A stretch of DNA of 50,748 nt from contig NZ_FOOK01000025.1 of assembly GCF_900113175.1 (NCBI RefSeq), forward strand, positions 1 through 50,748, in the 5' to 3' direction. This DNA comes from Planifilum fulgidum (GTDB taxonomy: Bacteria; Bacillota; Bacilli; Thermoactinomycetales; DSM-44946). Within the stretch, counting starts at the first letter, position 1. Each line of letters starts with the position of its first letter. The position numbers and the translations under genes are program-made. A model generated the notes under the pieces. The model was given only the letters and a program-made list of their open reading frames with translations. It searched no databases and was not told the DNA's origin. Shown here in pieces: positions 1-50,748 of the stretch.

Positions 1-165
1 GCCCTGTTCCCGGTATTTCCGCATCCAGATCTTTAATCGCCCCACATCTTGAATCCCCAGCTCTTCAGCAATCTTTGCCTTGGGAATGCCCTGAAGCCTC
101 ATTTCCACTGCCTTCTTTTTCAGTTCAAAGCTATATGTCTTGAATTTCTGTCCTTTTCTTGCCAC
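1..165 (-). CDS. IS3-type transposase OrfA (helix-turn-helix), N-terminal part
   Basis: 55 codons are visible before the window edge. They begin with GTG at 165-163, preceded by AAGGGGTGA as ribosome site. The peptide starts VARKGQKFKTYSFELKKKAV and goes on with GIPKAKIAEELGI, the helix-turn-helix of IS3 OrfA proteins, which bind the ends of their element. The product is truncated by the window, not by mutation that I can see. The frameshift to OrfB and the DDE domain would lie upstream of the window. Confidence 0.75.
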   Translation of the reverse strand, partial: MARKGQKFKTYSFELKKKAVEMRLQGIPKAKIAEELGIQDVGRLKIWMRKYREQG

Positions 166-233
166 GAAAATCACCCCTTAAAGTAATTTTCACAGGGGTG
201 TTTTCCTGTGTCTACTTTAAGGGGTGCACTTCA
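1..233 (-). mobile_element. Left end of an IS3-family insertion sequence, cut by window edge
   Basis: Read on the minus strand the element starts near 233 with TGAAGTGCACCCC, a terminus of the TG...CCCC style usual in IS3 relatives. The motif CACCCCTTAAAGTA is found both just inside the terminus (about 213-226) and, in a related form, before the transposase start. A first transposase reading frame begins at 165. The rest lies outside the window, so the right end, the group within IS3 and intactness are unknown. Confidence 0.7.
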
Positions 234-331
234 CCGCAAGGGGGGAGTTTTTTTCCGCGCAGCCCAATCTTTTTTCATCCTTGGAAAAAAGAAATCAATT
301 CATTTAATATAATATTTATTCCGACTTTAAA

Positions 332-360
332 TTGCCCTGTGAATTTTATCGTGGTATAGT
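332..360 (+). promoter_or_regulatory. Probable sigma-A promoter for the NCS1 permease
   Basis: TTGCCC (332-337) and TATAGT (355-360) are separated by 17 bases, in an AT-rich stretch (234-377) that lies between the IS end and the permease. Transcription would start near 367. The location right next to an IS end could mean the promoter region was rebuilt by the insertion. Confidence 0.5.
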
Positions 361-434
361 AATATAAAAAAATGTAAATGTTGGTGCTCATCGCACTTAG
401 ACGCGTCAAAACCGAAAAAAGCGGGGTGCCAATC

Positions 435-1781
435 GTGGGATCGCAGCAGTACCATTATCCCCTCTCCGGAGATTATGCACGGGAATCGGTTCCCGCCAGT
501 GCCCGCCGCCACTGGCTCTCCCTGTCGCTGATCTGGATCGGGGGAGGCATCGATTTGGCGGGAATCCTTCTCGGCACGCAGATCGGATTGGGCATGTCCT
601 TTGAAAACGCCATGATCGCCACCTTTGTCGGATCCCTCATCCTGGCCGTGGTCGGAGCCCTCACCTGCTATGTGGGCAGCGAAACCGGGATGTCCACCGC
701 GATGCTCACCCGGTTCGTCTTTGGAGAATACGGCGCGCGCATCGCCTCCCTGATCATCGGAATCACCGGAATGGGTTGGTTCGGAGTCCAGACGGGCTTT
801 TTCGCGGTCAGCGGACAAATGATCGTCAAAGAACTGGCCGGGGTCGAAGTCTCCATGCCGGTCGCGGCCCTGATCGGCGGTTTGCTGATGATGTCCACCG
901 CCGTCATCGGCTACAAGGCGATCGAATGGCTCAGCGTCATCGCCGTCCCGATCATGTTCGGAATTCTCGTCGGCATCCTTATCGTCGTGATTCCTTCCCA
1001 GTCCTTTTGGGAAGCCGTCCATGTTGAACCGGTTGCGGACACGATTCCCCTCGGTCTGGGCATCTCCCTGGTCACCTCCCTGTTCCTCGTCGGAGCCATC
1101 GCCGCACCGGATATCGGCCGGTGGGCCCGCTCCAAAAAGGACTCCATCCTGGCCGCCGTTGTCGGGTTTCTCATCGGCAACAGCCTGATGCTGGTGATCG
1201 CCGTCATCATCGCCAAATACACCTCCAACGCCGAGTTCATCCAGGTGATGTTCGGCATCGGATGGGGCGGTTTGGCGGCCATTCTGTTTGTGTTGGGCAC
1301 CTGGACGACCAATGACAACGGATTGTACTCGACGGGACTCGCCCTCTCCGTCGCCCTGCCCAAATGGTCGAGGCCGACCCTGGTCATCGTGGCCGGGTTG
1401 ATCGGAACGGCCCTGGCGGTGTTCAACATCTACGACAGCTTCATCACCTTCCTGACCATCCTGTCGGCCTTCGTCTCGCCGATCGGAGGGGTCTTCATCG
1501 CGGAGTATTATCTTCTGAACCGGCAACGCTTTACCATGGCCTTTGTCCGGGACAAGAGGATCCCCCGTCTCTATTGGCATTCCATCGTCGTCTGGGTGGC
1601 CGCCACGCTGGTGGGGCTCGCCACCTCCCCGGCGAGCGAGGGAGGATTCGGGTTGTTTCAGCTGACCCGGATTCCGGCATTGGACGCGTTTTTGGCCGCT
1701 TTCATCCTTCAGTGGATCGTCGGAAGCATCGTGAAGCGCAGCAACTCCAAAAAAGCGGAAGAGACGGCCGAATCGGCCTGA
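435..1781 (+). CDS. NCS1-family cytosine/purine permease
   Basis: Predicted secondary transporter of the nucleobase:cation symport-1 family (CodB-like), which imports cytosine, purines or related compounds with a cation across the membrane. The protein is almost wholly hydrophobic, with about 12 membrane segments. It has the family N-terminal region (VPASARRHW, then WIGGGIDLAGILLG) and TWTTNDNGLYSTGLA in the second half, typical of NCS1. I prefer GTG at 435 because GGGGTG lies 6 bases upstream; an ATG at 378 in the same frame has no ribosome site. The substrate cannot be told from sequence. The next gene follows after 17 bases and is probably cotranscribed. Confidence 0.8.
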   Translation: MGSQQYHYPLSGDYARESVPASARRHWLSLSLIWIGGGIDLAGILLGTQIGLGMSFENAMIATFVGSLILAVVGALTCYVGSETGMSTAMLTRFVFGEYGARIASLIIGITGMGWFGVQTGFFAVSGQMIVKELAGVEVSMPVAALIGGLLMMSTAVIGYKAIEWLSVIAVPIMFGILVGILIVVIPSQSFWEAVHVEPVADTIPLGLGISLVTSLFLVGAIAAPDIGRWARSKKDSILAAVVGFLIGNSLMLVIAVIIAKYTSNAEFIQVMFGIGWGGLAAILFVLGTWTTNDNGLYSTGLALSVALPKWSRPTLVIVAGLIGTALAVFNIYDSFITFLTILSAFVSPIGGVFIAEYYLLNRQRFTMAFVRDKRIPRLYWHSIVVWVAATLVGLATSPASEGGFGLFQLTRIPALDAFLAAFILQWIVGSIVKRSNSKKAEETAESA

Positions 1782-1798
1782 AAAAAGGATGAAAGCGG

Positions 1799-2536
1799 AT
1801 GGATGCGCTAAATGTCCATACCCTCGAACATCGGCCGGACTTGTTTCAGGATCTTGAAAAGGTGCATGAGGGATCCTTTCCGGACTACGTCATCGAGGGC
1901 GACCGGCACAACGCCGAATATTGGGGCCGGGTGCTCGAAGCGTTTCCTTCCCTGCAATTCGTCCTGTGCGATGAACGGGAAAACGTCCTGGCCAGCGGGC
2001 ACGCCCTGCCGCTGGCCTGGGACGGAACCGTGGAGGACCTTCCCTCCGGCTACGACGGGGCCCTTGTCCGGGGATTCGGGGAGCGCCGATCCCCCGACAC
2101 CCTGTGCGCTCTTTCGGTGATCGTGGCCAAAAATCACCGGGGAAAGGGGCTCAGCAGCCGGGCGGTATCCGTGATGAAGCAGCTGGCCCAGCGGCACGGA
2201 TTCTCCCGTCTGATCGCACCGGTGCGCCCCAACCGCAAGAGCCTGTACCCCCTCACGCCGATGGAGCGGTATATCCGCTGGCGGCTGGAGGACGGCTCCC
2301 CCTTCGATCCCTGGCTTCGCGTGCACTGGAAGCTCGGCGCCCAAATCCTGAAGGTGGCCTTCAATTCCATGGAGGTGCGGGGAACGGTCGCGGAGTGGGA
2401 GAAATGGACCGGCATGCGCTTTCCGGAAAGCGGGGAATATGTGGTTCCCGGCGCCCTGACGCCGGTTACGATGGATCTGGAAAAGGATGAAGGGGTTTAT
2501 CTCGAGCCCAACGTGTGGATGGCATACCGCCTTTGA
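1799..2536 (+). CDS. GNAT-like acyltransferase
   Basis: 245 residues. The central stretch LSVIVAKNHRGKGLSSRAV fits motif A of GNAT N-acetyltransferases (a V-x-x-x-x-R-G-K-G acetyl-CoA loop). The N-terminal part has the usual LQFVLCDERENVLASGHALP strand pattern. The last 90 residues are longer than in a minimal GNAT and are not recognised. Ribosome site AAAAGGATG precedes the ATG. Only 17 bases separate it from the permease, so it may modify something linked to the imported compound; this is inference. Confidence 0.65.
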   Translation: MDALNVHTLEHRPDLFQDLEKVHEGSFPDYVIEGDRHNAEYWGRVLEAFPSLQFVLCDERENVLASGHALPLAWDGTVEDLPSGYDGALVRGFGERRSPDTLCALSVIVAKNHRGKGLSSRAVSVMKQLAQRHGFSRLIAPVRPNRKSLYPLTPMERYIRWRLEDGSPFDPWLRVHWKLGAQILKVAFNSMEVRGTVAEWEKWTGMRFPESGEYVVPGALTPVTMDLEKDEGVYLEPNVWMAYRL

Positions 2537-2562
2537 GGGCGATGAAAACTGAAACCGCAGAG

Positions 2563-2603
2563 GCGGAAGCGCCGCGTTTCCTCCCGCGGCGCTTCCGCTT
2601 TTC
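2563..2603 (+). terminator. Rho-independent terminator after the acetyltransferase gene
   Basis: A perfect 14-bp stem (2563-2576 with 2585-2598, GCGGAAGCGCCGCG and its complement) with an 8-base loop is followed by TTTTC. It lies 27 bases after the stop, between two convergent genes. Confidence 0.85.
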
Positions 2604-2637
2604 ACAAATTCCCGCAATATACCCCGAACTTTTTCCG

Positions 2638-3615
2638 TCACGACCCTTCGTCACCGACTTCCCCGAAAGGCCCCCGATCCCTTTGCGGAAAAGGGCCGCA
2701 CCGCCCCATGCCCGGAGGCGGCGTATCCCCCTTTGGTTCGCCTGTTTCGCCCGCCTGCACGGCAACCTCTTTCAACCACCGCATGTTGGCCTCCCACAGC
2801 CGGCGATCCCCCCGCTCAAGGGCGTGAAGCAAACCGTGAAGCGGAGCCAGCCTGCGGTACAGGTCCGCCCGGAGCCAGAAGGTCCCCTCCCGGCCTCCGG
2901 TTCCGTGCTTGGCGACCTCCCGGGCGAAGGTTTCCCCCAGCTCATGCCACAGGGCGGCAAAGTCGAGGGCCGGGTCACCCAAACACGCATCTCCCCAATC
3001 GATCACTCCGGACAGGCGACCGTTTCGAATCAGCACGTGATCGGCGCTCAGATCCCCGTGTATGGGAGTCAGCCGGAGCGAAGGGGAATCCAGCATTTCC
3101 AGCAACCGTCGGCACCAGAGCCGCACCGCGGCTTCCAGAAAAGGGTCCAATTCCTTCAGCAACCGCCCCTCCCACCTTCGGACCCGCCTTTGCCAGACGG
3201 CGACCCAATCGGGCTGCTCCACGGAATCGGATGGAAACACCTCTCCCGGCGGCAGCGAGTGAAGGGCCGAAAGAAAGCGGCCCAGATCGGCGGAAACATC
3301 GGGAGGAATGCTGCGGGCATCCGACAGGGAAAGGCCCGTCACTTTCCGGTAGCCGCCGAAGGGGAGCGGCGGATCCCAGCAGATCCATTCATAACGGGGA
3401 ACGGAAACCGGCAGGTTGGGGGAGGCCTTCTCCAGGAAAGCGGCTTCCCTTTTCAATTGGACAATCCCTTCCGGGCGGCGGGGAAAGCGGAACATCCACT
3501 CCCCGTTCACCTCCAGCACAAAAAAGTCCCATCCGGCGCGGATCGGGCGGAAAGACCGGATGCGCAGGCCGGAGGCGGCCCTTTGGACGCTCCGCAGACA
3601 TCGTGTCGGATCCAT
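2638..3615 (-). CDS. APH-family phosphotransferase (aminoglycoside/choline kinase-like)
   Basis: 325 residues with the kinase-like fold of the aminoglycoside phosphotransferase family. The catalytic loop is THGDLSADHVL-like (IHGDLSADHVL) and the metal-binding motif is VIDWGDACLGDPALDFA, with the invariant Asp residues present. N-terminal FVLEVNGEWMFRFPRR corresponds to the strand with the ATP-anchoring residue. AGGAAGGGTG lies before the ATG. Such chromosomal proteins phosphorylate sugars, choline-like or antibiotic substrates, so resistance should not be assumed. The last 40 residues (GETGEPKGDTPPPGMG) look disordered. The gene is convergent with the acetyltransferase and stands alone. Confidence 0.75.
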   Translation of the reverse strand: MDPTRCLRSVQRAASGLRIRSFRPIRAGWDFFVLEVNGEWMFRFPRRPEGIVQLKREAAFLEKASPNLPVSVPRYEWICWDPPLPFGGYRKVTGLSLSDARSIPPDVSADLGRFLSALHSLPPGEVFPSDSVEQPDWVAVWQRRVRRWEGRLLKELDPFLEAAVRLWCRRLLEMLDSPSLRLTPIHGDLSADHVLIRNGRLSGVIDWGDACLGDPALDFAALWHELGETFAREVAKHGTGGREGTFWLRADLYRRLAPLHGLLHALERGDRRLWEANMRWLKEVAVQAGETGEPKGDTPPPGMGRCGPFPQRDRGPFGEVGDEGS

Positions 3616-4216
3616 CGTTTCACCCTTCCTCGTTTGGCGGATTCGACCCCTTTCCTATCGCCCATGCTTTTCCCGAAAAAGGCGGCATTCATTTTCCGGC
3701 CCCCTGCCGATGACGGCCGCACCGACCAGACCGATTGCCGCTCCGCGTCGTGCGGGTGGTGATCCCCCGGCTGTGATCATCCCCCCATCCCCGGAGGACT
3801 CCCTTCCACAGACCGCCTCCGAGCCGCAACCGGATCGAATCTCCTCCGCCGCGTTCGGCCATTCCCGCGGAGGAACAAAGTCACGGCTTGAAGGATGCGT
3901 CCGGCCTTTTCCCTTGAATTGGCGGCTGGCGAAAACAATATCCCGCAGCCGCGGAAAAGCGCGTTTGTCCTTTCCACGGGCCGATTGCCCCCGGGGGATA
4001 AATCACCTTCCCGCCCGCTTCGCTTTCCGCATGCTTTCCGCGGAAACCGGATGACCGGCAAGCCCTCCCGCAGGCAAAACGGATCTTTCGAGGAGCCGCC
4101 TGAATCGTCGGAAGACGTGACCGCTGCCGCCCGCATCTGGCTTGACATCACCTGTCATCCGCTTGTTTGTCTCAGAAAAGATGTTACGCCCTTGACCTCT
4201 CCGGAAAACCCGCTTT
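3616..4216. other. About 600 bases without a recognisable gene
   Basis: Open frames exist on both strands, for example minus 3777-4151, but their translations are rich in Arg, Pro and Ser with no domain pattern and no good ribosome site. The region separates the start of the kinase gene from the terminator of the S9 peptidase gene. It may hold a decayed gene. Confidence 0.4.
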
Positions 4217-4245
4217 ATTAAAAGAAAACCCTCCCCGCGGGAGGG
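4217..4245 (-). terminator. Terminator of the S9 peptidase gene
   Basis: On the minus strand a 7-bp stem (CCCTCCC with GGGAGGG, 4229-4245, 3-base loop) is followed by TTTTCTTTTAATAAAG. It lies about 70 bases past the peptidase stop codon. Confidence 0.75.
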
Positions 4246-4313
4246 CGTCACCAACCGCGCCGGCCGGAGATTTTCGGCCGGGCCACGTCTCTCTTTCGGT
4301 CAAAAGGAGAAAA

Positions 4314-6215
4314 TCACGGTTTCAGATGCTTCACGAAGAAATCGGTGATGGCATTGTAGCAGCGGATCCGGTTTTCCAGCTTCAGCACGTCGTGCCCCTC
4401 ATTTTCAAACAGCAGATATTCCACGTCTTTGCCCAGCTTCTTCAGGTGCGCCACCAGATCCCGGGACTCGGCCTCCACCACCCGGGGATCGTTTTTCCCC
4501 TGGATCACCAGGAGCGGACAGGCAATGTTCTCAATATAAGTGCGGGGAGACCGTTCGACCAGGAAATCCCGGTCCTTGTCCGGATCGCCGACGGCAATGG
4601 CGAAGTAGGGCTTCCAGGTTTCCGGAATCCGGTTCATGAAATTGACCAAATCATAGGGGCCGAACATGTCCACCGCCGCCGACCACAGCTCCGGATGGCG
4701 CGACGCCAGCATCAGGGTCATGTAACCGCCGTAGGAACGGCCCACCACCCCCGACCGGGAGGTGTCGATGCGCGGGTCCCGGGACAGCTTCTTCATGGCG
4801 TGGACATGGTCAAGGCGATCCCTGCCGCCCCAATCCCGGTCCACCTGTTTGGTGTAATTCAGTCCGTAGCCGGTGCTCCCCCGCACATTGGGAACAAAGA
4901 CGGCGAAGCCCTTCAGGGTGAGAAACTGGATCAACGGCATGGAGAACCAGGTGAAATCCGGCCGTTCCTGGCTCTGGGGTCCTCCGTGGATGTAGTACAC
5001 CAGGGGGCGGGGCCCTTCATAACCCAGTTCTTCGGCGGGCAGGTAAAGGCGGGCGGAAATGCGCAATCCGTCAAAGGATTCGAAGGATGCATCCTCCCCC
5101 GGAGACAGGAGTTTTTCGTCCAGCCCCAGCGGCCGCTCCCGGGTGTGTCGGACCACCTGATCGCGCTTCTCCCCCTGGACCGTGTAAATCTGGGTGGGCG
5201 ATGTCGCCGAGGAGAAGGACAAAACGTACCGGTCCCTTTCCCGGTCGTAGTGAATCGAGTCCAACACCCCCTGATCCAGGGGCGCCTTTCCGACAACGAC
5301 GGTGCGGAGTTGCATCCGCAGGGCCTCTTCGTCAAAGGTTCCCTCATACATCCAGGAGACTCCGTCGATGTTGAAGCCCACCAGGTAGCGATCATCCTTC
5401 AGGTGCTCCAGGGATTCCATCTCTCCCTTTCCCCTGTGCACCGCGCCCACCACTTCGACGGGTTTCACCTCCCGGGGATCCCTCAGGTCCAGATATCCGA
5501 GCCCGTAGGTATCCTCGTGCAGGGCGGTGAGGAAGAGCAGACCCCGGTCCCCCGGCGTGAAATGGCAGGCATGGATGGCGTTCGGCGGAACCTTTTCCCC
5601 CTCGGCGCGTTCCTCCAGCGGTTTTCCGTAAAGCAGGGAAAGCCCTTCCCCTTCCTTCCACAGATAGAGGACGTGATCTCCCAGCGTGTAGCTGTCCAGC
5701 AGGACGGCCTTCGTGTGGTCGGCGTTCACCCCGGCAATGAAGGCATTCCATTTGCTTTCGCCCAGCTTCTCCAGAGTTCCCGCTTCCAGCCGGCCGCGCC
5801 AGGCCACGTGGAGGGACTCCGAACGGGATTCGGCGCTTAGGTAGACGATGTTTCGTTCCGAATCGCTCTTCGGCATATGGACGCGCCATCCGTTGAAGGC
5901 ATCGCCGAAGGCCGGTTCCGGAAATCCCCCCTCCAGGGGAATGAGCATGGGCTGGTAATTCTCGTCACCGTCCCGGTCGATCATCACCAGAATTTTTCCC
6001 AGTTCCGGAAAAACAGCGTAGGGTTCTCCCCCGATCAATACCGGGTTCTGCAGGGCGATGCCGGCGGGCAGAAGCGGCTCGGGTACGCTCCCCCCTTCGT
6101 CCATTGCGTACAAGCTGAGGCGACCGCTCAAATTGCTGAGGAAATACAGCCGACCGTCCACCTGTCTGGGGCAAAGGAACAGGCGGGTGGTGAGAAGCGA
6201 TTCGATCCGCGCCAT
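4314..6215 (-). CDS. S9-family serine peptidase (prolyl oligopeptidase/acylaminoacyl-peptidase type)
   Basis: 633 residues: an N-terminal beta-propeller-like half (about 1-370) and a C-terminal alpha/beta hydrolase half. The catalytic triad is visible: S494 in GRSYGGYM, D576 in GKNDPRV, and H608 in NEGHDV. The oxyanion region YYIHGGPQSQ is at 408-416. Such enzymes cut short peptides, often removing blocked N-terminal residues, in the cytoplasm. No signal peptide is present. AAGGAGG lies 6 bases before the ATG. The gene is transcribed alone and has its own terminator. Confidence 0.85.
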   Translation of the reverse strand: MARIESLLTTRLFLCPRQVDGRLYFLSNLSGRLSLYAMDEGGSVPEPLLPAGIALQNPVLIGGEPYAVFPELGKILVMIDRDGDENYQPMLIPLEGGFPEPAFGDAFNGWRVHMPKSDSERNIVYLSAESRSESLHVAWRGRLEAGTLEKLGESKWNAFIAGVNADHTKAVLLDSYTLGDHVLYLWKEGEGLSLLYGKPLEERAEGEKVPPNAIHACHFTPGDRGLLFLTALHEDTYGLGYLDLRDPREVKPVEVVGAVHRGKGEMESLEHLKDDRYLVGFNIDGVSWMYEGTFDEEALRMQLRTVVVGKAPLDQGVLDSIHYDRERDRYVLSFSSATSPTQIYTVQGEKRDQVVRHTRERPLGLDEKLLSPGEDASFESFDGLRISARLYLPAEELGYEGPRPLVYYIHGGPQSQERPDFTWFSMPLIQFLTLKGFAVFVPNVRGSTGYGLNYTKQVDRDWGGRDRLDHVHAMKKLSRDPRIDTSRSGVVGRSYGGYMTLMLASRHPELWSAAVDMFGPYDLVNFMNRIPETWKPYFAIAVGDPDKDRDFLVERSPRTYIENIACPLLVIQGKNDPRVVEAESRDLVAHLKKLGKDVEYLLFENEGHDVLKLENRIRCYNAITDFFVKHLKP

Positions 6216-6352
6216 GATATCCTCCTTAAGACAACGTATGTTTCATGGAGAAAACTTGTCTCCATTTTCCAGTATAACAGGGGAATCCGGATGGCGGAAA
6301 GAAAATTCAAAACCGGGGAAAACCGACCCCTGCGGCGCGGATGGCGAATCCC

Positions 6353-6679
6353 TTACCCCTCCGCTTTGGACAAATTGAGAATCACCGTGCCGATCAGGAT
6401 CAACGCAATCCCGAAAACCCGCAGGGCATTGAGCGTTTCGCCCCATAAAAACAGGCCGATCAAAACGACCCCGACGGTGCCCAACCCGGACCAAATGGCG
6501 TAGGCGATGCCGAGGGGAATCTGTTTCAGGCTGAGGGAAAACCAGTAAAAGGCGGCCCCGTATCCGACCACGACCAACAAACTCGGCCACAACCGGCTGA
6601 AACCCTGCGACGCCTTGAGGGAACTGGTGGCGATCACTTCGCTGACGATGGCCAAAAGCAAATACAAAAAATGCCTCAA
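6353..6679 (-). CDS. SMR-family small multidrug efflux protein
   Basis: 108 residues with four membrane helices. Helix 1 has the invariant glutamate (AIVSEVIATSSLK, E14), which in EmrE/QacC binds cationic drug and proton in turn. Helix 3 holds AIWSGLGTVGV, and helix 4 LILIGTVILNL. The start is TTG at 6679, chosen because GGGGAGGTG stands 7 bases upstream and no ATG fits. SMR proteins often occur as pairs; only one copy is here. The specificity (quaternary ammonium, guanidinium or other) cannot be read from the sequence. Confidence 0.85.
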   Translation of the reverse strand: MRHFLYLLLAIVSEVIATSSLKASQGFSRLWPSLLVVVGYGAAFYWFSLSLKQIPLGIAYAIWSGLGTVGVVLIGLFLWGETLNALRVFGIALILIGTVILNLSKAEG

Positions 6680-6795
6680 TTCCCGTCACCTCCCCTCCAC
6701 TTTCGCATCGGCGAACGCACCGATCTCCGCTGGCGGAGAGGTTGAAGCATCCAGCGGCGGGACCCGGCGGTGAGCCGTGCGGCGCCCTCCCGCCT

Positions 6796-7611
6796 TCAAC
6801 GTCCCTTGCCTCTCTCCATCCGCATCGCTTGGATAAACTCCGCTTCGGTGAGATACGTTTCCCTGCGTCCAAGGCTCCACCCCAGCCGGGTAATGTGGGG
6901 CGCCTCGAGTCCTGTCCGCTCCAGCAGTTCCCTCCGGGAAAAAATCTCCCTCGGATTACCGTCCGCAAGCACGGTCCCCCGGTGAAAGACAATCACCCGT
7001 TCAAAGTTCCCCGCGACGAAATCCATATCATGCAGGATGGCCATCACCAGTTTTCCCCGCTCTTTCAGCTCCCCGATCACCCGCCGGACGATGGCGACAC
7101 CCGCATGATCCTGGGCGATCGTCGGCTCGTCCAGGATGAGAATTTCCGGTTCCATGGCGACGATGGAGGCGATGCAGACCCGTTTCTTCTCCGACAAGCC
7201 CAAATCCTGAGGATTTTCGGCGGCCCTGTCCCCGAGGCCCACCATCTCCAAAGCCTGACGGGCTTTCTCCTTCGCCCTTTCCAAATCTTCGCCGATGTTC
7301 AGCGGTCCGAACATCACCTCATCCAGGACCGTCGACTTGAAAATCTGGTCGTTGGGATTTTGAAAAACCAGGCCGATATACGGCGCGAGCGCCGCCGCCG
7401 TCATTTGGTTCGCCGGGCGGCCGAGGATAGAAATCTCTCCCCTCGTGGGCTTCAGCAGTCCTTTCAGCAGTTTTGCGAATGTCGTCTTGCCGGAGCCGTT
7501 TTGCCCGACGATGGCCGTCGACCGCCCGTCAAATTCCAGCGTGATCCCCTTGAGGACCTCTTCTCCCGGCCGGTAGGAAAAGGACAGGTCCTTCACGGCA
7601 ATCCGGATCAT
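6796..7611 (-). CDS. ECF transporter ATPase, second copy, unusual signature motif
   Basis: 271 residues. ABC ATPase with Walker A GQNGSGKTT, Q-loop VFQNPNDQIF and Walker B ILILDEPTIAQD. The signature that should read LSGGQ is LSEKK here (GLSEKKRVCIAS), and the D-loop is IAQD in place of SGLD. This makes one of the two composite ATP sites of the EcfA dimer non-canonical. A start at 7611 (MIRIAVKDLSFSY) overlaps the stop of the preceding ATPase gene as ATGA, so the two are translationally coupled. It energises uptake together with the T and S proteins encoded just upstream. Confidence 0.85.
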   Translation of the reverse strand: MIRIAVKDLSFSYRPGEEVLKGITLEFDGRSTAIVGQNGSGKTTFAKLLKGLLKPTRGEISILGRPANQMTAAALAPYIGLVFQNPNDQIFKSTVLDEVMFGPLNIGEDLERAKEKARQALEMVGLGDRAAENPQDLGLSEKKRVCIASIVAMEPEILILDEPTIAQDHAGVAIVRRVIGELKERGKLVMAILHDMDFVAGNFERVIVFHRGTVLADGNPREIFSRRELLERTGLEAPHITRLGWSLGRRETYLTEAEFIQAMRMERGKGR

Positions 7612-8447
7612 CTTCCCTTCAACACCTCGCAGGCCTCCTCCAACGTCACGGGAAAGTGGGAGCTTCCTTCCCTCCTGGCGTCCAACTCCCGGCAAACGCG
7701 GGTGTAAACCGGCGGTGCGACGCCGAACCGCATCAGATCCTCCCGGGAAAAAACCGCCGCCGGAGTGTCAAACTGGATCAGCTTCCCTTCGTCGAGGAGC
7801 AGCACCCGGTTGCAATAGCGGGCGATCTTCTCCATTTTGTGCTCCACCAGAATGACGGTCATCCCTTCTTCGCTCAGGCGATGAATGGCGCGAAAAACCT
7901 CTTCGGTCCCCTGCGGATCCAACTGGGAAGTGGGTTCATCCAATACGATGATTTCCGGTTTCAGGGCGATGACGCCGGCGATGGCCATCCGCTGCGCCTG
8001 ACCGCCGGACAATTCGAAGGGATTGCGGTCCTTTACATCCTCCAACCCCAGGAGATGAAGGGCGAAATCGACCCGCTCGATCATCTCCTTCCGGGGGACG
8101 CCCATGTTTTCCAGGCCGAAGGCCACCTCTTCGTAGACGGTCCACTTGGCTCCCGTCACCTGCGTAAAGGGATTCTGAAAGACGATTCCCACCTTGGCGG
8201 AAAGCCGGCCCACGCTGCTTTTCAAGACTTCCAGGCCCGCGACGGTCACTCTGCCCCCATAGGCGCCGCGGTAAAAATGGGGAACCAGGCCGACCAGGGC
8301 CTGGCAAAGGGTGGACTTTCCGGCCCCGTTCCGTCCGATGATGCCGATCATCTCCCCTTCGTCCACTTCGAAGGACAGATCGTCCAGGGCCAACGTTTCC
8401 GCTTGCGGATAGCGGTATTTCAGATGTTCCACGATCACCTTCTTCAT
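7608..8447 (-). CDS. ECF transporter ATPase, first copy
   Basis: 279 residues. Canonical ABC motifs: Walker A GRNGAGKST, Q-loop VFQNPFTQ, signature LSGGQAQRMAIAG, Walker B IIVLDEPTSQLD, and switch His in VEHKMEK. The start at 8447 (MKKVIVEHLKYRYPQ) is chosen because it overlaps the EcfT stop as ATGA. A longer open frame upstream is an artefact of EcfT-coding DNA. It is the catalytically complete partner of the neighbouring ATPase with degenerate signature. Confidence 0.88.
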   Translation of the reverse strand: MKKVIVEHLKYRYPQAETLALDDLSFEVDEGEMIGIIGRNGAGKSTLCQALVGLVPHFYRGAYGGRVTVAGLEVLKSSVGRLSAKVGIVFQNPFTQVTGAKWTVYEEVAFGLENMGVPRKEMIERVDFALHLLGLEDVKDRNPFELSGGQAQRMAIAGVIALKPEIIVLDEPTSQLDPQGTEEVFRAIHRLSEEGMTVILVEHKMEKIARYCNRVLLLDEGKLIQFDTPAAVFSREDLMRFGVAPPVYTRVCRELDARREGSSHFPVTLEEACEVLKGR

Positions 8448-9211
8448 CCCAAAATCCTCCAGACGACGGAAAGGGCCAGCACCAGAAGCAGACACGCTCC
8501 GATGGCGCGGCTGTGGGGATATTTCCTTTTCTCCCTCAGCCACGTCCTTTTCCCTTCGAAGTGGATTCCTCTCACTTCCAGGGCCAATGCCCTTTCCTTG
8601 GCGTGGATCAGCGAGCTCATCACGACGGGACCGATCAGGGGCAGGAACGCTTTCACCCGCACCCACAGGTTCCCTTCCGTCTCCAGCCCCCTGGAGCGCT
8701 GGGCATCCATGATGGTCCGGGTGGTTTTGATCATCTGCGGGAGGATCTGAAAAATGGAAGCGAGCACGTACCCCAAACGGGGGGACAAGCCCCGGCGAAC
8801 CAACTCTTCCACGAGGTCGGCGGGCCTGGTGGTCAGCACCAACAGCAGAAAGGCCGCCACAATGGTGATCACCCGGACCACGATCCGAAGCGCGTTCATC
8901 AGGCCTTCAACGTAAAAAACGAAGGGCTCCCGGCCGAACAGCGGCGTCTGGTTCCCCGGATAAAACCACCCCTGGATCAAGACCACCGTGCCGAGCACCA
9001 GAGAAACAAAGGCGAATACGGGAAGCGACTGCCGGATCACTTTTGCCGCGGCCAACAGGGCGAGGCTGGTCAGCATCCAAAGAAAAGAAACCGCCATCGA
9101 CGGCAGAATCAAGGGAACGGAAACAGCGGTGAGGACATAGAGGATTTTGTTGATCGGGTCGATCCGATGGATCAGGGAATCTTTCTCCACGTACAGACTG
9201 AAGGTTTTCAT
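8444..9211 (-). CDS. ECF transporter transmembrane subunit EcfT
   Basis: 255 residues with several membrane helices. The two coupling motifs of EcfT proteins are present in the cytoplasmic region: AQRSRGLE and LEVRGIH (Arg-Gly core), which dock in the ATPase grooves and transmit ATP hydrolysis to the S component. It starts 15 bases after the S-component stop and overlaps the following ATPase gene by ATGA. Confidence 0.88.
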   Translation of the reverse strand: MKTFSLYVEKDSLIHRIDPINKILYVLTAVSVPLILPSMAVSFLWMLTSLALLAAAKVIRQSLPVFAFVSLVLGTVVLIQGWFYPGNQTPLFGREPFVFYVEGLMNALRIVVRVITIVAAFLLLVLTTRPADLVEELVRRGLSPRLGYVLASIFQILPQMIKTTRTIMDAQRSRGLETEGNLWVRVKAFLPLIGPVVMSSLIHAKERALALEVRGIHFEGKRTWLREKRKYPHSRAIGACLLLVLALSVVWRILG

Positions 9212-9226
9212 CGCATTTCCCCGGTT

Positions 9227-9829
9227 TCAGTCCAAGGATTCCAAATCGCGGCTTCCGGTGTAGAGCTGCCTGATGTTTTTCGGAAGTCCCCGGAAAAGGG
9301 CGTAGGCGGCGAGGACGGTCAAAAGCTTGTCGGGCACGTCCACCACCACTTCGTCCAGGAAGGAGGCAAGCCAGACGGAGTCCGTCCGGGCCAAAACCGC
9401 CGCAAAGAGGGCGTCACCCCAGAGGTTGCCGGTCTGTCCCCCCCAGAACCACACGTTGAGGGGAGTGGAGACCGCCGTCGCCGTGAGACCGACGGCCAAG
9501 CCGACAAAAAGGGCCTTGCCCCATCCGTCGATCCAGCCCCTGAAGGCCATGATTCCGGCCACCAGCCCGATGAAAAGGCTCGTCAAACCGTACACAAAGG
9601 AAATCGGATCGACGGTCAAACCGTAAATCACATTGTTGATGGCCCCCGCAAGGGCGCCGATGACGGGTCCCGCCAGCATCCCGGCCAGCACGGTACCGAT
9701 CGAATCCAGCCACAACGGAAGTTTCAGTGTGCCGGCAAAAAGTTTGCCGACATAGTTGATGCCCACCGCCACGGGAATCAACACCAGCGACGGCGTCGTA
9801 AAGCGAAACCAGGATTTCCGCTGTTGCAT
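9227..9829 (-). CDS. ECF transporter substrate-binding S component, substrate unknown
   Basis: 200 residues, about six membrane helices. WLDSIGTVLAGMLAGPVIG and ALAGAINNVIYG fit the helix 2-3 region of an S component, the membrane protein that captures the vitamin or metal. The start is either GTG 9838, overlapping the preceding stop as GTGA, or ATG 9829; the latter is preferred because GAGGAG lies 8 bases before it. No vitamin riboswitch is visible, so cobalamin, queuosine, thiamine-precursor or other substrates remain possible. Its tight link to a Cys-rich lipoprotein is unusual. Confidence 0.75.
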   Translation of the reverse strand: MQQRKSWFRFTTPSLVLIPVAVGINYVGKLFAGTLKLPLWLDSIGTVLAGMLAGPVIGALAGAINNVIYGLTVDPISFVYGLTSLFIGLVAGIMAFRGWIDGWGKALFVGLAVGLTATAVSTPLNVWFWGGQTGNLWGDALFAAVLARTDSVWLASFLDEVVVDVPDKLLTVLAAYALFRGLPKNIRQLYTGSRDLESLD

Positions 9830-9834
9830 GGAGA

Positions 9835-10341
9835 TCACTCCTCGGAGGATTTGGGAGGCTTCGGCGTCGGGGTCGGCGTTCCCCGGGACCCGTAATGCTC
9901 ATCAATAAATCGGCGGATTTCCCGAAGGGACTTGCCTTCACGGTGCATGGCGATCGCGTCACGCGCGATGTCGATGCAGATCCCTCAGGTGTGGCCCATC
10001 CGGTCCCAGACCACTTCGCCGTTCGGCTTCACATCCTGGATAAAGCAATGCAGGTTGTGCCCATGCCCGTTGTCTCCACAGCCGCAGAAGCAGGGCATGT
10101 ATTTGAGCACGTCCCGGTGGGCGTACGCCAACTTGTAGGTCTCGCGGGCCTTGGGAAGTCCTTCATCCACAAAATCGGGCGGATCCACTTCCACCTTTTC
10201 GGCCACTTCCGACAGGGCGGCGAGGCTTTCCTGCGACGGTCCCCGGACGCCTTCTCCGGAGGGGCGGACGGGAGAATCGTCCTGACCGGTACATCCGACC
10301 AACAAGCAAATCCCCAAAAACCCCCACAGCGCCTTTTTCAT
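9835..10341 (-). CDS. PCYCGC-type lipoprotein with in-frame TGA, probable selenoprotein
   Basis: 168 codons if TGA 9987-9985 is read as an amino acid. M1-C17 is a lipoprotein signal (LLVGC, Cys17). Residues 83-88 are PCFCGC, the motif that names the PCYCGC family, followed by HNLHCF and VVWDRMGHT. Codon 119 is TGA, then GICIDIARDAIAMHREGKS and a TPTPTPKPP tail. Family members, as I recall them, read K-C-G-V-C here, so TGA replaces a conserved Cys and would give a U-G-I-C site. The frame stays open for 49 more codons of family-like sequence and ends at TGA 9837-9835, overlapping the next gene's GTG. A SECIS-like hairpin follows the TGA. The alternatives are a nonsense mutation or a 118-residue product. 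Function in the family is not known; a redox or metal role is inferred from the cysteines. Confidence 0.75.
9944..9978 (-). promoter_or_regulatory. SECIS-like hairpin directly 3' of the in-frame TGA
   Basis: In the mRNA, a 6-bp upper stem AUCGCG/CGCGAU (9964-9969 with 9953-9958) closes a 5-base loop CGUGA (9959-9963). A lower stem UGCAU/AUGCA (9974-9978 with 9944-9948) is set off by a 4x4 internal loop. The apical loop begins 22 bases after the TGA and has G as its second base. Published bacterial SECIS models expect a loop 16-37 bases away with an early G. I see no clear bulged U. Confidence 0.55.
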
Positions 10342-10384
10342 GCCACTTCCCCCCTTTCGACGCACGCTGCCGAAAAACCTTCCA

Positions 10385-10429
10385 TAATAAAGGAACACCC
10401 CGAAGAAACTTCCTTCTCCGGGGCATTCC
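10385..10429 (-). terminator. Terminator at the end of the cytochrome oxidase operon
   Basis: On the minus strand a long imperfect stem with GGAA/TTCC at its base and GCCCCG/CGGGG within it (10392-10429) is followed by TTTATTAT. It falls between ctaF and the lipoprotein gene, so the lipoprotein-ECF operon is probably a separate transcript or a readthrough product. Confidence 0.65.
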
Positions 10430-10453
10430 GTGCAGATCGCTCGGACATCCTCC

Positions 10454-10765
10454 TCACAGAAGCAGCCAGACACCCAGAACTACGACCACCGCAAACAGGA
10501 GTCCCGCTCCGGTGAAGAAGATGGGGAAAAAGTGGCCCTTTTGATCCAGGTGCATGAAGGTAAAGAACTGGATAACCACTTGAATCGCCGCCATGACCAA
10601 GAGAAGCGTGACCAGTCCGGCGACGGGCAGGGCTCCCGTGGCCACTGCCGCAAAGGCGACGGCCGTCAAAATCATCATGACGGCAAAGGCGATCAGGTGT
10701 TTGCGGGAACGCTCCGGAGGATTCTTCGACGCGTCCTGTGCAGTGGTTTTGGAATCGGTCGCCAC
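10454..10765 (-). CDS. ctaF: Cytochrome c oxidase subunit IV (CtaF)
   Basis: 103 residues with three membrane helices and the family motif IQFFTFMHLDQKGH between helices two and three. This is the small subunit IV of bacterial caa3/quinol oxidases, which helps assemble the CuB centre. GTG at 10765 is the start, with AAAGGTGGGG upstream. It is the last gene of the cta operon, 3 bases after ctaE, and a terminator follows within its 3' flank. Confidence 0.88.
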   Translation of the reverse strand: MATDSKTTAQDASKNPPERSRKHLIAFAVMMILTAVAFAAVATGALPVAGLVTLLLVMAAIQVVIQFFTFMHLDQKGHFFPIFFTGAGLLFAVVVVLGVWLLL

Positions 10766-10768
10766 GGT

Positions 10769-11392
10769 TTACCCCACCTTTCCGAGAAGATAGACGACGG
10801 TGAAGATGAACACCCAGATAACGTCGATGAAGTGCCAATACAGGCTGGCCACGTACAATTTGGGAGCGGTCACCGCATTGATTCCCTGCTTCCGAACCTG
10901 GATGATCAAGCCGGTGATCCAGAGGATCCCGAAGAGAACGTGGGACCCGTGGGTTCCCACCAGCGTGTAGAAGGCGGAAGCGAAGGCACTGCCGGTGAAG
11001 TGATGTCCGAGATGGGTGTATTCGTAGAACTCGTAAATCTCCATTCCCAGGAAGGCGGCGCCCAGCAGCACCGTCACGCCGAACCAAAACAGGGTTCGGC
11101 GAAGATCGCTGCGGTGCATGTTGACGACGCCCAGCACACTGGTCAGGCTGCTTGTGAGCAGGATGACCGTCATCAGCGCCACCATCCACAGGTTGAACAA
11201 TTCCTGGGAGGAGGGGCCGTCCATGTGCTGGTTCTTCAGGGCCAGGTACGTGCCGAAGAGGGAGGCGAACAGCACCGTTTCGGCCCCGATGAAAAACCAC
11301 ACGCCGAGAATCTTGTTTTTCCCTTCCAGGGTCGACGTCTCCAGGTGGTCCGGCATTTTCGGAGCCATGCTCAAATCATTGTGCGAACTCAT
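10769..11392 (-). CDS. ctaE: Cytochrome c oxidase subunit III (CtaE)
   Basis: 207 residues, five membrane helices, as in Bacillus-type subunit III. Markers are WFFIGAETVLFASLFGTY, GTHGSHVLFGILW and SLYWHFIDVIWVFIF, which carry the conserved helix-packing and lipid-binding residues. The ATG overlaps the ctaD stop as ATGA, giving translational coupling and matched amounts of subunits I and III. Confidence 0.95.
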   Translation of the reverse strand: MSSHNDLSMAPKMPDHLETSTLEGKNKILGVWFFIGAETVLFASLFGTYLALKNQHMDGPSSQELFNLWMVALMTVILLTSSLTSVLGVVNMHRSDLRRTLFWFGVTVLLGAAFLGMEIYEFYEYTHLGHHFTGSAFASAFYTLVGTHGSHVLFGILWITGLIIQVRKQGINAVTAPKLYVASLYWHFIDVIWVFIFTVVYLLGKVG

Positions 11393-13305
11393 GCCTGTGC
11401 CCCCTTATCCGCGCTCTTCAGCTCTTCGGGCTCGATATAATATCCCGTGTCTTTCTGGAACGAGCGCACGTACATGGTGACAAACACGATGATCAACCCC
11501 AGCGCTCCGATCCAATACGAGCGGAGGATCCACCCAAAACCGGAGACAAAGAAGCCGAGGGCCATGATCAATGGCAGATAGGTCGGCGAAGGCATATGGA
11601 TTTTACCCAGCGGCTCCGCAGGCTCCAATCCCTTCTTGCCGGCCAGCTTGGCGTGATAGAAGGCGTCGAGCTCCTTCACCAAGGGCAGTTGGGCGAAATT
11701 GTACTCCGGCACCGGCGAAGGAATGGTCCACTCCAGGGTGCGGCCGTCCCAGGGGTCGGCACTCGCCTTTTCTCCGCGGATGGAACTGTAAACGACATTG
11801 TACAGAAGGACCAACACGCCCGAAGCCATGATAAAGGCGCCGATGGTGCTGATCAGGTTGGGGGTTTCCAGCCCCAAGCCAGGCAGATAGGTGAACACCC
11901 GCCGGGGCATGCCCCAAAAGCCCAGGAAGTGCTGGGGCATGAAGGTCATGTGGAAACCGATGAAGAACAGCCAGAAATGCAGCTTGCCCAACCGTTCGTT
12001 CAGCATCCGGCCGAAAAACTTCGGCCACCAGTAGTACAAGCCGGCAAAGATGCCGAATACGGTTCCTCCGATCAGCACGTAGTGGAAGTGGGCGACGACG
12101 AAGTAAGAGTCATGGTACTGGAAGTCCGCCGGGGGAACCGCCAGCATCACTCCGGTGAATCCGCCGAGCACGAAGGTGATGATAAACCCGAGACACCACA
12201 TCATCGGCGTGGTGAAACGGATTTTCCCTCCCCACATGGTGGAGAGCCAGTTGAACACCTTGATCCCCGTGGGCACCGCGATCGTCATGGTCGCAACCCC
12301 GAAAATGCTGTTGACGACCGGGCCGAGACCCACGGTGAACATGTGGTGCACCCACACCATGAAGCCGAGGAAACCGATCAGCACCGTGGCGAACACCATC
12401 GAATGATACCCGAACAGGGGCTTTTTGGAGAAGGTGCTGATCACGTCGGACATGATCCCGAAAGCGGGCAGGATCACGATATACACTTCCGGGTGACCGA
12501 AAATCCAGAACAGGTGCTGCCAGATCAGGTGGTTTCCGCCCTGCGCCACGTCAAAGAAGTTGGCGTCGAAAATCCGGTCGAACATCAGCAGCAAAAGGTC
12601 GACGGCGAGCGGCGGCATCGCAAACAGGATCAGTCCCGAGGTGACGAGGGTCGCCCAGGTGAACATGGGCATCTTCAGGAAGGTCATGCCCGGCGCGCGC
12701 ATGTTGATGATCGTCACCAGGAAGTTGACGGCGGTCAGCATCGTCCCGATCCCGGAGATCTGAATCCCCAGATCATAGTAATCCAGGCCGGGACCCGGGC
12801 TGTATTCATTGAGCGCCAGCGAAGTGTAACCCGTCCATCCCGCGTCGGGCGCCCCGCCGAAGAACACGCTCAGGTTGAACAGCAGCGCTCCCGCAAAGAA
12901 CAGCCAGAAGCTGAGGGCGTTCATGAAGGGGAAGGCCACGTCCCGGGCTCCGATCTGCAGCGGGACCGCCACGTTCATCAGCCCGAAGAGCATCGGCATC
13001 GCAACGAAGAAGATCATGTTGGTGCCGTGCAGGGTGAACAGCTCGTTGAAGGTGTCCCCCGTAAACAAATCGTTTTGGGGAACGGCCAGCTGCAGCCGGA
13101 TCAGGAGGGCCTGCAATCCGGCGATGAGGAAGTAAAATACTCCCGTCCCGAAGTACAGGATCCCGATCTTCTTATGATCAACGGTGGTGACCCAATCCCA
13201 AATCCGGCTGCCCTGCACCCGGTGCAAAAATTCCTTGTTGTAGCCCCCGGTGAAAATGGCCGCCAGAAACAGGACGAGCACCCCAACAATGATGAACGTA
13301 CCCAC
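11389..13305 (-). CDS. ctaD: Cytochrome c oxidase subunit I (CtaD)
   Basis: 638 residues, the catalytic heme-copper subunit that reduces O2 to water and pumps protons. Metal ligands are visible: H93 (low-spin heme, TLHGTNM), H271 and cross-linked Y275 in GHPEVY, H320-H321 (VWVHHM) for CuB, and H405/H407 (VVAHFHYV) for the high-spin and low-spin hemes. The GTG start has AAGGAGG 7 bases upstream. Length fits Bacillus CtaD (about 620), with an extra C-terminal helix. It is flanked by ctaC and ctaE in the standard order. Confidence 0.97.
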   Translation of the reverse strand: MGTFIIVGVLVLFLAAIFTGGYNKEFLHRVQGSRIWDWVTTVDHKKIGILYFGTGVFYFLIAGLQALLIRLQLAVPQNDLFTGDTFNELFTLHGTNMIFFVAMPMLFGLMNVAVPLQIGARDVAFPFMNALSFWLFFAGALLFNLSVFFGGAPDAGWTGYTSLALNEYSPGPGLDYYDLGIQISGIGTMLTAVNFLVTIINMRAPGMTFLKMPMFTWATLVTSGLILFAMPPLAVDLLLLMFDRIFDANFFDVAQGGNHLIWQHLFWIFGHPEVYIVILPAFGIMSDVISTFSKKPLFGYHSMVFATVLIGFLGFMVWVHHMFTVGLGPVVNSIFGVATMTIAVPTGIKVFNWLSTMWGGKIRFTTPMMWCLGFIITFVLGGFTGVMLAVPPADFQYHDSYFVVAHFHYVLIGGTVFGIFAGLYYWWPKFFGRMLNERLGKLHFWLFFIGFHMTFMPQHFLGFWGMPRRVFTYLPGLGLETPNLISTIGAFIMASGVLVLLYNVVYSSIRGEKASADPWDGRTLEWTIPSPVPEYNFAQLPLVKELDAFYHAKLAGKKGLEPAEPLGKIHMPSPTYLPLIMALGFFVSGFGWILRSYWIGALGLIIVFVTMYVRSFQKDTGYYIEPEELKSADKGAQA

Positions 13306-13394
13306 GTCGTTCCCTCCTTTATCCCGGACAACCGTTTCCGGTTCGGACTCGATTGATCAAGATCAGGGGCTTTTACGGTTTCGAAGGCAAGCGG

Positions 13395-14411
13395 TCACTT
13401 CAGGTTGGTCAGATATTCGGCCAGGGCGTTCATCTTCTGTTCATCCAGATGATTGTAACTCGGCATTTTCGTACCGGGCTTGATGGATTGCGGATCCCTC
13501 AGCCAGCGGATCAGGGATTCCTTGTCGTTCGGCAGATAGCCCGCGATGGTCGTGCGGTTTCCGAATCCCGTCAGGTCGGGGGCTTTGTCCCCTTTGACCT
13601 TCATGCCGGCCCCTTCAATGGCGTGACAACCCATGCAGTTCTGGGAGAAGATCTTTTGTCCCTCCTGGGCCTGGGCGTTCACCGGCTGCGACTTGGGATC
13701 CTTGATCGACGCAACCCACTTGTCGAAGTCCGCCTGCTCCTCCGCGATGACCCGGAAATTCATCAGGGCGTGTCCGGCGCCGCAGAGCTCCGCGCACCTT
13801 CCCTCATACACCCCGGGTTCTTTGGCGTCCAGGGTCATCGTGTTGGTTTTCCCCGGAATCATGTCCATCTTGCCCCCCAGGCTGGGAACCCAGAAGGAGT
13901 GGATCACGTCCTTGGATTCAAGTTCCAGAAAGACCTGTTTCCCCACGGGAATATGCAGTTCCTGGGAGGTGCGGATGCCCAGCTCGGGATATTCAAACAT
14001 CCACCAGTATTGGTAGGCCGTCACCTTTACGCGAATGCTGTCATCCTTGGGCGGCTCCTTCGCCAGGGAGAAGGTGGTGGAAATGGTCGGAATCGCCAGG
14101 ATGATGAGCAGGATGATCGGGATCGCCGTCCACACGATCTCGATCTTGGTGTTCCCTTCGATCTGCTTGGGGGGAGCGTCGTCTCCCTTGCGCTGGCGAT
14201 AGCGGAAGAGAACAAAGATGTAAATGCTTACAACGACCACAAAAACGATGAGCATGATGTACACGCTGAGCATGACGAGATCCAGCTGCTGCTCCCCGGC
14301 GCTTCCTTTCGGCTCAAAGATATTCATGGTTTTGTCGCCGCATCCCGTCGCCAGGAAAACCATCGCCATGAGTGCAAAAAACAGCCGCCACAGCGGTTTC
14401 CGTCGGCTCAT
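13395..14411 (-). CDS. ctaC: Cytochrome c oxidase subunit II with fused cytochrome c (CtaC)
   Basis: 338 residues. Lipoprotein signal with Cys24 (FLATGC), two membrane helices (about 42-70 and 93-112), then the CuA domain with ligands H171, C206, E208, C210, H214 and M217 (GRCAELCGAGHALM). The C-terminal domain is a cytochrome c with C259-M-G-C262-H263 heme site and axial Met316 (KMPSY), which makes the enzyme a caa3 type. It passes electrons from cytochrome c to subunit I on the outer face of the membrane. The ATG is preceded by GGGGTAGGA. Confidence 0.96.
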   Translation of the reverse strand: MSRRKPLWRLFFALMAMVFLATGCGDKTMNIFEPKGSAGEQQLDLVMLSVYIMLIVFVVVVSIYIFVLFRYRQRKGDDAPPKQIEGNTKIEIVWTAIPIILLIILAIPTISTTFSLAKEPPKDDSIRVKVTAYQYWWMFEYPELGIRTSQELHIPVGKQVFLELESKDVIHSFWVPSLGGKMDMIPGKTNTMTLDAKEPGVYEGRCAELCGAGHALMNFRVIAEEQADFDKWVASIKDPKSQPVNAQAQEGQKIFSQNCMGCHAIEGAGMKVKGDKAPDLTGFGNRTTIAGYLPNDKESLIRWLRDPQSIKPGTKMPSYNHLDEQKMNALAEYLTNLK

Positions 14412-14484
14412 CCAATCCTACCCCACTTTCTGATCTCATACCGTTTATAACCCGGGTGGCTCCCGGTCCCTGCCGTCCGAAGGT

Positions 14485-15414
14485 TCAGGACAGAAGCAAG
14501 GGATCGACAATCATCGCCAACAGCATGGCTGTCAGATACACCAAGGAATAGAAGAACATTCTCTCGCCCCATCGATGATCGTCTTTGGTGAAGAATCCCT
14601 CCAGGGAAAGGCCGATGTAAACCAAACCGAGAACCGTCGCGACGACGAGGTACAGGATCCCGACAACCCCCGTGTGGACCAGCCAGAGGGAGGCGAGCAC
14701 CATCGCCGCCACGTACACCAGGTTCTGCCGCTTGGTTTCAGCAAATCCCCTGACCACCGGCAGCATGGGAACCCCCGCAGCCCGGTATTCTTCCATCCTC
14801 CGTATGGCCAATGCGAGAAAATGCGGCGGTTGCCACAGGAACATGAAGATGAAAAGAATCCATGCCGGCGGATCGATCGAGCCCGTCACCGCCACCCATC
14901 CGATCATCGGCGGAACCGCCCCGGAAATCCCGCCCACCACGGTGTTGAGGGTGGTTGTCCGTTTCAGCCAAAGCGAATAAATGCCCACATACACAAAATG
15001 GCCGATCATCGCCAGAAATGCGGCAAGGGGATTGACCAGCGCCGCCAGAACAACAAACCCCGCCACGGTGAGCGCGATCCCGACCCACAGCGCGGTCATC
15101 GGACGAACCCTCCCGCTTGCCACGGGACGGCTTTGGGTCCGTGACATGAGGGGGTCGATGTCTCGGTCGATCACATTGTTCAAGGCGCATCCACCGGCGA
15201 TCACAAGCGCTGTTCCGAGCAAGGTGATGGGCAGGAGCGGCAGGTCCAGCTGCCCGTGTCCGGCCAACCAGAAACCGGCGAATGCGGCCATCAGGTTGGA
15301 TGCGTTGATCCCGGGCTTCGTCAGGGTGAGATAGTCACGCCACGTCGCCTTCTCCGCCGAACCCGCGGGGAGATCCGATCTCACCATCGTTTCCCGGAGA
15401 ATGGGTCGTTCCAC
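14485..15414 (-). CDS. ctaB: Protoheme IX farnesyltransferase (heme O synthase, CtaB)
   Basis: 309 residues with about nine membrane helices. The UbiA-type prenyl-diphosphate motif is NNVIDRDIDPLMSRTQSRP, and the second Asp-rich region is replaced by the heme O synthase form WQPPHFLALAIRRMEEYR. It adds farnesyl to heme B, making heme O as precursor of heme A for the oxidase encoded just downstream. GTG 15414 is the start, with AAGGAGG 8 bases upstream. The longer open frame to 15630 is leader RNA. Confidence 0.95.
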   Translation of the reverse strand: MERPILRETMVRSDLPAGSAEKATWRDYLTLTKPGINASNLMAAFAGFWLAGHGQLDLPLLPITLLGTALVIAGGCALNNVIDRDIDPLMSRTQSRPVASGRVRPMTALWVGIALTVAGFVVLAALVNPLAAFLAMIGHFVYVGIYSLWLKRTTTLNTVVGGISGAVPPMIGWVAVTGSIDPPAWILFIFMFLWQPPHFLALAIRRMEEYRAAGVPMLPVVRGFAETKRQNLVYVAAMVLASLWLVHTGVVGILYLVVATVLGLVYIGLSLEGFFTKDDHRWGERMFFYSLVYLTAMLLAMIVDPLLLS

Positions 15415-15548
15415 AGAATCAACCTCCTTTCTGTCAGCCGGACACCTCCAACCGTCGTACCACCGGACTTCCGTCCGTCGATGGAACAGCAGTCGGCGGT
15501 GGGAAAGGGCCTTGTACCGCTTGATCCCGGCGTCCCTCTCCTGTACAC

Positions 15549-15598
15549 AAAAAAACGGGACAGTTCGGCGTTGAACTGCTTTTCCGCGGAAGTCCCCG
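15549..15598 (-). terminator. Attenuator-like terminator in the ctaB leader
   Basis: In the minus transcript the arms CGGGGAC (15592-15598) and GTCCCG (15556-15561) can close a structure holding two small hairpins (TTCCGCGGAA and CAGTTC/GAACTG), followed directly by seven T (15549-15555). It lies about 110 bases after the likely transcription start and 135 bases before the ctaB start codon. Such a position suggests premature termination control of the whole cta operon. I see no known riboswitch or protein site in it. Confidence 0.45.
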
Positions 15599-15713
15599 CG
15601 ACCGATCGGTACTCCCATTTTTTCCAGCACCGGCCAATATCATGCAGAACAGACAAAACCACCGGGACGTCCCGCCGTCGATTTTGGGCAAAAACAGGCC
15701 AAATATCACCATC

Positions 15714-15743
15714 ATTGTAGGTGATCAATGACATTTGCGTCAA
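15714..15743 (-). promoter_or_regulatory. Sigma-A promoter of the ctaBCDEF operon
   Basis: On the minus strand TTGACG (15743-15738) and TACAAT (15719-15714) are 18 bases apart. Transcription would start near 15707, leaving a leader of about 290 bases before ctaB. Confidence 0.65.
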
Positions 15744-15797
15744 GGCGCGGGAAGTAGGGTTCATAATATGGCAACAGAATTGTAAAACTTCCCCGGA

Positions 15798-15831
15798 CTT
15801 GAAAAGCCGCTCCCGGCAAAGCAGGAACGGC
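15798..15831 (-). terminator. Terminator of the anti-sigma-type ATPase gene
   Basis: An 8-bp stem (GCCGTTCC with GGAGCGGC, one G-U pair; 15824-15831 and 15806-15813) is followed on the minus strand by TTTTC. It begins right at the stop codon of the gene ending at 15834. Confidence 0.7.
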
Positions 15832-15833
15832 CG

Positions 15834-16253
15834 TCAGCTGTCCGCGGCGGTTTCCGCCGGTTTGAGCCACTTGATCGCCTCCACCATGGTGCCTCTGCCC
15901 TCCACGGTACGAATCGAAAATTCATCCATCAATTGATGGACCTGTTTCAGCCCCGAGCTTTCCACCGACTGGCTCCCTTGCACTTTCTTCATCAGCTCGC
16001 TCACATCCGCAATCCCCGGCCCCAGGTCCTGGACGATGATGAGCATTCCCCTTTTCCCGTCCCTCTCGATGCGCTCCACCTGGAGCAATCCCTTTTCCGC
16101 GTGGTGAACCACATTCCGGAGGAGCTCGGAAACGGACCGGACAATGCGGGACTGATCCAATTCATCGAACCCCCACTCACGGGCCATTTCCCTCAGTTGG
16201 CTAAGGGTGGATACGATATCCCATTCGTATTCGATGCGGAAATATCTTCCCAC
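15834..16253 (-). CDS. GHKL ATPase, RsbT/RsbW-like anti-sigma or switch kinase
   Basis: 139 residues of the histidine-kinase-like ATPase fold. The N-box is VSELLRNVVHHAEKG, the G1 box QDLGPGIAD, and the G2 region VEGRGTMVEAI. Proteins of this small type phosphorylate STAS antagonists or hold sigma factors in stress and sporulation switches. GTG 16253 is preferred because GGAGGG lies 7 bases upstream, over ATG 16268, which lacks a site. No partner STAS or sigma gene lies in the window, so the target is unknown. It follows the ABC exporter by 33 bases and probably shares its transcript. Confidence 0.75.
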   Translation of the reverse strand: MGRYFRIEYEWDIVSTLSQLREMAREWGFDELDQSRIVRSVSELLRNVVHHAEKGLLQVERIERDGKRGMLIIVQDLGPGIADVSELMKKVQGSQSVESSGLKQVHQLMDEFSIRTVEGRGTMVEAIKWLKPAETAADS

Positions 16254-16286
16254 AGCCTTTCCCTCCATCAGGCGGCGGAGCGCCCT

Positions 16287-18053
16287 TCAGGCTTCGCGTC
16301 CCACCGGTTCCTTATCCAGATGCTGAATCCGAAACAGGCGGGCGTAATGACCGTCCATCGCCATCAGTTCCTCGTGGGTGCCGGCTTCCAGCACCCGGCC
16401 GCCGTCAATGTAGTATATCCTGTCGGCGTCGGTGACCGTGGACAAGCGATGGGCCACGATGATCGTCGTCCGGTTCTTGGCCAGGCGTTTCAGGGAATCC
16501 CGGACCCGCTGCTCCGACTTCAGGTCCAGGGCGGAGGTCGCCTCATCCAGAATCAGAATCGCAGGGTCCTTCAAAAAGACCCTGGCGATGGCCAGCCTCT
16601 GCTTCTGCCCTCCCGACAGCTTGACGCCCCGCTCCCCGATCTGGGTCTCATATCCGTCGGGCAGCTGCACGATGAAATCGTGGGCGCCCGCCGCCTTGGC
16701 CGCGGCGACGATCTCCTCCATGGTCGCATCGGTGCGTCCCATCCGGATGTTTTCCAGCACCGTGCCGCTGAACAGGATGGTGTCCTGCAGCACGAGGCCG
16801 ACATGGCTTCGGAGGCTCGCCACCGTCCAGTCCCTGACGTCCACGCCGTCCACCAGCACCCGCCCCTCCGTCACATCGTAAAAGCGGGGGATGAGGGACA
16901 CAATGGAGGACTTGCCCCCTCCGCTGGGGCCGACCAGCGCCGTCGTCTTGCCCGGATCCACCACCAGATCCAGGTTTCGGAGCGCCCATTTTCCGTCATC
17001 GGCATAGCGGAACCCCACCGACTCGAAACGAATCTCCCCTTTCGGATTCCGCAGGGGGCGGGCACCGGGCCGGTCGGTGATGTCGTAGCTTTCGTCGAGA
17101 AACTCAAACACCCTGTCCATGGACGCCAGGGCCTGCGTCAAAGCGGTTGATGAGTTGACCAGCCGGCGCACGGGATTGTATATCAATCCCATGTAACCGT
17201 AGAAGGCGGTCATTTCCCCCACCGTCATCGAACCGCGGATCACCAGGAAACCGGAAAAGCCGATCACCAAAATGGGGGCGAGGTCGGTGATCGTGTTGAT
17301 TACGGCGAAGGTGACTCCGTTCCAGCGGGTGTGTTTCAGCGCCTTGTCCAGAAAATGGTGGTTGTATCGGTCAAACAATCCCTGCTCGTACCGTTCCAGG
17401 TTAAAGGCCCGAATCACCGAGATCCCCTGCACCCGCTCGTGAAGGTGACCCTGCATCTCCGCAAGAGCCTGGGACCGTTCTTTGGATCGTCTGCGAAGAT
17501 GTTGGTAAAAATATTTGACACAAACGCCATAGAGCGGAAAGATGGACAGAGCGACCAGGGTCATCCGGGGATCCATCCACAGCATGATCCCGATCGCGAT
17601 GGAGACGGTGATCAGGTCCAACCAGATGTTCATCAGCCCGGTGACGACAAATTCCTTGGTCTGTTCCACATCGTTGATCACCCGGGAGATGATCTGGCCG
17701 ACCTTCTGATTGTTGTAATAACGTAGGGACAACTTTTGAATATGGTCAAACAAACGGTTGCGGATGTCAAACAGCACCCGGTTGGCCGTCCACTGGGCGA
17801 AATATTGCCGGTAGTATTCGATCGGAAAGCGGAAGACCGTGAAAATCAACAGGGTGATGACCAGCACCCAGATCAGCCGGTGAATCTTCTCTTCCGCGGG
17901 CAGATCGGTCAAGAGCAAATCGTCCACCGTGTATTTGAGAACCAACGGCAAGAGCAGGGGAATACCGAACTTGACAATGCCAACCACCATGGTCAACCAA
18001 ACGTGCTTCCGGTACGGCCGGACAAAGCGGAGGTACCGGCGGATATTCCCCAT
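16287..18053 (-). CDS. ABC exporter, fused membrane and ATPase domains (MsbA/BmrA type)
   Basis: 588 residues: six membrane helices (about 1-310), then an ATPase domain with Walker A GPSGGGKSS, signature LSGGQKQRLAIA, Walker B ILILDEATSALD and switch His in AHRLST. All catalytic motifs are intact, so it can work as a homodimer exporting drugs or lipids. ATG 18053 (MGNIRRYLRFVRPY) is chosen over upstream Met codons because GGAG lies 9 bases before it. It is probably cotranscribed with the GHKL ATPase gene. Confidence 0.88.
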   Translation of the reverse strand: MGNIRRYLRFVRPYRKHVWLTMVVGIVKFGIPLLLPLVLKYTVDDLLLTDLPAEEKIHRLIWVLVITLLIFTVFRFPIEYYRQYFAQWTANRVLFDIRNRLFDHIQKLSLRYYNNQKVGQIISRVINDVEQTKEFVVTGLMNIWLDLITVSIAIGIMLWMDPRMTLVALSIFPLYGVCVKYFYQHLRRRSKERSQALAEMQGHLHERVQGISVIRAFNLERYEQGLFDRYNHHFLDKALKHTRWNGVTFAVINTITDLAPILVIGFSGFLVIRGSMTVGEMTAFYGYMGLIYNPVRRLVNSSTALTQALASMDRVFEFLDESYDITDRPGARPLRNPKGEIRFESVGFRYADDGKWALRNLDLVVDPGKTTALVGPSGGGKSSIVSLIPRFYDVTEGRVLVDGVDVRDWTVASLRSHVGLVLQDTILFSGTVLENIRMGRTDATMEEIVAAAKAAGAHDFIVQLPDGYETQIGERGVKLSGGQKQRLAIARVFLKDPAILILDEATSALDLKSEQRVRDSLKRLAKNRTTIIVAHRLSTVTDADRIYYIDGGRVLEAGTHEELMAMDGHYARLFRIQHLDKEPVGREA

Positions 18054-18154
18054 GAGCCTCATCTCCAGCGATATTCTTTCCGCTTTCCGCAAAGGCGGAA
18101 AGCGGCGGTTTCTCCTCTTGAAAATCGAGGGGTTTTCCAAACTAAGTTGTTTCT

Positions 18155-18163
18155 ATTATACCA
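18155..18163 (-). promoter_or_regulatory. Extended -10 promoter for the ABC exporter
   Basis: The minus strand reads TGGTATAAT here, a TGn extended -10 with a consensus TATAAT hexamer; no good -35 is present at 17 bases. Transcription would start about 95 bases before the chosen start codon. The remaining stretch to 18323 holds nothing else I recognise. Confidence 0.5.
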
Positions 18164-18323
18164 AATAACGGTCCAAGCGATGGTGAAAAAACACAGACAA
18201 AATCACATTCTTCCATTTTATTGAAAAATGGGACTCTACGGCAGCCCATTCCTCCTTCGCCGACCGTTTTTATTTGCAGAAACGGAGCGGCAATTCCGAT
18301 CGTTTCCAAAGACAAGCCCAAAT

Positions 18324-18368
18324 TCGAAAAAAAGACAAAGACCCCTTCCGGAAGGATCCGGAGGGGTC
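18324..18368 (-). terminator. Terminator of codY
   Basis: On the minus strand a stem built from GACCCC and GGGGTC (18340-18368, with an inner TCCGGA/TTCCGG pairing) is followed by TTTGTCTTTTTTT. It starts 13 bases past the codY stop codon. Confidence 0.85.
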
Positions 18369-18381
18369 TTCGCATTCTCCC

Positions 18382-19161
18382 TCAGTGACGGGCTTTTTCC
18401 AGCGCCGGGAGAAGTTTGGGATTCAGGATGCGGATGTAGGTTCCCTTCATGCCCAGCGAACGGGATTCCACCACGCCGGCGCTTTCCAGTTTACGCAGGG
18501 CGTTGACGATCACGGAGCGGGTGATGCCGACCCGGTCGGCGATTTTGCTGGCCACCAGCAATCCCTCATTTCCGTCCAGCTCGTTGAAGATGTGTTCCGC
18601 CGCCTCCAGCTCGCTGAAGGAGAGGGAGTTGATCGCCAGCTGGACGACCGCCCGGCTGCGCGCCTCCTCTTCGATCTGTCCCGCCCGTTCCCGAAGGATT
18701 TCCATTCCGGCAACGGTGGCTCCGTATTCGGCCAAAACCAGATCATCGTCGACAAATTTTTCATTCATGCGGGACAAGACGAGCGTACCCAGATGATCCC
18801 CGCCGCCGATGATCGGGACGAGGGTCGTATAGCCGTGCTTAAACATGTCCTTCATCTCAACGGGATAAGCCGTCAGGGGATCTTCCACGCTGATGTTGGC
18901 TCTCGGCTTTTCCACTTCCATCAGCGAACGGGCATACTCCCGAGGGAATTGCCGCTCCTTCAGGTACTTCTCCATCCGTTCGTTTTCGATCTCATGATCG
19001 ATGGCAAGTCCCAACAGCTTCCCGTCGGGGTTGACAATATATACATTGGCTCCGATCACATCGCAAAGCGCCTGGGCCACTTCGTCAAAATCCACGAGGT
19101 GATGACCGACATTCTTCTGCAGTATCCGGGAAATTCGCCTCGTTTTTTGAAGCAAATCCAT
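18382..19161 (-). CDS. codY: GTP-sensing global regulator CodY
   Basis: 259 residues, exactly the usual CodY length. The N-terminal GAF domain (about 1-155) binds branched-chain amino acids, and the C-terminal winged helix ([20 protein letters not shown], then [16 protein letters not shown]) binds DNA. It represses amino-acid and adaptation genes in rich conditions. ATG 19161 is chosen because AGGAGG lies 8 bases before it, which gives [14 protein letters not shown] like other CodY starts; an ATG 6 bases earlier is too close to the site. It stands alone here, not in the codV-clpQY operon seen in Bacillus. Confidence 0.97.
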
Positions 19162-19349
19162 TTTCATTTCCTCCTCAATCTTTTGATCGCACCCTCTTTC
19201 GAAATTAGCAGGGTGTTTTGATATAATAGATATGGGGTTGATCTCCCCACTCCATTATGCAATATTTATAGACATGATCACAGTCGAGTTTGTGAACACT
19301 TTTTGACTTTTTATATTATTTGAAATTGCTTCCTGGCCTTTGGAAACCG

Positions 19350-19871
19350 TTACAGAAACGCGGCCAGGGACGGTCTCCAGATAATCCACTCGACCTTGCC
19401 GTCGACGCGGTCGATGGGAACCAGGCCGACGCTTTCGTAACGGCTGTCGCGGCTGGCATGCTTGTGGCGGTTGTCCCCCAGGACAAAGACGGTGCCCGGT
19501 TTGACCGTGACCGGTCCGAAGTTCCCGTCCTCGATTTTGGTGTCGATGTAGGGTTCCGGCACCGCCTTGCCGTTTCGGTACAACACGCCGGAACGGATCT
19601 CGATCCGGTCACCGGAGACGCCGACCACCCGTTTGACCAGATAGCGTCCGTCCTGGGCCGGATCCTCAAAGGTGATCACGTCACCCACCTGCGGTTCATT
19701 GAACAAGTAGGCAAACCGGTTGATGAACAACCGATCGCCGTCTTCCAGGGTGGGCTCCATCGACGTGCCGTTGACCACGGACAGGGCGAAGCCGTATTGA
19801 TTGACGGCGAACACGAAAGCGAAGGCCAACAGACCCGTCCGCATCCACCTGAAAATGCGACGCTTCCTCAT
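19350..19871 (-). CDS. lepB: Signal peptidase I
   Basis: 173 residues, single N-terminal membrane anchor (about 10-30), then the serine-lysine dyad: S37 in NGTSMEPTL and K80 in RYLVKRVVG. GDNRHKHASRDSRYES is the conserved box D/E region. It removes signal peptides from exported proteins at the outer membrane face. The lone N-terminal anchor matches Bacillus SipS types. It lies 9 bases after the DUF402 gene, with which it is probably cotranscribed. Confidence 0.93.
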   Translation of the reverse strand: MRKRRIFRWMRTGLLAFAFVFAVNQYGFALSVVNGTSMEPTLEDGDRLFINRFAYLFNEPQVGDVITFEDPAQDGRYLVKRVVGVSGDRIEIRSGVLYRNGKAVPEPYIDTKIEDGNFGPVTVKPGTVFVLGDNRHKHASRDSRYESVGLVPIDRVDGKVEWIIWRPSLAAFL

Positions 19872-19880
19872 CTTTCACCT

Positions 19881-20423
19881 TCACTCCATCAAACGGGATT
19901 TGTAGGATTGAAAACGATGATACCAGCGGTTTGCCCATTCGGGAGTGAAGGGTTCTTCCCCCCTGCGAGCCATGCGGTCGACGCGCTCGACCGTCTCCTC
20001 GATTTTTTTCACCACTTCGTCGGGATAGGAATAGCGAACCCGGTTTTGGTCGAATTCCTCCCGGTCCACCCAACGGCGTTCCCCATCCTGTTCGACCACG
20101 AGATCCAGATCGTAGTCGATGTAGGACAGCACCCCGTTCCGGTACCGGTACGGGGAGGCGATATGGGTATACAACCGGAAATTTCCTTCCTTTCCGAACA
20201 CGGCGAGGGTGTGATACCAATCAAAGCGGTGAAACCGGCCGATGGTCAGGCCTGAAAAAACCCATTCCCTCCCGTCCGCTTCCACCACTTCCACATTGTA
20301 ATTGGCGATGACCAGAGGTTCCCCCTTTTCCAGGACCAGCGACTTTTTCCACGCGCGGTGCAAGCGTTCCCCGTGCTTGTAACTTTCGATCCGTATGACT
20401 GCTCCTTCCTCCGGCAGGATCAT
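19881..20423 (-). CDS. DUF402 nucleoside tri/diphosphate phosphatase (Ntdp-like)
   Basis: 180 residues with the DUF402/FomD fold. Conserved blocks are ESYKHGERLHRAWKK near the start and YIDYDLDLVV, YDLD residues providing the metal site, then WVDREEFDQNR. Homologues in Bacillus and Staphylococcus (YgaC/Sa1684 type) hydrolyse nucleoside tri- and diphosphates. ATG 20423 is used because GGAGGG lies 6 bases upstream; 14 further codons upstream lack a site. It is divergent from proC. Confidence 0.8.
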   Translation of the reverse strand: MILPEEGAVIRIESYKHGERLHRAWKKSLVLEKGEPLVIANYNVEVVEADGREWVFSGLTIGRFHRFDWYHTLAVFGKEGNFRLYTHIASPYRYRNGVLSYIDYDLDLVVEQDGERRWVDREEFDQNRVRYSYPDEVVKKIEETVERVDRMARRGEEPFTPEWANRWYHRFQSYKSRLME

Positions 20424-20537
20424 CCTTTTCCCTCCGTCATCTTTGCACATTCTCTTTATTGCCAAAACGTTGACAGATTAAAACAAGACAAAACATAAAA
20501 TACCCAAAATCTTTCCAATGAACAACCGCTTCCCCCC

Positions 20538-20566
20538 TTGACACGGCGGCGTCCCTCAGGCATAAT
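20538..20566 (+). promoter_or_regulatory. Sigma-A promoter of the proC T-box transcript
   Basis: A perfect TTGACA (20538-20543) and CATAAT (20561-20566) are spaced by 17 bases. Transcription would start near 20573, shortly before stem I of the T-box leader. Confidence 0.8.
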
Positions 20567-20589
20567 GGGTTAAACAACCGGACGGAATA

Positions 20590-20857
20590 CGGGATAAACG
20601 CAATGACGGAGACCAGTACGGACGGCTTACCGTTCAGAGAGCGGCACTCTCAGGCTGCAAGGTGCCGCCGGGATGCCGCCCGGAACCCATCTCCCGAGCG
20701 GACGGTGATGAATCGGCACGGAGCACGCTCCGTTATCAAGGAGGCGGCCGGATTTTTCCTGCCGCGACGAGGTGGGCACGCTCGTGCCAAACGAGGTGGT
20801 ACCGCGGAAGAGGAACCCTCTTTCGTCCTTGGGGCGAAGGAGGGTTTTCTGTTTTCT
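20590..20857 (+). promoter_or_regulatory. T-box riboswitch, proline specifier CCC, controlling proC
   Basis: Stem I carries the AGAGAG box (20636-20641) and a GGAA stretch followed by specifier CCC (20686-20688), a proline codon. The T-box core GAGGTGGTACCGCGG (20793-20807) can pair with the tRNA acceptor end through its UGG-type bulge. It is followed by a terminator with a 12-bp stem (20816-20844, two G-U pairs) and TTTTCTGTTTTC. Uncharged tRNA-Pro would stabilise the antiterminator and switch on proC when proline is short. The specifier agrees with the gene. Confidence 0.92.
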
Positions 20858-20885
20858 CGATTCCTACGTCAGGAGGGGAAACGGG

Positions 20886-21722
20886 ATGAAGGGAGCGGAA
20901 CGCATCTGTTTTATCGGAGCCGGCGCCATGGCGGAGGCGATGCTGGCCGGCCTGCTGAAAAATCGGCGGATCGATGCCGACAGGGTGAGCGTCTTTAACC
21001 GTCAGCGGCGGGATCGGCTGGACAAACTGAAAAGGACCTACGGCGTCCGGATTCCCGAGGACCGGGGAAGGGCGGTTCTTGAAGCGGACACCGTGATTCT
21101 GGCGGTGAAGCCGAAGGATGTGCAGGAAGCCCTCACCCAGTGGAGGGACTATTTCCACAAGGGCCAGCGGATCATCTCCGTCGCCGCCGGCATCTCCACG
21201 GAGGCGGTGGAGAAGATGATCGCCGCAGAGATTCCGGTGATCCGGGCCATGCCCAACACCTCCTGCACCATCGGACTTTCCGCCACGGCCCTCTGCGCCG
21301 GAAAGTGGGCAAAACCCGCGGACATGGAAGCGGCGCGTTACCTGTTCTCCGCCATCGGCTCCGCGGTCATCGTGGACGAAGAGGCGATGGACTCCGTGAC
21401 CGCCCTGTCGGGAAGCGGCCCGGCCTATATCTATTTCATGGTCGAAGCCCTGGAACGGGCCGGGGTGGAGGCGGGACTTTCGAAGGAGATCTCCCGCGAG
21501 CTCACCCTGCAGACCCTCCTCGGCGCGGCTCACATGCTGATGGAGACCCGGGAAGAACCGGCGGAACTGCGCCGCAAGGTCACTTCCCCGGGCGGAACAA
21601 CGATGGCCGGCCTGGAGGAGCTGAAACGCCGCCGATTTGATGAAGCGATCAAAAGCGCCGTCCTGCGGGCCAAATCCCGCTCGCGGGAACTGGGAAATCT
21701 GCTGGAACAGGGAGTGAAGTGA
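20886..21722 (+). CDS. proC: Pyrroline-5-carboxylate reductase
   Basis: 278 residues. N-terminal NAD(P)-binding motif ICFIGAGAMAEAML; AVKPKDV and MPNTSCTIG are conserved turns of the cofactor domain. The C-terminal dimer helix has SGSGPAYIYFMVEAL and TSPGGTTMAGL with the substrate-binding residues. It makes proline from pyrroline-5-carboxylate, the last step of proline synthesis. ATG 20886 has AGGAGGGG 7 bases upstream. Control by the proline T-box just before it confirms the role. Confidence 0.96.
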   Translation: MKGAERICFIGAGAMAEAMLAGLLKNRRIDADRVSVFNRQRRDRLDKLKRTYGVRIPEDRGRAVLEADTVILAVKPKDVQEALTQWRDYFHKGQRIISVAAGISTEAVEKMIAAEIPVIRAMPNTSCTIGLSATALCAGKWAKPADMEAARYLFSAIGSAVIVDEEAMDSVTALSGSGPAYIYFMVEALERAGVEAGLSKEISRELTLQTLLGAAHMLMETREEPAELRRKVTSPGGTTMAGLEELKRRRFDEAIKSAVLRAKSRSRELGNLLEQGVK

Positions 21723-21770
21723 CGAAAACCTGCCGGAAGCCCGGACCGACCAAGAACGTCGGGAGGAACG

Positions 21771-21804
21771 AAAAAAGCCGGGAAAAATGTTCCCCGGCTT
21801 TTTT
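21771..21804. terminator. Bidirectional terminator between proC and the S8 protease
   Basis: GCCGGG (21777-21782) pairs with CCCGGC (21793-21798). Six A lie before it and six T after it, so it can stop both convergent transcripts. Confidence 0.88.
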
Positions 21805-21858
21805 CCTTATTTATTAATAGAGTGATCCCGCCGGTTTTGCACCCGGCCGCGGATCGCT

Positions 21859-23169
21859 TTATCCCGTCGCGCCGCCGGAAACCTTGGGTCTCTGAAACTC
21901 GAGATACGCCCGGGCCATGTCCACCGCCTTTCTGGCATCGAGATATCCCGCCTGATCGCCGGCCATCGGCTGGGCCGTGCTCATCAAAATGCTCTTCACG
22001 TCGTTCGGGCTCAGATAGGGGTTGGCCTCCAACATCAGGGCGACCACCCCGGCGCAGATGGGGGTGGCCATCGATGTGCCGGAAAGGTGGATATAATGTT
22101 CGCCGACGCGGTTTTCAGGCAGCAGCTCTTCCAGAGTCGAACCGGGCGCGGACAGGGAGACGATGTCGGTCCCCGGAGCGTACACATCCGGCTTCACCAG
22201 CTGATCGATCGTCGGCCCCCGGCTGGAAAAGGGCGCCTTCTCGTCGTCGCTCCGATCGGGGGTGTTCCGGTCGTCCGCCGCGCCGACGGTGAGAATGACC
22301 GGATCGATGCCCGGCGTGCTGATCATCAGCGGTTCGGGACCTTCGTTGCCGGCGGCGGCGCAGACGACCAGCCCGCTGTGCCACGCCCTCTCCACCGCCT
22401 GGCATAGGGGGTCGTCCCGGTACGATTCGTAGGCCGGTGCCCCGAGGGAGAGGGAGAGAATCCGGATTCCCAGCTCCTCCTTGTGCTCGACGCACCACTC
22501 CACCCCCCGAATCACCGTCGACAGACGCCCCCCTCCTTCGGCGTCCAGCACCTTCACGCCCACCAGGTTGGCTTCAGGGGCGGGACCGACGTACAATCCC
22601 TCCGAATGGTACCCTCCTCCCGCCGCATCCCCGGCGCAGTGGGTCCCGTGCCCATGGTCATCGTAAGCTTCCTCCCGGTTTCCCACCAGGTCGGCGAAGG
22701 CGATGATCCGGTTGTCCGGTTTGGTCAGATCCCCGTGGGGATGGATCCCGGTGTCGATGACGGCGATGGTGACGCCTTTCCCGGTAAACCCCAGCCGGTC
22801 GTGAACTTCAAAGGATCTGGTGGTCTTGGAAGCCACATCGAGAAAAGCGTGCACCTCGCGGTCGTAATAGATGCGGAAAACCCCTTCATGATCGGTCAAG
22901 TCGCGGATCGTGTCGGGGTGAAGCCGGCCGTAGCAGCCGTTCAGCAGCCGAATCTCCCCGCCGATGGAATCGCAGGACCGTTTCCGGCACCTGCGGAGGA
23001 CATCCTTTCGCTTCTCCTCCTCCGCCTCCCTTTTGAAACGGATGATGACCGGAACCGCCTCGTCCCGTCCGTCCCCGCCCCTTTTGCGCCGCTTTCGGAG
23101 CTGATGAACCAGACCCGGATCAAGCGGGCGGGAAGCCTCTTCAAACCAGGCTTTGCCCAATTTTCTCAC
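21859..23169 (-). CDS. aprX: Subtilisin-family serine protease, AprX-like
   Basis: 436 residues, close to AprX of Bacillus (about 440). Catalytic residues are D139 (AVIDTGIHPHG), H174 (DDHGHGTHCAG), N275 (AAAGNEGP, oxyanion) and S366 (LSGTSMATP). There is no signal peptide, as in AprX, which acts inside the cell; residues 1-120 form a basic N-terminal prodomain-like part. Start is GTG 23169 or TTG 23160: GAGGGGG sits next to the GTG and 9 bases before the TTG, so the latter is possible. Confidence 0.88.
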   Translation of the reverse strand: MRKLGKAWFEEASRPLDPGLVHQLRKRRKRGGDGRDEAVPVIIRFKREAEEEKRKDVLRRCRKRSCDSIGGEIRLLNGCYGRLHPDTIRDLTDHEGVFRIYYDREVHAFLDVASKTTRSFEVHDRLGFTGKGVTIAVIDTGIHPHGDLTKPDNRIIAFADLVGNREEAYDDHGHGTHCAGDAAGGGYHSEGLYVGPAPEANLVGVKVLDAEGGGRLSTVIRGVEWCVEHKEELGIRILSLSLGAPAYESYRDDPLCQAVERAWHSGLVVCAAAGNEGPEPLMISTPGIDPVILTVGAADDRNTPDRSDDEKAPFSSRGPTIDQLVKPDVYAPGTDIVSLSAPGSTLEELLPENRVGEHYIHLSGTSMATPICAGVVALMLEANPYLSPNDVKSILMSTAQPMAGDQAGYLDARKAVDMARAYLEFQRPKVSGGATG

Positions 23170-23326
23170 CCCCTCTACATCATTGTTTCGGCGGGAAAAA
23201 GGTCAATCCCTCCAAAAGACAAAAAAATAAAAACTATTAGAAAATGAGGAGAATCACACCCGCCCTTTTTCCCACTCTTTACAAAGCGGAAAAAGCCAAG
23301 GGAACGGGGCTCCCCCCATTCCGCCG

Positions 23327-23776
23327 TCATCCGGGACTGGCCTTCCTGATTATCCTCCCGTTTTGAAACATCAGTTCCTTTCCCAGTGTGGTGTCGCAAA
23401 TATTGGCATATCCCAAATGCAAGTAAAAAGGGAGCAGCTTTCTCGTCCCTTCGTCAATGGTGATCCAGATCCGCTTCGCTCCTTTTTGGCGGAAACGCTC
23501 TTCCAAAGTGGAGACCAGGCGCCTTCCGATCCCCCTCCCCTGGTAATCGGGATGCACCGCCAGGCAATAGAAAAAACCGGTGCTTCCGTCCATGGTGCCG
23601 ACTATTGCCCCGACGATGCGACCGTCCACCTCGGCCACCAGGACCAGATCGCGATCCCGCGCCAATTGTTTCGCCAGTTCCTGAAGGGTTTCCCTTTCCG
23701 AATCGCGTGACGCGGTCAACTGCCAAATCCGGGAAACATCATGGACATCGGACAATTGAAACGATCGAAGCAGCAT
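23327..23776 (-). CDS. GNAT-family N-acetyltransferase
   Basis: 149 residues, a minimal GNAT. Motif A is LAVHPDYQGRGIGRRLVSTL with the acetyl-CoA pyrophosphate loop Q-G-R-G-I-G. Motif B contains LPFYLHLGYAN, the usual Tyr-bearing turn. AGGAGTG stands before the ATG. The substrate is not evident. It stands alone between the protease and a membrane-protein gene. Confidence 0.85.
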   Translation of the reverse strand: MLLRSFQLSDVHDVSRIWQLTASRDSERETLQELAKQLARDRDLVLVAEVDGRIVGAIVGTMDGSTGFFYCLAVHPDYQGRGIGRRLVSTLEERFRQKGAKRIWITIDEGTRKLLPFYLHLGYANICDTTLGKELMFQNGRIIRKASPG

Positions 23777-23924
23777 GACACGATCACTCCTCTGATGGCC
23801 CGATTCTTTAAGTTTATCTCATCGAACTCCTGTTGACAATGTGCGACTTCAAAGCTTTAAAATGCCGGTTTGTCAGCCGAAACCGGGTCCGATGAACGTA
23901 TCCGAAGCCTTGACACCCCCTTCG

Positions 23925-24587
23925 TCATTTCGCCATTCCCGCCCAGGGGAGAAAGAGCAGGAGTGAAATCGACACGAATCCCCGCAGCGGAACCTCCACC
24001 CAGCTGACAAACAGGGCCCCCAGGAGCACAACGGCCCAGATAAACAGGGACCATCCGGCCAAACCGTTGGAGACTCGCTTGTTCTGAAACATGACGCCCG
24101 TGGATATCAGACCGCTGATCGCATAACACGTGTTGCTGAACACACCCGTCATGCGGATCAGCAATCGGTCCCAAGCGTTAAAATGGCCCGCCAGCTCCGG
24201 CGACGGCATCTGCATGAACAGCTCGGAAAGGGCCGGAATGATGGTCATCTGAATCAGATCGTGCAGAATCTCCGTGGCGGCCCCGATAATCCAGATCAAG
24301 AGGGCCATCTGCAGGACGGGACGGTACATCGAATGAAATCCCGACAGCCAAATGTAAAAGGCGAGAGTGATCGCCAGCGTGGCAAACATCCAGCTTGCCC
24401 ATGACCAGAAAACAGCCGTCTCGTGCTCGGCAATGTAGTACATCCGCTCCATCTGGGTACCGCGAAATGTTCCGGTGAGGTACACTCCCATCAAGGTGAG
24501 CGCGGCCACATGGATGACTGCCGCTCCCTTGAGCACCCAGGGATGCCATTCCGTCAACTTCCACCTGTGGGTTCGGCTCCAATTCAT
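23925..24587 (-). CDS. Membrane protein of unknown function, about six helices
   Basis: 220 residues. Hydrophobic segments appear at about 20-40, 60-85, 90-115, 145-170, 175-190 and 195-215. Polar loop residues include HDLIQM and the sequence HFNAWDRLLIRMTG. I recognise no family. The ATG at 24587 has GGGGG 7 bases upstream; an ATG five codons earlier lacks a site. No neighbour hints at the role. Confidence 0.6.
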   Translation of the reverse strand: MNWSRTHRWKLTEWHPWVLKGAAVIHVAALTLMGVYLTGTFRGTQMERMYYIAEHETAVFWSWASWMFATLAITLAFYIWLSGFHSMYRPVLQMALLIWIIGAATEILHDLIQMTIIPALSELFMQMPSPELAGHFNAWDRLLIRMTGVFSNTCYAISGLISTGVMFQNKRVSNGLAGWSLFIWAVVLLGALFVSWVEVPLRGFVSISLLLFLPWAGMAK

Positions 24588-24943
24588 CGGCCACGCCCCC
24601 ATACCAATAATTTTTCATCGATTCTGAGGACACCTAATATGTTATATATCCAAAAAAGCGGAAGGAAAAAACAACAATCGACAAATCCGGTGTCCTCACG
24701 CAGACGAAAAAGCAAAAAGGCGGCGAACGGACAACCTTCCGATAACGGGGGGCTTTCCCTGAAACTTTCGCGGAGGGGACGGTCCGATCGCTAAAGTCGC
24801 ACCAGGGGAAAACGCTCATGTTATTAACAGAAACGAAAAAAACAGAAAAAGAGTTCCCTTCCGCGACAGCCGTCCCGCGGCAGCACTTCTTCCCGCTCCG
24901 CTGATGAATGATACAATGGGGAAAAAACGGGGGGCGATAAACC
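24588..24943. other. About 350 bases upstream of the molybdopterin oxidoreductase, no gene
   Basis: AT-rich blocks around 24650-24720 lie between two divergent genes, so promoters for both should be here. I looked for a molybdenum-cofactor or other riboswitch ahead of the oxidoreductase gene and could not fit one. There is no convincing open frame. Confidence 0.4.
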
Positions 24944-27001
24944 ATGTCTTCCTCTCATCCGCAAACCGTCGTCCGATCCGTCTGCCCGCTGGACTGCCCC
25001 GACACCTGCAGCCTCGCCGTTACCCTGAAGGAGGGACGGATCGTTCGGGTCGACGGTGATCCGGACCATCCGATCACCCGGGGAACCATCTGTCACAAAG
25101 CGCGCCATTTTCCCTCCCGGGTATACCACCCCGACAGGGTGCTGCATCCCCTGAAAAGGACCGGCCGCAAGGGCGAAGGCGCCTTCACCCGCATCACCTG
25201 GGAGGAAGCCCTGGATGAGATCACCCGGCGCATGCAGGAAATCATCCGCCGCCACGGCGCGGAAGCCATCCTGCCCTACAGCTACTACGGCAACATGGGG
25301 CTGGTGAACAACGGCAGCATGGATCGCCGCTTCTTCCACCGCCTGGGTGCCAGCCGCCTCGACCGCACCATCTGCAACGTCGCGGGCAACCGTGGATTCG
25401 AAATGACCATGGGCTTCAAGGGGGCAATCGATCCGGAAGAGACCGTCCACAGCCGCTTCATCATCGTCTGGGGCGGAAACATCGTCAGCACCAACATGCA
25501 TCAGGTGATGCTCTTTGAACAGGCCCGCAAGAGAGGGGCCAAAATCGTCGCCATCGACGTTCACCGGAACCGGACCGCCCGCTGGGCCGACGAATTCATC
25601 CAGCTGTATCCCGGGACCGATGCCGCCCTCGCCCTGGCGATGATGCACACGTTGATCGAAGAGGGCTTGCTGGACCACGACTTCATCCGAACATACACCA
25701 CCGGATGGGAGGAGTTCCGGAAGCGGGTCGCCGAGTACCCGCCGGAACGCGCATCCCGCATCACCGGCGTCCCGGCGGAGAGGATCGTCCGCCTGGCCCG
25801 GGAATACGGCCGGACCACCCCTTCCTTCATCCGGATCGGCAACGGACTTCAGCACCACGACAACGGCGGGATGATCGTCCGCACCATCGCCTGCCTCCCC
25901 GCCCTGACAGGGCAGTGGAAGGTGCGCGGGGGAGGCGCCCTCAAGGAAAACGGGGTCTCCGCCGTCGACAAAGCGAAGCTGGAACGCCCCGACCTCCTGC
26001 CGGACCCCGGCGTTCGGACGATCAACATGATCCGCCTGGGAGACGCCCTGCTCCACGCCGATCCGCCCATCCGTTTCCTCTTCGTTTACAACGCCAATCC
26101 GGCCCGGGTGGCTCCCGCCCAGGAAAAGGTGCTTCGGGGACTGGCCCGGGAAGACCTGTTCACCGTGGTGCACGATCTGTTCATCACCGACACGGCCCGG
26201 TTTGCCGACTTGGTCCTGCCGGCCACATCCCACTTTGAAAACCTGGATGTCTACAAATCCTACTGGCACCTGTACCTTCAGCTGGCCCGTCCGGTCATTC
26301 CGCCGCAGGGAGAGGCCATGTCCAACTTCGATCTCTTCAAAACCCTGGCCAAGCGGATGGGCTTCACCGAATCCTGTTTCGACGACACGCCGGAGGACAT
26401 CATCCGCCAGGTTGCGGACCAGCCCGAAAACCCCTGGATGGAAGACGTGACCTACGAGGAACTGTCCGAAAAGGGCATCGTCAAGTTGAATCTCGCCAAA
26501 CAGCCCCTTTTCCCCGACCTCTTAAAAAGACACAAAATCGCCCTCTACAGCGAGCGGATGAAGGAGGAGGGGCAGGACCCGCTCCCGAAGCACGTGCCGC
26601 TGAAAGAGGGCTTCGACGCCCGGAGAAACGGCGACGCAAGGCATCCCTTCATGTTGATCGCGGGGCCCAACCACCAGTTTCTCAACACGAGCCTGGGCAA
26701 TATTGCCAAACTGCAAAAGCTGGAGGGCGAACCCCGGGTGGAAATTCATCCGGCCGACGCCGCCCGGCACGGCATTGCCGACGGCGAGGCCGTCCGGTTG
26801 TTCAACCGCCGCGGAAGCTGCATCCTGAAGGCCAAGGTGACGGAAACCACGCTTCCCGGCGTCCTCATAAGCAACGGATTGTGGTGGGGAGATTCCACCT
26901 GCGACGGAAAGGGAATCAACCAGCTGACGCCCGATCGGGAAGCCGACCTGGCGGGCGGCGCCGTTTTTTTCTCCACCGCGGTCGGCATCGAAAAGGTGTA
27001 A
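24944..27001 (+). CDS. Molybdopterin-dependent oxidoreductase with [4Fe-4S] site (YoaE-like)
   Basis: 685 residues of the DMSO-reductase/formate-dehydrogenase superfamily, about as long as Bacillus YoaE. The N-terminal cluster site is VCPLDCPDTC (C-x3-C-x3-C) with the fourth Cys in GTICHKARHFP. Blocks RITWEEALDEITRRM, IVVWGG-like IIVWGGNIVSTNMHQ, and TARFADLVLPATSHFENLD are the cofactor-binding regions. The C-terminal part (VEIHPADAARHGIADGEAV) is the molydopterin dinucleotide-binding domain. GGGGGG lies before the ATG. No twin-arginine signal, so it is cytoplasmic. No partner subunit is present and the substrate is unknown. Confidence 0.85.
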   Translation: MSSSHPQTVVRSVCPLDCPDTCSLAVTLKEGRIVRVDGDPDHPITRGTICHKARHFPSRVYHPDRVLHPLKRTGRKGEGAFTRITWEEALDEITRRMQEIIRRHGAEAILPYSYYGNMGLVNNGSMDRRFFHRLGASRLDRTICNVAGNRGFEMTMGFKGAIDPEETVHSRFIIVWGGNIVSTNMHQVMLFEQARKRGAKIVAIDVHRNRTARWADEFIQLYPGTDAALALAMMHTLIEEGLLDHDFIRTYTTGWEEFRKRVAEYPPERASRITGVPAERIVRLAREYGRTTPSFIRIGNGLQHHDNGGMIVRTIACLPALTGQWKVRGGGALKENGVSAVDKAKLERPDLLPDPGVRTINMIRLGDALLHADPPIRFLFVYNANPARVAPAQEKVLRGLAREDLFTVVHDLFITDTARFADLVLPATSHFENLDVYKSYWHLYLQLARPVIPPQGEAMSNFDLFKTLAKRMGFTESCFDDTPEDIIRQVADQPENPWMEDVTYEELSEKGIVKLNLAKQPLFPDLLKRHKIALYSERMKEEGQDPLPKHVPLKEGFDARRNGDARHPFMLIAGPNHQFLNTSLGNIAKLQKLEGEPRVEIHPADAARHGIADGEAVRLFNRRGSCILKAKVTETTLPGVLISNGLWWGDSTCDGKGINQLTPDREADLAGGAVFFSTAVGIEKV

Positions 27002-27018
27002 ATTCCCCGCTAAGCGTA

Positions 27019-27058
27019 AACCGGCGCCCTCTCGTCGAAGGCGCCGGTTTTCCCTTTT
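27019..27058. terminator. Bidirectional terminator after the oxidoreductase gene
   Basis: AACCGGCGCC (27019-27028) pairs fully with GGCGCCGGTT (27040-27049), followed by TTCCCTTTTT. It lies 17 bases past the stop. On the other strand it is just past the stop of the VanW gene. Confidence 0.88.
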
Positions 27059-27061
27059 TGC

Positions 27062-28498
27062 TCAGGGTGAGTTTGTCCCGTTGTCACCGCCGGCGGCTCC
27101 CTGTCCTCCGTCACGGTTTCCGGATGGATCGCCTCCCGTTTGATTTCCTCCGTTATTTCCGGAGGAGCCGCCGGAACCGCTCGAATTGCCGGAATCTCCC
27201 CCTTGGCCGGAGCCGCTTGCGGGAGATGCGTCATCGGTCGGTTTGTCGGGGTCCACTTCCACCTGTTTCGCCTGAAATTTCGGGGCCGGCGGCACCTGCC
27301 GCTGAACCACTTTGGCATCCGGGGTGGTATAAATGGAAACCGTGATAAATCCTTCACCCACATAGGTTTTGATCATGATGGGTTTTTCCAGGCTGTTCAT
27401 GAACCGGAAATCCGGTCCGCCCCAGGACACCGTGGCATCCCGGCCGGCGGGGACATAGGTCACTTCCTTGCTGTGGGAATACCGGACCGTCACCCGCAGA
27501 CCGGCCGCATCCACACTGTTGTACAGGGTGGAGGAGGTTTGGCAGATTCCGCCCCCGATCCCCTCGCTGTATTCGCCCCGAACGATCACCGCAGCCGGCT
27601 TGTAGCCCCGATCCGGCGTGCGCTGCCCGACCACCTGGTTGAAGGAGAAGGTTTCTCCCGGGTTGAGCACCAGATTGTTGATCGCGGCGGCGGACAGCCG
27701 AATATTAGTCGTCCGGTTCACGTTGCTCGCATCAAAATAGGTGGTGTAGCGACCGATGCGCCTCTGGTTGACCGCGCGAAGGTCCTTCTCCGTCACCCGG
27801 GGTTTCTCCGCGATGAAGGGAATTTCCTGGGGTTCGTTGAGATAATCGGACAGATGAGGCAACCAGTTCTCTTCGATTTCCTTCAGATCCATCCTCCGCC
27901 CCTCTTTGGCCGGTTGGATGGGTGCCCCCCATCGCTCCATGCGGGCGTCCTTCGCCGGTTCATCCACCTCTTTCTTGATCTCCTTCAGCCATTTCTCCAG
28001 TTTCTCCCGGTCGACAGTGGCAATGTCCTCTCCGTCATATCCGATCGACCTAAGATCCATCTCCCATTTCTTTTCCCCATCCTGAAGGATGAGCATCGCC
28101 GGTTCCGGAGGCTTCTCGGGCAAACGTTCCGTCTCCTGCCGCGCCGGCTGGACGGCCTCCGTGGTCTTGGCCTCCCCCATGAAGGCGAAGGCGGTGAGGG
28201 AACCGGCCAGAACCAGCACCAACGCCAGCGTCACGCCGGAAACGGCGCGGGGATTCAACCGGTCCAGGGGCAGGCGGCGGATGAGCGGCATCCTCTCCAG
28301 CAGGCGGATCAGGCCCTGTCCCGTCCGGTCAAACACCGATTGGGCGCCCTGTTCCCCCAACCGATCCTTGCGGGATTGTCCGATCCTCCCGATCCTCGTT
28401 TCCCCCGCTTCCCCTGCGGCCGAACCTTCGCCAGCGCGCCCTACGACACCCGATGAAACCCTGTCACCGGATTTCCCCATGCGTTCACGCTCGTCCAC
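27062..28498 (-). CDS. VanW-family protein with peptidoglycan-binding-like domain (YoaR-like)
   Basis: 478 residues. A cytoplasmic basic N-terminus (1-80), one membrane helix (about 86-110, VSGVTLALVLVLAGS), an extracellular domain (about 130-240) like the PG-binding type 4 fold, then the VanW domain (about 250-385) with FSFNQVVGQRTPDRGY, EGIGGGICQTSSTLYN and FRFMNSLEKPIMI. The last 75 residues are Gly/Ser/Asn-rich and disordered. It probably acts on or binds the cell wall; the exact activity of VanW domains is not known. GTG 28498 has GAGAGGA upstream. Confidence 0.82.
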   Translation of the reverse strand: MDERERMGKSGDRVSSGVVGRAGEGSAAGEAGETRIGRIGQSRKDRLGEQGAQSVFDRTGQGLIRLLERMPLIRRLPLDRLNPRAVSGVTLALVLVLAGSLTAFAFMGEAKTTEAVQPARQETERLPEKPPEPAMLILQDGEKKWEMDLRSIGYDGEDIATVDREKLEKWLKEIKKEVDEPAKDARMERWGAPIQPAKEGRRMDLKEIEENWLPHLSDYLNEPQEIPFIAEKPRVTEKDLRAVNQRRIGRYTTYFDASNVNRTTNIRLSAAAINNLVLNPGETFSFNQVVGQRTPDRGYKPAAVIVRGEYSEGIGGGICQTSSTLYNSVDAAGLRVTVRYSHSKEVTYVPAGRDATVSWGGPDFRFMNSLEKPIMIKTYVGEGFITVSIYTTPDAKVVQRQVPPAPKFQAKQVEVDPDKPTDDASPASGSGQGGDSGNSSGSGGSSGNNGGNQTGGDPSGNRDGGQGAAGGDNGTNSP

Positions 28499-28568
28499 AG
28501 TTCCTCTCTCCCTTTGATTTCTGAAAAAACGGTGAAGAAGGAAACTACCTTCCCTTTCCCTTCCATTT

Positions 28569-29768
28569 TCAAGTTTCCAAACTCAGTTCCAATTGAACCG
28601 GATCCTTGATGATGGACAGCGCCTTTTCATACACCTTGGGCAGGGCGAGAAAATCCAGCTCCTCCTCGGCCACCCACCTCCATCCCGGCGGAAGGGGGCG
28701 GGTCGGGTCGGCCGCCCTGCCGCTCACCACCACCGCCCGCCAGCGGCGGTGGCTGAAAACATGTTCCACCTGCCCCAAAACCGGTCCCGGTTCAATCGGA
28801 AAACCCTTCTTTTGAAAATATCGCCCCAGAGTTTCCCGGGGGGAATCATCCTTCCCCCTTTCCACCGTCGGCAGTCCCCACATCCCGGCCAAAAGCCCCT
28901 GGTCGGGCCGCCGCGCGAGCAACATCCGCCCGTCCCCGTCGACAACCCATCCGAATACGACGGAAACCGGCTGCGGCGCCTTACCCTTGCGCTTGACGGG
29001 AAAATCCCTCACCCTTCCCTGCGCGTAAGCCCGGCATTCCCGAACCAGCGGGCAACGGTCGCAGGCCGGGGAGGAAGGACTGCAGACCAAGGCGCCCAGT
29101 TCCATCAGCGCCTGATTGAAATCCCCGGGGCGATCCTCCGGGATCAGTTCCATCGCCAGCGCCTCCATCCGGCGCCGGGTGGCGGCCCGGGTGATATCCT
29201 CTTCGATGGCGAAAAGTCGGGAAAAGACCCTCATCACGTTTCCGTCCACCGCGGGAACGCGCCGATTGTACGCGATGCTCAGCACGGCGCCGACGGTGTA
29301 CGGGCCCACTCCCTTCAGGCGGCCCATCACCTCCCGGTCATCGGGCACTTTGCCTCCGTAGGAGGCGACCACCTCCCGAACCGCCGCGTGCAGATTGCGG
29401 ACGCGGGAATAATATCCCAGCCCTTCCCACGCTTTGATCACCTCCTCCTCGGAGGCGGAAGCCAAGTCCTTGAGCGTGGGGAACCGTTGCATGAAACGCT
29501 CATAGTACGGGATCACCGTGTCGACCCGCGTTTGTTGCAACATCACTTCGGACACCCATATTTTATACGGATCCCTTTCCCTGCGCCAGGGCAGGTCCCT
29601 CTTGTTTTTGTCATACCAGGAGAGCAGCTTTGTGCGGAACGCATCCACAACCTCGGAATCCAGCCGCTCTTCGCCGGACTTTTCCACAGCCTCCCCACTC
29701 CTTTGCCCCAAAACCCCGGTCCGCTTCGACAATCGCTGACCGATTTTATCCTTTTTCTTCAACCGCAT
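28569..29768 (-). CDS. mutY: A/G-specific adenine glycosylase MutY
   Basis: 399 residues. E74 in SEVMLQQTRVDT and D175 in AVDGNVMRV are the catalytic pair, the helix-hairpin-helix is LKGVGPYTVGAV, and the [4Fe-4S] loop is C229-x6-C236-x2-C239-x5-C245. The C-terminal NUDIX-like domain (about 270-390) recognises 8-oxoguanine. It removes adenine paired with 8-oxoG. The start at 29768 leaves a 40-residue basic N-terminal extension compared with most MutY, so a later start is possible. It overlaps the upstream small gene by 10 bases. It is divergent from yfhP, as in Bacillus. Confidence 0.93.
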   Translation of the reverse strand: MRLKKKDKIGQRLSKRTGVLGQRSGEAVEKSGEERLDSEVVDAFRTKLLSWYDKNKRDLPWRRERDPYKIWVSEVMLQQTRVDTVIPYYERFMQRFPTLKDLASASEEEVIKAWEGLGYYSRVRNLHAAVREVVASYGGKVPDDREVMGRLKGVGPYTVGAVLSIAYNRRVPAVDGNVMRVFSRLFAIEEDITRAATRRRMEALAMELIPEDRPGDFNQALMELGALVCSPSSPACDRCPLVRECRAYAQGRVRDFPVKRKGKAPQPVSVVFGWVVDGDGRMLLARRPDQGLLAGMWGLPTVERGKDDSPRETLGRYFQKKGFPIEPGPVLGQVEHVFSHRRWRAVVVSGRAADPTRPLPPGWRWVAEEELDFLALPKVYEKALSIIKDPVQLELSLET

Positions 29769-30085
29769 CCTTTTATCCTGCCAAAGGTCCAGGCTTGGAT
29801 CCCTTTTCCGTCGATCCAGTCCTTCATCCTTATAAAAATCCCCTCCTCCGATCTCCTGCGCCGGTGAACAATCCGCTCGGCGGCATCCCTGCTCCCCACG
29901 CGGATCACTTCCACAAACAGCCCCGGCTGATCGCACCCTTCCAGAAACTCATGCTCCTTCACCGGCGCGATTCGCGACGTCGCTTCCCTGATTTCTTCCG
30001 CATGGCGAAGGAAGATGTCGCGCCGGGAAGGATCGATGCGGTATTCGACAAAAACCGTGAAGGTTTCGGACCCGTGGGTTTTCAT
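29759..30085 (-). CDS. Small conserved-looking protein of unknown function upstream of mutY
   Basis: 108 residues. It begins MKTHGSETFTVFVEYRID and has an alternating strand-helix pattern (FVEYRIDPSRRDIFLRHAEEI, then FVEVIRVGSRDAAERIV) that suggests a dimeric alpha/beta-barrel fold of the ABM or NIPSNAP kind; this is inference from pattern only. Start at 30085 follows AAAGGAG. Its end overlaps the mutY start, so the two are coupled. Confidence 0.65.
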   Translation of the reverse strand: MKTHGSETFTVFVEYRIDPSRRDIFLRHAEEIREATSRIAPVKEHEFLEGCDQPGLFVEVIRVGSRDAAERIVHRRRRSEEGIFIRMKDWIDGKGIQAWTFGRIKGCG

Positions 30086-30225
30086 CCTGAACCCGCTCCT
30101 TTCCCGAATCCAGTTTACCAAAAACGGCCCGGCCTGTTGCCCGTCAAAGGGTGAACGAATAAAGCTCCCGGAAAGGTTTATCGCTTATAATAGGTTTATA
30201 ACCGGCTAACAGTCAGGAGGTTGTC

Positions 30226-31215
30226 ATGGACACGGGGACTCACTTTGCGATGGGCATCGGACTGTTCGGCCTGGCACACCTGGATCCCGCGGTGGCTTCC
30301 CATCCGGTCACGGCGCAGGCCGTGCTTTTGGGGACGGTCCTCGGTTCCCAGGCTCCGGATTTTGACGGATTGTTCCGCATCAAAGGCGGCGCGGCTTATA
30401 TCCGCCAGCACCGGGGGGCCAGCCACTCCTTTCCGATGGTCTTTGTCTGGACCTTCCTGATCGCCTCCATCCTTTCCCTCACCCACGAGGGGGCAGCCCT
30501 ATCCTCCCTCTGGATGTGGACGTTTCTTGCCGTCGCCGTCCATGTTTTGTCCGACTGCTTCAATTCATACGGAACCCAGGCCCTCCGCCCGCTGTCCCGC
30601 CGGTGGATCGCCTGGGACGTGCTCAATATCATCGATCCCTTCATCTTGACCGCCCACCTTGCGGGATTTCTTCTTTGGTGGCGGACGCAGGTCCATCCCG
30701 GCGTTTTGTTTGCCGGAATCTACGGCCTCATTATCCTCTACACGGCATGGCGGTGGCGGATTCACCGCTCCCTGGTGCGAATGGTTCAGAAGCAGGCGAA
30801 ACAGGCCAAACGCATCAGCGTCCTTCCCACGATCCGTCCCTCCCGTTGGAAACTGGTGGTGGAAGAGGAGGGCCGGGTCCGATTCGGAGAGATCCGCCGG
30901 CGGCGGATCCGGTGGACCGACGAAATCGCGGACACCGACCGGAATCACCCCGCCGCCCTGGCATCCCTGAAGGACCCTGACATCGCCTCCTTTCTCCATT
31001 TCAGCGATTACGGGTATGTGCAGGTGCAACCTTTCGGGAACGGATACAAGGTGCGCTGGGCAGACGTCCGTTACTACCACAAGAAACGCTTCCCTTTTGT
31101 TGCCGTCGCCTATTTGGACAACGACCTGGAAGTGATCAGCTCGTATATCGGTTGGTCCTCGGAACAGCGTCTGGAAAAGAAAATCCAGCGTTCCTGCACC
31201 ATTGAAACCCTTTGA
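30226..31215 (+). CDS. yfhP: YfhP-type membrane-bound metal-dependent hydrolase
   Basis: 329 residues. The N-terminal 190 residues are a membrane domain with the His/Asp-rich pattern of the DUF457/LexA-binding hydrolase family: MDTGTHFAMG, GSQAPDFDGLFRI, HRGASHSF and HVLSDCFNSYGTQ. The C-terminal 130 residues are soluble. The order yfhP divergent from mutY is the Bacillus arrangement. A TATAAT at 30187-30192 probably belongs to its promoter. YfhP has been linked to repression of nearby small acid-soluble protein genes in B. subtilis; none is seen here. Confidence 0.8.
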   Translation: MDTGTHFAMGIGLFGLAHLDPAVASHPVTAQAVLLGTVLGSQAPDFDGLFRIKGGAAYIRQHRGASHSFPMVFVWTFLIASILSLTHEGAALSSLWMWTFLAVAVHVLSDCFNSYGTQALRPLSRRWIAWDVLNIIDPFILTAHLAGFLLWWRTQVHPGVLFAGIYGLIILYTAWRWRIHRSLVRMVQKQAKQAKRISVLPTIRPSRWKLVVEEEGRVRFGEIRRRRIRWTDEIADTDRNHPAALASLKDPDIASFLHFSDYGYVQVQPFGNGYKVRWADVRYYHKKRFPFVAVAYLDNDLEVISSYIGWSSEQRLEKKIQRSCTIETL

Positions 31216-31253
31216 GAAGCCGCGCCTGCTCGGGCCCCGCCGGCAGCGGGGCT

Positions 31254-31263
31254 GTGCTATAAT
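31254..31263 (+). promoter_or_regulatory. Extended -10 promoter of the MscS-type channel gene
   Basis: TGTGCTATAAT has the TGn extension and a consensus -10 hexamer (31258-31263); no clear -35. It is preceded by a GC-rich hairpin (GCCCCGC with GCGGGGC) that could end the yfhP transcript, although no T run follows. Confidence 0.5.
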
Positions 31264-31304
31264 GATCACTGTCGTACTCACTACGCCGCAACCGAGGTGA
31301 ACTT

Positions 31305-32231
31305 ATGAACCCCAAGATGCCCGCCATCGACGAATCCTCGAACACCGCCAACCTTTCCGGCTTCAGTTGGGTGGAAGGGGCCGAAAAAAAGATGTGGGCC
31401 GTCATCAACAATCCGGTGGACGCCCTGCTCCTGCCCGTCGCCCGAATCATCCTGATCCTCTTCCTCACGTATGTGGCGCTGCGGTTCACGGGCAAACTGA
31501 TCGACCGGATCTTTCAGCTCAAGCGGATCGACCGGAAAAAGGCCCTGACACTGAGCAAACTGATCAAATCCTTCGCCCGGTACGCCATCTACTTCGTCGC
31601 CGCCCTCACCCTGCTGTTCAACATCGGAATCGACCCGACGCCCGTCCTGGCCAGCGCGGGAATCCTGGGACTGGCCATCGGGTTCGGCGCCCAGAACCTG
31701 GTTCGCGATCTGATTTCCGGCTTCTTCATCATCTTTGAAGATCAGATGGAAGTGGGCGACTACGTTCAGATAAACGGAAAAATCTCGGGGACCGTGGAGG
31801 AAATCGGAATTCGCGTCACCAAGATCCGCGAGTGGAACCAACGCCTTCATTATCTGTCCAACGGCGAAATCCACCACGTGGCCAACTACAACCGGGTGCA
31901 GATGCGCCCCCTGGTATCGGTGACCGTCCCCTATGAATCGGATCTGGAACAGGTGGAACGGATTTTGGGCGAAGTGTGTGAGGAAATCGGCAGACGATAC
32001 GCCCCCCACCTCCTGGAGAAACCCACCATCTACGGCGTGACGGATCTCGGGGAATCGGGCGTCCAATACACGCTGATGGCCCTGAGTCACCCGGAACAAT
32101 ACTGGATGATCGAACGGGAATTGCGCCGGGCGATCGTGATCGCGTTCCGGAAACACGGGATCGAAATCTCCTATCCGCGCCGAATCCTCCAAAACGGAAA
32201 CTCCGAAGGAAACGGAAAAACGCCGGGTTGA
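31305..32231 (+). CDS. MscS-family mechanosensitive channel
   Basis: 308 residues. Three membrane helices (about 38-60, 82-105, 110-135), with pore helix ASAGILGLAIGFGAQNLVRD and FFIIFEDQMEVGDYVQ, the hallmark of MscS. The beta-domain (about 145-215) and C-terminal alpha/beta domain follow. It releases solutes on hypo-osmotic shock, as Bacillus YkuT. GAGGTG lies before the ATG. The stop codon sits in the loop of the terminator. Confidence 0.92.
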   Translation: MNPKMPAIDESSNTANLSGFSWVEGAEKKMWAVINNPVDALLLPVARIILILFLTYVALRFTGKLIDRIFQLKRIDRKKALTLSKLIKSFARYAIYFVAALTLLFNIGIDPTPVLASAGILGLAIGFGAQNLVRDLISGFFIIFEDQMEVGDYVQINGKISGTVEEIGIRVTKIREWNQRLHYLSNGEIHHVANYNRVQMRPLVSVTVPYESDLEQVERILGEVCEEIGRRYAPHLLEKPTIYGVTDLGESGVQYTLMALSHPEQYWMIERELRRAIVIAFRKHGIEISYPRRILQNGNSEGNGKTPG

Positions 32232-32255
32232 GGCGCTCAGCCCGGCGTTTTTCGC
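32218..32255 (+). terminator. Terminator overlapping the end of the channel gene
   Basis: AAACGCCGGG (32218-32227) pairs with CCCGGCGTTT (32241-32250), followed by TTCGCTT. The gene's last codons form the 5' arm, and TGA (32229-32231) is in the loop. Confidence 0.85.
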
Positions 32256-32259
32256 TTGA

Positions 32260-32406
32260 TCAACCCAGCAGATGGACAACCCAGGCAACCCCTCCGGCGG
32301 CGGCCACCGAAATGACCGTCCACATCCCGATTCTCCGGACGTCCCGCCTCCAGGCGACCATCGGGTCCACGAACTTCTTCTCTCTTCTCCGCTGTCTTCG
32401 CGCCAT
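32260..32406 (-). CDS. 48-residue single-helix membrane protein
   Basis: The product begins MARRQRRREKKFVDPMVAWR, strongly basic, then has one membrane helix (MWTVISVAAAGGVAWVVHLL) and ends within it. AGGAG lies 6 bases upstream of the ATG and the gene starts 8 bases after the alkA stop, so it is the second gene of that transcript. The shape is basic cytoplasmic head plus C-terminal anchor. Family unknown. Confidence 0.6.
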   Translation of the reverse strand: MARRQRRREKKFVDPMVAWRRDVRRIGMWTVISVAAAGGVAWVVHLLG

Positions 32407-32414
32407 TTTTGCTC

Positions 32415-33359
32415 CTAACCTCCCGTTATCGCATCCCACAGATAAAAGGTGGCGTAACTGCGCCAGGGCGCCCAGGCCTCCCCGATCCTCCGGACCTCTT
32501 CTTCCCCCGGCCGCTTAGCCAAACCGTAAACCTTCTGCACCGCCCTGCGCAGTCCGATGTCGGCGGCGGGCAGCAAATCCGGGCGACCCATCCCGAAAAG
32601 GAGCAGGCATTCCACCGTCCACCGGCCGATTCCCCTTAAGGGAAGCAGGGTTTCCATCACCTCTTCGTCGCTTCGACGGCGGAGTCCTTCCAGATCCAGC
32701 GCACCTTCCGCCACCATCCGGGAAATGTCGATGACATACTCCGCTTTCCGGCGGCTGAACTTTAGCCGGGTCAAATCCTCATAGGAAAGGGCGGCCACCC
32801 GATCCGGCGTCGGAAAGACGCATACGGACTCCCCGTCAAATTCCACCCGTTCCCCGGCCAACTGCATCAGGCGGTCGATCAGGGTGCCGGCGAAGGCGAG
32901 ATTGAGCTGCTGACTGATGATCGTCTTGATGAGGCACTCGTACAGGGTGGGATCCAGCACCGGGCGGAGCCCTTTACGCTTCCGGACCACCGGGGCGAGC
33001 AGCTCATCCTGCTCCGCCCGGCGGTAAAAGGGGATCAAATCCACATCGGCGGAAAACATGCGGCGGAGTTGTTCCTTAAGCTCCCGCCGCTCCTCCGGCG
33101 TCACCGCCTGGTGAATGCGAAACTGCAGGAAGGGCGCCTGCCAGCCGATCTCCACCACGAAGGGTCGCCCCTTCGCGCGAAGGGTCCGGTAAAGGATGCC
33201 CTTCCTCACAAAATACCCCGATTTTTGCAGATGAAAAAGCCGCCGGACCGTCCGTTCGAAGGAAAAGGGCGGACGCGGCTTGATCCGAAGGGTTTCCATG
33301 AACCACACCACCGATCGAAGCCGTCGGGGAAGATGGACCTCCCGCATCATCCTTTTCAT
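32415..33359 (-). CDS. DNA-3-methyladenine glycosylase II (AlkA-like)
   Basis: 314 residues. An N-terminal AlkA-type beta domain (about 1-120) and a HhH-GPD glycosylase domain with hairpin LPLRGIGRWTVECLLLFG and catalytic Asp in LPAADIGLRRAV. TIISQQLNLAFA is the usual helix before it. It removes alkylated bases such as 3-methyladenine. There is no C-terminal Fe-S motif, as expected for AlkA. ATG 33359 has AAAGG 9 bases upstream; the longer frame to 33473 is not supported. Confidence 0.9.
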   Translation of the reverse strand: MKRMMREVHLPRRLRSVVWFMETLRIKPRPPFSFERTVRRLFHLQKSGYFVRKGILYRTLRAKGRPFVVEIGWQAPFLQFRIHQAVTPEERRELKEQLRRMFSADVDLIPFYRRAEQDELLAPVVRKRKGLRPVLDPTLYECLIKTIISQQLNLAFAGTLIDRLMQLAGERVEFDGESVCVFPTPDRVAALSYEDLTRLKFSRRKAEYVIDISRMVAEGALDLEGLRRRSDEEVMETLLPLRGIGRWTVECLLLFGMGRPDLLPAADIGLRRAVQKVYGLAKRPGEEEVRRIGEAWAPWRSYATFYLWDAITGG

Positions 33360-33471
33360 TTTATCATCCTTTCGACGGATGCAAAAGAAAAGTCCCCCGC
33401 GGGGGAAGGCTCCGGGACGAGGCTCCGGGCATAGGGATAAGAATGATACCACTTGCCCGGGAGGAATGAAC

Positions 33472-34065
33472 ATGATCGCCGCTTTACGGCACTGTCAAGA
33501 TCTTTGCGATCAGGCATCCGCCGTGTTGGTTGCCTCACCCGATGCCGCCCTTCGCAGAAAACAGCTTCACTTGCTCCGGGAATGTGCCGATGCCTGCTCC
33601 TCGGTCGCCCGGACCCTGTCTCGATCCGGCTGCATTTCCGAAGAGACGGCCCTCCGCTGCGCCCGCATCTTAAGGAAATGCGCCCGGGAATGCATGAAAC
33701 ACCCGGACCCTTTTTCCCGGCACTGCGCCCGGGCCTGTCTGTATGCCGCCTTCGTCTGTCGGTACTGTACCCGAAAGGGGAGGACCAAATTAAAGGATCA
33801 CGGGGGAAAACCCTATGTGGTGGACATTCATCGGGCGGCCAGGCAGAATCGCACCTTCCGCACCGCCCGGTGGACGGAGAACATCCGCAGTAGAAAATCG
33901 ATGTCGGAGACGGCCTGGAAAGGCCCCCGGCTGGGATCGTTTTCTTTCTTATTGAACAGGGGCCGGTTTTCGCGGGCAAACACAGGGACCGGCTCGATTT
34001 TGAAGCGGAAGCGCGTGACGATGATGCCATCGTGGTCCCTTGCGGCACCTGACACAATGTCATGA
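33472..34065 (+). CDS. Cys-rich four-helix-bundle protein (DUF326, Csp-like) with extra tail
   Basis: 197 residues. The first 105 match the copper-storage-protein/DUF326 pattern with Cys pairs along helices: HCQDLC, LLRECADACS, RCARILRKCARECM and HCARACLYAAFVCRYC. Such proteins bind Cu(I) through Cys in a four-helix bundle. GGGAGG lies 7 bases before ATG 33472. Residues 106-197 are not part of the usual family and contain a string of Arg/Ser; either the stop codon of the original gene was lost or the tail is new. Confidence in the tail is low. Confidence 0.7.
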   Translation: MIAALRHCQDLCDQASAVLVASPDAALRRKQLHLLRECADACSSVARTLSRSGCISEETALRCARILRKCARECMKHPDPFSRHCARACLYAAFVCRYCTRKGRTKLKDHGGKPYVVDIHRAARQNRTFRTARWTENIRSRKSMSETAWKGPRLGSFSFLLNRGRFSRANTGTGSILKRKRVTMMPSWSLAAPDTMS

Positions 34066-34162
34066 CACGGGGGATTGGCCGCCGAGCTTTGCTCCGTTTG
34101 CGCGCCGCCGGAGCTTCCCTTCGGCACGGTCAACAAACCGAAAAACGCCGCGAAATCGGAAA

Positions 34163-34192
34163 AATGATCAAAGCCCGCCTTTTGAAGGCGGG
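34163..34192 (-). terminator. Terminator of the LysM-3D gene
   Basis: GCCCGCCTT and AAGGCGGGC (34172-34192) form a 9-bp stem on a 3-base loop, followed on the minus strand by TTTGATCATTTTT. It lies 6 bases past the stop codon. Confidence 0.85.
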
Positions 34193-34197
34193 CCTTT

Positions 34198-34824
34198 TCA
34201 TTCGACGATCGCCACGCGAACGCCCTTCTTCACGCCGAACTGCAGCGCTTCCTCCAGATCGTTCATAAACACGTCGATTCGCTTTCCCTTGATGGCGCTT
34301 CCGGTATCCTGCGCGACAAAATAACCCAATCCCTCGATGTACACCCGGGAACCGATGGGGATCACGGAAGGATCGACGGCAATCGTCACTCCTTCCACGG
34401 CGGGGGCGCCGCTGGAGGTGATCCCGTAGGCCGGATGTCCCGGCGATTTGCCGGTGGACTCCGGACCGGCGGTGTAGGCGGTCAGGGTGAATTCTCCCAG
34501 ATCCCGTCCGTAATCCGCCGGCAGCAGGGCGGGCCGGGCCTCCCCTTTCCTCCCGCTTTCCGCCTCCCGCTTCCGGTCGGGAACGCGGAGAACTTGCCCC
34601 ACCCGGATCAAGGAGGGATCCTTTAGCCGGTTCATGCGGGAGACGGTTTCCACATCGGTCCCGAACCGGCGGGCGATGCTGTACACCGTGTCCCCCTTCT
34701 CCACCTTGATCGTCGCCCATCCGCTTCCTTCGGCCTCCGCCCGGGGCAGATCCCGCCCGCCTCCGACCGTCAAACCGACGGCCAAGGCCAAACCGAGAGC
34801 GGAAATCAACCAGCGTTTGGTCAT
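34198..34824 (-). CDS. Secreted LysM-3D domain protein, probable cell-wall lytic enzyme
   Basis: 208 residues. Signal peptide (about 1-31, cleaved near AEA), one LysM repeat (VEKGDTVYSIARRFGTDVET, then IRVGQVLRVPD) that binds peptidoglycan, a linker, and a 3D domain (about 110-208) with TLTAYTAG, YGITSSG, AVDPSVIPIGSRVYIEG and AQDTGSAIKGKRIDVFM. The three Asp residues of the 3D domain are present. Related proteins (Bacillus YocH) act as lytic transglycosylase-like autolysins. GGGAGGATCC precedes the ATG. Confidence 0.88.
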   Translation of the reverse strand: MTKRWLISALGLALAVGLTVGGGRDLPRAEAEGSGWATIKVEKGDTVYSIARRFGTDVETVSRMNRLKDPSLIRVGQVLRVPDRKREAESGRKGEARPALLPADYGRDLGEFTLTAYTAGPESTGKSPGHPAYGITSSGAPAVEGVTIAVDPSVIPIGSRVYIEGLGYFVAQDTGSAIKGKRIDVFMNDLEEALQFGVKKGVRVAIVE

Positions 34825-34854
34825 GACGGATCCTCCCGTGATAGATTCGTAGAC

Positions 34855-35484
34855 TCACTGTCCATCATGACCGGTTTCGATGGCGTTTATACCCGGGTTT
34901 GATTCTTCGCTTTCCGCCAGCTCGTCCAAACTTTTTTCGAAACTGGGGCCGAAATGTTCCAGGAAATAATCGACCTCCGGCATCTTCAGCCTGCGGATCC
35001 TCTCCTCGATCTCCCTTTTCGCCACGAGAAATTCCCGGTTGCCCGCCGCGATCTCAATCACACATTTCAGGTAGGCATCCAGCAGATCCGCCCCCTTCAC
35101 CCAGCGAAGCAGTTCCGGATCCGGATCCCGAAAGAAAGGGCGGTACGATTCCCGAAGCTCCCCGGGCACCATCTCGCACAAACGCTCCGCGGCCAGAGAT
35201 TCCAATTCCCGGAACCCCTGCAGGATGGTCCGGTTGTGATGCTTCACCGGACTGGGAATGTCCCCGGTGATCACCTCCGTCGCATCGTGGTAGAGGGCCA
35301 GCAGGACCGCCCGTTCCACCGGCACCTCCTTCCCGAACACCCGGACGGCGATCGTGCACAGGGCATGGGTCAACAAAGCCACATGAAAGGAATGCTCCGC
35401 CACATTCTCCGGAACGGCGTTCTGCATCAGCCCCCAGCGACGGATCAGGCGCAACCGGTACAGATACGCGTAGAATGGATTCAT
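34855..35484 (-). CDS. HD-domain 5'-deoxynucleotidase, YfbR-like
   Basis: 209 residues. HD metal site: H in ENVAEHSFHVA, HD in LYHDATEVITGDIPSPVK, and D in KGADLLDAYLK. These match YfbR, which removes phosphate from deoxynucleoside monophosphates. The C-terminus (EESNPGINAIETGHDG) is likely disordered. The gene lies 40 bases after the O-antigen-ligase-like gene, same strand. Confidence 0.85.
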   Translation of the reverse strand: MNPFYAYLYRLRLIRRWGLMQNAVPENVAEHSFHVALLTHALCTIAVRVFGKEVPVERAVLLALYHDATEVITGDIPSPVKHHNRTILQGFRELESLAAERLCEMVPGELRESYRPFFRDPDPELLRWVKGADLLDAYLKCVIEIAAGNREFLVAKREIEERIRRLKMPEVDYFLEHFGPSFEKSLDELAESEESNPGINAIETGHDGQ

Positions 35485-35524
35485 CTCTTTCGATCCCCCC
35501 GTAAGGTTTCGATGGATTGCCGCC

Positions 35525-36802
35525 TCAAGATGCGGACGATTTCCGCTGGTCCTCCGTCACGCGCGGGGATGGGGCGGGCATTCGGCACCGCCGTTCATAC
35601 TGCCAATGGATCAGGATCACGCTCAGGAAGAACAGACTTCCCACCTGCGGGGCGATGATCGTGTAATCGTACATTCCATGGCCGAGAAAAGCGAAGATCA
35701 GCGACAGCATCATGCCGGACAGGCGTTTTTCCTCGAGCCGGATGGCCATCTTGCGCCATTTCCGGGCCCGGTAGACGGTCAATCCGATCATCAGCAAAAA
35801 GAGGACAAGCCCCACCACGCCGAATTCCGTCGCAACGCCCAGAAAGATGTTGTGGGCGTGATAAATATGTTTGCCCGTCAATTCGGCAAAGACCTGACTA
35901 AAATGAAGGGGAAGCACCCCGAGCAGCCAGTGATCCTGAAAGATGCGAAAAGCGTTCTGCCAGACAAAGATCCGCACGGTGATCGTCGCAAAGAGCGTCT
36001 CTTCCCGGGGAATCAGCGTCTGGTTGGTGTAAATCACGTATCCCAAAAGAACGAGAAAGGCGAACAGCAGAACCGTCCTGCGGCGGTTGCCGGTCATCCA
36101 TACCTGGACCAAAAGCCCGACGGTCAATCCCACCCAGGCTCCCCGGGAACCGGTCATCCAGATGGCAACACAAAATAAAAAAAAGGCGGCTAAGGCGGCA
36201 ACCTTCTGCCAACGCTTCTTCAGAACCGAAAAGGCGTAGGTGCTGATCAGAGCCAGACAGATCAACAATGCGGCCGCCAAATTGGAATTGGTCGACGTTC
36301 CCACACTGCGCGTCAGGTCATTTTGGTAAATGGCGGAATACCCCAACAGCCGCCCCCACCAGGATGCCTCCTGGGAAATCCATCCAATCCCCTGCAGAAG
36401 GACGACGACAGCGATATACAAACCGGCCACCCAGAACAAAAGGTACAGCCGTTGAATTTCGTACCACGACCAGTCCAATCCCCGTTTGATCCACACCGCG
36501 AGCAGATAATAGGCCAAAAACACCGCCATCGGGATCAAACCGACGGGAATGCCGTAAATCCAGGAAGGATTGAAACACCAACTGATCGCGCTCAAAAGAA
36601 GGAACCCGATGAAGATTCCCTCCGGAAAACCCCGGATCGGCCAGGGCCTCTTGACGAAAAAGGGAGTGAGAAGAGCGATGATCAACAGAACAACCGGAGG
36701 CAACCACGGGGAAATGATGATGGACAGGATCAGAGCCTGAATCATCCGGGCTGCCAGGTTGTCAGGAAAATCCCTGCTCAAAGGCACAAACTCCTTTTTC
36801 AA
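35525..36802 (-). CDS. O-antigen ligase-like membrane protein (Wzy/WaaL superfamily)
   Basis: 425 residues, about 12 membrane helices. The family's Wzy_C region holds WMTGSRGAWVGLTVG and the loop with HIYHAHNIFLGVATEFG, whose Arg and His residues are the catalytic pattern of O-antigen ligases and polymerases. In Gram-positive cells such proteins polymerise or transfer wall polysaccharide or teichoic-type glycans. No glycan cluster surrounds it, only a glycolipid synthase upstream, so the substrate is unknown. Confidence 0.8.
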   Translation of the reverse strand: MKKEFVPLSRDFPDNLAARMIQALILSIIISPWLPPVVLLIIALLTPFFVKRPWPIRGFPEGIFIGFLLLSAISWCFNPSWIYGIPVGLIPMAVFLAYYLLAVWIKRGLDWSWYEIQRLYLLFWVAGLYIAVVVLLQGIGWISQEASWWGRLLGYSAIYQNDLTRSVGTSTNSNLAAALLICLALISTYAFSVLKKRWQKVAALAAFFLFCVAIWMTGSRGAWVGLTVGLLVQVWMTGNRRRTVLLFAFLVLLGYVIYTNQTLIPREETLFATITVRIFVWQNAFRIFQDHWLLGVLPLHFSQVFAELTGKHIYHAHNIFLGVATEFGVVGLVLFLLMIGLTVYRARKWRKMAIRLEEKRLSGMMLSLIFAFLGHGMYDYTIIAPQVGSLFFLSVILIHWQYERRCRMPAPSPRVTEDQRKSSAS

Positions 36803-36868
36803 TCATATTTGAGTACCTAATGGATTATATACCAGCGCTTCCTGATTTGGCAACCGACAGCATCCGCA

Positions 36869-38101
36869 TCAACGCCTGCCGACGTGGATGCCCGAAGCCG
36901 AAAGTCTGGAAGGGGATTCGCCGATCATCTGAAGCACCGCTTCCACGCTGCGGGACGGATGGATTTTCCTCCGCCACTCGAGCATGGCCTGGCGGATCGG
37001 GGAAAAACATTCGGGGTTGCTCAAAAACCGATCCAAAATCTCATCCAGGTGATCCTCCCCCTCGAGCCGCAGCGCCAAGCCGTTTCTCGTCAGGAACTGA
37101 CCGTTTTTCTCCTCGTGCCCGGGGATCGTCCCGTACAGGAGGAGCGGCTTCACCTTGGCAATCGCTTCGGTGCAGGTCATCGCTCCCGGCTTGGTCAGAA
37201 TCAGATCCGCCGCTTCCATCCATTCGGACAGGGACTGGATGTAGCCGGTGATCCGGATGTTCGGGTGATCGAGCATCGGATCCGAAACAAGCGATCGGTA
37301 CAGCTGACGGTTTCGTCCGGTGACCACCAAAATCTGCATGTGATTCCGCCACTTGACCATCGTCTTCACCCATTGTTCCATGCCGCCCAGCCCCAATCCG
37401 CCGCCCATGATCAGCACTGTGGGAAGCTGGCGCAGCCCCAGACGCCGGCGAACCTCGGCCTGATCTTCTTCTTCCCAGAAGACCGGGTCGGTGGGAATGC
37501 CCGTGACGATGATCCGTTCGGGATCCGCCCCGAGACGGATCAATTGGTTCCGCACATGGTCTGCCGGCACCAAATAACGGTCCGTTTGAGGATGCGCCCA
37601 GGATCCGTGGGCGGAGAAATCCGTGATGACCGTGCACAGCTTGAATCCCCACCCCTGTTCTTTCAGCCGGGCCACTCCGAAGGCGGCGAAGGGATGGGTC
37701 GAAACGACCAGCCGCGGCCGATGAAGGGTGATCAGTTCCGCCAACCGGGTGTACAGGGCATAGCGGATAAAGGATTGCAGCGAACGGGGAAACGACTTTT
37801 CCCGGTGCCAACCGTAAAAGGCCCGCCAGATAAAGGGCGTTTTCCGTATAATCCCCAGGTAGGAGTCCACCAACAAACGGTTCATCCGGGGGCGAAGCAC
37901 CCGGCCGATCTCGACCAGACGAACATCCACACCCGCGTTGGCCGACCGTATCCCCCGCAGGATGGCCTCCGCCGCCCGGGTGTGACCGGTGCCGAAATTT
38001 TCCGATACCAGCAGGATGTCGCATTTTCCGGCGGAATCCAAGGTGTGGACCGGCCACCCGTCTTCCGCGAGGGAAGCCCTTGGCCGCGCAACTTGAGCCA
38101 T
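36869..38101 (-). CDS. Glycosyltransferase of the MGDG-synthase/UgtP family
   Basis: 410 residues, GT28 fold. N-terminal half: ILLVSENFGTGHTRAAEAIL (acceptor-side loop with GxGH) and VSTHPFAAFGVARL. C-terminal donor site: MGGGLGLGGMEQWV, ADLILTKPGAMTCTEA and HEEKNGQFL. The pattern is of diacylglycerol glycosyltransferases that make membrane glycolipids. ATG 38101 is chosen because AAAGGGGAG lies 6 bases upstream. A peripheral membrane location is expected. Confidence 0.87.
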   Translation of the reverse strand: MAQVARPRASLAEDGWPVHTLDSAGKCDILLVSENFGTGHTRAAEAILRGIRSANAGVDVRLVEIGRVLRPRMNRLLVDSYLGIIRKTPFIWRAFYGWHREKSFPRSLQSFIRYALYTRLAELITLHRPRLVVSTHPFAAFGVARLKEQGWGFKLCTVITDFSAHGSWAHPQTDRYLVPADHVRNQLIRLGADPERIIVTGIPTDPVFWEEEDQAEVRRRLGLRQLPTVLIMGGGLGLGGMEQWVKTMVKWRNHMQILVVTGRNRQLYRSLVSDPMLDHPNIRITGYIQSLSEWMEAADLILTKPGAMTCTEAIAKVKPLLLYGTIPGHEEKNGQFLTRNGLALRLEGEDHLDEILDRFLSNPECFSPIRQAMLEWRRKIHPSRSVEAVLQMIGESPSRLSASGIHVGRR

Positions 38102-38908
38102 TACCATCTCCCCTTTGACCTGAAAAAGCGTGAACTTCGCCCTACTTCGGCAAAACGGCGTTCCCGGACGATCCGTTTCACGGACTTATTATACCACTTT
38201 TCCCTACCGGGTTTTCCCGGGGGAGGAGGATTTTTGGAAGTCCATCCCAAAATGCGCTCACATCTTCCCGCACCCGGGGGAAAGGGCACGGGGGGTTCGC
38301 CCGAAGCGGAACGGTCAACGCAGGCGGTGCATCGCCGGGGGAAGAGCGCACACAATACGGAGAAGGGCGAAAATGCCGGGTTATCTCCTGCGTTTGGGGT
38401 CGAATCATCGGGATCGCTTGCGACACACAGGACCAACCCTTTGATCATTGACGTTGAACCGGTTATTAGCTTGCCGTTTCCCGTTGGACCACAAAAATCA
38501 TCTATGGATGCCGTTTGCAAGTATATACAAGGCCGGGATGATCCCTGCCTTTTGCCGCCTGACCGATTTTTCCGCTTCTTCCGAAGAGAAAGGGACATGG
38601 CGGCTTTATTCAGGATCAGCCATCGCGGCGACGCGATCGGGTGAACATGGAAATTACATCACTCACGAAAGATTGTGAATCCCGATTTTCCCACGGACAT
38701 CCTGCAATTCCCGAAACGGCTTCCTCCAGACGATCAGAAAGGGGCCGTCAGCTGCGACGAATCAGTAAAAAAGCGTCCCGCGGGAATCCCCTTCAATTCG
38801 CCGCATCATCCCGGGTTCCGTCGCTTTTTTCTCATAATCGACCACCCGTCGATGCTTCCTGCGTCCTGTCCGCCAAGCACCACCTCATCATGCTGAAAAG
38901 GACTGTTT
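38102..38908. other. About 800 bases without a convincing gene
   Basis: A promoter-like TTATTATACCAC near 38188-38199 may serve the glycosyltransferase gene on the minus strand. The plus-strand frame starting with ATG 38647 (MEITSLTKDCESRF) has no ribosome site and becomes Arg/Ser-rich. I see decayed sequence only; together with the features to 40530 it forms a gene-poor island. Confidence 0.4.
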
Positions 38909-39150
38909 TCAAGAGGCTCCTTCAGGTTCCGCCGGAGTCTTGTCATAGGCGGAGGATTCCCGGCCGAGCAGAAAATCCACCGGCACCTCGAAGAAGTCCG
39001 CCATTTCTTCAGCACCCGCAGACGGTTCGCGTATCCCCGCTCGCAATTTGACGGGGACTGATTGGCCCTTCCCAATTTGTAAGCCACCGTTTCCGACGAC
39101 TTTCCTTTCTCTCAGAATTCGGATGCGATCCGTCAGTCTCCCCGACGGGC
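38909..39150 (-). pseudogene. XRE-family (HTH_3) regulator with two frameshifts
   Basis: Three pieces of one HTH_3 protein are spread over two minus-strand frames. LTDRIRILRERK is in frame one. SSETVAYKLGRANQSPSNCE then follows in frame two and corresponds to the recognition helix-turn-helix ending in NxERG. REPSAGAEEMADFFEVPVDF continues in frame one and reaches LLGRESSAYDK and the stop at 38909. Two compensating indels near 39105 and 39030 explain this. No start codon with a ribosome site is seen. The product would have been a phage- or plasmid-type repressor. Confidence 0.65.
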
Positions 39151-39191
39151 CGTTTGTTTGGTTCTGTGGAAGGCGGGGAAGAAAAAGGGTC

Positions 39192-39479
39192 TCAGGGTTT
39201 GTAGATGTCGTTGCCGGCCTGTTTTTCAAGGAGTTCGAGGAGCTTTCTCCTCTCTTCTTCATCCTCGATGCTTTCGATGTACTTCTTGAAATAACCGTCG
39301 GGCAAGGGGTGCTCGCGGAAGTACATTGCAAGACCTGCCCGGATGATCACGGCACTGGGCACCTCCTCATCTTGAGATTCGGTCTCATAGGCCGCCTGCG
39401 CATCCAGCCGCGCCTTCATGAGCGGAGGCAATGTGAAGAGCTGCTTGACGTTCTTGTGCCTCGCTTTTGGCCGTGCCAT
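39192..39479 (-). CDS. Small MARPK protein A, ribbon-helix-helix-like, unknown function
   Basis: 95 residues beginning MARPKARHKNVKQLFTLPPL. A short strand (VKQLFTLP) followed by helices (LMKARLDAQAAYETE, VPSAVIIRAGLAMYF) is like a ribbon-helix-helix DNA-binding fold, and the C-terminus (IESIEDEEERRKLLELLEKQ) is a charged helix. GGGAGGGAGG precedes the ATG. The AT-rich promoter region is at 39500-39560. It shares the N-terminal MARPK and size with the protein at 39988-40269. Family not recognised. Confidence 0.6.
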   Translation of the reverse strand: MARPKARHKNVKQLFTLPPLMKARLDAQAAYETESQDEEVPSAVIIRAGLAMYFREHPLPDGYFKKYIESIEDEEERRKLLELLEKQAGNDIYKP

Positions 39480-39987
39480 TTTCCTCCCTCCCGATTGTCC
39501 CGGTATTTGTTCCGTTTAAGTATATATCACAGAAATATAATGATCAAATTAAAAACGATATTCATATATAACAAATGGACCGGCTTCGCCCGGCTGTGTA
39601 AAGGGCAGGAGGCGGAATGGGATGAAGCATGAACGCACGACCATCCAACGAAAACAGGGGCGGCCGATCACCATGTGCCGAACGCCTCCGGAAAGCGGAC
39701 AGAAATTGCGATCCACATCGACAAGACGGCGGTCGTAATGCTGATTCGCAGAAAGAATCGGAAGCGAAGGGAGAATTTTTCCGTTCAAGAACCGGATCAA
39801 CAGACAGCGGCTGAGGAAAAGCGGTCGGCCCGTTCAGGTGAACTTCGCCAAAGCGCTCGGAAAAGTTGTTTGAGCGGAGGGAAAAAATCACCCTTCCTGC
39901 CCGAGCGGGAAAACCAAAAAATGCGACCCGAAAGGTCGCGGGCGGCGATCAATCTGATTCACACGGAAAAATGTCCTGCCCGGGGCT
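39480..39987. other. About 500 bases between two small genes, no gene called
   Basis: 39500-39570 is strongly AT-rich and probably holds the promoter of the gene ending at 39192. Open frames such as plus 39675-40100 begin plausibly (ASGKRTEIAIHIDKTAVV) but degrade into Arg/Pro-rich sequence and overlap the next gene; they may be remnants. Confidence 0.4.
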
Positions 39988-40269
39988 TCAATCGTTTTTG
40001 GAAATCTCCCCCTCCGCGAGGGGATCGGACATCTCCCCTTTTTGGACCAGCTCTTTGCGGATCTCGTCAAGGGCTCCCTTGCCGAGCTCCTTTTCGATGA
40101 TTTGTTCAAAAGCCTCTCTGCCGACCATGGAAATGGTGTAGTTGATGACGCCGTTGGTTTCGTTTGTTTTTTTCTCCGCGATCCGCCGAAGGGCCTCGTG
40201 CATTTCCTTGGGGACCGCGATGATCATCCGTTGAACCTCCCTCTTGCGGGGGTTCTTCGGCCTCGCCAT
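39988..40269 (-). CDS. Small MARPK protein B, ribbon-helix-helix-like, unknown function
   Basis: 93 residues beginning MARPKNPRKREVQRMIIAVP. The stretch VQRMIIAVPKEMHEALRRIA reads as a strand plus helix of a ribbon-helix-helix DNA-binding protein, followed by NGVINYTISMVGREAFEQII as second helix. The tail is acidic. GAGGAGGG precedes the ATG. It may be an antitoxin-like or plasmid-type regulator; no toxin gene is next to it. Downstream (lower coordinates) is non-coding. Confidence 0.6.
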   Translation of the reverse strand: MARPKNPRKREVQRMIIAVPKEMHEALRRIAEKKTNETNGVINYTISMVGREAFEQIIEKELGKGALDEIRKELVQKGEMSDPLAEGEISKND

Positions 40270-40530
40270 GGAATCCCTCCTCGGGGTTATCCATAAAACA
40301 TCTTTGTGATGATTTATTTCAATCCCATGATATCCTCAAAATCATCAGCCGCAAACACGGCCGGAGGAAAGCCGGTGGCTGACAAGTCCGGCTGGACAGC
40401 GCCAATCGCGGACAGCAATGACCGCTCTAACACCAGGCGGCCGCATTCCCAGCCATGGTGCAGGAAGCCCCTTCCGGCTCCGAAAGCGGGGAAGCGGGCG
40501 ACAACGGGGCGCCCCCCATCGGCGGACAGG

Positions 40531-41898
40531 CTACTTCGGCTCCAACAGCGCACAGCACTCCACGTGCCCCGTCTGAGGGAACATGTCCACCGGCTGCACT
40601 TCCCGGACCCTGTACCCCAGCTCGGACAGATATTTCGCATCGCGGGCGAGGGTGGCGGGATTGCAGGACACATAGACGATTCTTCCGGGCTTCATGGAGG
40701 CCGCGGTCTCCAAAAGCGCGGGATCGCATCCCTTCCGCGGCGGATCGAGCACGATGACGTCCGGTCTGATCCCCTCGCGGTGCCAGCGGGGCATCACCTC
40801 TTCGGCCGCCCCCTCTTCAAAGGTGACGTGGCCCATGCCGTTGAGGGCGGCGTTTTGTTTGGCGTCCCGGATCGCCGCGCCGACGACGTCCACGCCGTAG
40901 ACGCGCTTGGCGCGACGGGCGAGATAAAGGGCGATGGTTCCGATGCCGCAATAGGCATCGATCACGGTTTCGACGCCGGTCAGGGCGGCGTATTTCGCCA
41001 CCTGATCGTACAAAACCTTGGTCTGGACCGGATTGACCTGAAAAAAGGAGTTCGGGGAGATGGCGAACACCACGTCCCCGATCCGGTCATAGATGACTTT
41101 TCGTCCCCACAGCAACCGATTCTCCGGACCCAGGATCACATTGGTCCGTCTTGGGTTCACATTTTGGACGACGGATTTCAGCCCGGGAATCTCCCTGCGC
41201 AATTCCTCCACCCATTGTTGCCGGCGGGGGAGATTCTCCCCGTTCGTCACCAACACCACCATGCACTCCCCGGTATGAAAGCCCGTCCGCACCATCACGT
41301 GGCGCAAAATCCCGCAGTGATTCCGCTCGTCATAGATGGGGGTGTTCAGGCGCCGCGCCAGTTGTTTCACTTTACGGATCACCCGGTCGTTCAGCGGATG
41401 CTGGATCAGGCAGGCGTCCGTATCCACAATCCGGTGCGACTTGGGGGCGTAAAAACCGGCGACCACCTTTCCGCCCTCCATCCCGAAGGGAACCTGGGCT
41501 TTGTTTCGATAACCCCAGGGATGATCCATCCCGATCACGGGATGGATCATCACTTCCTCCATCCGTCCGATCCGGAAAAAGCTGTCGCGCACCTGCCTTT
41601 CTTTCATCCGCAACTGCTCGGCGTAGGACACATGCTGCAGCTGACATCCCCCGCACTTGCCGAAAACGCCGCAGGGAGGCGCGGAGCGCTCCGGAGACGG
41701 CCGAATCACTTCCACCATCCGGGCGCGGCCATGGTTTTTCTTCACCGCCTCCACTTGCGCCAAAACCCGTTCCCCGAGGACGGCAAAGGGAACAAACAGG
41801 GTAAAACCTTCGTATTTCCCCACCCCTTCACCGGAGTGGCTGTAACCGGTGATCGTCAGTTCAACTTTCTGTCCCGTCTGCACAGGCTGTTTTTCCAT
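40531..41898 (-). CDS. rlmCD: 23S rRNA (uracil-C5)-methyltransferase, RlmCD/RlmD family
   Basis: 455 residues. N-terminal TRAM domain (about 5-62), [4Fe-4S] site C76-x5-C82-x2-C85 (CGVFGKCGGC) with a fourth Cys in VDTDACLIQH, then a Rossmann methyltransferase domain with VIDAYCGIGTIALYL and LDPPRKGCDP. The catalytic Cys is in YVSCNPATLARD. In Bacillus one such enzyme modifies U747 and U1939 of 23S rRNA. The stretch 40270-40530 past its end holds no gene; a short minus frame there ends in AADDFEDIMGLK and may be a remnant. Confidence 0.9.
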   Translation of the reverse strand: MEKQPVQTGQKVELTITGYSHSGEGVGKYEGFTLFVPFAVLGERVLAQVEAVKKNHGRARMVEVIRPSPERSAPPCGVFGKCGGCQLQHVSYAEQLRMKERQVRDSFFRIGRMEEVMIHPVIGMDHPWGYRNKAQVPFGMEGGKVVAGFYAPKSHRIVDTDACLIQHPLNDRVIRKVKQLARRLNTPIYDERNHCGILRHVMVRTGFHTGECMVVLVTNGENLPRRQQWVEELRREIPGLKSVVQNVNPRRTNVILGPENRLLWGRKVIYDRIGDVVFAISPNSFFQVNPVQTKVLYDQVAKYAALTGVETVIDAYCGIGTIALYLARRAKRVYGVDVVGAAIRDAKQNAALNGMGHVTFEEGAAEEVMPRWHREGIRPDVIVLDPPRKGCDPALLETAASMKPGRIVYVSCNPATLARDAKYLSELGYRVREVQPVDMFPQTGHVECCALLEPK

Positions 41899-42039
41899 AT
41901 CCGACTCCCTCTTTTGGCGAAAAAGGCCCCGCTTGCTCGGCAGCGAGGCTTCCCTTCAAGTTCACCTCGTCGCTGGACGCCGTGGACCGGGCCCGGAAGA
42001 GGTGATGAAAACGTTTCCGAAGCTCCGAAGCCCCGCGGC

Positions 42040-42600
42040 TCACCGCCGCTGTTTTTGCCTTTGGCGCCAGCGGTTCACCTTGGCGATCGTGCCGCATGCC
42101 CTGCCTTCGGGTCCGTCGGCATTCATGCTGCACCAAACCTTGCTTTTGTTTCGGGTGTTGTCATAAAAAACCCAACGACAGTCCGGACAAGCCTTGAACC
42201 GCTCCCACTTGCCCTCGGACACGGCCTCCACGGCCAAAGCCAGCAATTCTCCGCAGAGGCTCCCGCCCCCCCTGTAATGCACCCGTCCGTTCCGGATGCA
42301 AGCCGTCACAGGATATTTTTCCAGCCACCGGTTGAGAAACGTCGCATCGCCCTTTCCCAGATGGTTGCGCAAGTCTTCCCGGAGACGCACCACTTCCTCT
42401 TTCGGTTCCGCGGCGATATCGGGGCCGAAATGGGCATCCCGGAACGAGCGGACATCTTCGTCTTCCCGAAGATGATCCGTCGCCACCCTCGTGTCGTTGG
42501 GGATTCGCCAGGTATTCAGAAAAGCGCGGAGAACTTCGAGCCGGCCCGGGGCCTGCTGATTTTTTTGCGCGGGTTTCCGGGCTCCTTCCCGGGAATTCAT
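42040..42600 (-). CDS. CGNR zinc-finger regulator (ABATE family)
   Basis: 186 residues. C-terminal zinc finger ACPDCRWVFYDNTRNKSKVW, then CSM...CGTIAKVNRWRQRQ: the C-x2-C...C...C pattern of the CGNR family, here CGTI in place of CGNR. The N-terminal part is the ABATE domain, thought to sense small ligands. The start at 42600 is preferred because the -10 at 42641-42646 puts transcription at about 42634, and GGTGG lies 5 bases before it. It is divergent from an MFS exporter whose promoter has two operator-like repeats, so it is the likely regulator of that gene. Confidence 0.78.
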   Translation of the reverse strand: MNSREGARKPAQKNQQAPGRLEVLRAFLNTWRIPNDTRVATDHLREDEDVRSFRDAHFGPDIAAEPKEEVVRLREDLRNHLGKGDATFLNRWLEKYPVTACIRNGRVHYRGGGSLCGELLALAVEAVSEGKWERFKACPDCRWVFYDNTRNKSKVWCSMNADGPEGRACGTIAKVNRWRQRQKQRR

Positions 42601-42640
42601 GGTTTCCACCCACATTCGAAGAGGCTTCATCGGCAGGAAT

Positions 42641-42646
42641 ATTATA
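42641..42646 (-). promoter_or_regulatory. -10 element of the CGNR regulator gene
   Basis: The minus strand reads TATAAT. No good -35 is found at 17 bases. The spacing to ATG 42600 (about 34 bases from the likely start of transcription) supports that start codon. Confidence 0.5.
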
Positions 42647-42737
42647 ACACAGTCGGCTCGGGCATCCCCTCGTCTCCGGCGACGTTGCCGCGCGCGACGC
42701 TTCCGCCTCCGCCCCCCAAACGCCGCCGCAGGTTGTA

Positions 42738-42762
42738 AACCACTAAAATAAAATAGATGGTT
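42738..42762. promoter_or_regulatory. Operator-like repeat 1 upstream of the MFS exporter
   Basis: 25 bases, AACCA-CTAAAATAAAATAGA-TGGTT, with inverted ends AACCA/TGGTT and an AAAATAAAAT centre. It matches a second copy 69 bases downstream in 21 of 25 positions. Its 3' end overlaps the -35 of the MFS promoter. Confidence 0.65.
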
Positions 42763-42789
42763 GCGCCTGGGAGGGATCTGCAGTAAAAT
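42761..42789 (+). promoter_or_regulatory. Promoter of the MFS exporter gene
   Basis: TTGCGC (42761-42766) and TAAAAT (42784-42789) are spaced by 17 bases. Transcription would start near 42796, between the two operator-like repeats. Confidence 0.55.
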
Positions 42790-42806
42790 GTGATCAGTCG
42801 ATGATT

Positions 42807-42831
42807 AACCATCAAAATAAAATTGACGGTT
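42807..42831. promoter_or_regulatory. Operator-like repeat 2, next to the MFS ribosome site
   Basis: 25 bases, AACCA-TCAAAATAAAATTGA-CGGTT, near-identical to the copy at 42738. It lies downstream of the likely transcription start and ends 2 bases before the AAGGAGG of the exporter gene, so a bound protein would block elongation or form a loop with repeat 1. Confidence 0.65.
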
Positions 42832-42846
42832 ACAAGGAGGCGAATC

Positions 42847-44070
42847 GTGGGTCCTTTCCACCTGTTCCGAAGCAGCATCAGCCTGCTGCTCTGGTCCGCC
42901 CTGGTCCTTGGTGCCGCCAAATTTTCCGTCACCGCGTTCCTCGCGGTCTATTTGTCCCAAATCCTCCGGCTTCCCGCTTGGCAGACAGGCACGATCCTCA
43001 GCACCGCCCTGATCGTCAATTACGCCCTGCCCGCCTTTTCGGGAGCGGTGACGGACCGAATCGGATACCGGACTGCCATGGCCCTGGGGTGCGGTTTCAT
43101 CGGCGCCGGCTATTCCCTCTTCGCCCTGTCCGGGATCTTTCCGCTTCTGGTGCTGGCCGCCTTTTTCGTCGGGCTGGGGAGCGCCCTGTTTGATCCCTCC
43201 CTCCGGGCGGCGCTGGGACACTTGCCTAAAGCCCTGAGAAAAAGGGCCTTCACCGGTCTGAACCTGGCCCTGAACGGCGGTGCGGTGCTGGGAGCGGGGC
43301 TGGGCGGCGGAGCCGTCTCTCTGTTCAATGAAAAAAGCCCCCTGATCATCGGGGCCCTGTTGAGCTTGGCACTCGCGGCATCATTCCTGATGTTGGGAAC
43401 CCATCTTCCCGGCGGTTCCCCTTCGGGGCGCCTCCGCCAAACGATCCGCAACGTGTTTTCCAATCGGCGCTTTCTTCGGTTTTCGCTCACCATGAGCCTG
43501 TATTGGATGATGTATGCCCAACTGACGGTGGCATTTCCCCTTCAGATGTTCCATCTCACCCGGGACAGCCGGTGGAGCGGCCTGATCATCCTGACCAACG
43601 GGCTCTTCGCCCTCCTCTTCATGTTTCTTGTCCGCCGCCGGCTGGAGCAAACCGTCTCCCTCGAACGGATCCGGATCGGCTTTGCGATCACGGCCGCGGG
43701 TCTGGCTGCGGTTCCCCTTCAGGCATCGGCCCCTTGGGTAATCCTCTGTGTGCTGCTCTTCACTATCGGAGAAACCTTCGCCCTGCCGGGGATGGACATC
43801 GCCGTGGCGGAATTCAGCCGATCCAGAGACACGGCAGCCCATTACGGCGTCTTTGAGCTCTCTTTCGCCCTGGGAGGCTCCCTGGGAAGCTATATGGGAG
43901 CCGTTTGGATGGAGCGCTGGGGGGAAACTGCCTGGCCGTGGATTCTCCTCAGTCTGCCGGGAATCGCAGGATTTTTCCTGATGCACTATCTGGTGCGCGA
44001 TCTGAGAGAAAACCCGGGCGGGCAGAATCTTTCCCTGCGTGCGGCGACCCGCCGCAGGTTTTTCCCATAA
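42847..44070 (+). CDS. MFS-family multidrug-type exporter
   Basis: 407 residues, 12 membrane helices. The first loop has the major-facilitator motif A-like GAVTDRIGYRTAMALG between helices 2 and 3; PLLVLAAFFVGLGSALFDPS and ALRKRAFTGLNLALNGGAVLG follow. The relation is with drug and bicyclomycin-like exporters (MdtH/YfcJ type). GTG 42847 has AAGGAGG 6 bases upstream. The paired repeats and divergent CGNR gene point to ligand-controlled expression. Confidence 0.85.
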   Translation: MGPFHLFRSSISLLLWSALVLGAAKFSVTAFLAVYLSQILRLPAWQTGTILSTALIVNYALPAFSGAVTDRIGYRTAMALGCGFIGAGYSLFALSGIFPLLVLAAFFVGLGSALFDPSLRAALGHLPKALRKRAFTGLNLALNGGAVLGAGLGGGAVSLFNEKSPLIIGALLSLALAASFLMLGTHLPGGSPSGRLRQTIRNVFSNRRFLRFSLTMSLYWMMYAQLTVAFPLQMFHLTRDSRWSGLIILTNGLFALLFMFLVRRRLEQTVSLERIRIGFAITAAGLAAVPLQASAPWVILCVLLFTIGETFALPGMDIAVAEFSRSRDTAAHYGVFELSFALGGSLGSYMGAVWMERWGETAWPWILLSLPGIAGFFLMHYLVRDLRENPGGQNLSLRAATRRRFFP

Positions 44071-44158
44071 AATCAGGCGGAGTCCTCCCGCCGGCCGCTC
44101 CCGGTGCAAGGGGGCCCGTGCGCAGAGGTCTCCGCCCGCTCGCATCTATCCGCCCGGT

Positions 44159-44920
44159 TCACATCACCGGCTGCTCCTCCAGTGCCTCCCGCACGGTAGA
44201 GGTGATCCATTCGGACACGAGAGGATGGGGCAGATATGTCCGCCCGGAATAGACGTAGGGAATCCCCTCCAGCCGGGAGGGAATCACCTTCCGGGTGAAA
44301 TAGCCTTCGCTCAGAAACAGGGGAACCACCAGCAACCGGTATTTCCGGGCGAGATCCTCCGCCCGCCCGCGCAGGTTGTCCGGGTGAAAGGTGGCGCTGG
44401 AAACCCCGGCAAATCCCGCCTCCCGCTGAATCTGAACAGCCAGGCGGTCCATCGCCCGTTCCCATTCTTTCCGCAAAACGGGGGTTTCATTGCCGTGCCC
44501 GACCAACAAAACCCATTCGTCCTGCGGATCGGCGCTGAGTTCCCTCGCCCGTTCCGTCAAAATCCGGGCGATAAACGGGTGGTCGTCCATCGGGCGGCAA
44601 AACCGCACCCGGGCATCAAACTCGATGGGCGTCACATCCACTTCGACGGGCCAGGGCGGCTCCACGCCCAGCATCCGGGCGATTTCAGCGATATGGGCGC
44701 TGCCGGAGGAAACGAAGAGCGGAACGGCCACAATCTCCTCCACTCCCTGTGCCTCCAGAGATCGGATGGCGTCGGGAATCGCCCGTCCCTCCACCATTTC
44801 CAAAAAACCGACAGCGACCGGCATTTCCACATCCACCCGTTCGACGGCGTCGTCCACCATCGCCACCCATTCGGATTTGCTGGAACCGTGAGCTATGACC
44901 AGCGCACCCCGTTTCCTCAT
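44159..44920 (-). CDS. CbiX/SirB-type sirohydrochlorin chelatase
   Basis: 253 residues: two tandem chelatase half-domains. The first has LVIAHGSSKSEW with catalytic His, and PLFVSSGSAHIAEI; the second has LLVGHGNETPV and PLFLSEGYFTRKV. Such enzymes insert Fe into sirohydrochlorin for siroheme, or Co for cobalamin. GAGGTGAGACG precedes the ATG. No other siroheme or cobalamin gene lies in the window, so metal choice is open. Confidence 0.85.
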   Translation of the reverse strand: MRKRGALVIAHGSSKSEWVAMVDDAVERVDVEMPVAVGFLEMVEGRAIPDAIRSLEAQGVEEIVAVPLFVSSGSAHIAEIARMLGVEPPWPVEVDVTPIEFDARVRFCRPMDDHPFIARILTERARELSADPQDEWVLLVGHGNETPVLRKEWERAMDRLAVQIQREAGFAGVSSATFHPDNLRGRAEDLARKYRLLVVPLFLSEGYFTRKVIPSRLEGIPYVYSGRTYLPHPLVSEWITSTVREALEEQPVM

Positions 44921-45004
44921 CGTCTCACCTCGTTCTCTGCTGTTCTCCCCATTATATCACCTGAACAAAATTCTTCCTGGGAAGATTTTGTGACATTCCC
45001 TCCG

Positions 45005-45304
45005 CTAGCGCGAGAGCCGCCGAACCGCCTGCCAGGCAAAAAAGGCGAAGAAGAGACTGACGAAACCGCTGAGGACGTTGGGCTCCCCCATGAAAAAAAA
45101 CTGCATTCCCGCGTTGGCCAACAGAAGAAGGATGAGCAAATGGTACACCCATCGATGGAAGGGGTTTCCGCTCAGCTCGAAATAGGTGACAAACAGATAG
45201 AGCGCGATCAAGTACAAGTGGACCGAATAAGCCGGTTCCGCGGCGAGATACAGGGTTCCCCAAACAAGCATGAGGATAATCAGAATGCGGTAAAAGATCA
45301 GCAA
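45005..45304 (-). CDS. Small membrane protein of unknown function
   Basis: 99 residues with three to four membrane helices (FYRILIILMLVWGTLYL, HLYLIALYLFVTYFEL, HLLILLLLANAGMQFFF, VSLFFAFFAWQAV). The start is TTG 45304, with GGGGTG 6 bases upstream. I recognise no family. It stands between the chelatase and the gat operon on the same strand. Confidence 0.6.
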   Translation of the reverse strand: MLIFYRILIILMLVWGTLYLAAEPAYSVHLYLIALYLFVTYFELSGNPFHRWVYHLLILLLLANAGMQFFFMGEPNVLSGFVSLFFAFFAWQAVRRLSR

Positions 45305-45532
45305 ACCTTACACCCCATTTGACCGAATTGAACATGACAAACGCCGTCCGGCAAGAACCGGCGGCAGACATCCCACATCAACGCGAGGGAGGCGGGTGCA
45401 CCGTCCGCCCCTCGCCGAAAGGCGGAACGAAGCGGCCCTTCTCCTGGGCAGCCTTTTCGATCCCGAAAGAAAAAGAAATGCCCGGATATTTATCATACCA
45501 TGTTTGTCCCCCGATGAAAAAAGGAAGCGAAG
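45305..45532. other. Intergenic stretch, no gene
   Basis: It lies between the terminator of gatB and the small membrane-protein gene. It should hold the promoter of that gene: the minus strand has a TATGATAAAT-like stretch near 45490-45500. Open frames here lack ribosome sites. Confidence 0.4.
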
Positions 45533-45577
45533 CCAAAAAAACGGCCACCTCCGCGGGAGCATGCGGTCGGAGGTGGC
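45533..45577 (-). terminator. Terminator of the gatCAB operon
   Basis: GCCACCTCCG (45544-45553) pairs fully with CGGAGGTGGC (45568-45577). On the minus strand it is followed by CGTTTTTTT. It lies 38 bases past the gatB stop. Confidence 0.9.
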
Positions 45578-45615
45578 GTAAAGCGGGTTGCGGGAGGGAA
45601 GATTGGGGAACTGTT

Positions 45616-47049
45616 TCACTGCCCGATCTGTTCCCGGATCAGCCGGTTGACGATCTGCGGATTGGCTTTTCCCCGGGTGGCCTTCATCACCTGGCCGACG
45701 AGATAACCGAGGGCGCGATCCTTTCCGTTTTTGAAATCGGTGACCGACTGAGGATTTTCTTCGATCACCCGGGCGACGATCTTTGCCAGTTCCCCTTCGT
45801 CGCTGATCTGCACCCAGCCCTTTTCCTTCACGATTCTTTCCGGATCGCCGCCCTTCTCCACCAGTTCCTTAAACACGTTTTTGGCGATCTTGGTGCTGAT
45901 CGTTCCCTTCTGGATCAGGCCGAGCATCCCCGCCAGGCCCGCGGGGGTGATCCGGGTCTCCTTGAGCTCCTTGCCGGTGGCGTTCAGGTAACCGAGGAGC
46001 TCGCCGGTAATCCAGTTGGCGGCTCCCTTCGGATCCGCGCCCGCCTGCACCGCTCCGTCAAAAAAGTCGGCGATCGCCTTGACGGCCGTGAGCAATCCCG
46101 CATCGTAGGCGGAAAGGCCGTATTCCCGCATGTAACGATCCCGGCGGGCGTCGGGAAGTTCGGGAATGGAGGACCTAACCCGCTCTTTCCACTCCTCGTC
46201 GATGTGCAGGCGAACCAGATCCGGCTCCGGGAAATAGCGGTAATCGTGGGCCTCCTCCTTGCTGCGCATCTGCTTGGTCCGGCCCTCGTCCTCCAGCCAG
46301 CGCAGGGTGGCCTGTTCCACCTTTCCCCCCGAATCGAGCACTTCCCGCTGGCGCCGCTCCTCGTACTCCAAGGCCCGCTCCACATTGCGGAAAGAGTTGA
46401 GATTCTTCAGCTCCGTCTTCGTCCCGAAGGAACTGCTTCCGACGGGCCGCAGGCTGATGTTGGCGTCGCAGCGGAGAGAACCTTCCTCCATTTTCACATC
46501 GGAGACTTCGCAGTACTGCATGATCGCCTTCAATTTTTCCAGATAAGCCCGGGCCTCCGCCGGGGAACGGAGGTCCGGTTCGGAAACAATCTCGATCAGG
46601 GGCACGCCGACCCGGTTGTAATCCACCAGGGAACCGTCCCCGTTTTCGGAGTGGATCAGCTTCCCCGCATCCTCCTCCAGATGGACGCGGGTGATGCCGA
46701 TTCTCTTCCGCTTCCCGTCCACGTCGATTTCGATCCAGCCGCCGGTTCCGATCGGCTGATCGTACTGGGAAATCTGATACGCCTTGGGCAAATCCGGATA
46801 GAAGTAATTTTTCCGGTCAAATTTGCTGTATTCGGCGATGCGGCAATTCAAAGCCATGGCCGCTTTCATGGCGTATTCCACCGCCTGCCGGTTCAACACC
46901 GGCAAAACGCCGGGATGCCCCAGACAGATGGGACAGGTGTGCGTGTTGGGCGGCGCGCCGAACTCCGTCGAACAGCCGCAAAAGATTTTGCTTTTCGTGG
47001 AGAGTTCCACGTGCACTTCCAATCCGATTACCGTTTCATAGGCGGTCAC
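45616..47049 (-). CDS. gatB: Aspartyl/glutamyl-tRNA amidotransferase subunit B
   Basis: 477 residues, usual length. The N-terminal cradle domain has [20 protein letters not shown] and [20 protein letters not shown] with the zinc cysteines, and [16 protein letters not shown]. The C-terminal YqeY-like domain ends [14 protein letters not shown]. It kinases and transamidates mischarged Glu-tRNA-Gln or Asp-tRNA-Asn with ammonia from GatA. GTG 47049 overlaps the gatA stop as GTGA. Confidence 0.97.
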
Positions 47050-48512
47050 GAACGCTCACCTCCCAACGGGGGTTCGGGAAGGGGCCCGGCCTGTTGCTCA
47101 TAGGCATGGGCCACCCGCAGAACCGTCTCCTCGTCAAAGGGGCGGCCGATCACCTGCAGACCGACGGGCAGCCCCCCGCTCAAGCCGCAGGGAACGCTGA
47201 TCGCGGGCAACCCGGCCAGGTTGACCGGAATGGTGCAGATGTCGTTCAGATACATGGTCAGCGGATCATCCACCTTTTCACCGATGCGGAAGGCGGTGGT
47301 CGGGGTGGTCGGTCCGATCACCACGTCGTACTTTTCAAAGATCTGGTCGAAATCGCGCTTGATGAGGGTCCGCACCTTCTGGGCCTTCAGGTAATAGGCG
47401 TCGTAATAGCCGGAGCTGAGGGCGTAGGTGCCCAGCATGATCCTCCGCTTCACCTCCGGCCCGAAACCGACGCTGCGGGTGTTGTAATACAACTCCGTCA
47501 GGTTGTCCGCGGGCGCGCGGACTCCGTACCGGATTCCGTCGTAACGGGCCAGGTTGGAGGAAGCCTCCGCGGGGGCCAGCAGGTAGTATGTCTCCACCGC
47601 ATAGCGGATGTGGGGCAGGGAAACCTCTTCACATACCGCTCCCATCCCCTCCAGCACCCGAAGCGCCTCAAGCACCCTCTCCCGGACGCCGGGTTCGATT
47701 CCATCCCCCATCAATTCCCGGGGAACGGCCACTTTCAGCCCCTTCACTTCCCCGGTCAGGGCTGACAGGTAATCCGGAACCTCCACGTCGGCGGAGGTGG
47801 AATCCATGGGATCATGCCCGGAAATCACCTGCAACACGTAGGCGGCGTCCTCCACACTCTTCGTCAGCGGTCCGATCTGATCCAGCGAAGAGGCAAAGGC
47901 GACGAGACCGAAGCGGGAAACGCGCCCGTAGGTGGGCTTCAGGCCGACCACGCCGCAGAAGGCGGCCGGCTGCCGGATCGAGCCCCCCGTGTCCGATCCC
48001 AGGGCAAAGAAAACTTCTCCCGCGGCCACCGCGGCGGCGGAACCTCCGCTGGATCCCCCCGGCACCCGTTCCAGATCCCAGGGGTTGCGCGTCAGATGAA
48101 ATCCCGAGTTTTCCGTGGAGGAACCCATGGCAAACTCGTCCATGTTCGTCTTTCCGACGGGAATCGCCTGGGCGGCCCGCAGTTTTTTCATGACCGTCGC
48201 GTCGTAAATCGGGATGTAGTTGGCCAGGATTTTGCTGGCGCAGGTGGTGAGCAATCCCTCGGTGCAGATATTATCCTTGATGCCTGCCGGAATGGCGGCC
48301 AGAAGTCCCCGCTCTCCGCCCTCCGCCAGCTGTTTGTCCAGCTCCTCCGCCCGGGCGCGCGCCCCTTCCCGGTCCACCGTGATAAAGGCGCCCACGCGGT
48401 CTTCCACTTCGTCGATCCGTCTCAGGGAAAGGTCCACCAGTTCCCTGGCGGAGCAGTCCCCTTCCGCCAGGCGCTTATGTATCTCCTTGAGCGACTTTTT
48501 GAGCAGCGACAT
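47046..48512 (-). CDS. gatA: Aspartyl/glutamyl-tRNA amidotransferase subunit A
   Basis: 488 residues of the amidase signature family. Catalytic triad: K79 (AGIKDNI), cis-S154 (GGSSGGS) and nucleophile S178 ([11 protein letters not shown]). It releases ammonia from glutamine for GatB. ATG 48512 has AAAAGGGGGG upstream; the longer frame to 48638 is gatC DNA. Located 13 bases after gatC. Confidence 0.97.
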
Positions 48513-48525
48513 CGTATCCCCCCTT

Positions 48526-48816
48526 TTATTCCTCAAATACCGGAGGCACCCGGAACAAGCCGTCCTTCTGCTCCGGCGCATTGACCAGCACCTTGTCCCG
48601 CGGCCAAGAGGGCCGCACCTCATCCTCCCGGAGCACATTGGCCATCGGCAAGACGTGGCTGGTCGGCTCCACGTCTTCCGTGTCCAGCTCGTTCAATTTC
48701 TCCACAAAGCGGAGAATATCATTCAGCTGAACCGTAAAGCGTTCCACTTCTTCCTGGTTGAGCGACAACCGCGCCAACCGGGCGACATGTTGCACCTGTT
48801 CCTTCGAAATCGACAC
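48526..48816 (-). CDS. gatC: Aspartyl/glutamyl-tRNA amidotransferase subunit C
   Basis: 96 residues. [19 protein letters not shown], then [20 protein letters not shown] and the C-terminal belt motif RVPPVFEE are the family pattern. It ties GatA and GatB together. GTG 48816 has GGAGGG upstream. It is the first gene of the gatCAB operon. Confidence 0.95.
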
Positions 48817-48882
48817 GGACCTGTCCCTCCTTCCGCGATGTCATGCGAAAACGCGCGTCTTCTCCCGCTGCCTTCCTATGAC

Positions 48883-48891
48883 AGTATAGCA
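48883..48891 (-). promoter_or_regulatory. Extended -10 promoter of gatCAB
   Basis: The minus strand reads TGCTATACT, a TGn extended -10. A TTGAGC is only 14 bases upstream, too close for a good -35. Transcription would start about 60 bases before gatC. Confidence 0.45.
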
Positions 48892-49016
48892 CAAACGGGG
48901 CGGCTCAACCCCTCTGCCCCACAGGTTTCACAGGCTCCGCCCGTAAGCTCGGCGATGATCCGAACAACGGCGAAACCTTTTTCTTTCAGGAAGATAAAGC
49001 GGCAATCCCATCGGTT

Positions 49017-49047
49017 GAAAACAAAAGAGCACCCGCATGGGGTGCTC
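49017..49047 (-). terminator. Terminator of the LPKTA surface protein gene
   Basis: GAGCACCC and GGGTGCTC (49027-49047) form an 8-bp stem with a 5-base loop. On the minus strand it is followed by TTTTGTTTT. It lies 91 bases past the stop codon at 49138; nothing else is seen in that gap. Confidence 0.8.
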
Positions 49048-49137
49048 AACGGGCTCCGCGGATCATCCGAGGGCATCGAAATCAGTCACTGTATTCTGAC
49101 GAGAACGACTAGATACGGGAAATCCCCGAGGGGGTCT

Positions 49138-49974
49138 TCAACCCCGGGACGGGCGGAGTTTCAACAAGGCCATGCCCGCCGCCATGATCAGACTGCCCAC
49201 CAAAGACATCAGCGGATAGGTAGTGGCGGTTTTCGGCAATTCTCCGCCTTCATCCTCGGAATCGGACTGATCAGACTGTCCGGACTTGGGCAACTCGGAA
49301 CCCCCCTTGGCCGGAGATTCCGGAAGTTCGGGCTCTTGCACGGGTTGCTCGTCGGAATTCCCCGGCTCCTCAGGATCTTCCGGTCCGGGAGTAGGAGGAT
49401 GGCCGGGACCGTCACCGGGATCGCCGGGACCGTCACCGGGATCGCCGGGACCGTCACCGGGATCGCCGGGACCGTCACCGGGACCGCCGGGACCGTCACC
49501 GGGACCGCCGGGACCGTCACCGGGATCGCCGGGACCGTCACCGGGACCGCCGGGACCGTCACCGGGATCGCCGGGACCGTCACCGGGACCGCCGGGACCG
49601 TCACCGGGACCGCCGGGACCGTCACCGGGATCGCCGGGACCGTCACCGGGATCGCCGGGACCGTCACCGGGATCGCCGGAGCCGTCACCGGGACCGCCGG
49701 AACCCCCTTCATCAGGATTATCAATGTTACCGGGATCTTCAATGGGGTCCGGATTCAGCCCGCCCCCCGAATTGTCCGAGTCTTCGTCCTCCCCGTCGGA
49801 CGGGGTGTTGATCCTGATATCCAACTCTGCCAAGCCCAAATCCACGTCCACTTCCACTCCGGCTTCCTCAGCCGGTTCCTCCGACTCCGCCGGATTGGCA
49901 AAAGCCGTCGGAATGGCCATAAAGGCGGTGCCGAAAAACAGAGCAAAGGCAGCCAACAGCGATTTCTGTTTCAA
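49138..49974 (-). CDS. Sortase-anchored surface protein with GDPGDGP repeats
   Basis: 278 residues. Signal peptide (about 1-27), acidic region (28-90), then 14 tandem seven-residue repeats (93-190, G-D/G-P-G-D-G-P), a Pro/Glu-rich spacer, LPKTA sorting motif at about 246, a membrane helix and the basic tail LKLRPSRG. It should be cleaved at LPKT and linked to the wall by sortase. The start is TTG 49974 with GAGGAGG 11 bases upstream, a long spacing. The Gly/Pro repeat may form an extended stalk. No ligand-binding domain is seen. Confidence 0.8.
   Translation of the reverse strand: MKQKSLLAAFALFFGTAFMAIPTAFANPAESEEPAEEAGVEVDVDLGLAELDIRINTPSDGEDEDSDNSGGGLNPDPIEDPGNIDNPDEGGSGGPGDGSGDPGDGPGDPGDGPGDPGDGPGGPGDGPGGPGDGPGDPGDGPGGPGDGPGDPGDGPGGPGDGPGGPGDGPGDPGDGPGDPGDGPGDPGDGPGHPPTPGPEDPEEPGNSDEQPVQEPELPESPAKGGSELPKSGQSDQSDSEDEGGELPKTATTYPLMSLVGSLIMAAGMALLKLRPSRG
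49405..49698. repeat. 14 tandem copies of a 21-bp unit
   Basis: The unit reads on the plus strand as CCGGGACCGTCACCGGGATCG, with GATCG or GACCG variants, and encodes GDPGDGP or GGPGDGP on the minus strand. Copies are nearly identical, so slippage or recombination can change their number. Because 21 is a multiple of 3, all six frames stay open, which gives long false frames on both strands. Confidence 0.95.
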
Positions 49975-50243
49975 CCGCTCGATTACCTCCTCGCTTTATG
50001 GGCTGCCCTCGAAACCATCCGCGGAAAATGGGATGAAGAGACGGATGGGATCTGCCTCACCCGGAAAACGGTCGGGCAAATCCATCCGTCGGGCAAGCGA
50101 AGGTCCGCTTCATCGATGGGGTTTCGGGAGGTCCCCCGCGGCGTCGCCGGGAAACAGCGCAAACGGATCCTTTGCCCGCTTTTCCCGGGATACAGCCAAC
50201 GGAAGTCCTGCCAAGGCTCCGGTCCGCCGATCCCGGAAACGGA

Positions 50244-50420
50244 TCAGCTCCGGGAAGGACGAACCCTCAACAGCGCCAAACCGGCCGCCATGACCAGCCC
50301 GCCCAAAAGCAACATCATCGGATAGGGCGTGGCGGTCTTCGGCAGCTGTCCGCCGTTGCCGGAAGCAGCATTGTTGACGGAAGCGGCATGGCCGGAAGCA
50401 TTGCCGGATGCCGCGGATTT
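50244..50420 (-). pseudogene. C-terminal fragment of a second LPKTA surface protein, cut by an IS630-type element
   Basis: The 57 codons before the stop at 50244 read Ala/Ser/Asn-rich sequence, then GQLPKTATPYPMMLLLGGL and VMAAGLALLRVRPSRS. This matches the sorting signal of the neighbouring protein (LPKTATTYPLM, RPSRG), so the two are tandem paralogues. The frame is lost at the transposon edge (TA at 50420-50421). The N-terminal part, if kept, is outside the window. The 270 bases between the two surface genes hold nothing I recognise apart from the GAGGAGG of the next gene. Confidence 0.75.
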
Positions 50421-50421
50421 A

Positions 50422-50748
50422 GTGCCCCTTCAGGCAACCTTGATCTTGTTTTGTTCTTTTAAGATGGCTTCGTGATGTTTGTTTTTGTTGCGCCAACGGA
50501 TGTATGCTTGGATGGCTTTAGCCAATTCATCATGAGATGAATAATTGCTTCCTTCGAAAACGAACTTGCGAAGCGGGCCAAAATGACATTCAATCCGGTT
50601 TAACCAAGATGCATATGTCGGCGTATAGATCAACTCCACGTTGTTTTCACGGGCCCAAGTCTTGACTTTCTTATGGTGGTGAGGGGAAAAGTTGTCCAGC
50701 ACAATGTACAACCGCTCACTCCGATGATAACGGCGACGCAACACCTTC
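50422..50748 (-). mobile_element. IS630-family insertion sequence, 3' part
   Basis: The element's end lies just past TA (50420-50421), the target dinucleotide that IS630 relatives duplicate, and starts GTGCCCCTTCAGGC. It carries the transposase 3' end and continues past the window. The exact terminus is inferred from the TA and from the end of surface-protein similarity. Confidence 0.65.
50430..50748 (-). CDS. IS630-family transposase, C-terminal part of the DDE domain
   Basis: The visible 106 residues contain LYIVLDNFSPHHHKKVKTW (second catalytic Asp), IYTPTYASWLNRIECHFG (third catalytic residue E in NRIE) and a C-terminal AYIRWRNKNKHHE. These match the DDE domain of IS630/Tc1-type transposases. 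The N-terminal part is outside the window. No internal stop or frameshift is seen in this part. Confidence 0.9.
   Translation of the reverse strand, partial: KVLRRRYHRSERLYIVLDNFSPHHHKKVKTWARENNVELIYTPTYASWLNRIECHFGPLRKFVFEGSNYSSHDELAKAIQAYIRWRNKNKHHEAILKEQNKIKVA

Follow-up and report, generated by a model that had tools for sequence, protein, structure and literature searches.

Does the in-frame TGA at positions 9987-9985 of this locus end a gene, or is it read as selenocysteine (Sec)? The question arises from a lipoprotein frame of the PCYCGC family on the minus strand of the window, by which we mean the whole 50,748-nucleotide stretch of Planifilum fulgidum DNA that was analysed. The frame opens with the ATG at 10341 and runs for 118 codons to this TGA, behind which 49 further codons stay open until a final stop, TGA 9837-9835. 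An earlier examination of the letters alone (the sequence-only reading) had noticed that these 49 codons still look like the family (GICIDIARDA..., TPTPTP), and this is confirmed by translation and by a PF13798 match that runs across the TGA. With UGA taken as Sec, the gene (9835..10341, minus strand) would encode a PCYCGC-family (PF13798) selenolipoprotein of 168 residues, whose residue 119, the first position of a U-G-I-C motif, would be specified by the Sec codon at 9985..9987 of the same strand. Our comparisons across genomes suggest that this UGA is very probably read as Sec, and the gene product is almost certainly a membrane-anchored, extracytoplasmic selenoprotein of this family.

When the TGA is taken as a residue, the window protein scores 122.2 bits against PF13798 (E 2.3e-35; the gathering score is 25 bits), with a match that covers residues 15-162, spans the TGA and reaches profile position 153 of 153; it is the sole PF13798 match in the 3.38 Mb host genome. 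Translation and conservation point to a signal peptide (10291..10341, minus strand) with the lipobox LVGC at the end of the hydrophobic N-terminal stretch, and its predicted lipid-anchor residue, Cys17, is kept in at least 90% of 50 aligned rows. Further along the same strand, translation and alignment place the PCFCGC motif at residues 83-88 (10078..10095; P, C84, F, C86, G, C88), with C99 (10047-10045) downstream of it. Invariant in 50 sequences are Y69, C84, C86, C88, H93, C99, C/U119, C122, T157 and T159. The sequence-only reading had put the TGA at the first Cys of a family motif, and rightly so: in the alignment, residue 119 stands opposite the leading Cys of the C-x-x-C in the Cys homologues.

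An alignment of homologues had been proposed as a check on this column, and all 161 aligned matches have either Cys or TGA there (TGC 78, TGT 45, hence Cys 123; TGA 38), with no other residue and neither TAA nor TAG. These matches come from a search of the order, from named genomes (the best 80 of 208 relatives), from class and phylum searches and from further stretches; some genes recur among them with more than one locus id, and they correspond to 22 TGA and 109 Cys forms when distinct 48-base stretches are counted. TGA forms were read in 21 genomes, apparent duplicates being counted once. They occur in all three genomes of the window's genus (3/3), in Kroppenstedtia guangzhouensis (two copies), Melghirimyces thermohalophilus, Paludifilum halophilum, Melghiribacillus thermohalophilus and Neobacillus piezotolerans, in two MAGs outside the window's genus and in further genomes of the class. 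Outside the class, but within the phylum, the TGA form is present in G497 and G424, the G424 copy being identical to that of one of the two MAGs. A sample of 398 genomes of the class yielded 161 genomes with a match, at least 16 of them with the TGA form; in the phylum sample a match was found in only 8 of 398 genomes. Neobacillus piezotolerans has two PCYCGC genes in tandem (L118:7141-8333); each has the TGA at the Sec column, and the inner stem is the same in the two. Since the same TGA is carried by other, separately sequenced genomes, it is not a sequencing error, and the misread TGC or TGT that had been named as a possible refutation does not apply. TGA codons flagged within the matches of G222, G246 and G035 are not Sec forms, the column there being Cys, and the TGA of L029 lies far upstream, within a broken Cys copy. 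This broken PCYCGC copy (G014:C1:773635-774007) has Cys at the column; its match is split in two and its frame is lost past the CxxC region.

The stretch behind the TGA has also evolved like coding sequence. Pairwise comparison of three members of the genus gives synonymous- to nonsynonymous-type counts of 10:7, 15:6 and 10:4 after the TGA, mostly synonymous, against 10:10, 16:11 and 15:8 in the 64 codons before it, so that the tail is no less constrained. Together with the family match, this synonymous-rich change argues that the tail has not decayed, which disposes of another refutation that had been envisaged, decayed downstream sequence. In a quick tree of 50 proteins (11 of them TGA forms), built with the Sec column masked, the column requires 3 state changes against a shuffled mean of 10.1, and at least two of the three are forced by well-supported branches; with moderate tree support and some long branches, the counts of origins are not firm. 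The TGA forms cluster in this tree, and among them sit two Cys forms, L094 and L132, which are possible Sec-to-Cys reversions; in the genome of L132 (G095) no selB over the cut-off was found. The presence of two Cys forms amid the TGA forms suggests that Sec is not indispensable.

The stem-loop behind the TGA, which covaries across species, is a putative SECIS element. In the window, the predicted hairpin leaves 6 bases unpaired after the TGA and pairs from the 7th base, which is where its start had been placed from the letters alone. Its inner, SECIS-like stem-loop, ATCGCG-CGTGA-CGCGAT (9953..9969, minus strand), starts 15 bases after the TGA. For bacterial SECIS elements a rule exists on the place of the guanosine within the loop, and in the window's stem-loop the guanosine is the second loop position. 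A stem of 5-6 bp with a CG(T/G)GA loop (CGTGA in 17, CGGGA in 5) is common to all 22 distinct TGA sequences; the six-pair stem is complete in 18 of the 22 and has its outermost pair mismatched in 4 (5 of 6 pairs), whereas all six pairs are found in only 3 of the 109 distinct Cys forms. Two stem pairs join third codon positions, and these are informative because the protein sequence leaves much freedom there: 44 of 44 are complementary, while shuffles give at most 33 and none of 20,000 reaches 44. Over the 22 TGA sequences, one of these pairs is C-G in 14, A-T in 7 and G-C in 1, and the other is G-C in 10, C-G in 8 and A-T in 4. For the stem as a whole (22 sequences), 97.0% of the cells are paired (79.9 in shuffles, no more than 51.5 in slid controls); changes on both sides are seen in 20 cells, against 6.7 when shuffled; and the covariation score is 0.479, against 0.164 shuffled and 0.000-0.091 slid. 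Kinship inflates the shuffle tests, but the slid controls carry the same kinship; two of the five covariation measures, pairs changed on both sides (2) and further pair types (6), lie within the shuffles.

It is this comparison across species, and not the folding energy, that makes the hairpin more than chance. The folding check suggested with the sequence-only reading had a divided outcome, in that a hairpin is predicted but its energy in the window is ordinary (z 0.14; an equal or better fold in 108 of 200 shuffles). As it is not distinctive in the window, we dropped the energy as an argument, and we also left unused the mean energies, -11.3 for TGA and -8.2 for Cys forms, which overlap (sd 3.4 among Cys).

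A search of the genome for selA, selB, selC and selD had likewise been recommended, and the host has all four. Its selA scores 622.6 bits, selB 361 bits and selD 393.8 bits, the last carrying a TGA of its own near the start, and its tRNA-Sec (selC) reaches 68.8 bits for a cut-off of 47. On its own the tRNA-Sec family is unspecific, with matches in 14 of 14 control genomes, 5 of them over the cut-off; ARAGORN was therefore applied to the tRNA locus and gave the anticodon tca. A second tRNA-Sec-family match of the host over the cut-off is a tRNA-Ser according to ARAGORN.

The TGA form is moreover associated with selB. In the order search, selB lies over the cut-off in 11 of 42 genomes; these include 7/7 with the TGA form, against 3 of the 23 in which the Cys state was read (G030, with a C-terminal fragment only, being left out and G014, with its broken copy, included). 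The exact probability of this split is 120/2,035,800, or about 6e-5, kinship being ignored. To these can be added 4 further and then 10 more TGA genomes, all with selB, and 10 additional Cys genomes, of which 3 have it (8 of the ten were read at the codon; G185 and G331 were judged by having no internal stop). Overall, SelB is over the cut-off in 21/21 TGA genomes versus 6 of 33 Cys genomes, the other 27 having none over it. As for formate dehydrogenase as another user of Sec, 3/3 matches in the host genome are without internal TGA, and all are below the family cut-off. The window itself has a formate-dehydrogenase-alpha-like gene (24980-26878, plus strand), with two TIGR01591 matches below cut-off and a TGA-free open frame of 686 codons.

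The exchange between Cys and TGA, the covarying stem, the sel genes and the association with selB thus make Sec the very probable meaning of this UGA. The column, the stem and the sel genes lend support to what had been proposed from the letters, namely a UGA decoded as Sec in a protein that would otherwise be cut at residue 118. The hairpin just behind the TGA would recruit SelB with its Sec-tRNA, and the ribosome would insert selenocysteine at residue 119 and continue through the 49 codons that precede the true stop; Sec119-Gly-Ile-Cys122 would then take the place of the relatives' Cys-x-x-Cys. It is hard to believe that the TGA is instead a real stop, leaving a truncated lipoprotein of 118 residues or a pseudogene that still carries a remnant of its tail. 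The frame does end at 9985 under table 11, and TGA is used as the final stop of both the selenoprotein gene and its downstream neighbour; but a leftover tail would not be expected to match PF13798 to its position 153/153, nor the site to escape TAA and TAG in all 161 matches, and the association with selB, the covarying stem and the coding-like change behind the TGA speak against a stop as well. Readthrough with a standard amino acid (such as Trp) and without selenium has in our view a very slim chance too. It would be compatible with the open frame past the UGA and indeed with all our measurements, but every non-TGA match that was read has Cys at the column and selB is found in each of the 21 TGA genomes tested (21/21). 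Furthermore, the stem directly 3' of the UGA and its loop guanosine are as in the bacterial SECIS, according to an excerpt of PMC9312934 for the stem and a figure legend in PMC2398784 for the guanosine.

A selenoprotein within PF13798 is already known, to which the window protein adds a Bacilli lipoprotein branch. In excerpts of a 2026 review (PMC13188914), OS_HP4 is listed under PF13798 with the motif UxxC and is traced to a 2007 paper on the Olavius algarvensis symbiont; an earlier review also gives OS_HP4 with UxxC (PMC9312934, in excerpt). OS_HP4/CYCXC (NF041379, 'CYCXC family (seleno)protein') belongs to the same Pfam family as the window protein and both have Sec in UxxC. All 50 members scanned match NF041379 at E <= 0.001, the window protein scoring 57.7 bits, below the cut-off of 90. 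Both probably have Sec at the same position, because the only CxxC spacing of invariant Cys in the family is 119-122; they differ in that the window protein is a lipoprotein of Bacilli, whereas OS_HP4 stems, as far as these excerpts go, from the Olavius symbiont work. The Cys-form PCYCGC (lipo)protein, found in Sporosarcina, Paenibacillus, Lysinibacillus and others, shares the whole domain, the lipobox Cys, C-x-C-x-C, the H, the C and the x-x-C, but it has Cys for Sec, shows the six-pair stem in 3/109 and comes from genomes with selB below cut-off or absent in 27/33. Plasmid records, those of Priestia among them, use the name 'PCYCGC motif-containing', and an excerpt of a Parageobacillus lipoproteome study mentions a PCYCGC lipoprotein to which no function is assigned (PMC13068155). 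Among open-licence PMC papers we found no report of the Bacilli lipoprotein branch, its spread or its element. Nothing was found there for PCYCGC with selenoprotein, for selenoprotein with Thermoactinomycetaceae or for selenoprotein in combination with Bacillus, selB and Paenibacillus, and for selenoprotein with copper and cytochrome oxidase no paper was on the topic by its title.

The Sec form is not a one-off, and gene callers that take TGA as a stop would be expected to truncate the protein in each TGA genome. Aerobic bacteria rarely keep selenoproteins, according to an excerpt of PMC13188914; the window gene adjoins the operon of a caa3 oxidase. Sec and Cys members of a single family, both in culturable Bacilli, would make it possible to test directly the gain of Sec over Cys outside the membrane.

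Upstream of the selenoprotein gene lie the caa3-type cytochrome oxidase genes (10454..14411, minus strand) for subunits IV, III, I and II, the latter with a cytochrome c domain; subunits IV and II were scanned with Pfam, and I and III are named from their translations only. A terminator-like hairpin of 17 pairs with the tail TTTATT (10392..10429, minus strand) stands between ctaF and the selenoprotein gene; the region has 2 such hairpins, the other one of 6 pairs, versus a mean of 1.5 in shuffles. By parting the gene from the oxidase operon, it counts against a function linked to the oxidase. An operon with the caa3 oxidase was discarded as a general rule, cta genes being directly adjacent only in the window's genus among the loci compared. 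On the other side, an ECF-transporter S-component-like neighbour (9227..9838, minus strand; PF12822 27.3 bits, below the cut-off of 30.7) has an ATG at 9829, 5 bases past the selenoprotein stop, and is followed by an ECF T component (8444-9211; PF02361 85.8 bits, above cut-off).

In other TGA loci, the neighbours include SCO1, YtkA, DUF1775 and a CopC-CopD-like protein (its CopD part below cut-off) in L050; a metal P-type ATPase together with a thioredoxin-like protein and an HTH protein that has a part resembling NosL in L047; a CsoR-type repressor and a P-type ATPase in L101; and a DUF326 protein in L118. With 12 tblastn queries, a copper/oxidase query was found within 5.5 kb in 13/21 TGA loci versus 7/80 Cys loci. 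This count is biased: five of the 21 TGA loci themselves supplied the queries, the window's genus accounts for three of the 21 and close relatives for others, the Cys rows L049 and L203 are one locus, and Sporosarcina and Paenibacillus make up most of the Cys set. In addition, 5 kb were available on both sides for 18/21 TGA and 71/80 Cys loci, zinc/cadmium pumps may account for the P-type ATPase matches (about 300-380 bits), and at L192 a thioredoxin-like match overlaps the one to SCO1 (63 bits). CtaD is nearby in 5/21 TGA loci, and 8/21 have no copper/oxidase query nearby; neighbours in such loci include PhoU (L062), FeoB (L060) and a deacetylase (L048). Two related small proteins are encoded beside TGA-form genes, at L047:6853-7440 and L050:9808-10410; that of L047 combines a DeoR-type HTH with a weak C-terminal resemblance to NosL (21.8 bits, cut-off 24) and is perhaps a copper-sensing regulator.

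The invariant set formed by C-x-C-x-C...H...C and C/U119-C122 would suit metal binding or thiol exchange. We tentatively propose that the selenol/thiol pair may act in the handling of a metal, probably copper, or in extracytoplasmic disulfide chemistry, and we go no further than this because the neighbour count is biased and 8/21 TGA loci are without matches. One example, offered with low confidence, would be keeping the copper sites of the respiratory chain or cytochrome thiols reduced. It is doubtful that Bacilli, of which some have an aerobic-type oxidase operon next to the gene, keep the Sec machinery largely for one extracytoplasmic lipoprotein with a selenol serving the assembly of copper sites or cytochromes of the respiratory chain; if true, this would be a new physiological role for selenium in oxygen-breathing Gram-positive bacteria.

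The fold gives few hints. A PDB sequence search returned no match below E 0.08 and none significant, and Foldseek none at E <= 0.001 with either of the predicted models (mean pLDDT 89.6 for the full model and 95.2 for the core), while the best VIA Z was 2.1 for the full and 5.1 for the core model; such nulls do not demonstrate a new fold. The nearest suggestion is that the protein is no copper protein but a CcmH-like thiol reductant for the maturation of cytochrome c/CtaC, which we consider unlikely. The N-terminal domain of CcmH (PDB 2kw0), which shows a weak helical likeness, heads the Foldseek PDB rows obtained with the core model (E 2.6, prob 0.23) and is the second VIA row (Z 3.7, rmsd 3.5, 73 aligned), but a designed zinc dimer outranks it there (Z 5.1), and it is absent from the full-model rows of Foldseek and VIA and from the rows of the PDB sequence search. 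The CcmH Pfam is reached by 2/35 members with a best E of 0.012, but unrelated Pfam families score better, down to E 0.0014. E. coli CcmH, a pair chosen after the fold and Pfam searches, shares with the family a stretch EGKS..EI.......YG (hhalign prob 57.9 over 29 columns; BLASTP 26.2 bits), but this alignment contains no CxxC common to both proteins. The neighbouring oxidase subunit II, with its cytochrome c domain, would fit such a role, but oxidase genes are near few TGA loci (CtaD 5/21), and every CcmH score is below significance.

Finally, codon usage brought up other read-through candidates in the window (20 rows, 9987 included). Of these, 9987 was the one compared with protein families, and the rest look by eye like frames on the wrong strand or the ends of genes. 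At 16289 of the window, on the minus strand, a frame of 621 codons ends in TGA and is followed by 150 more open codons.
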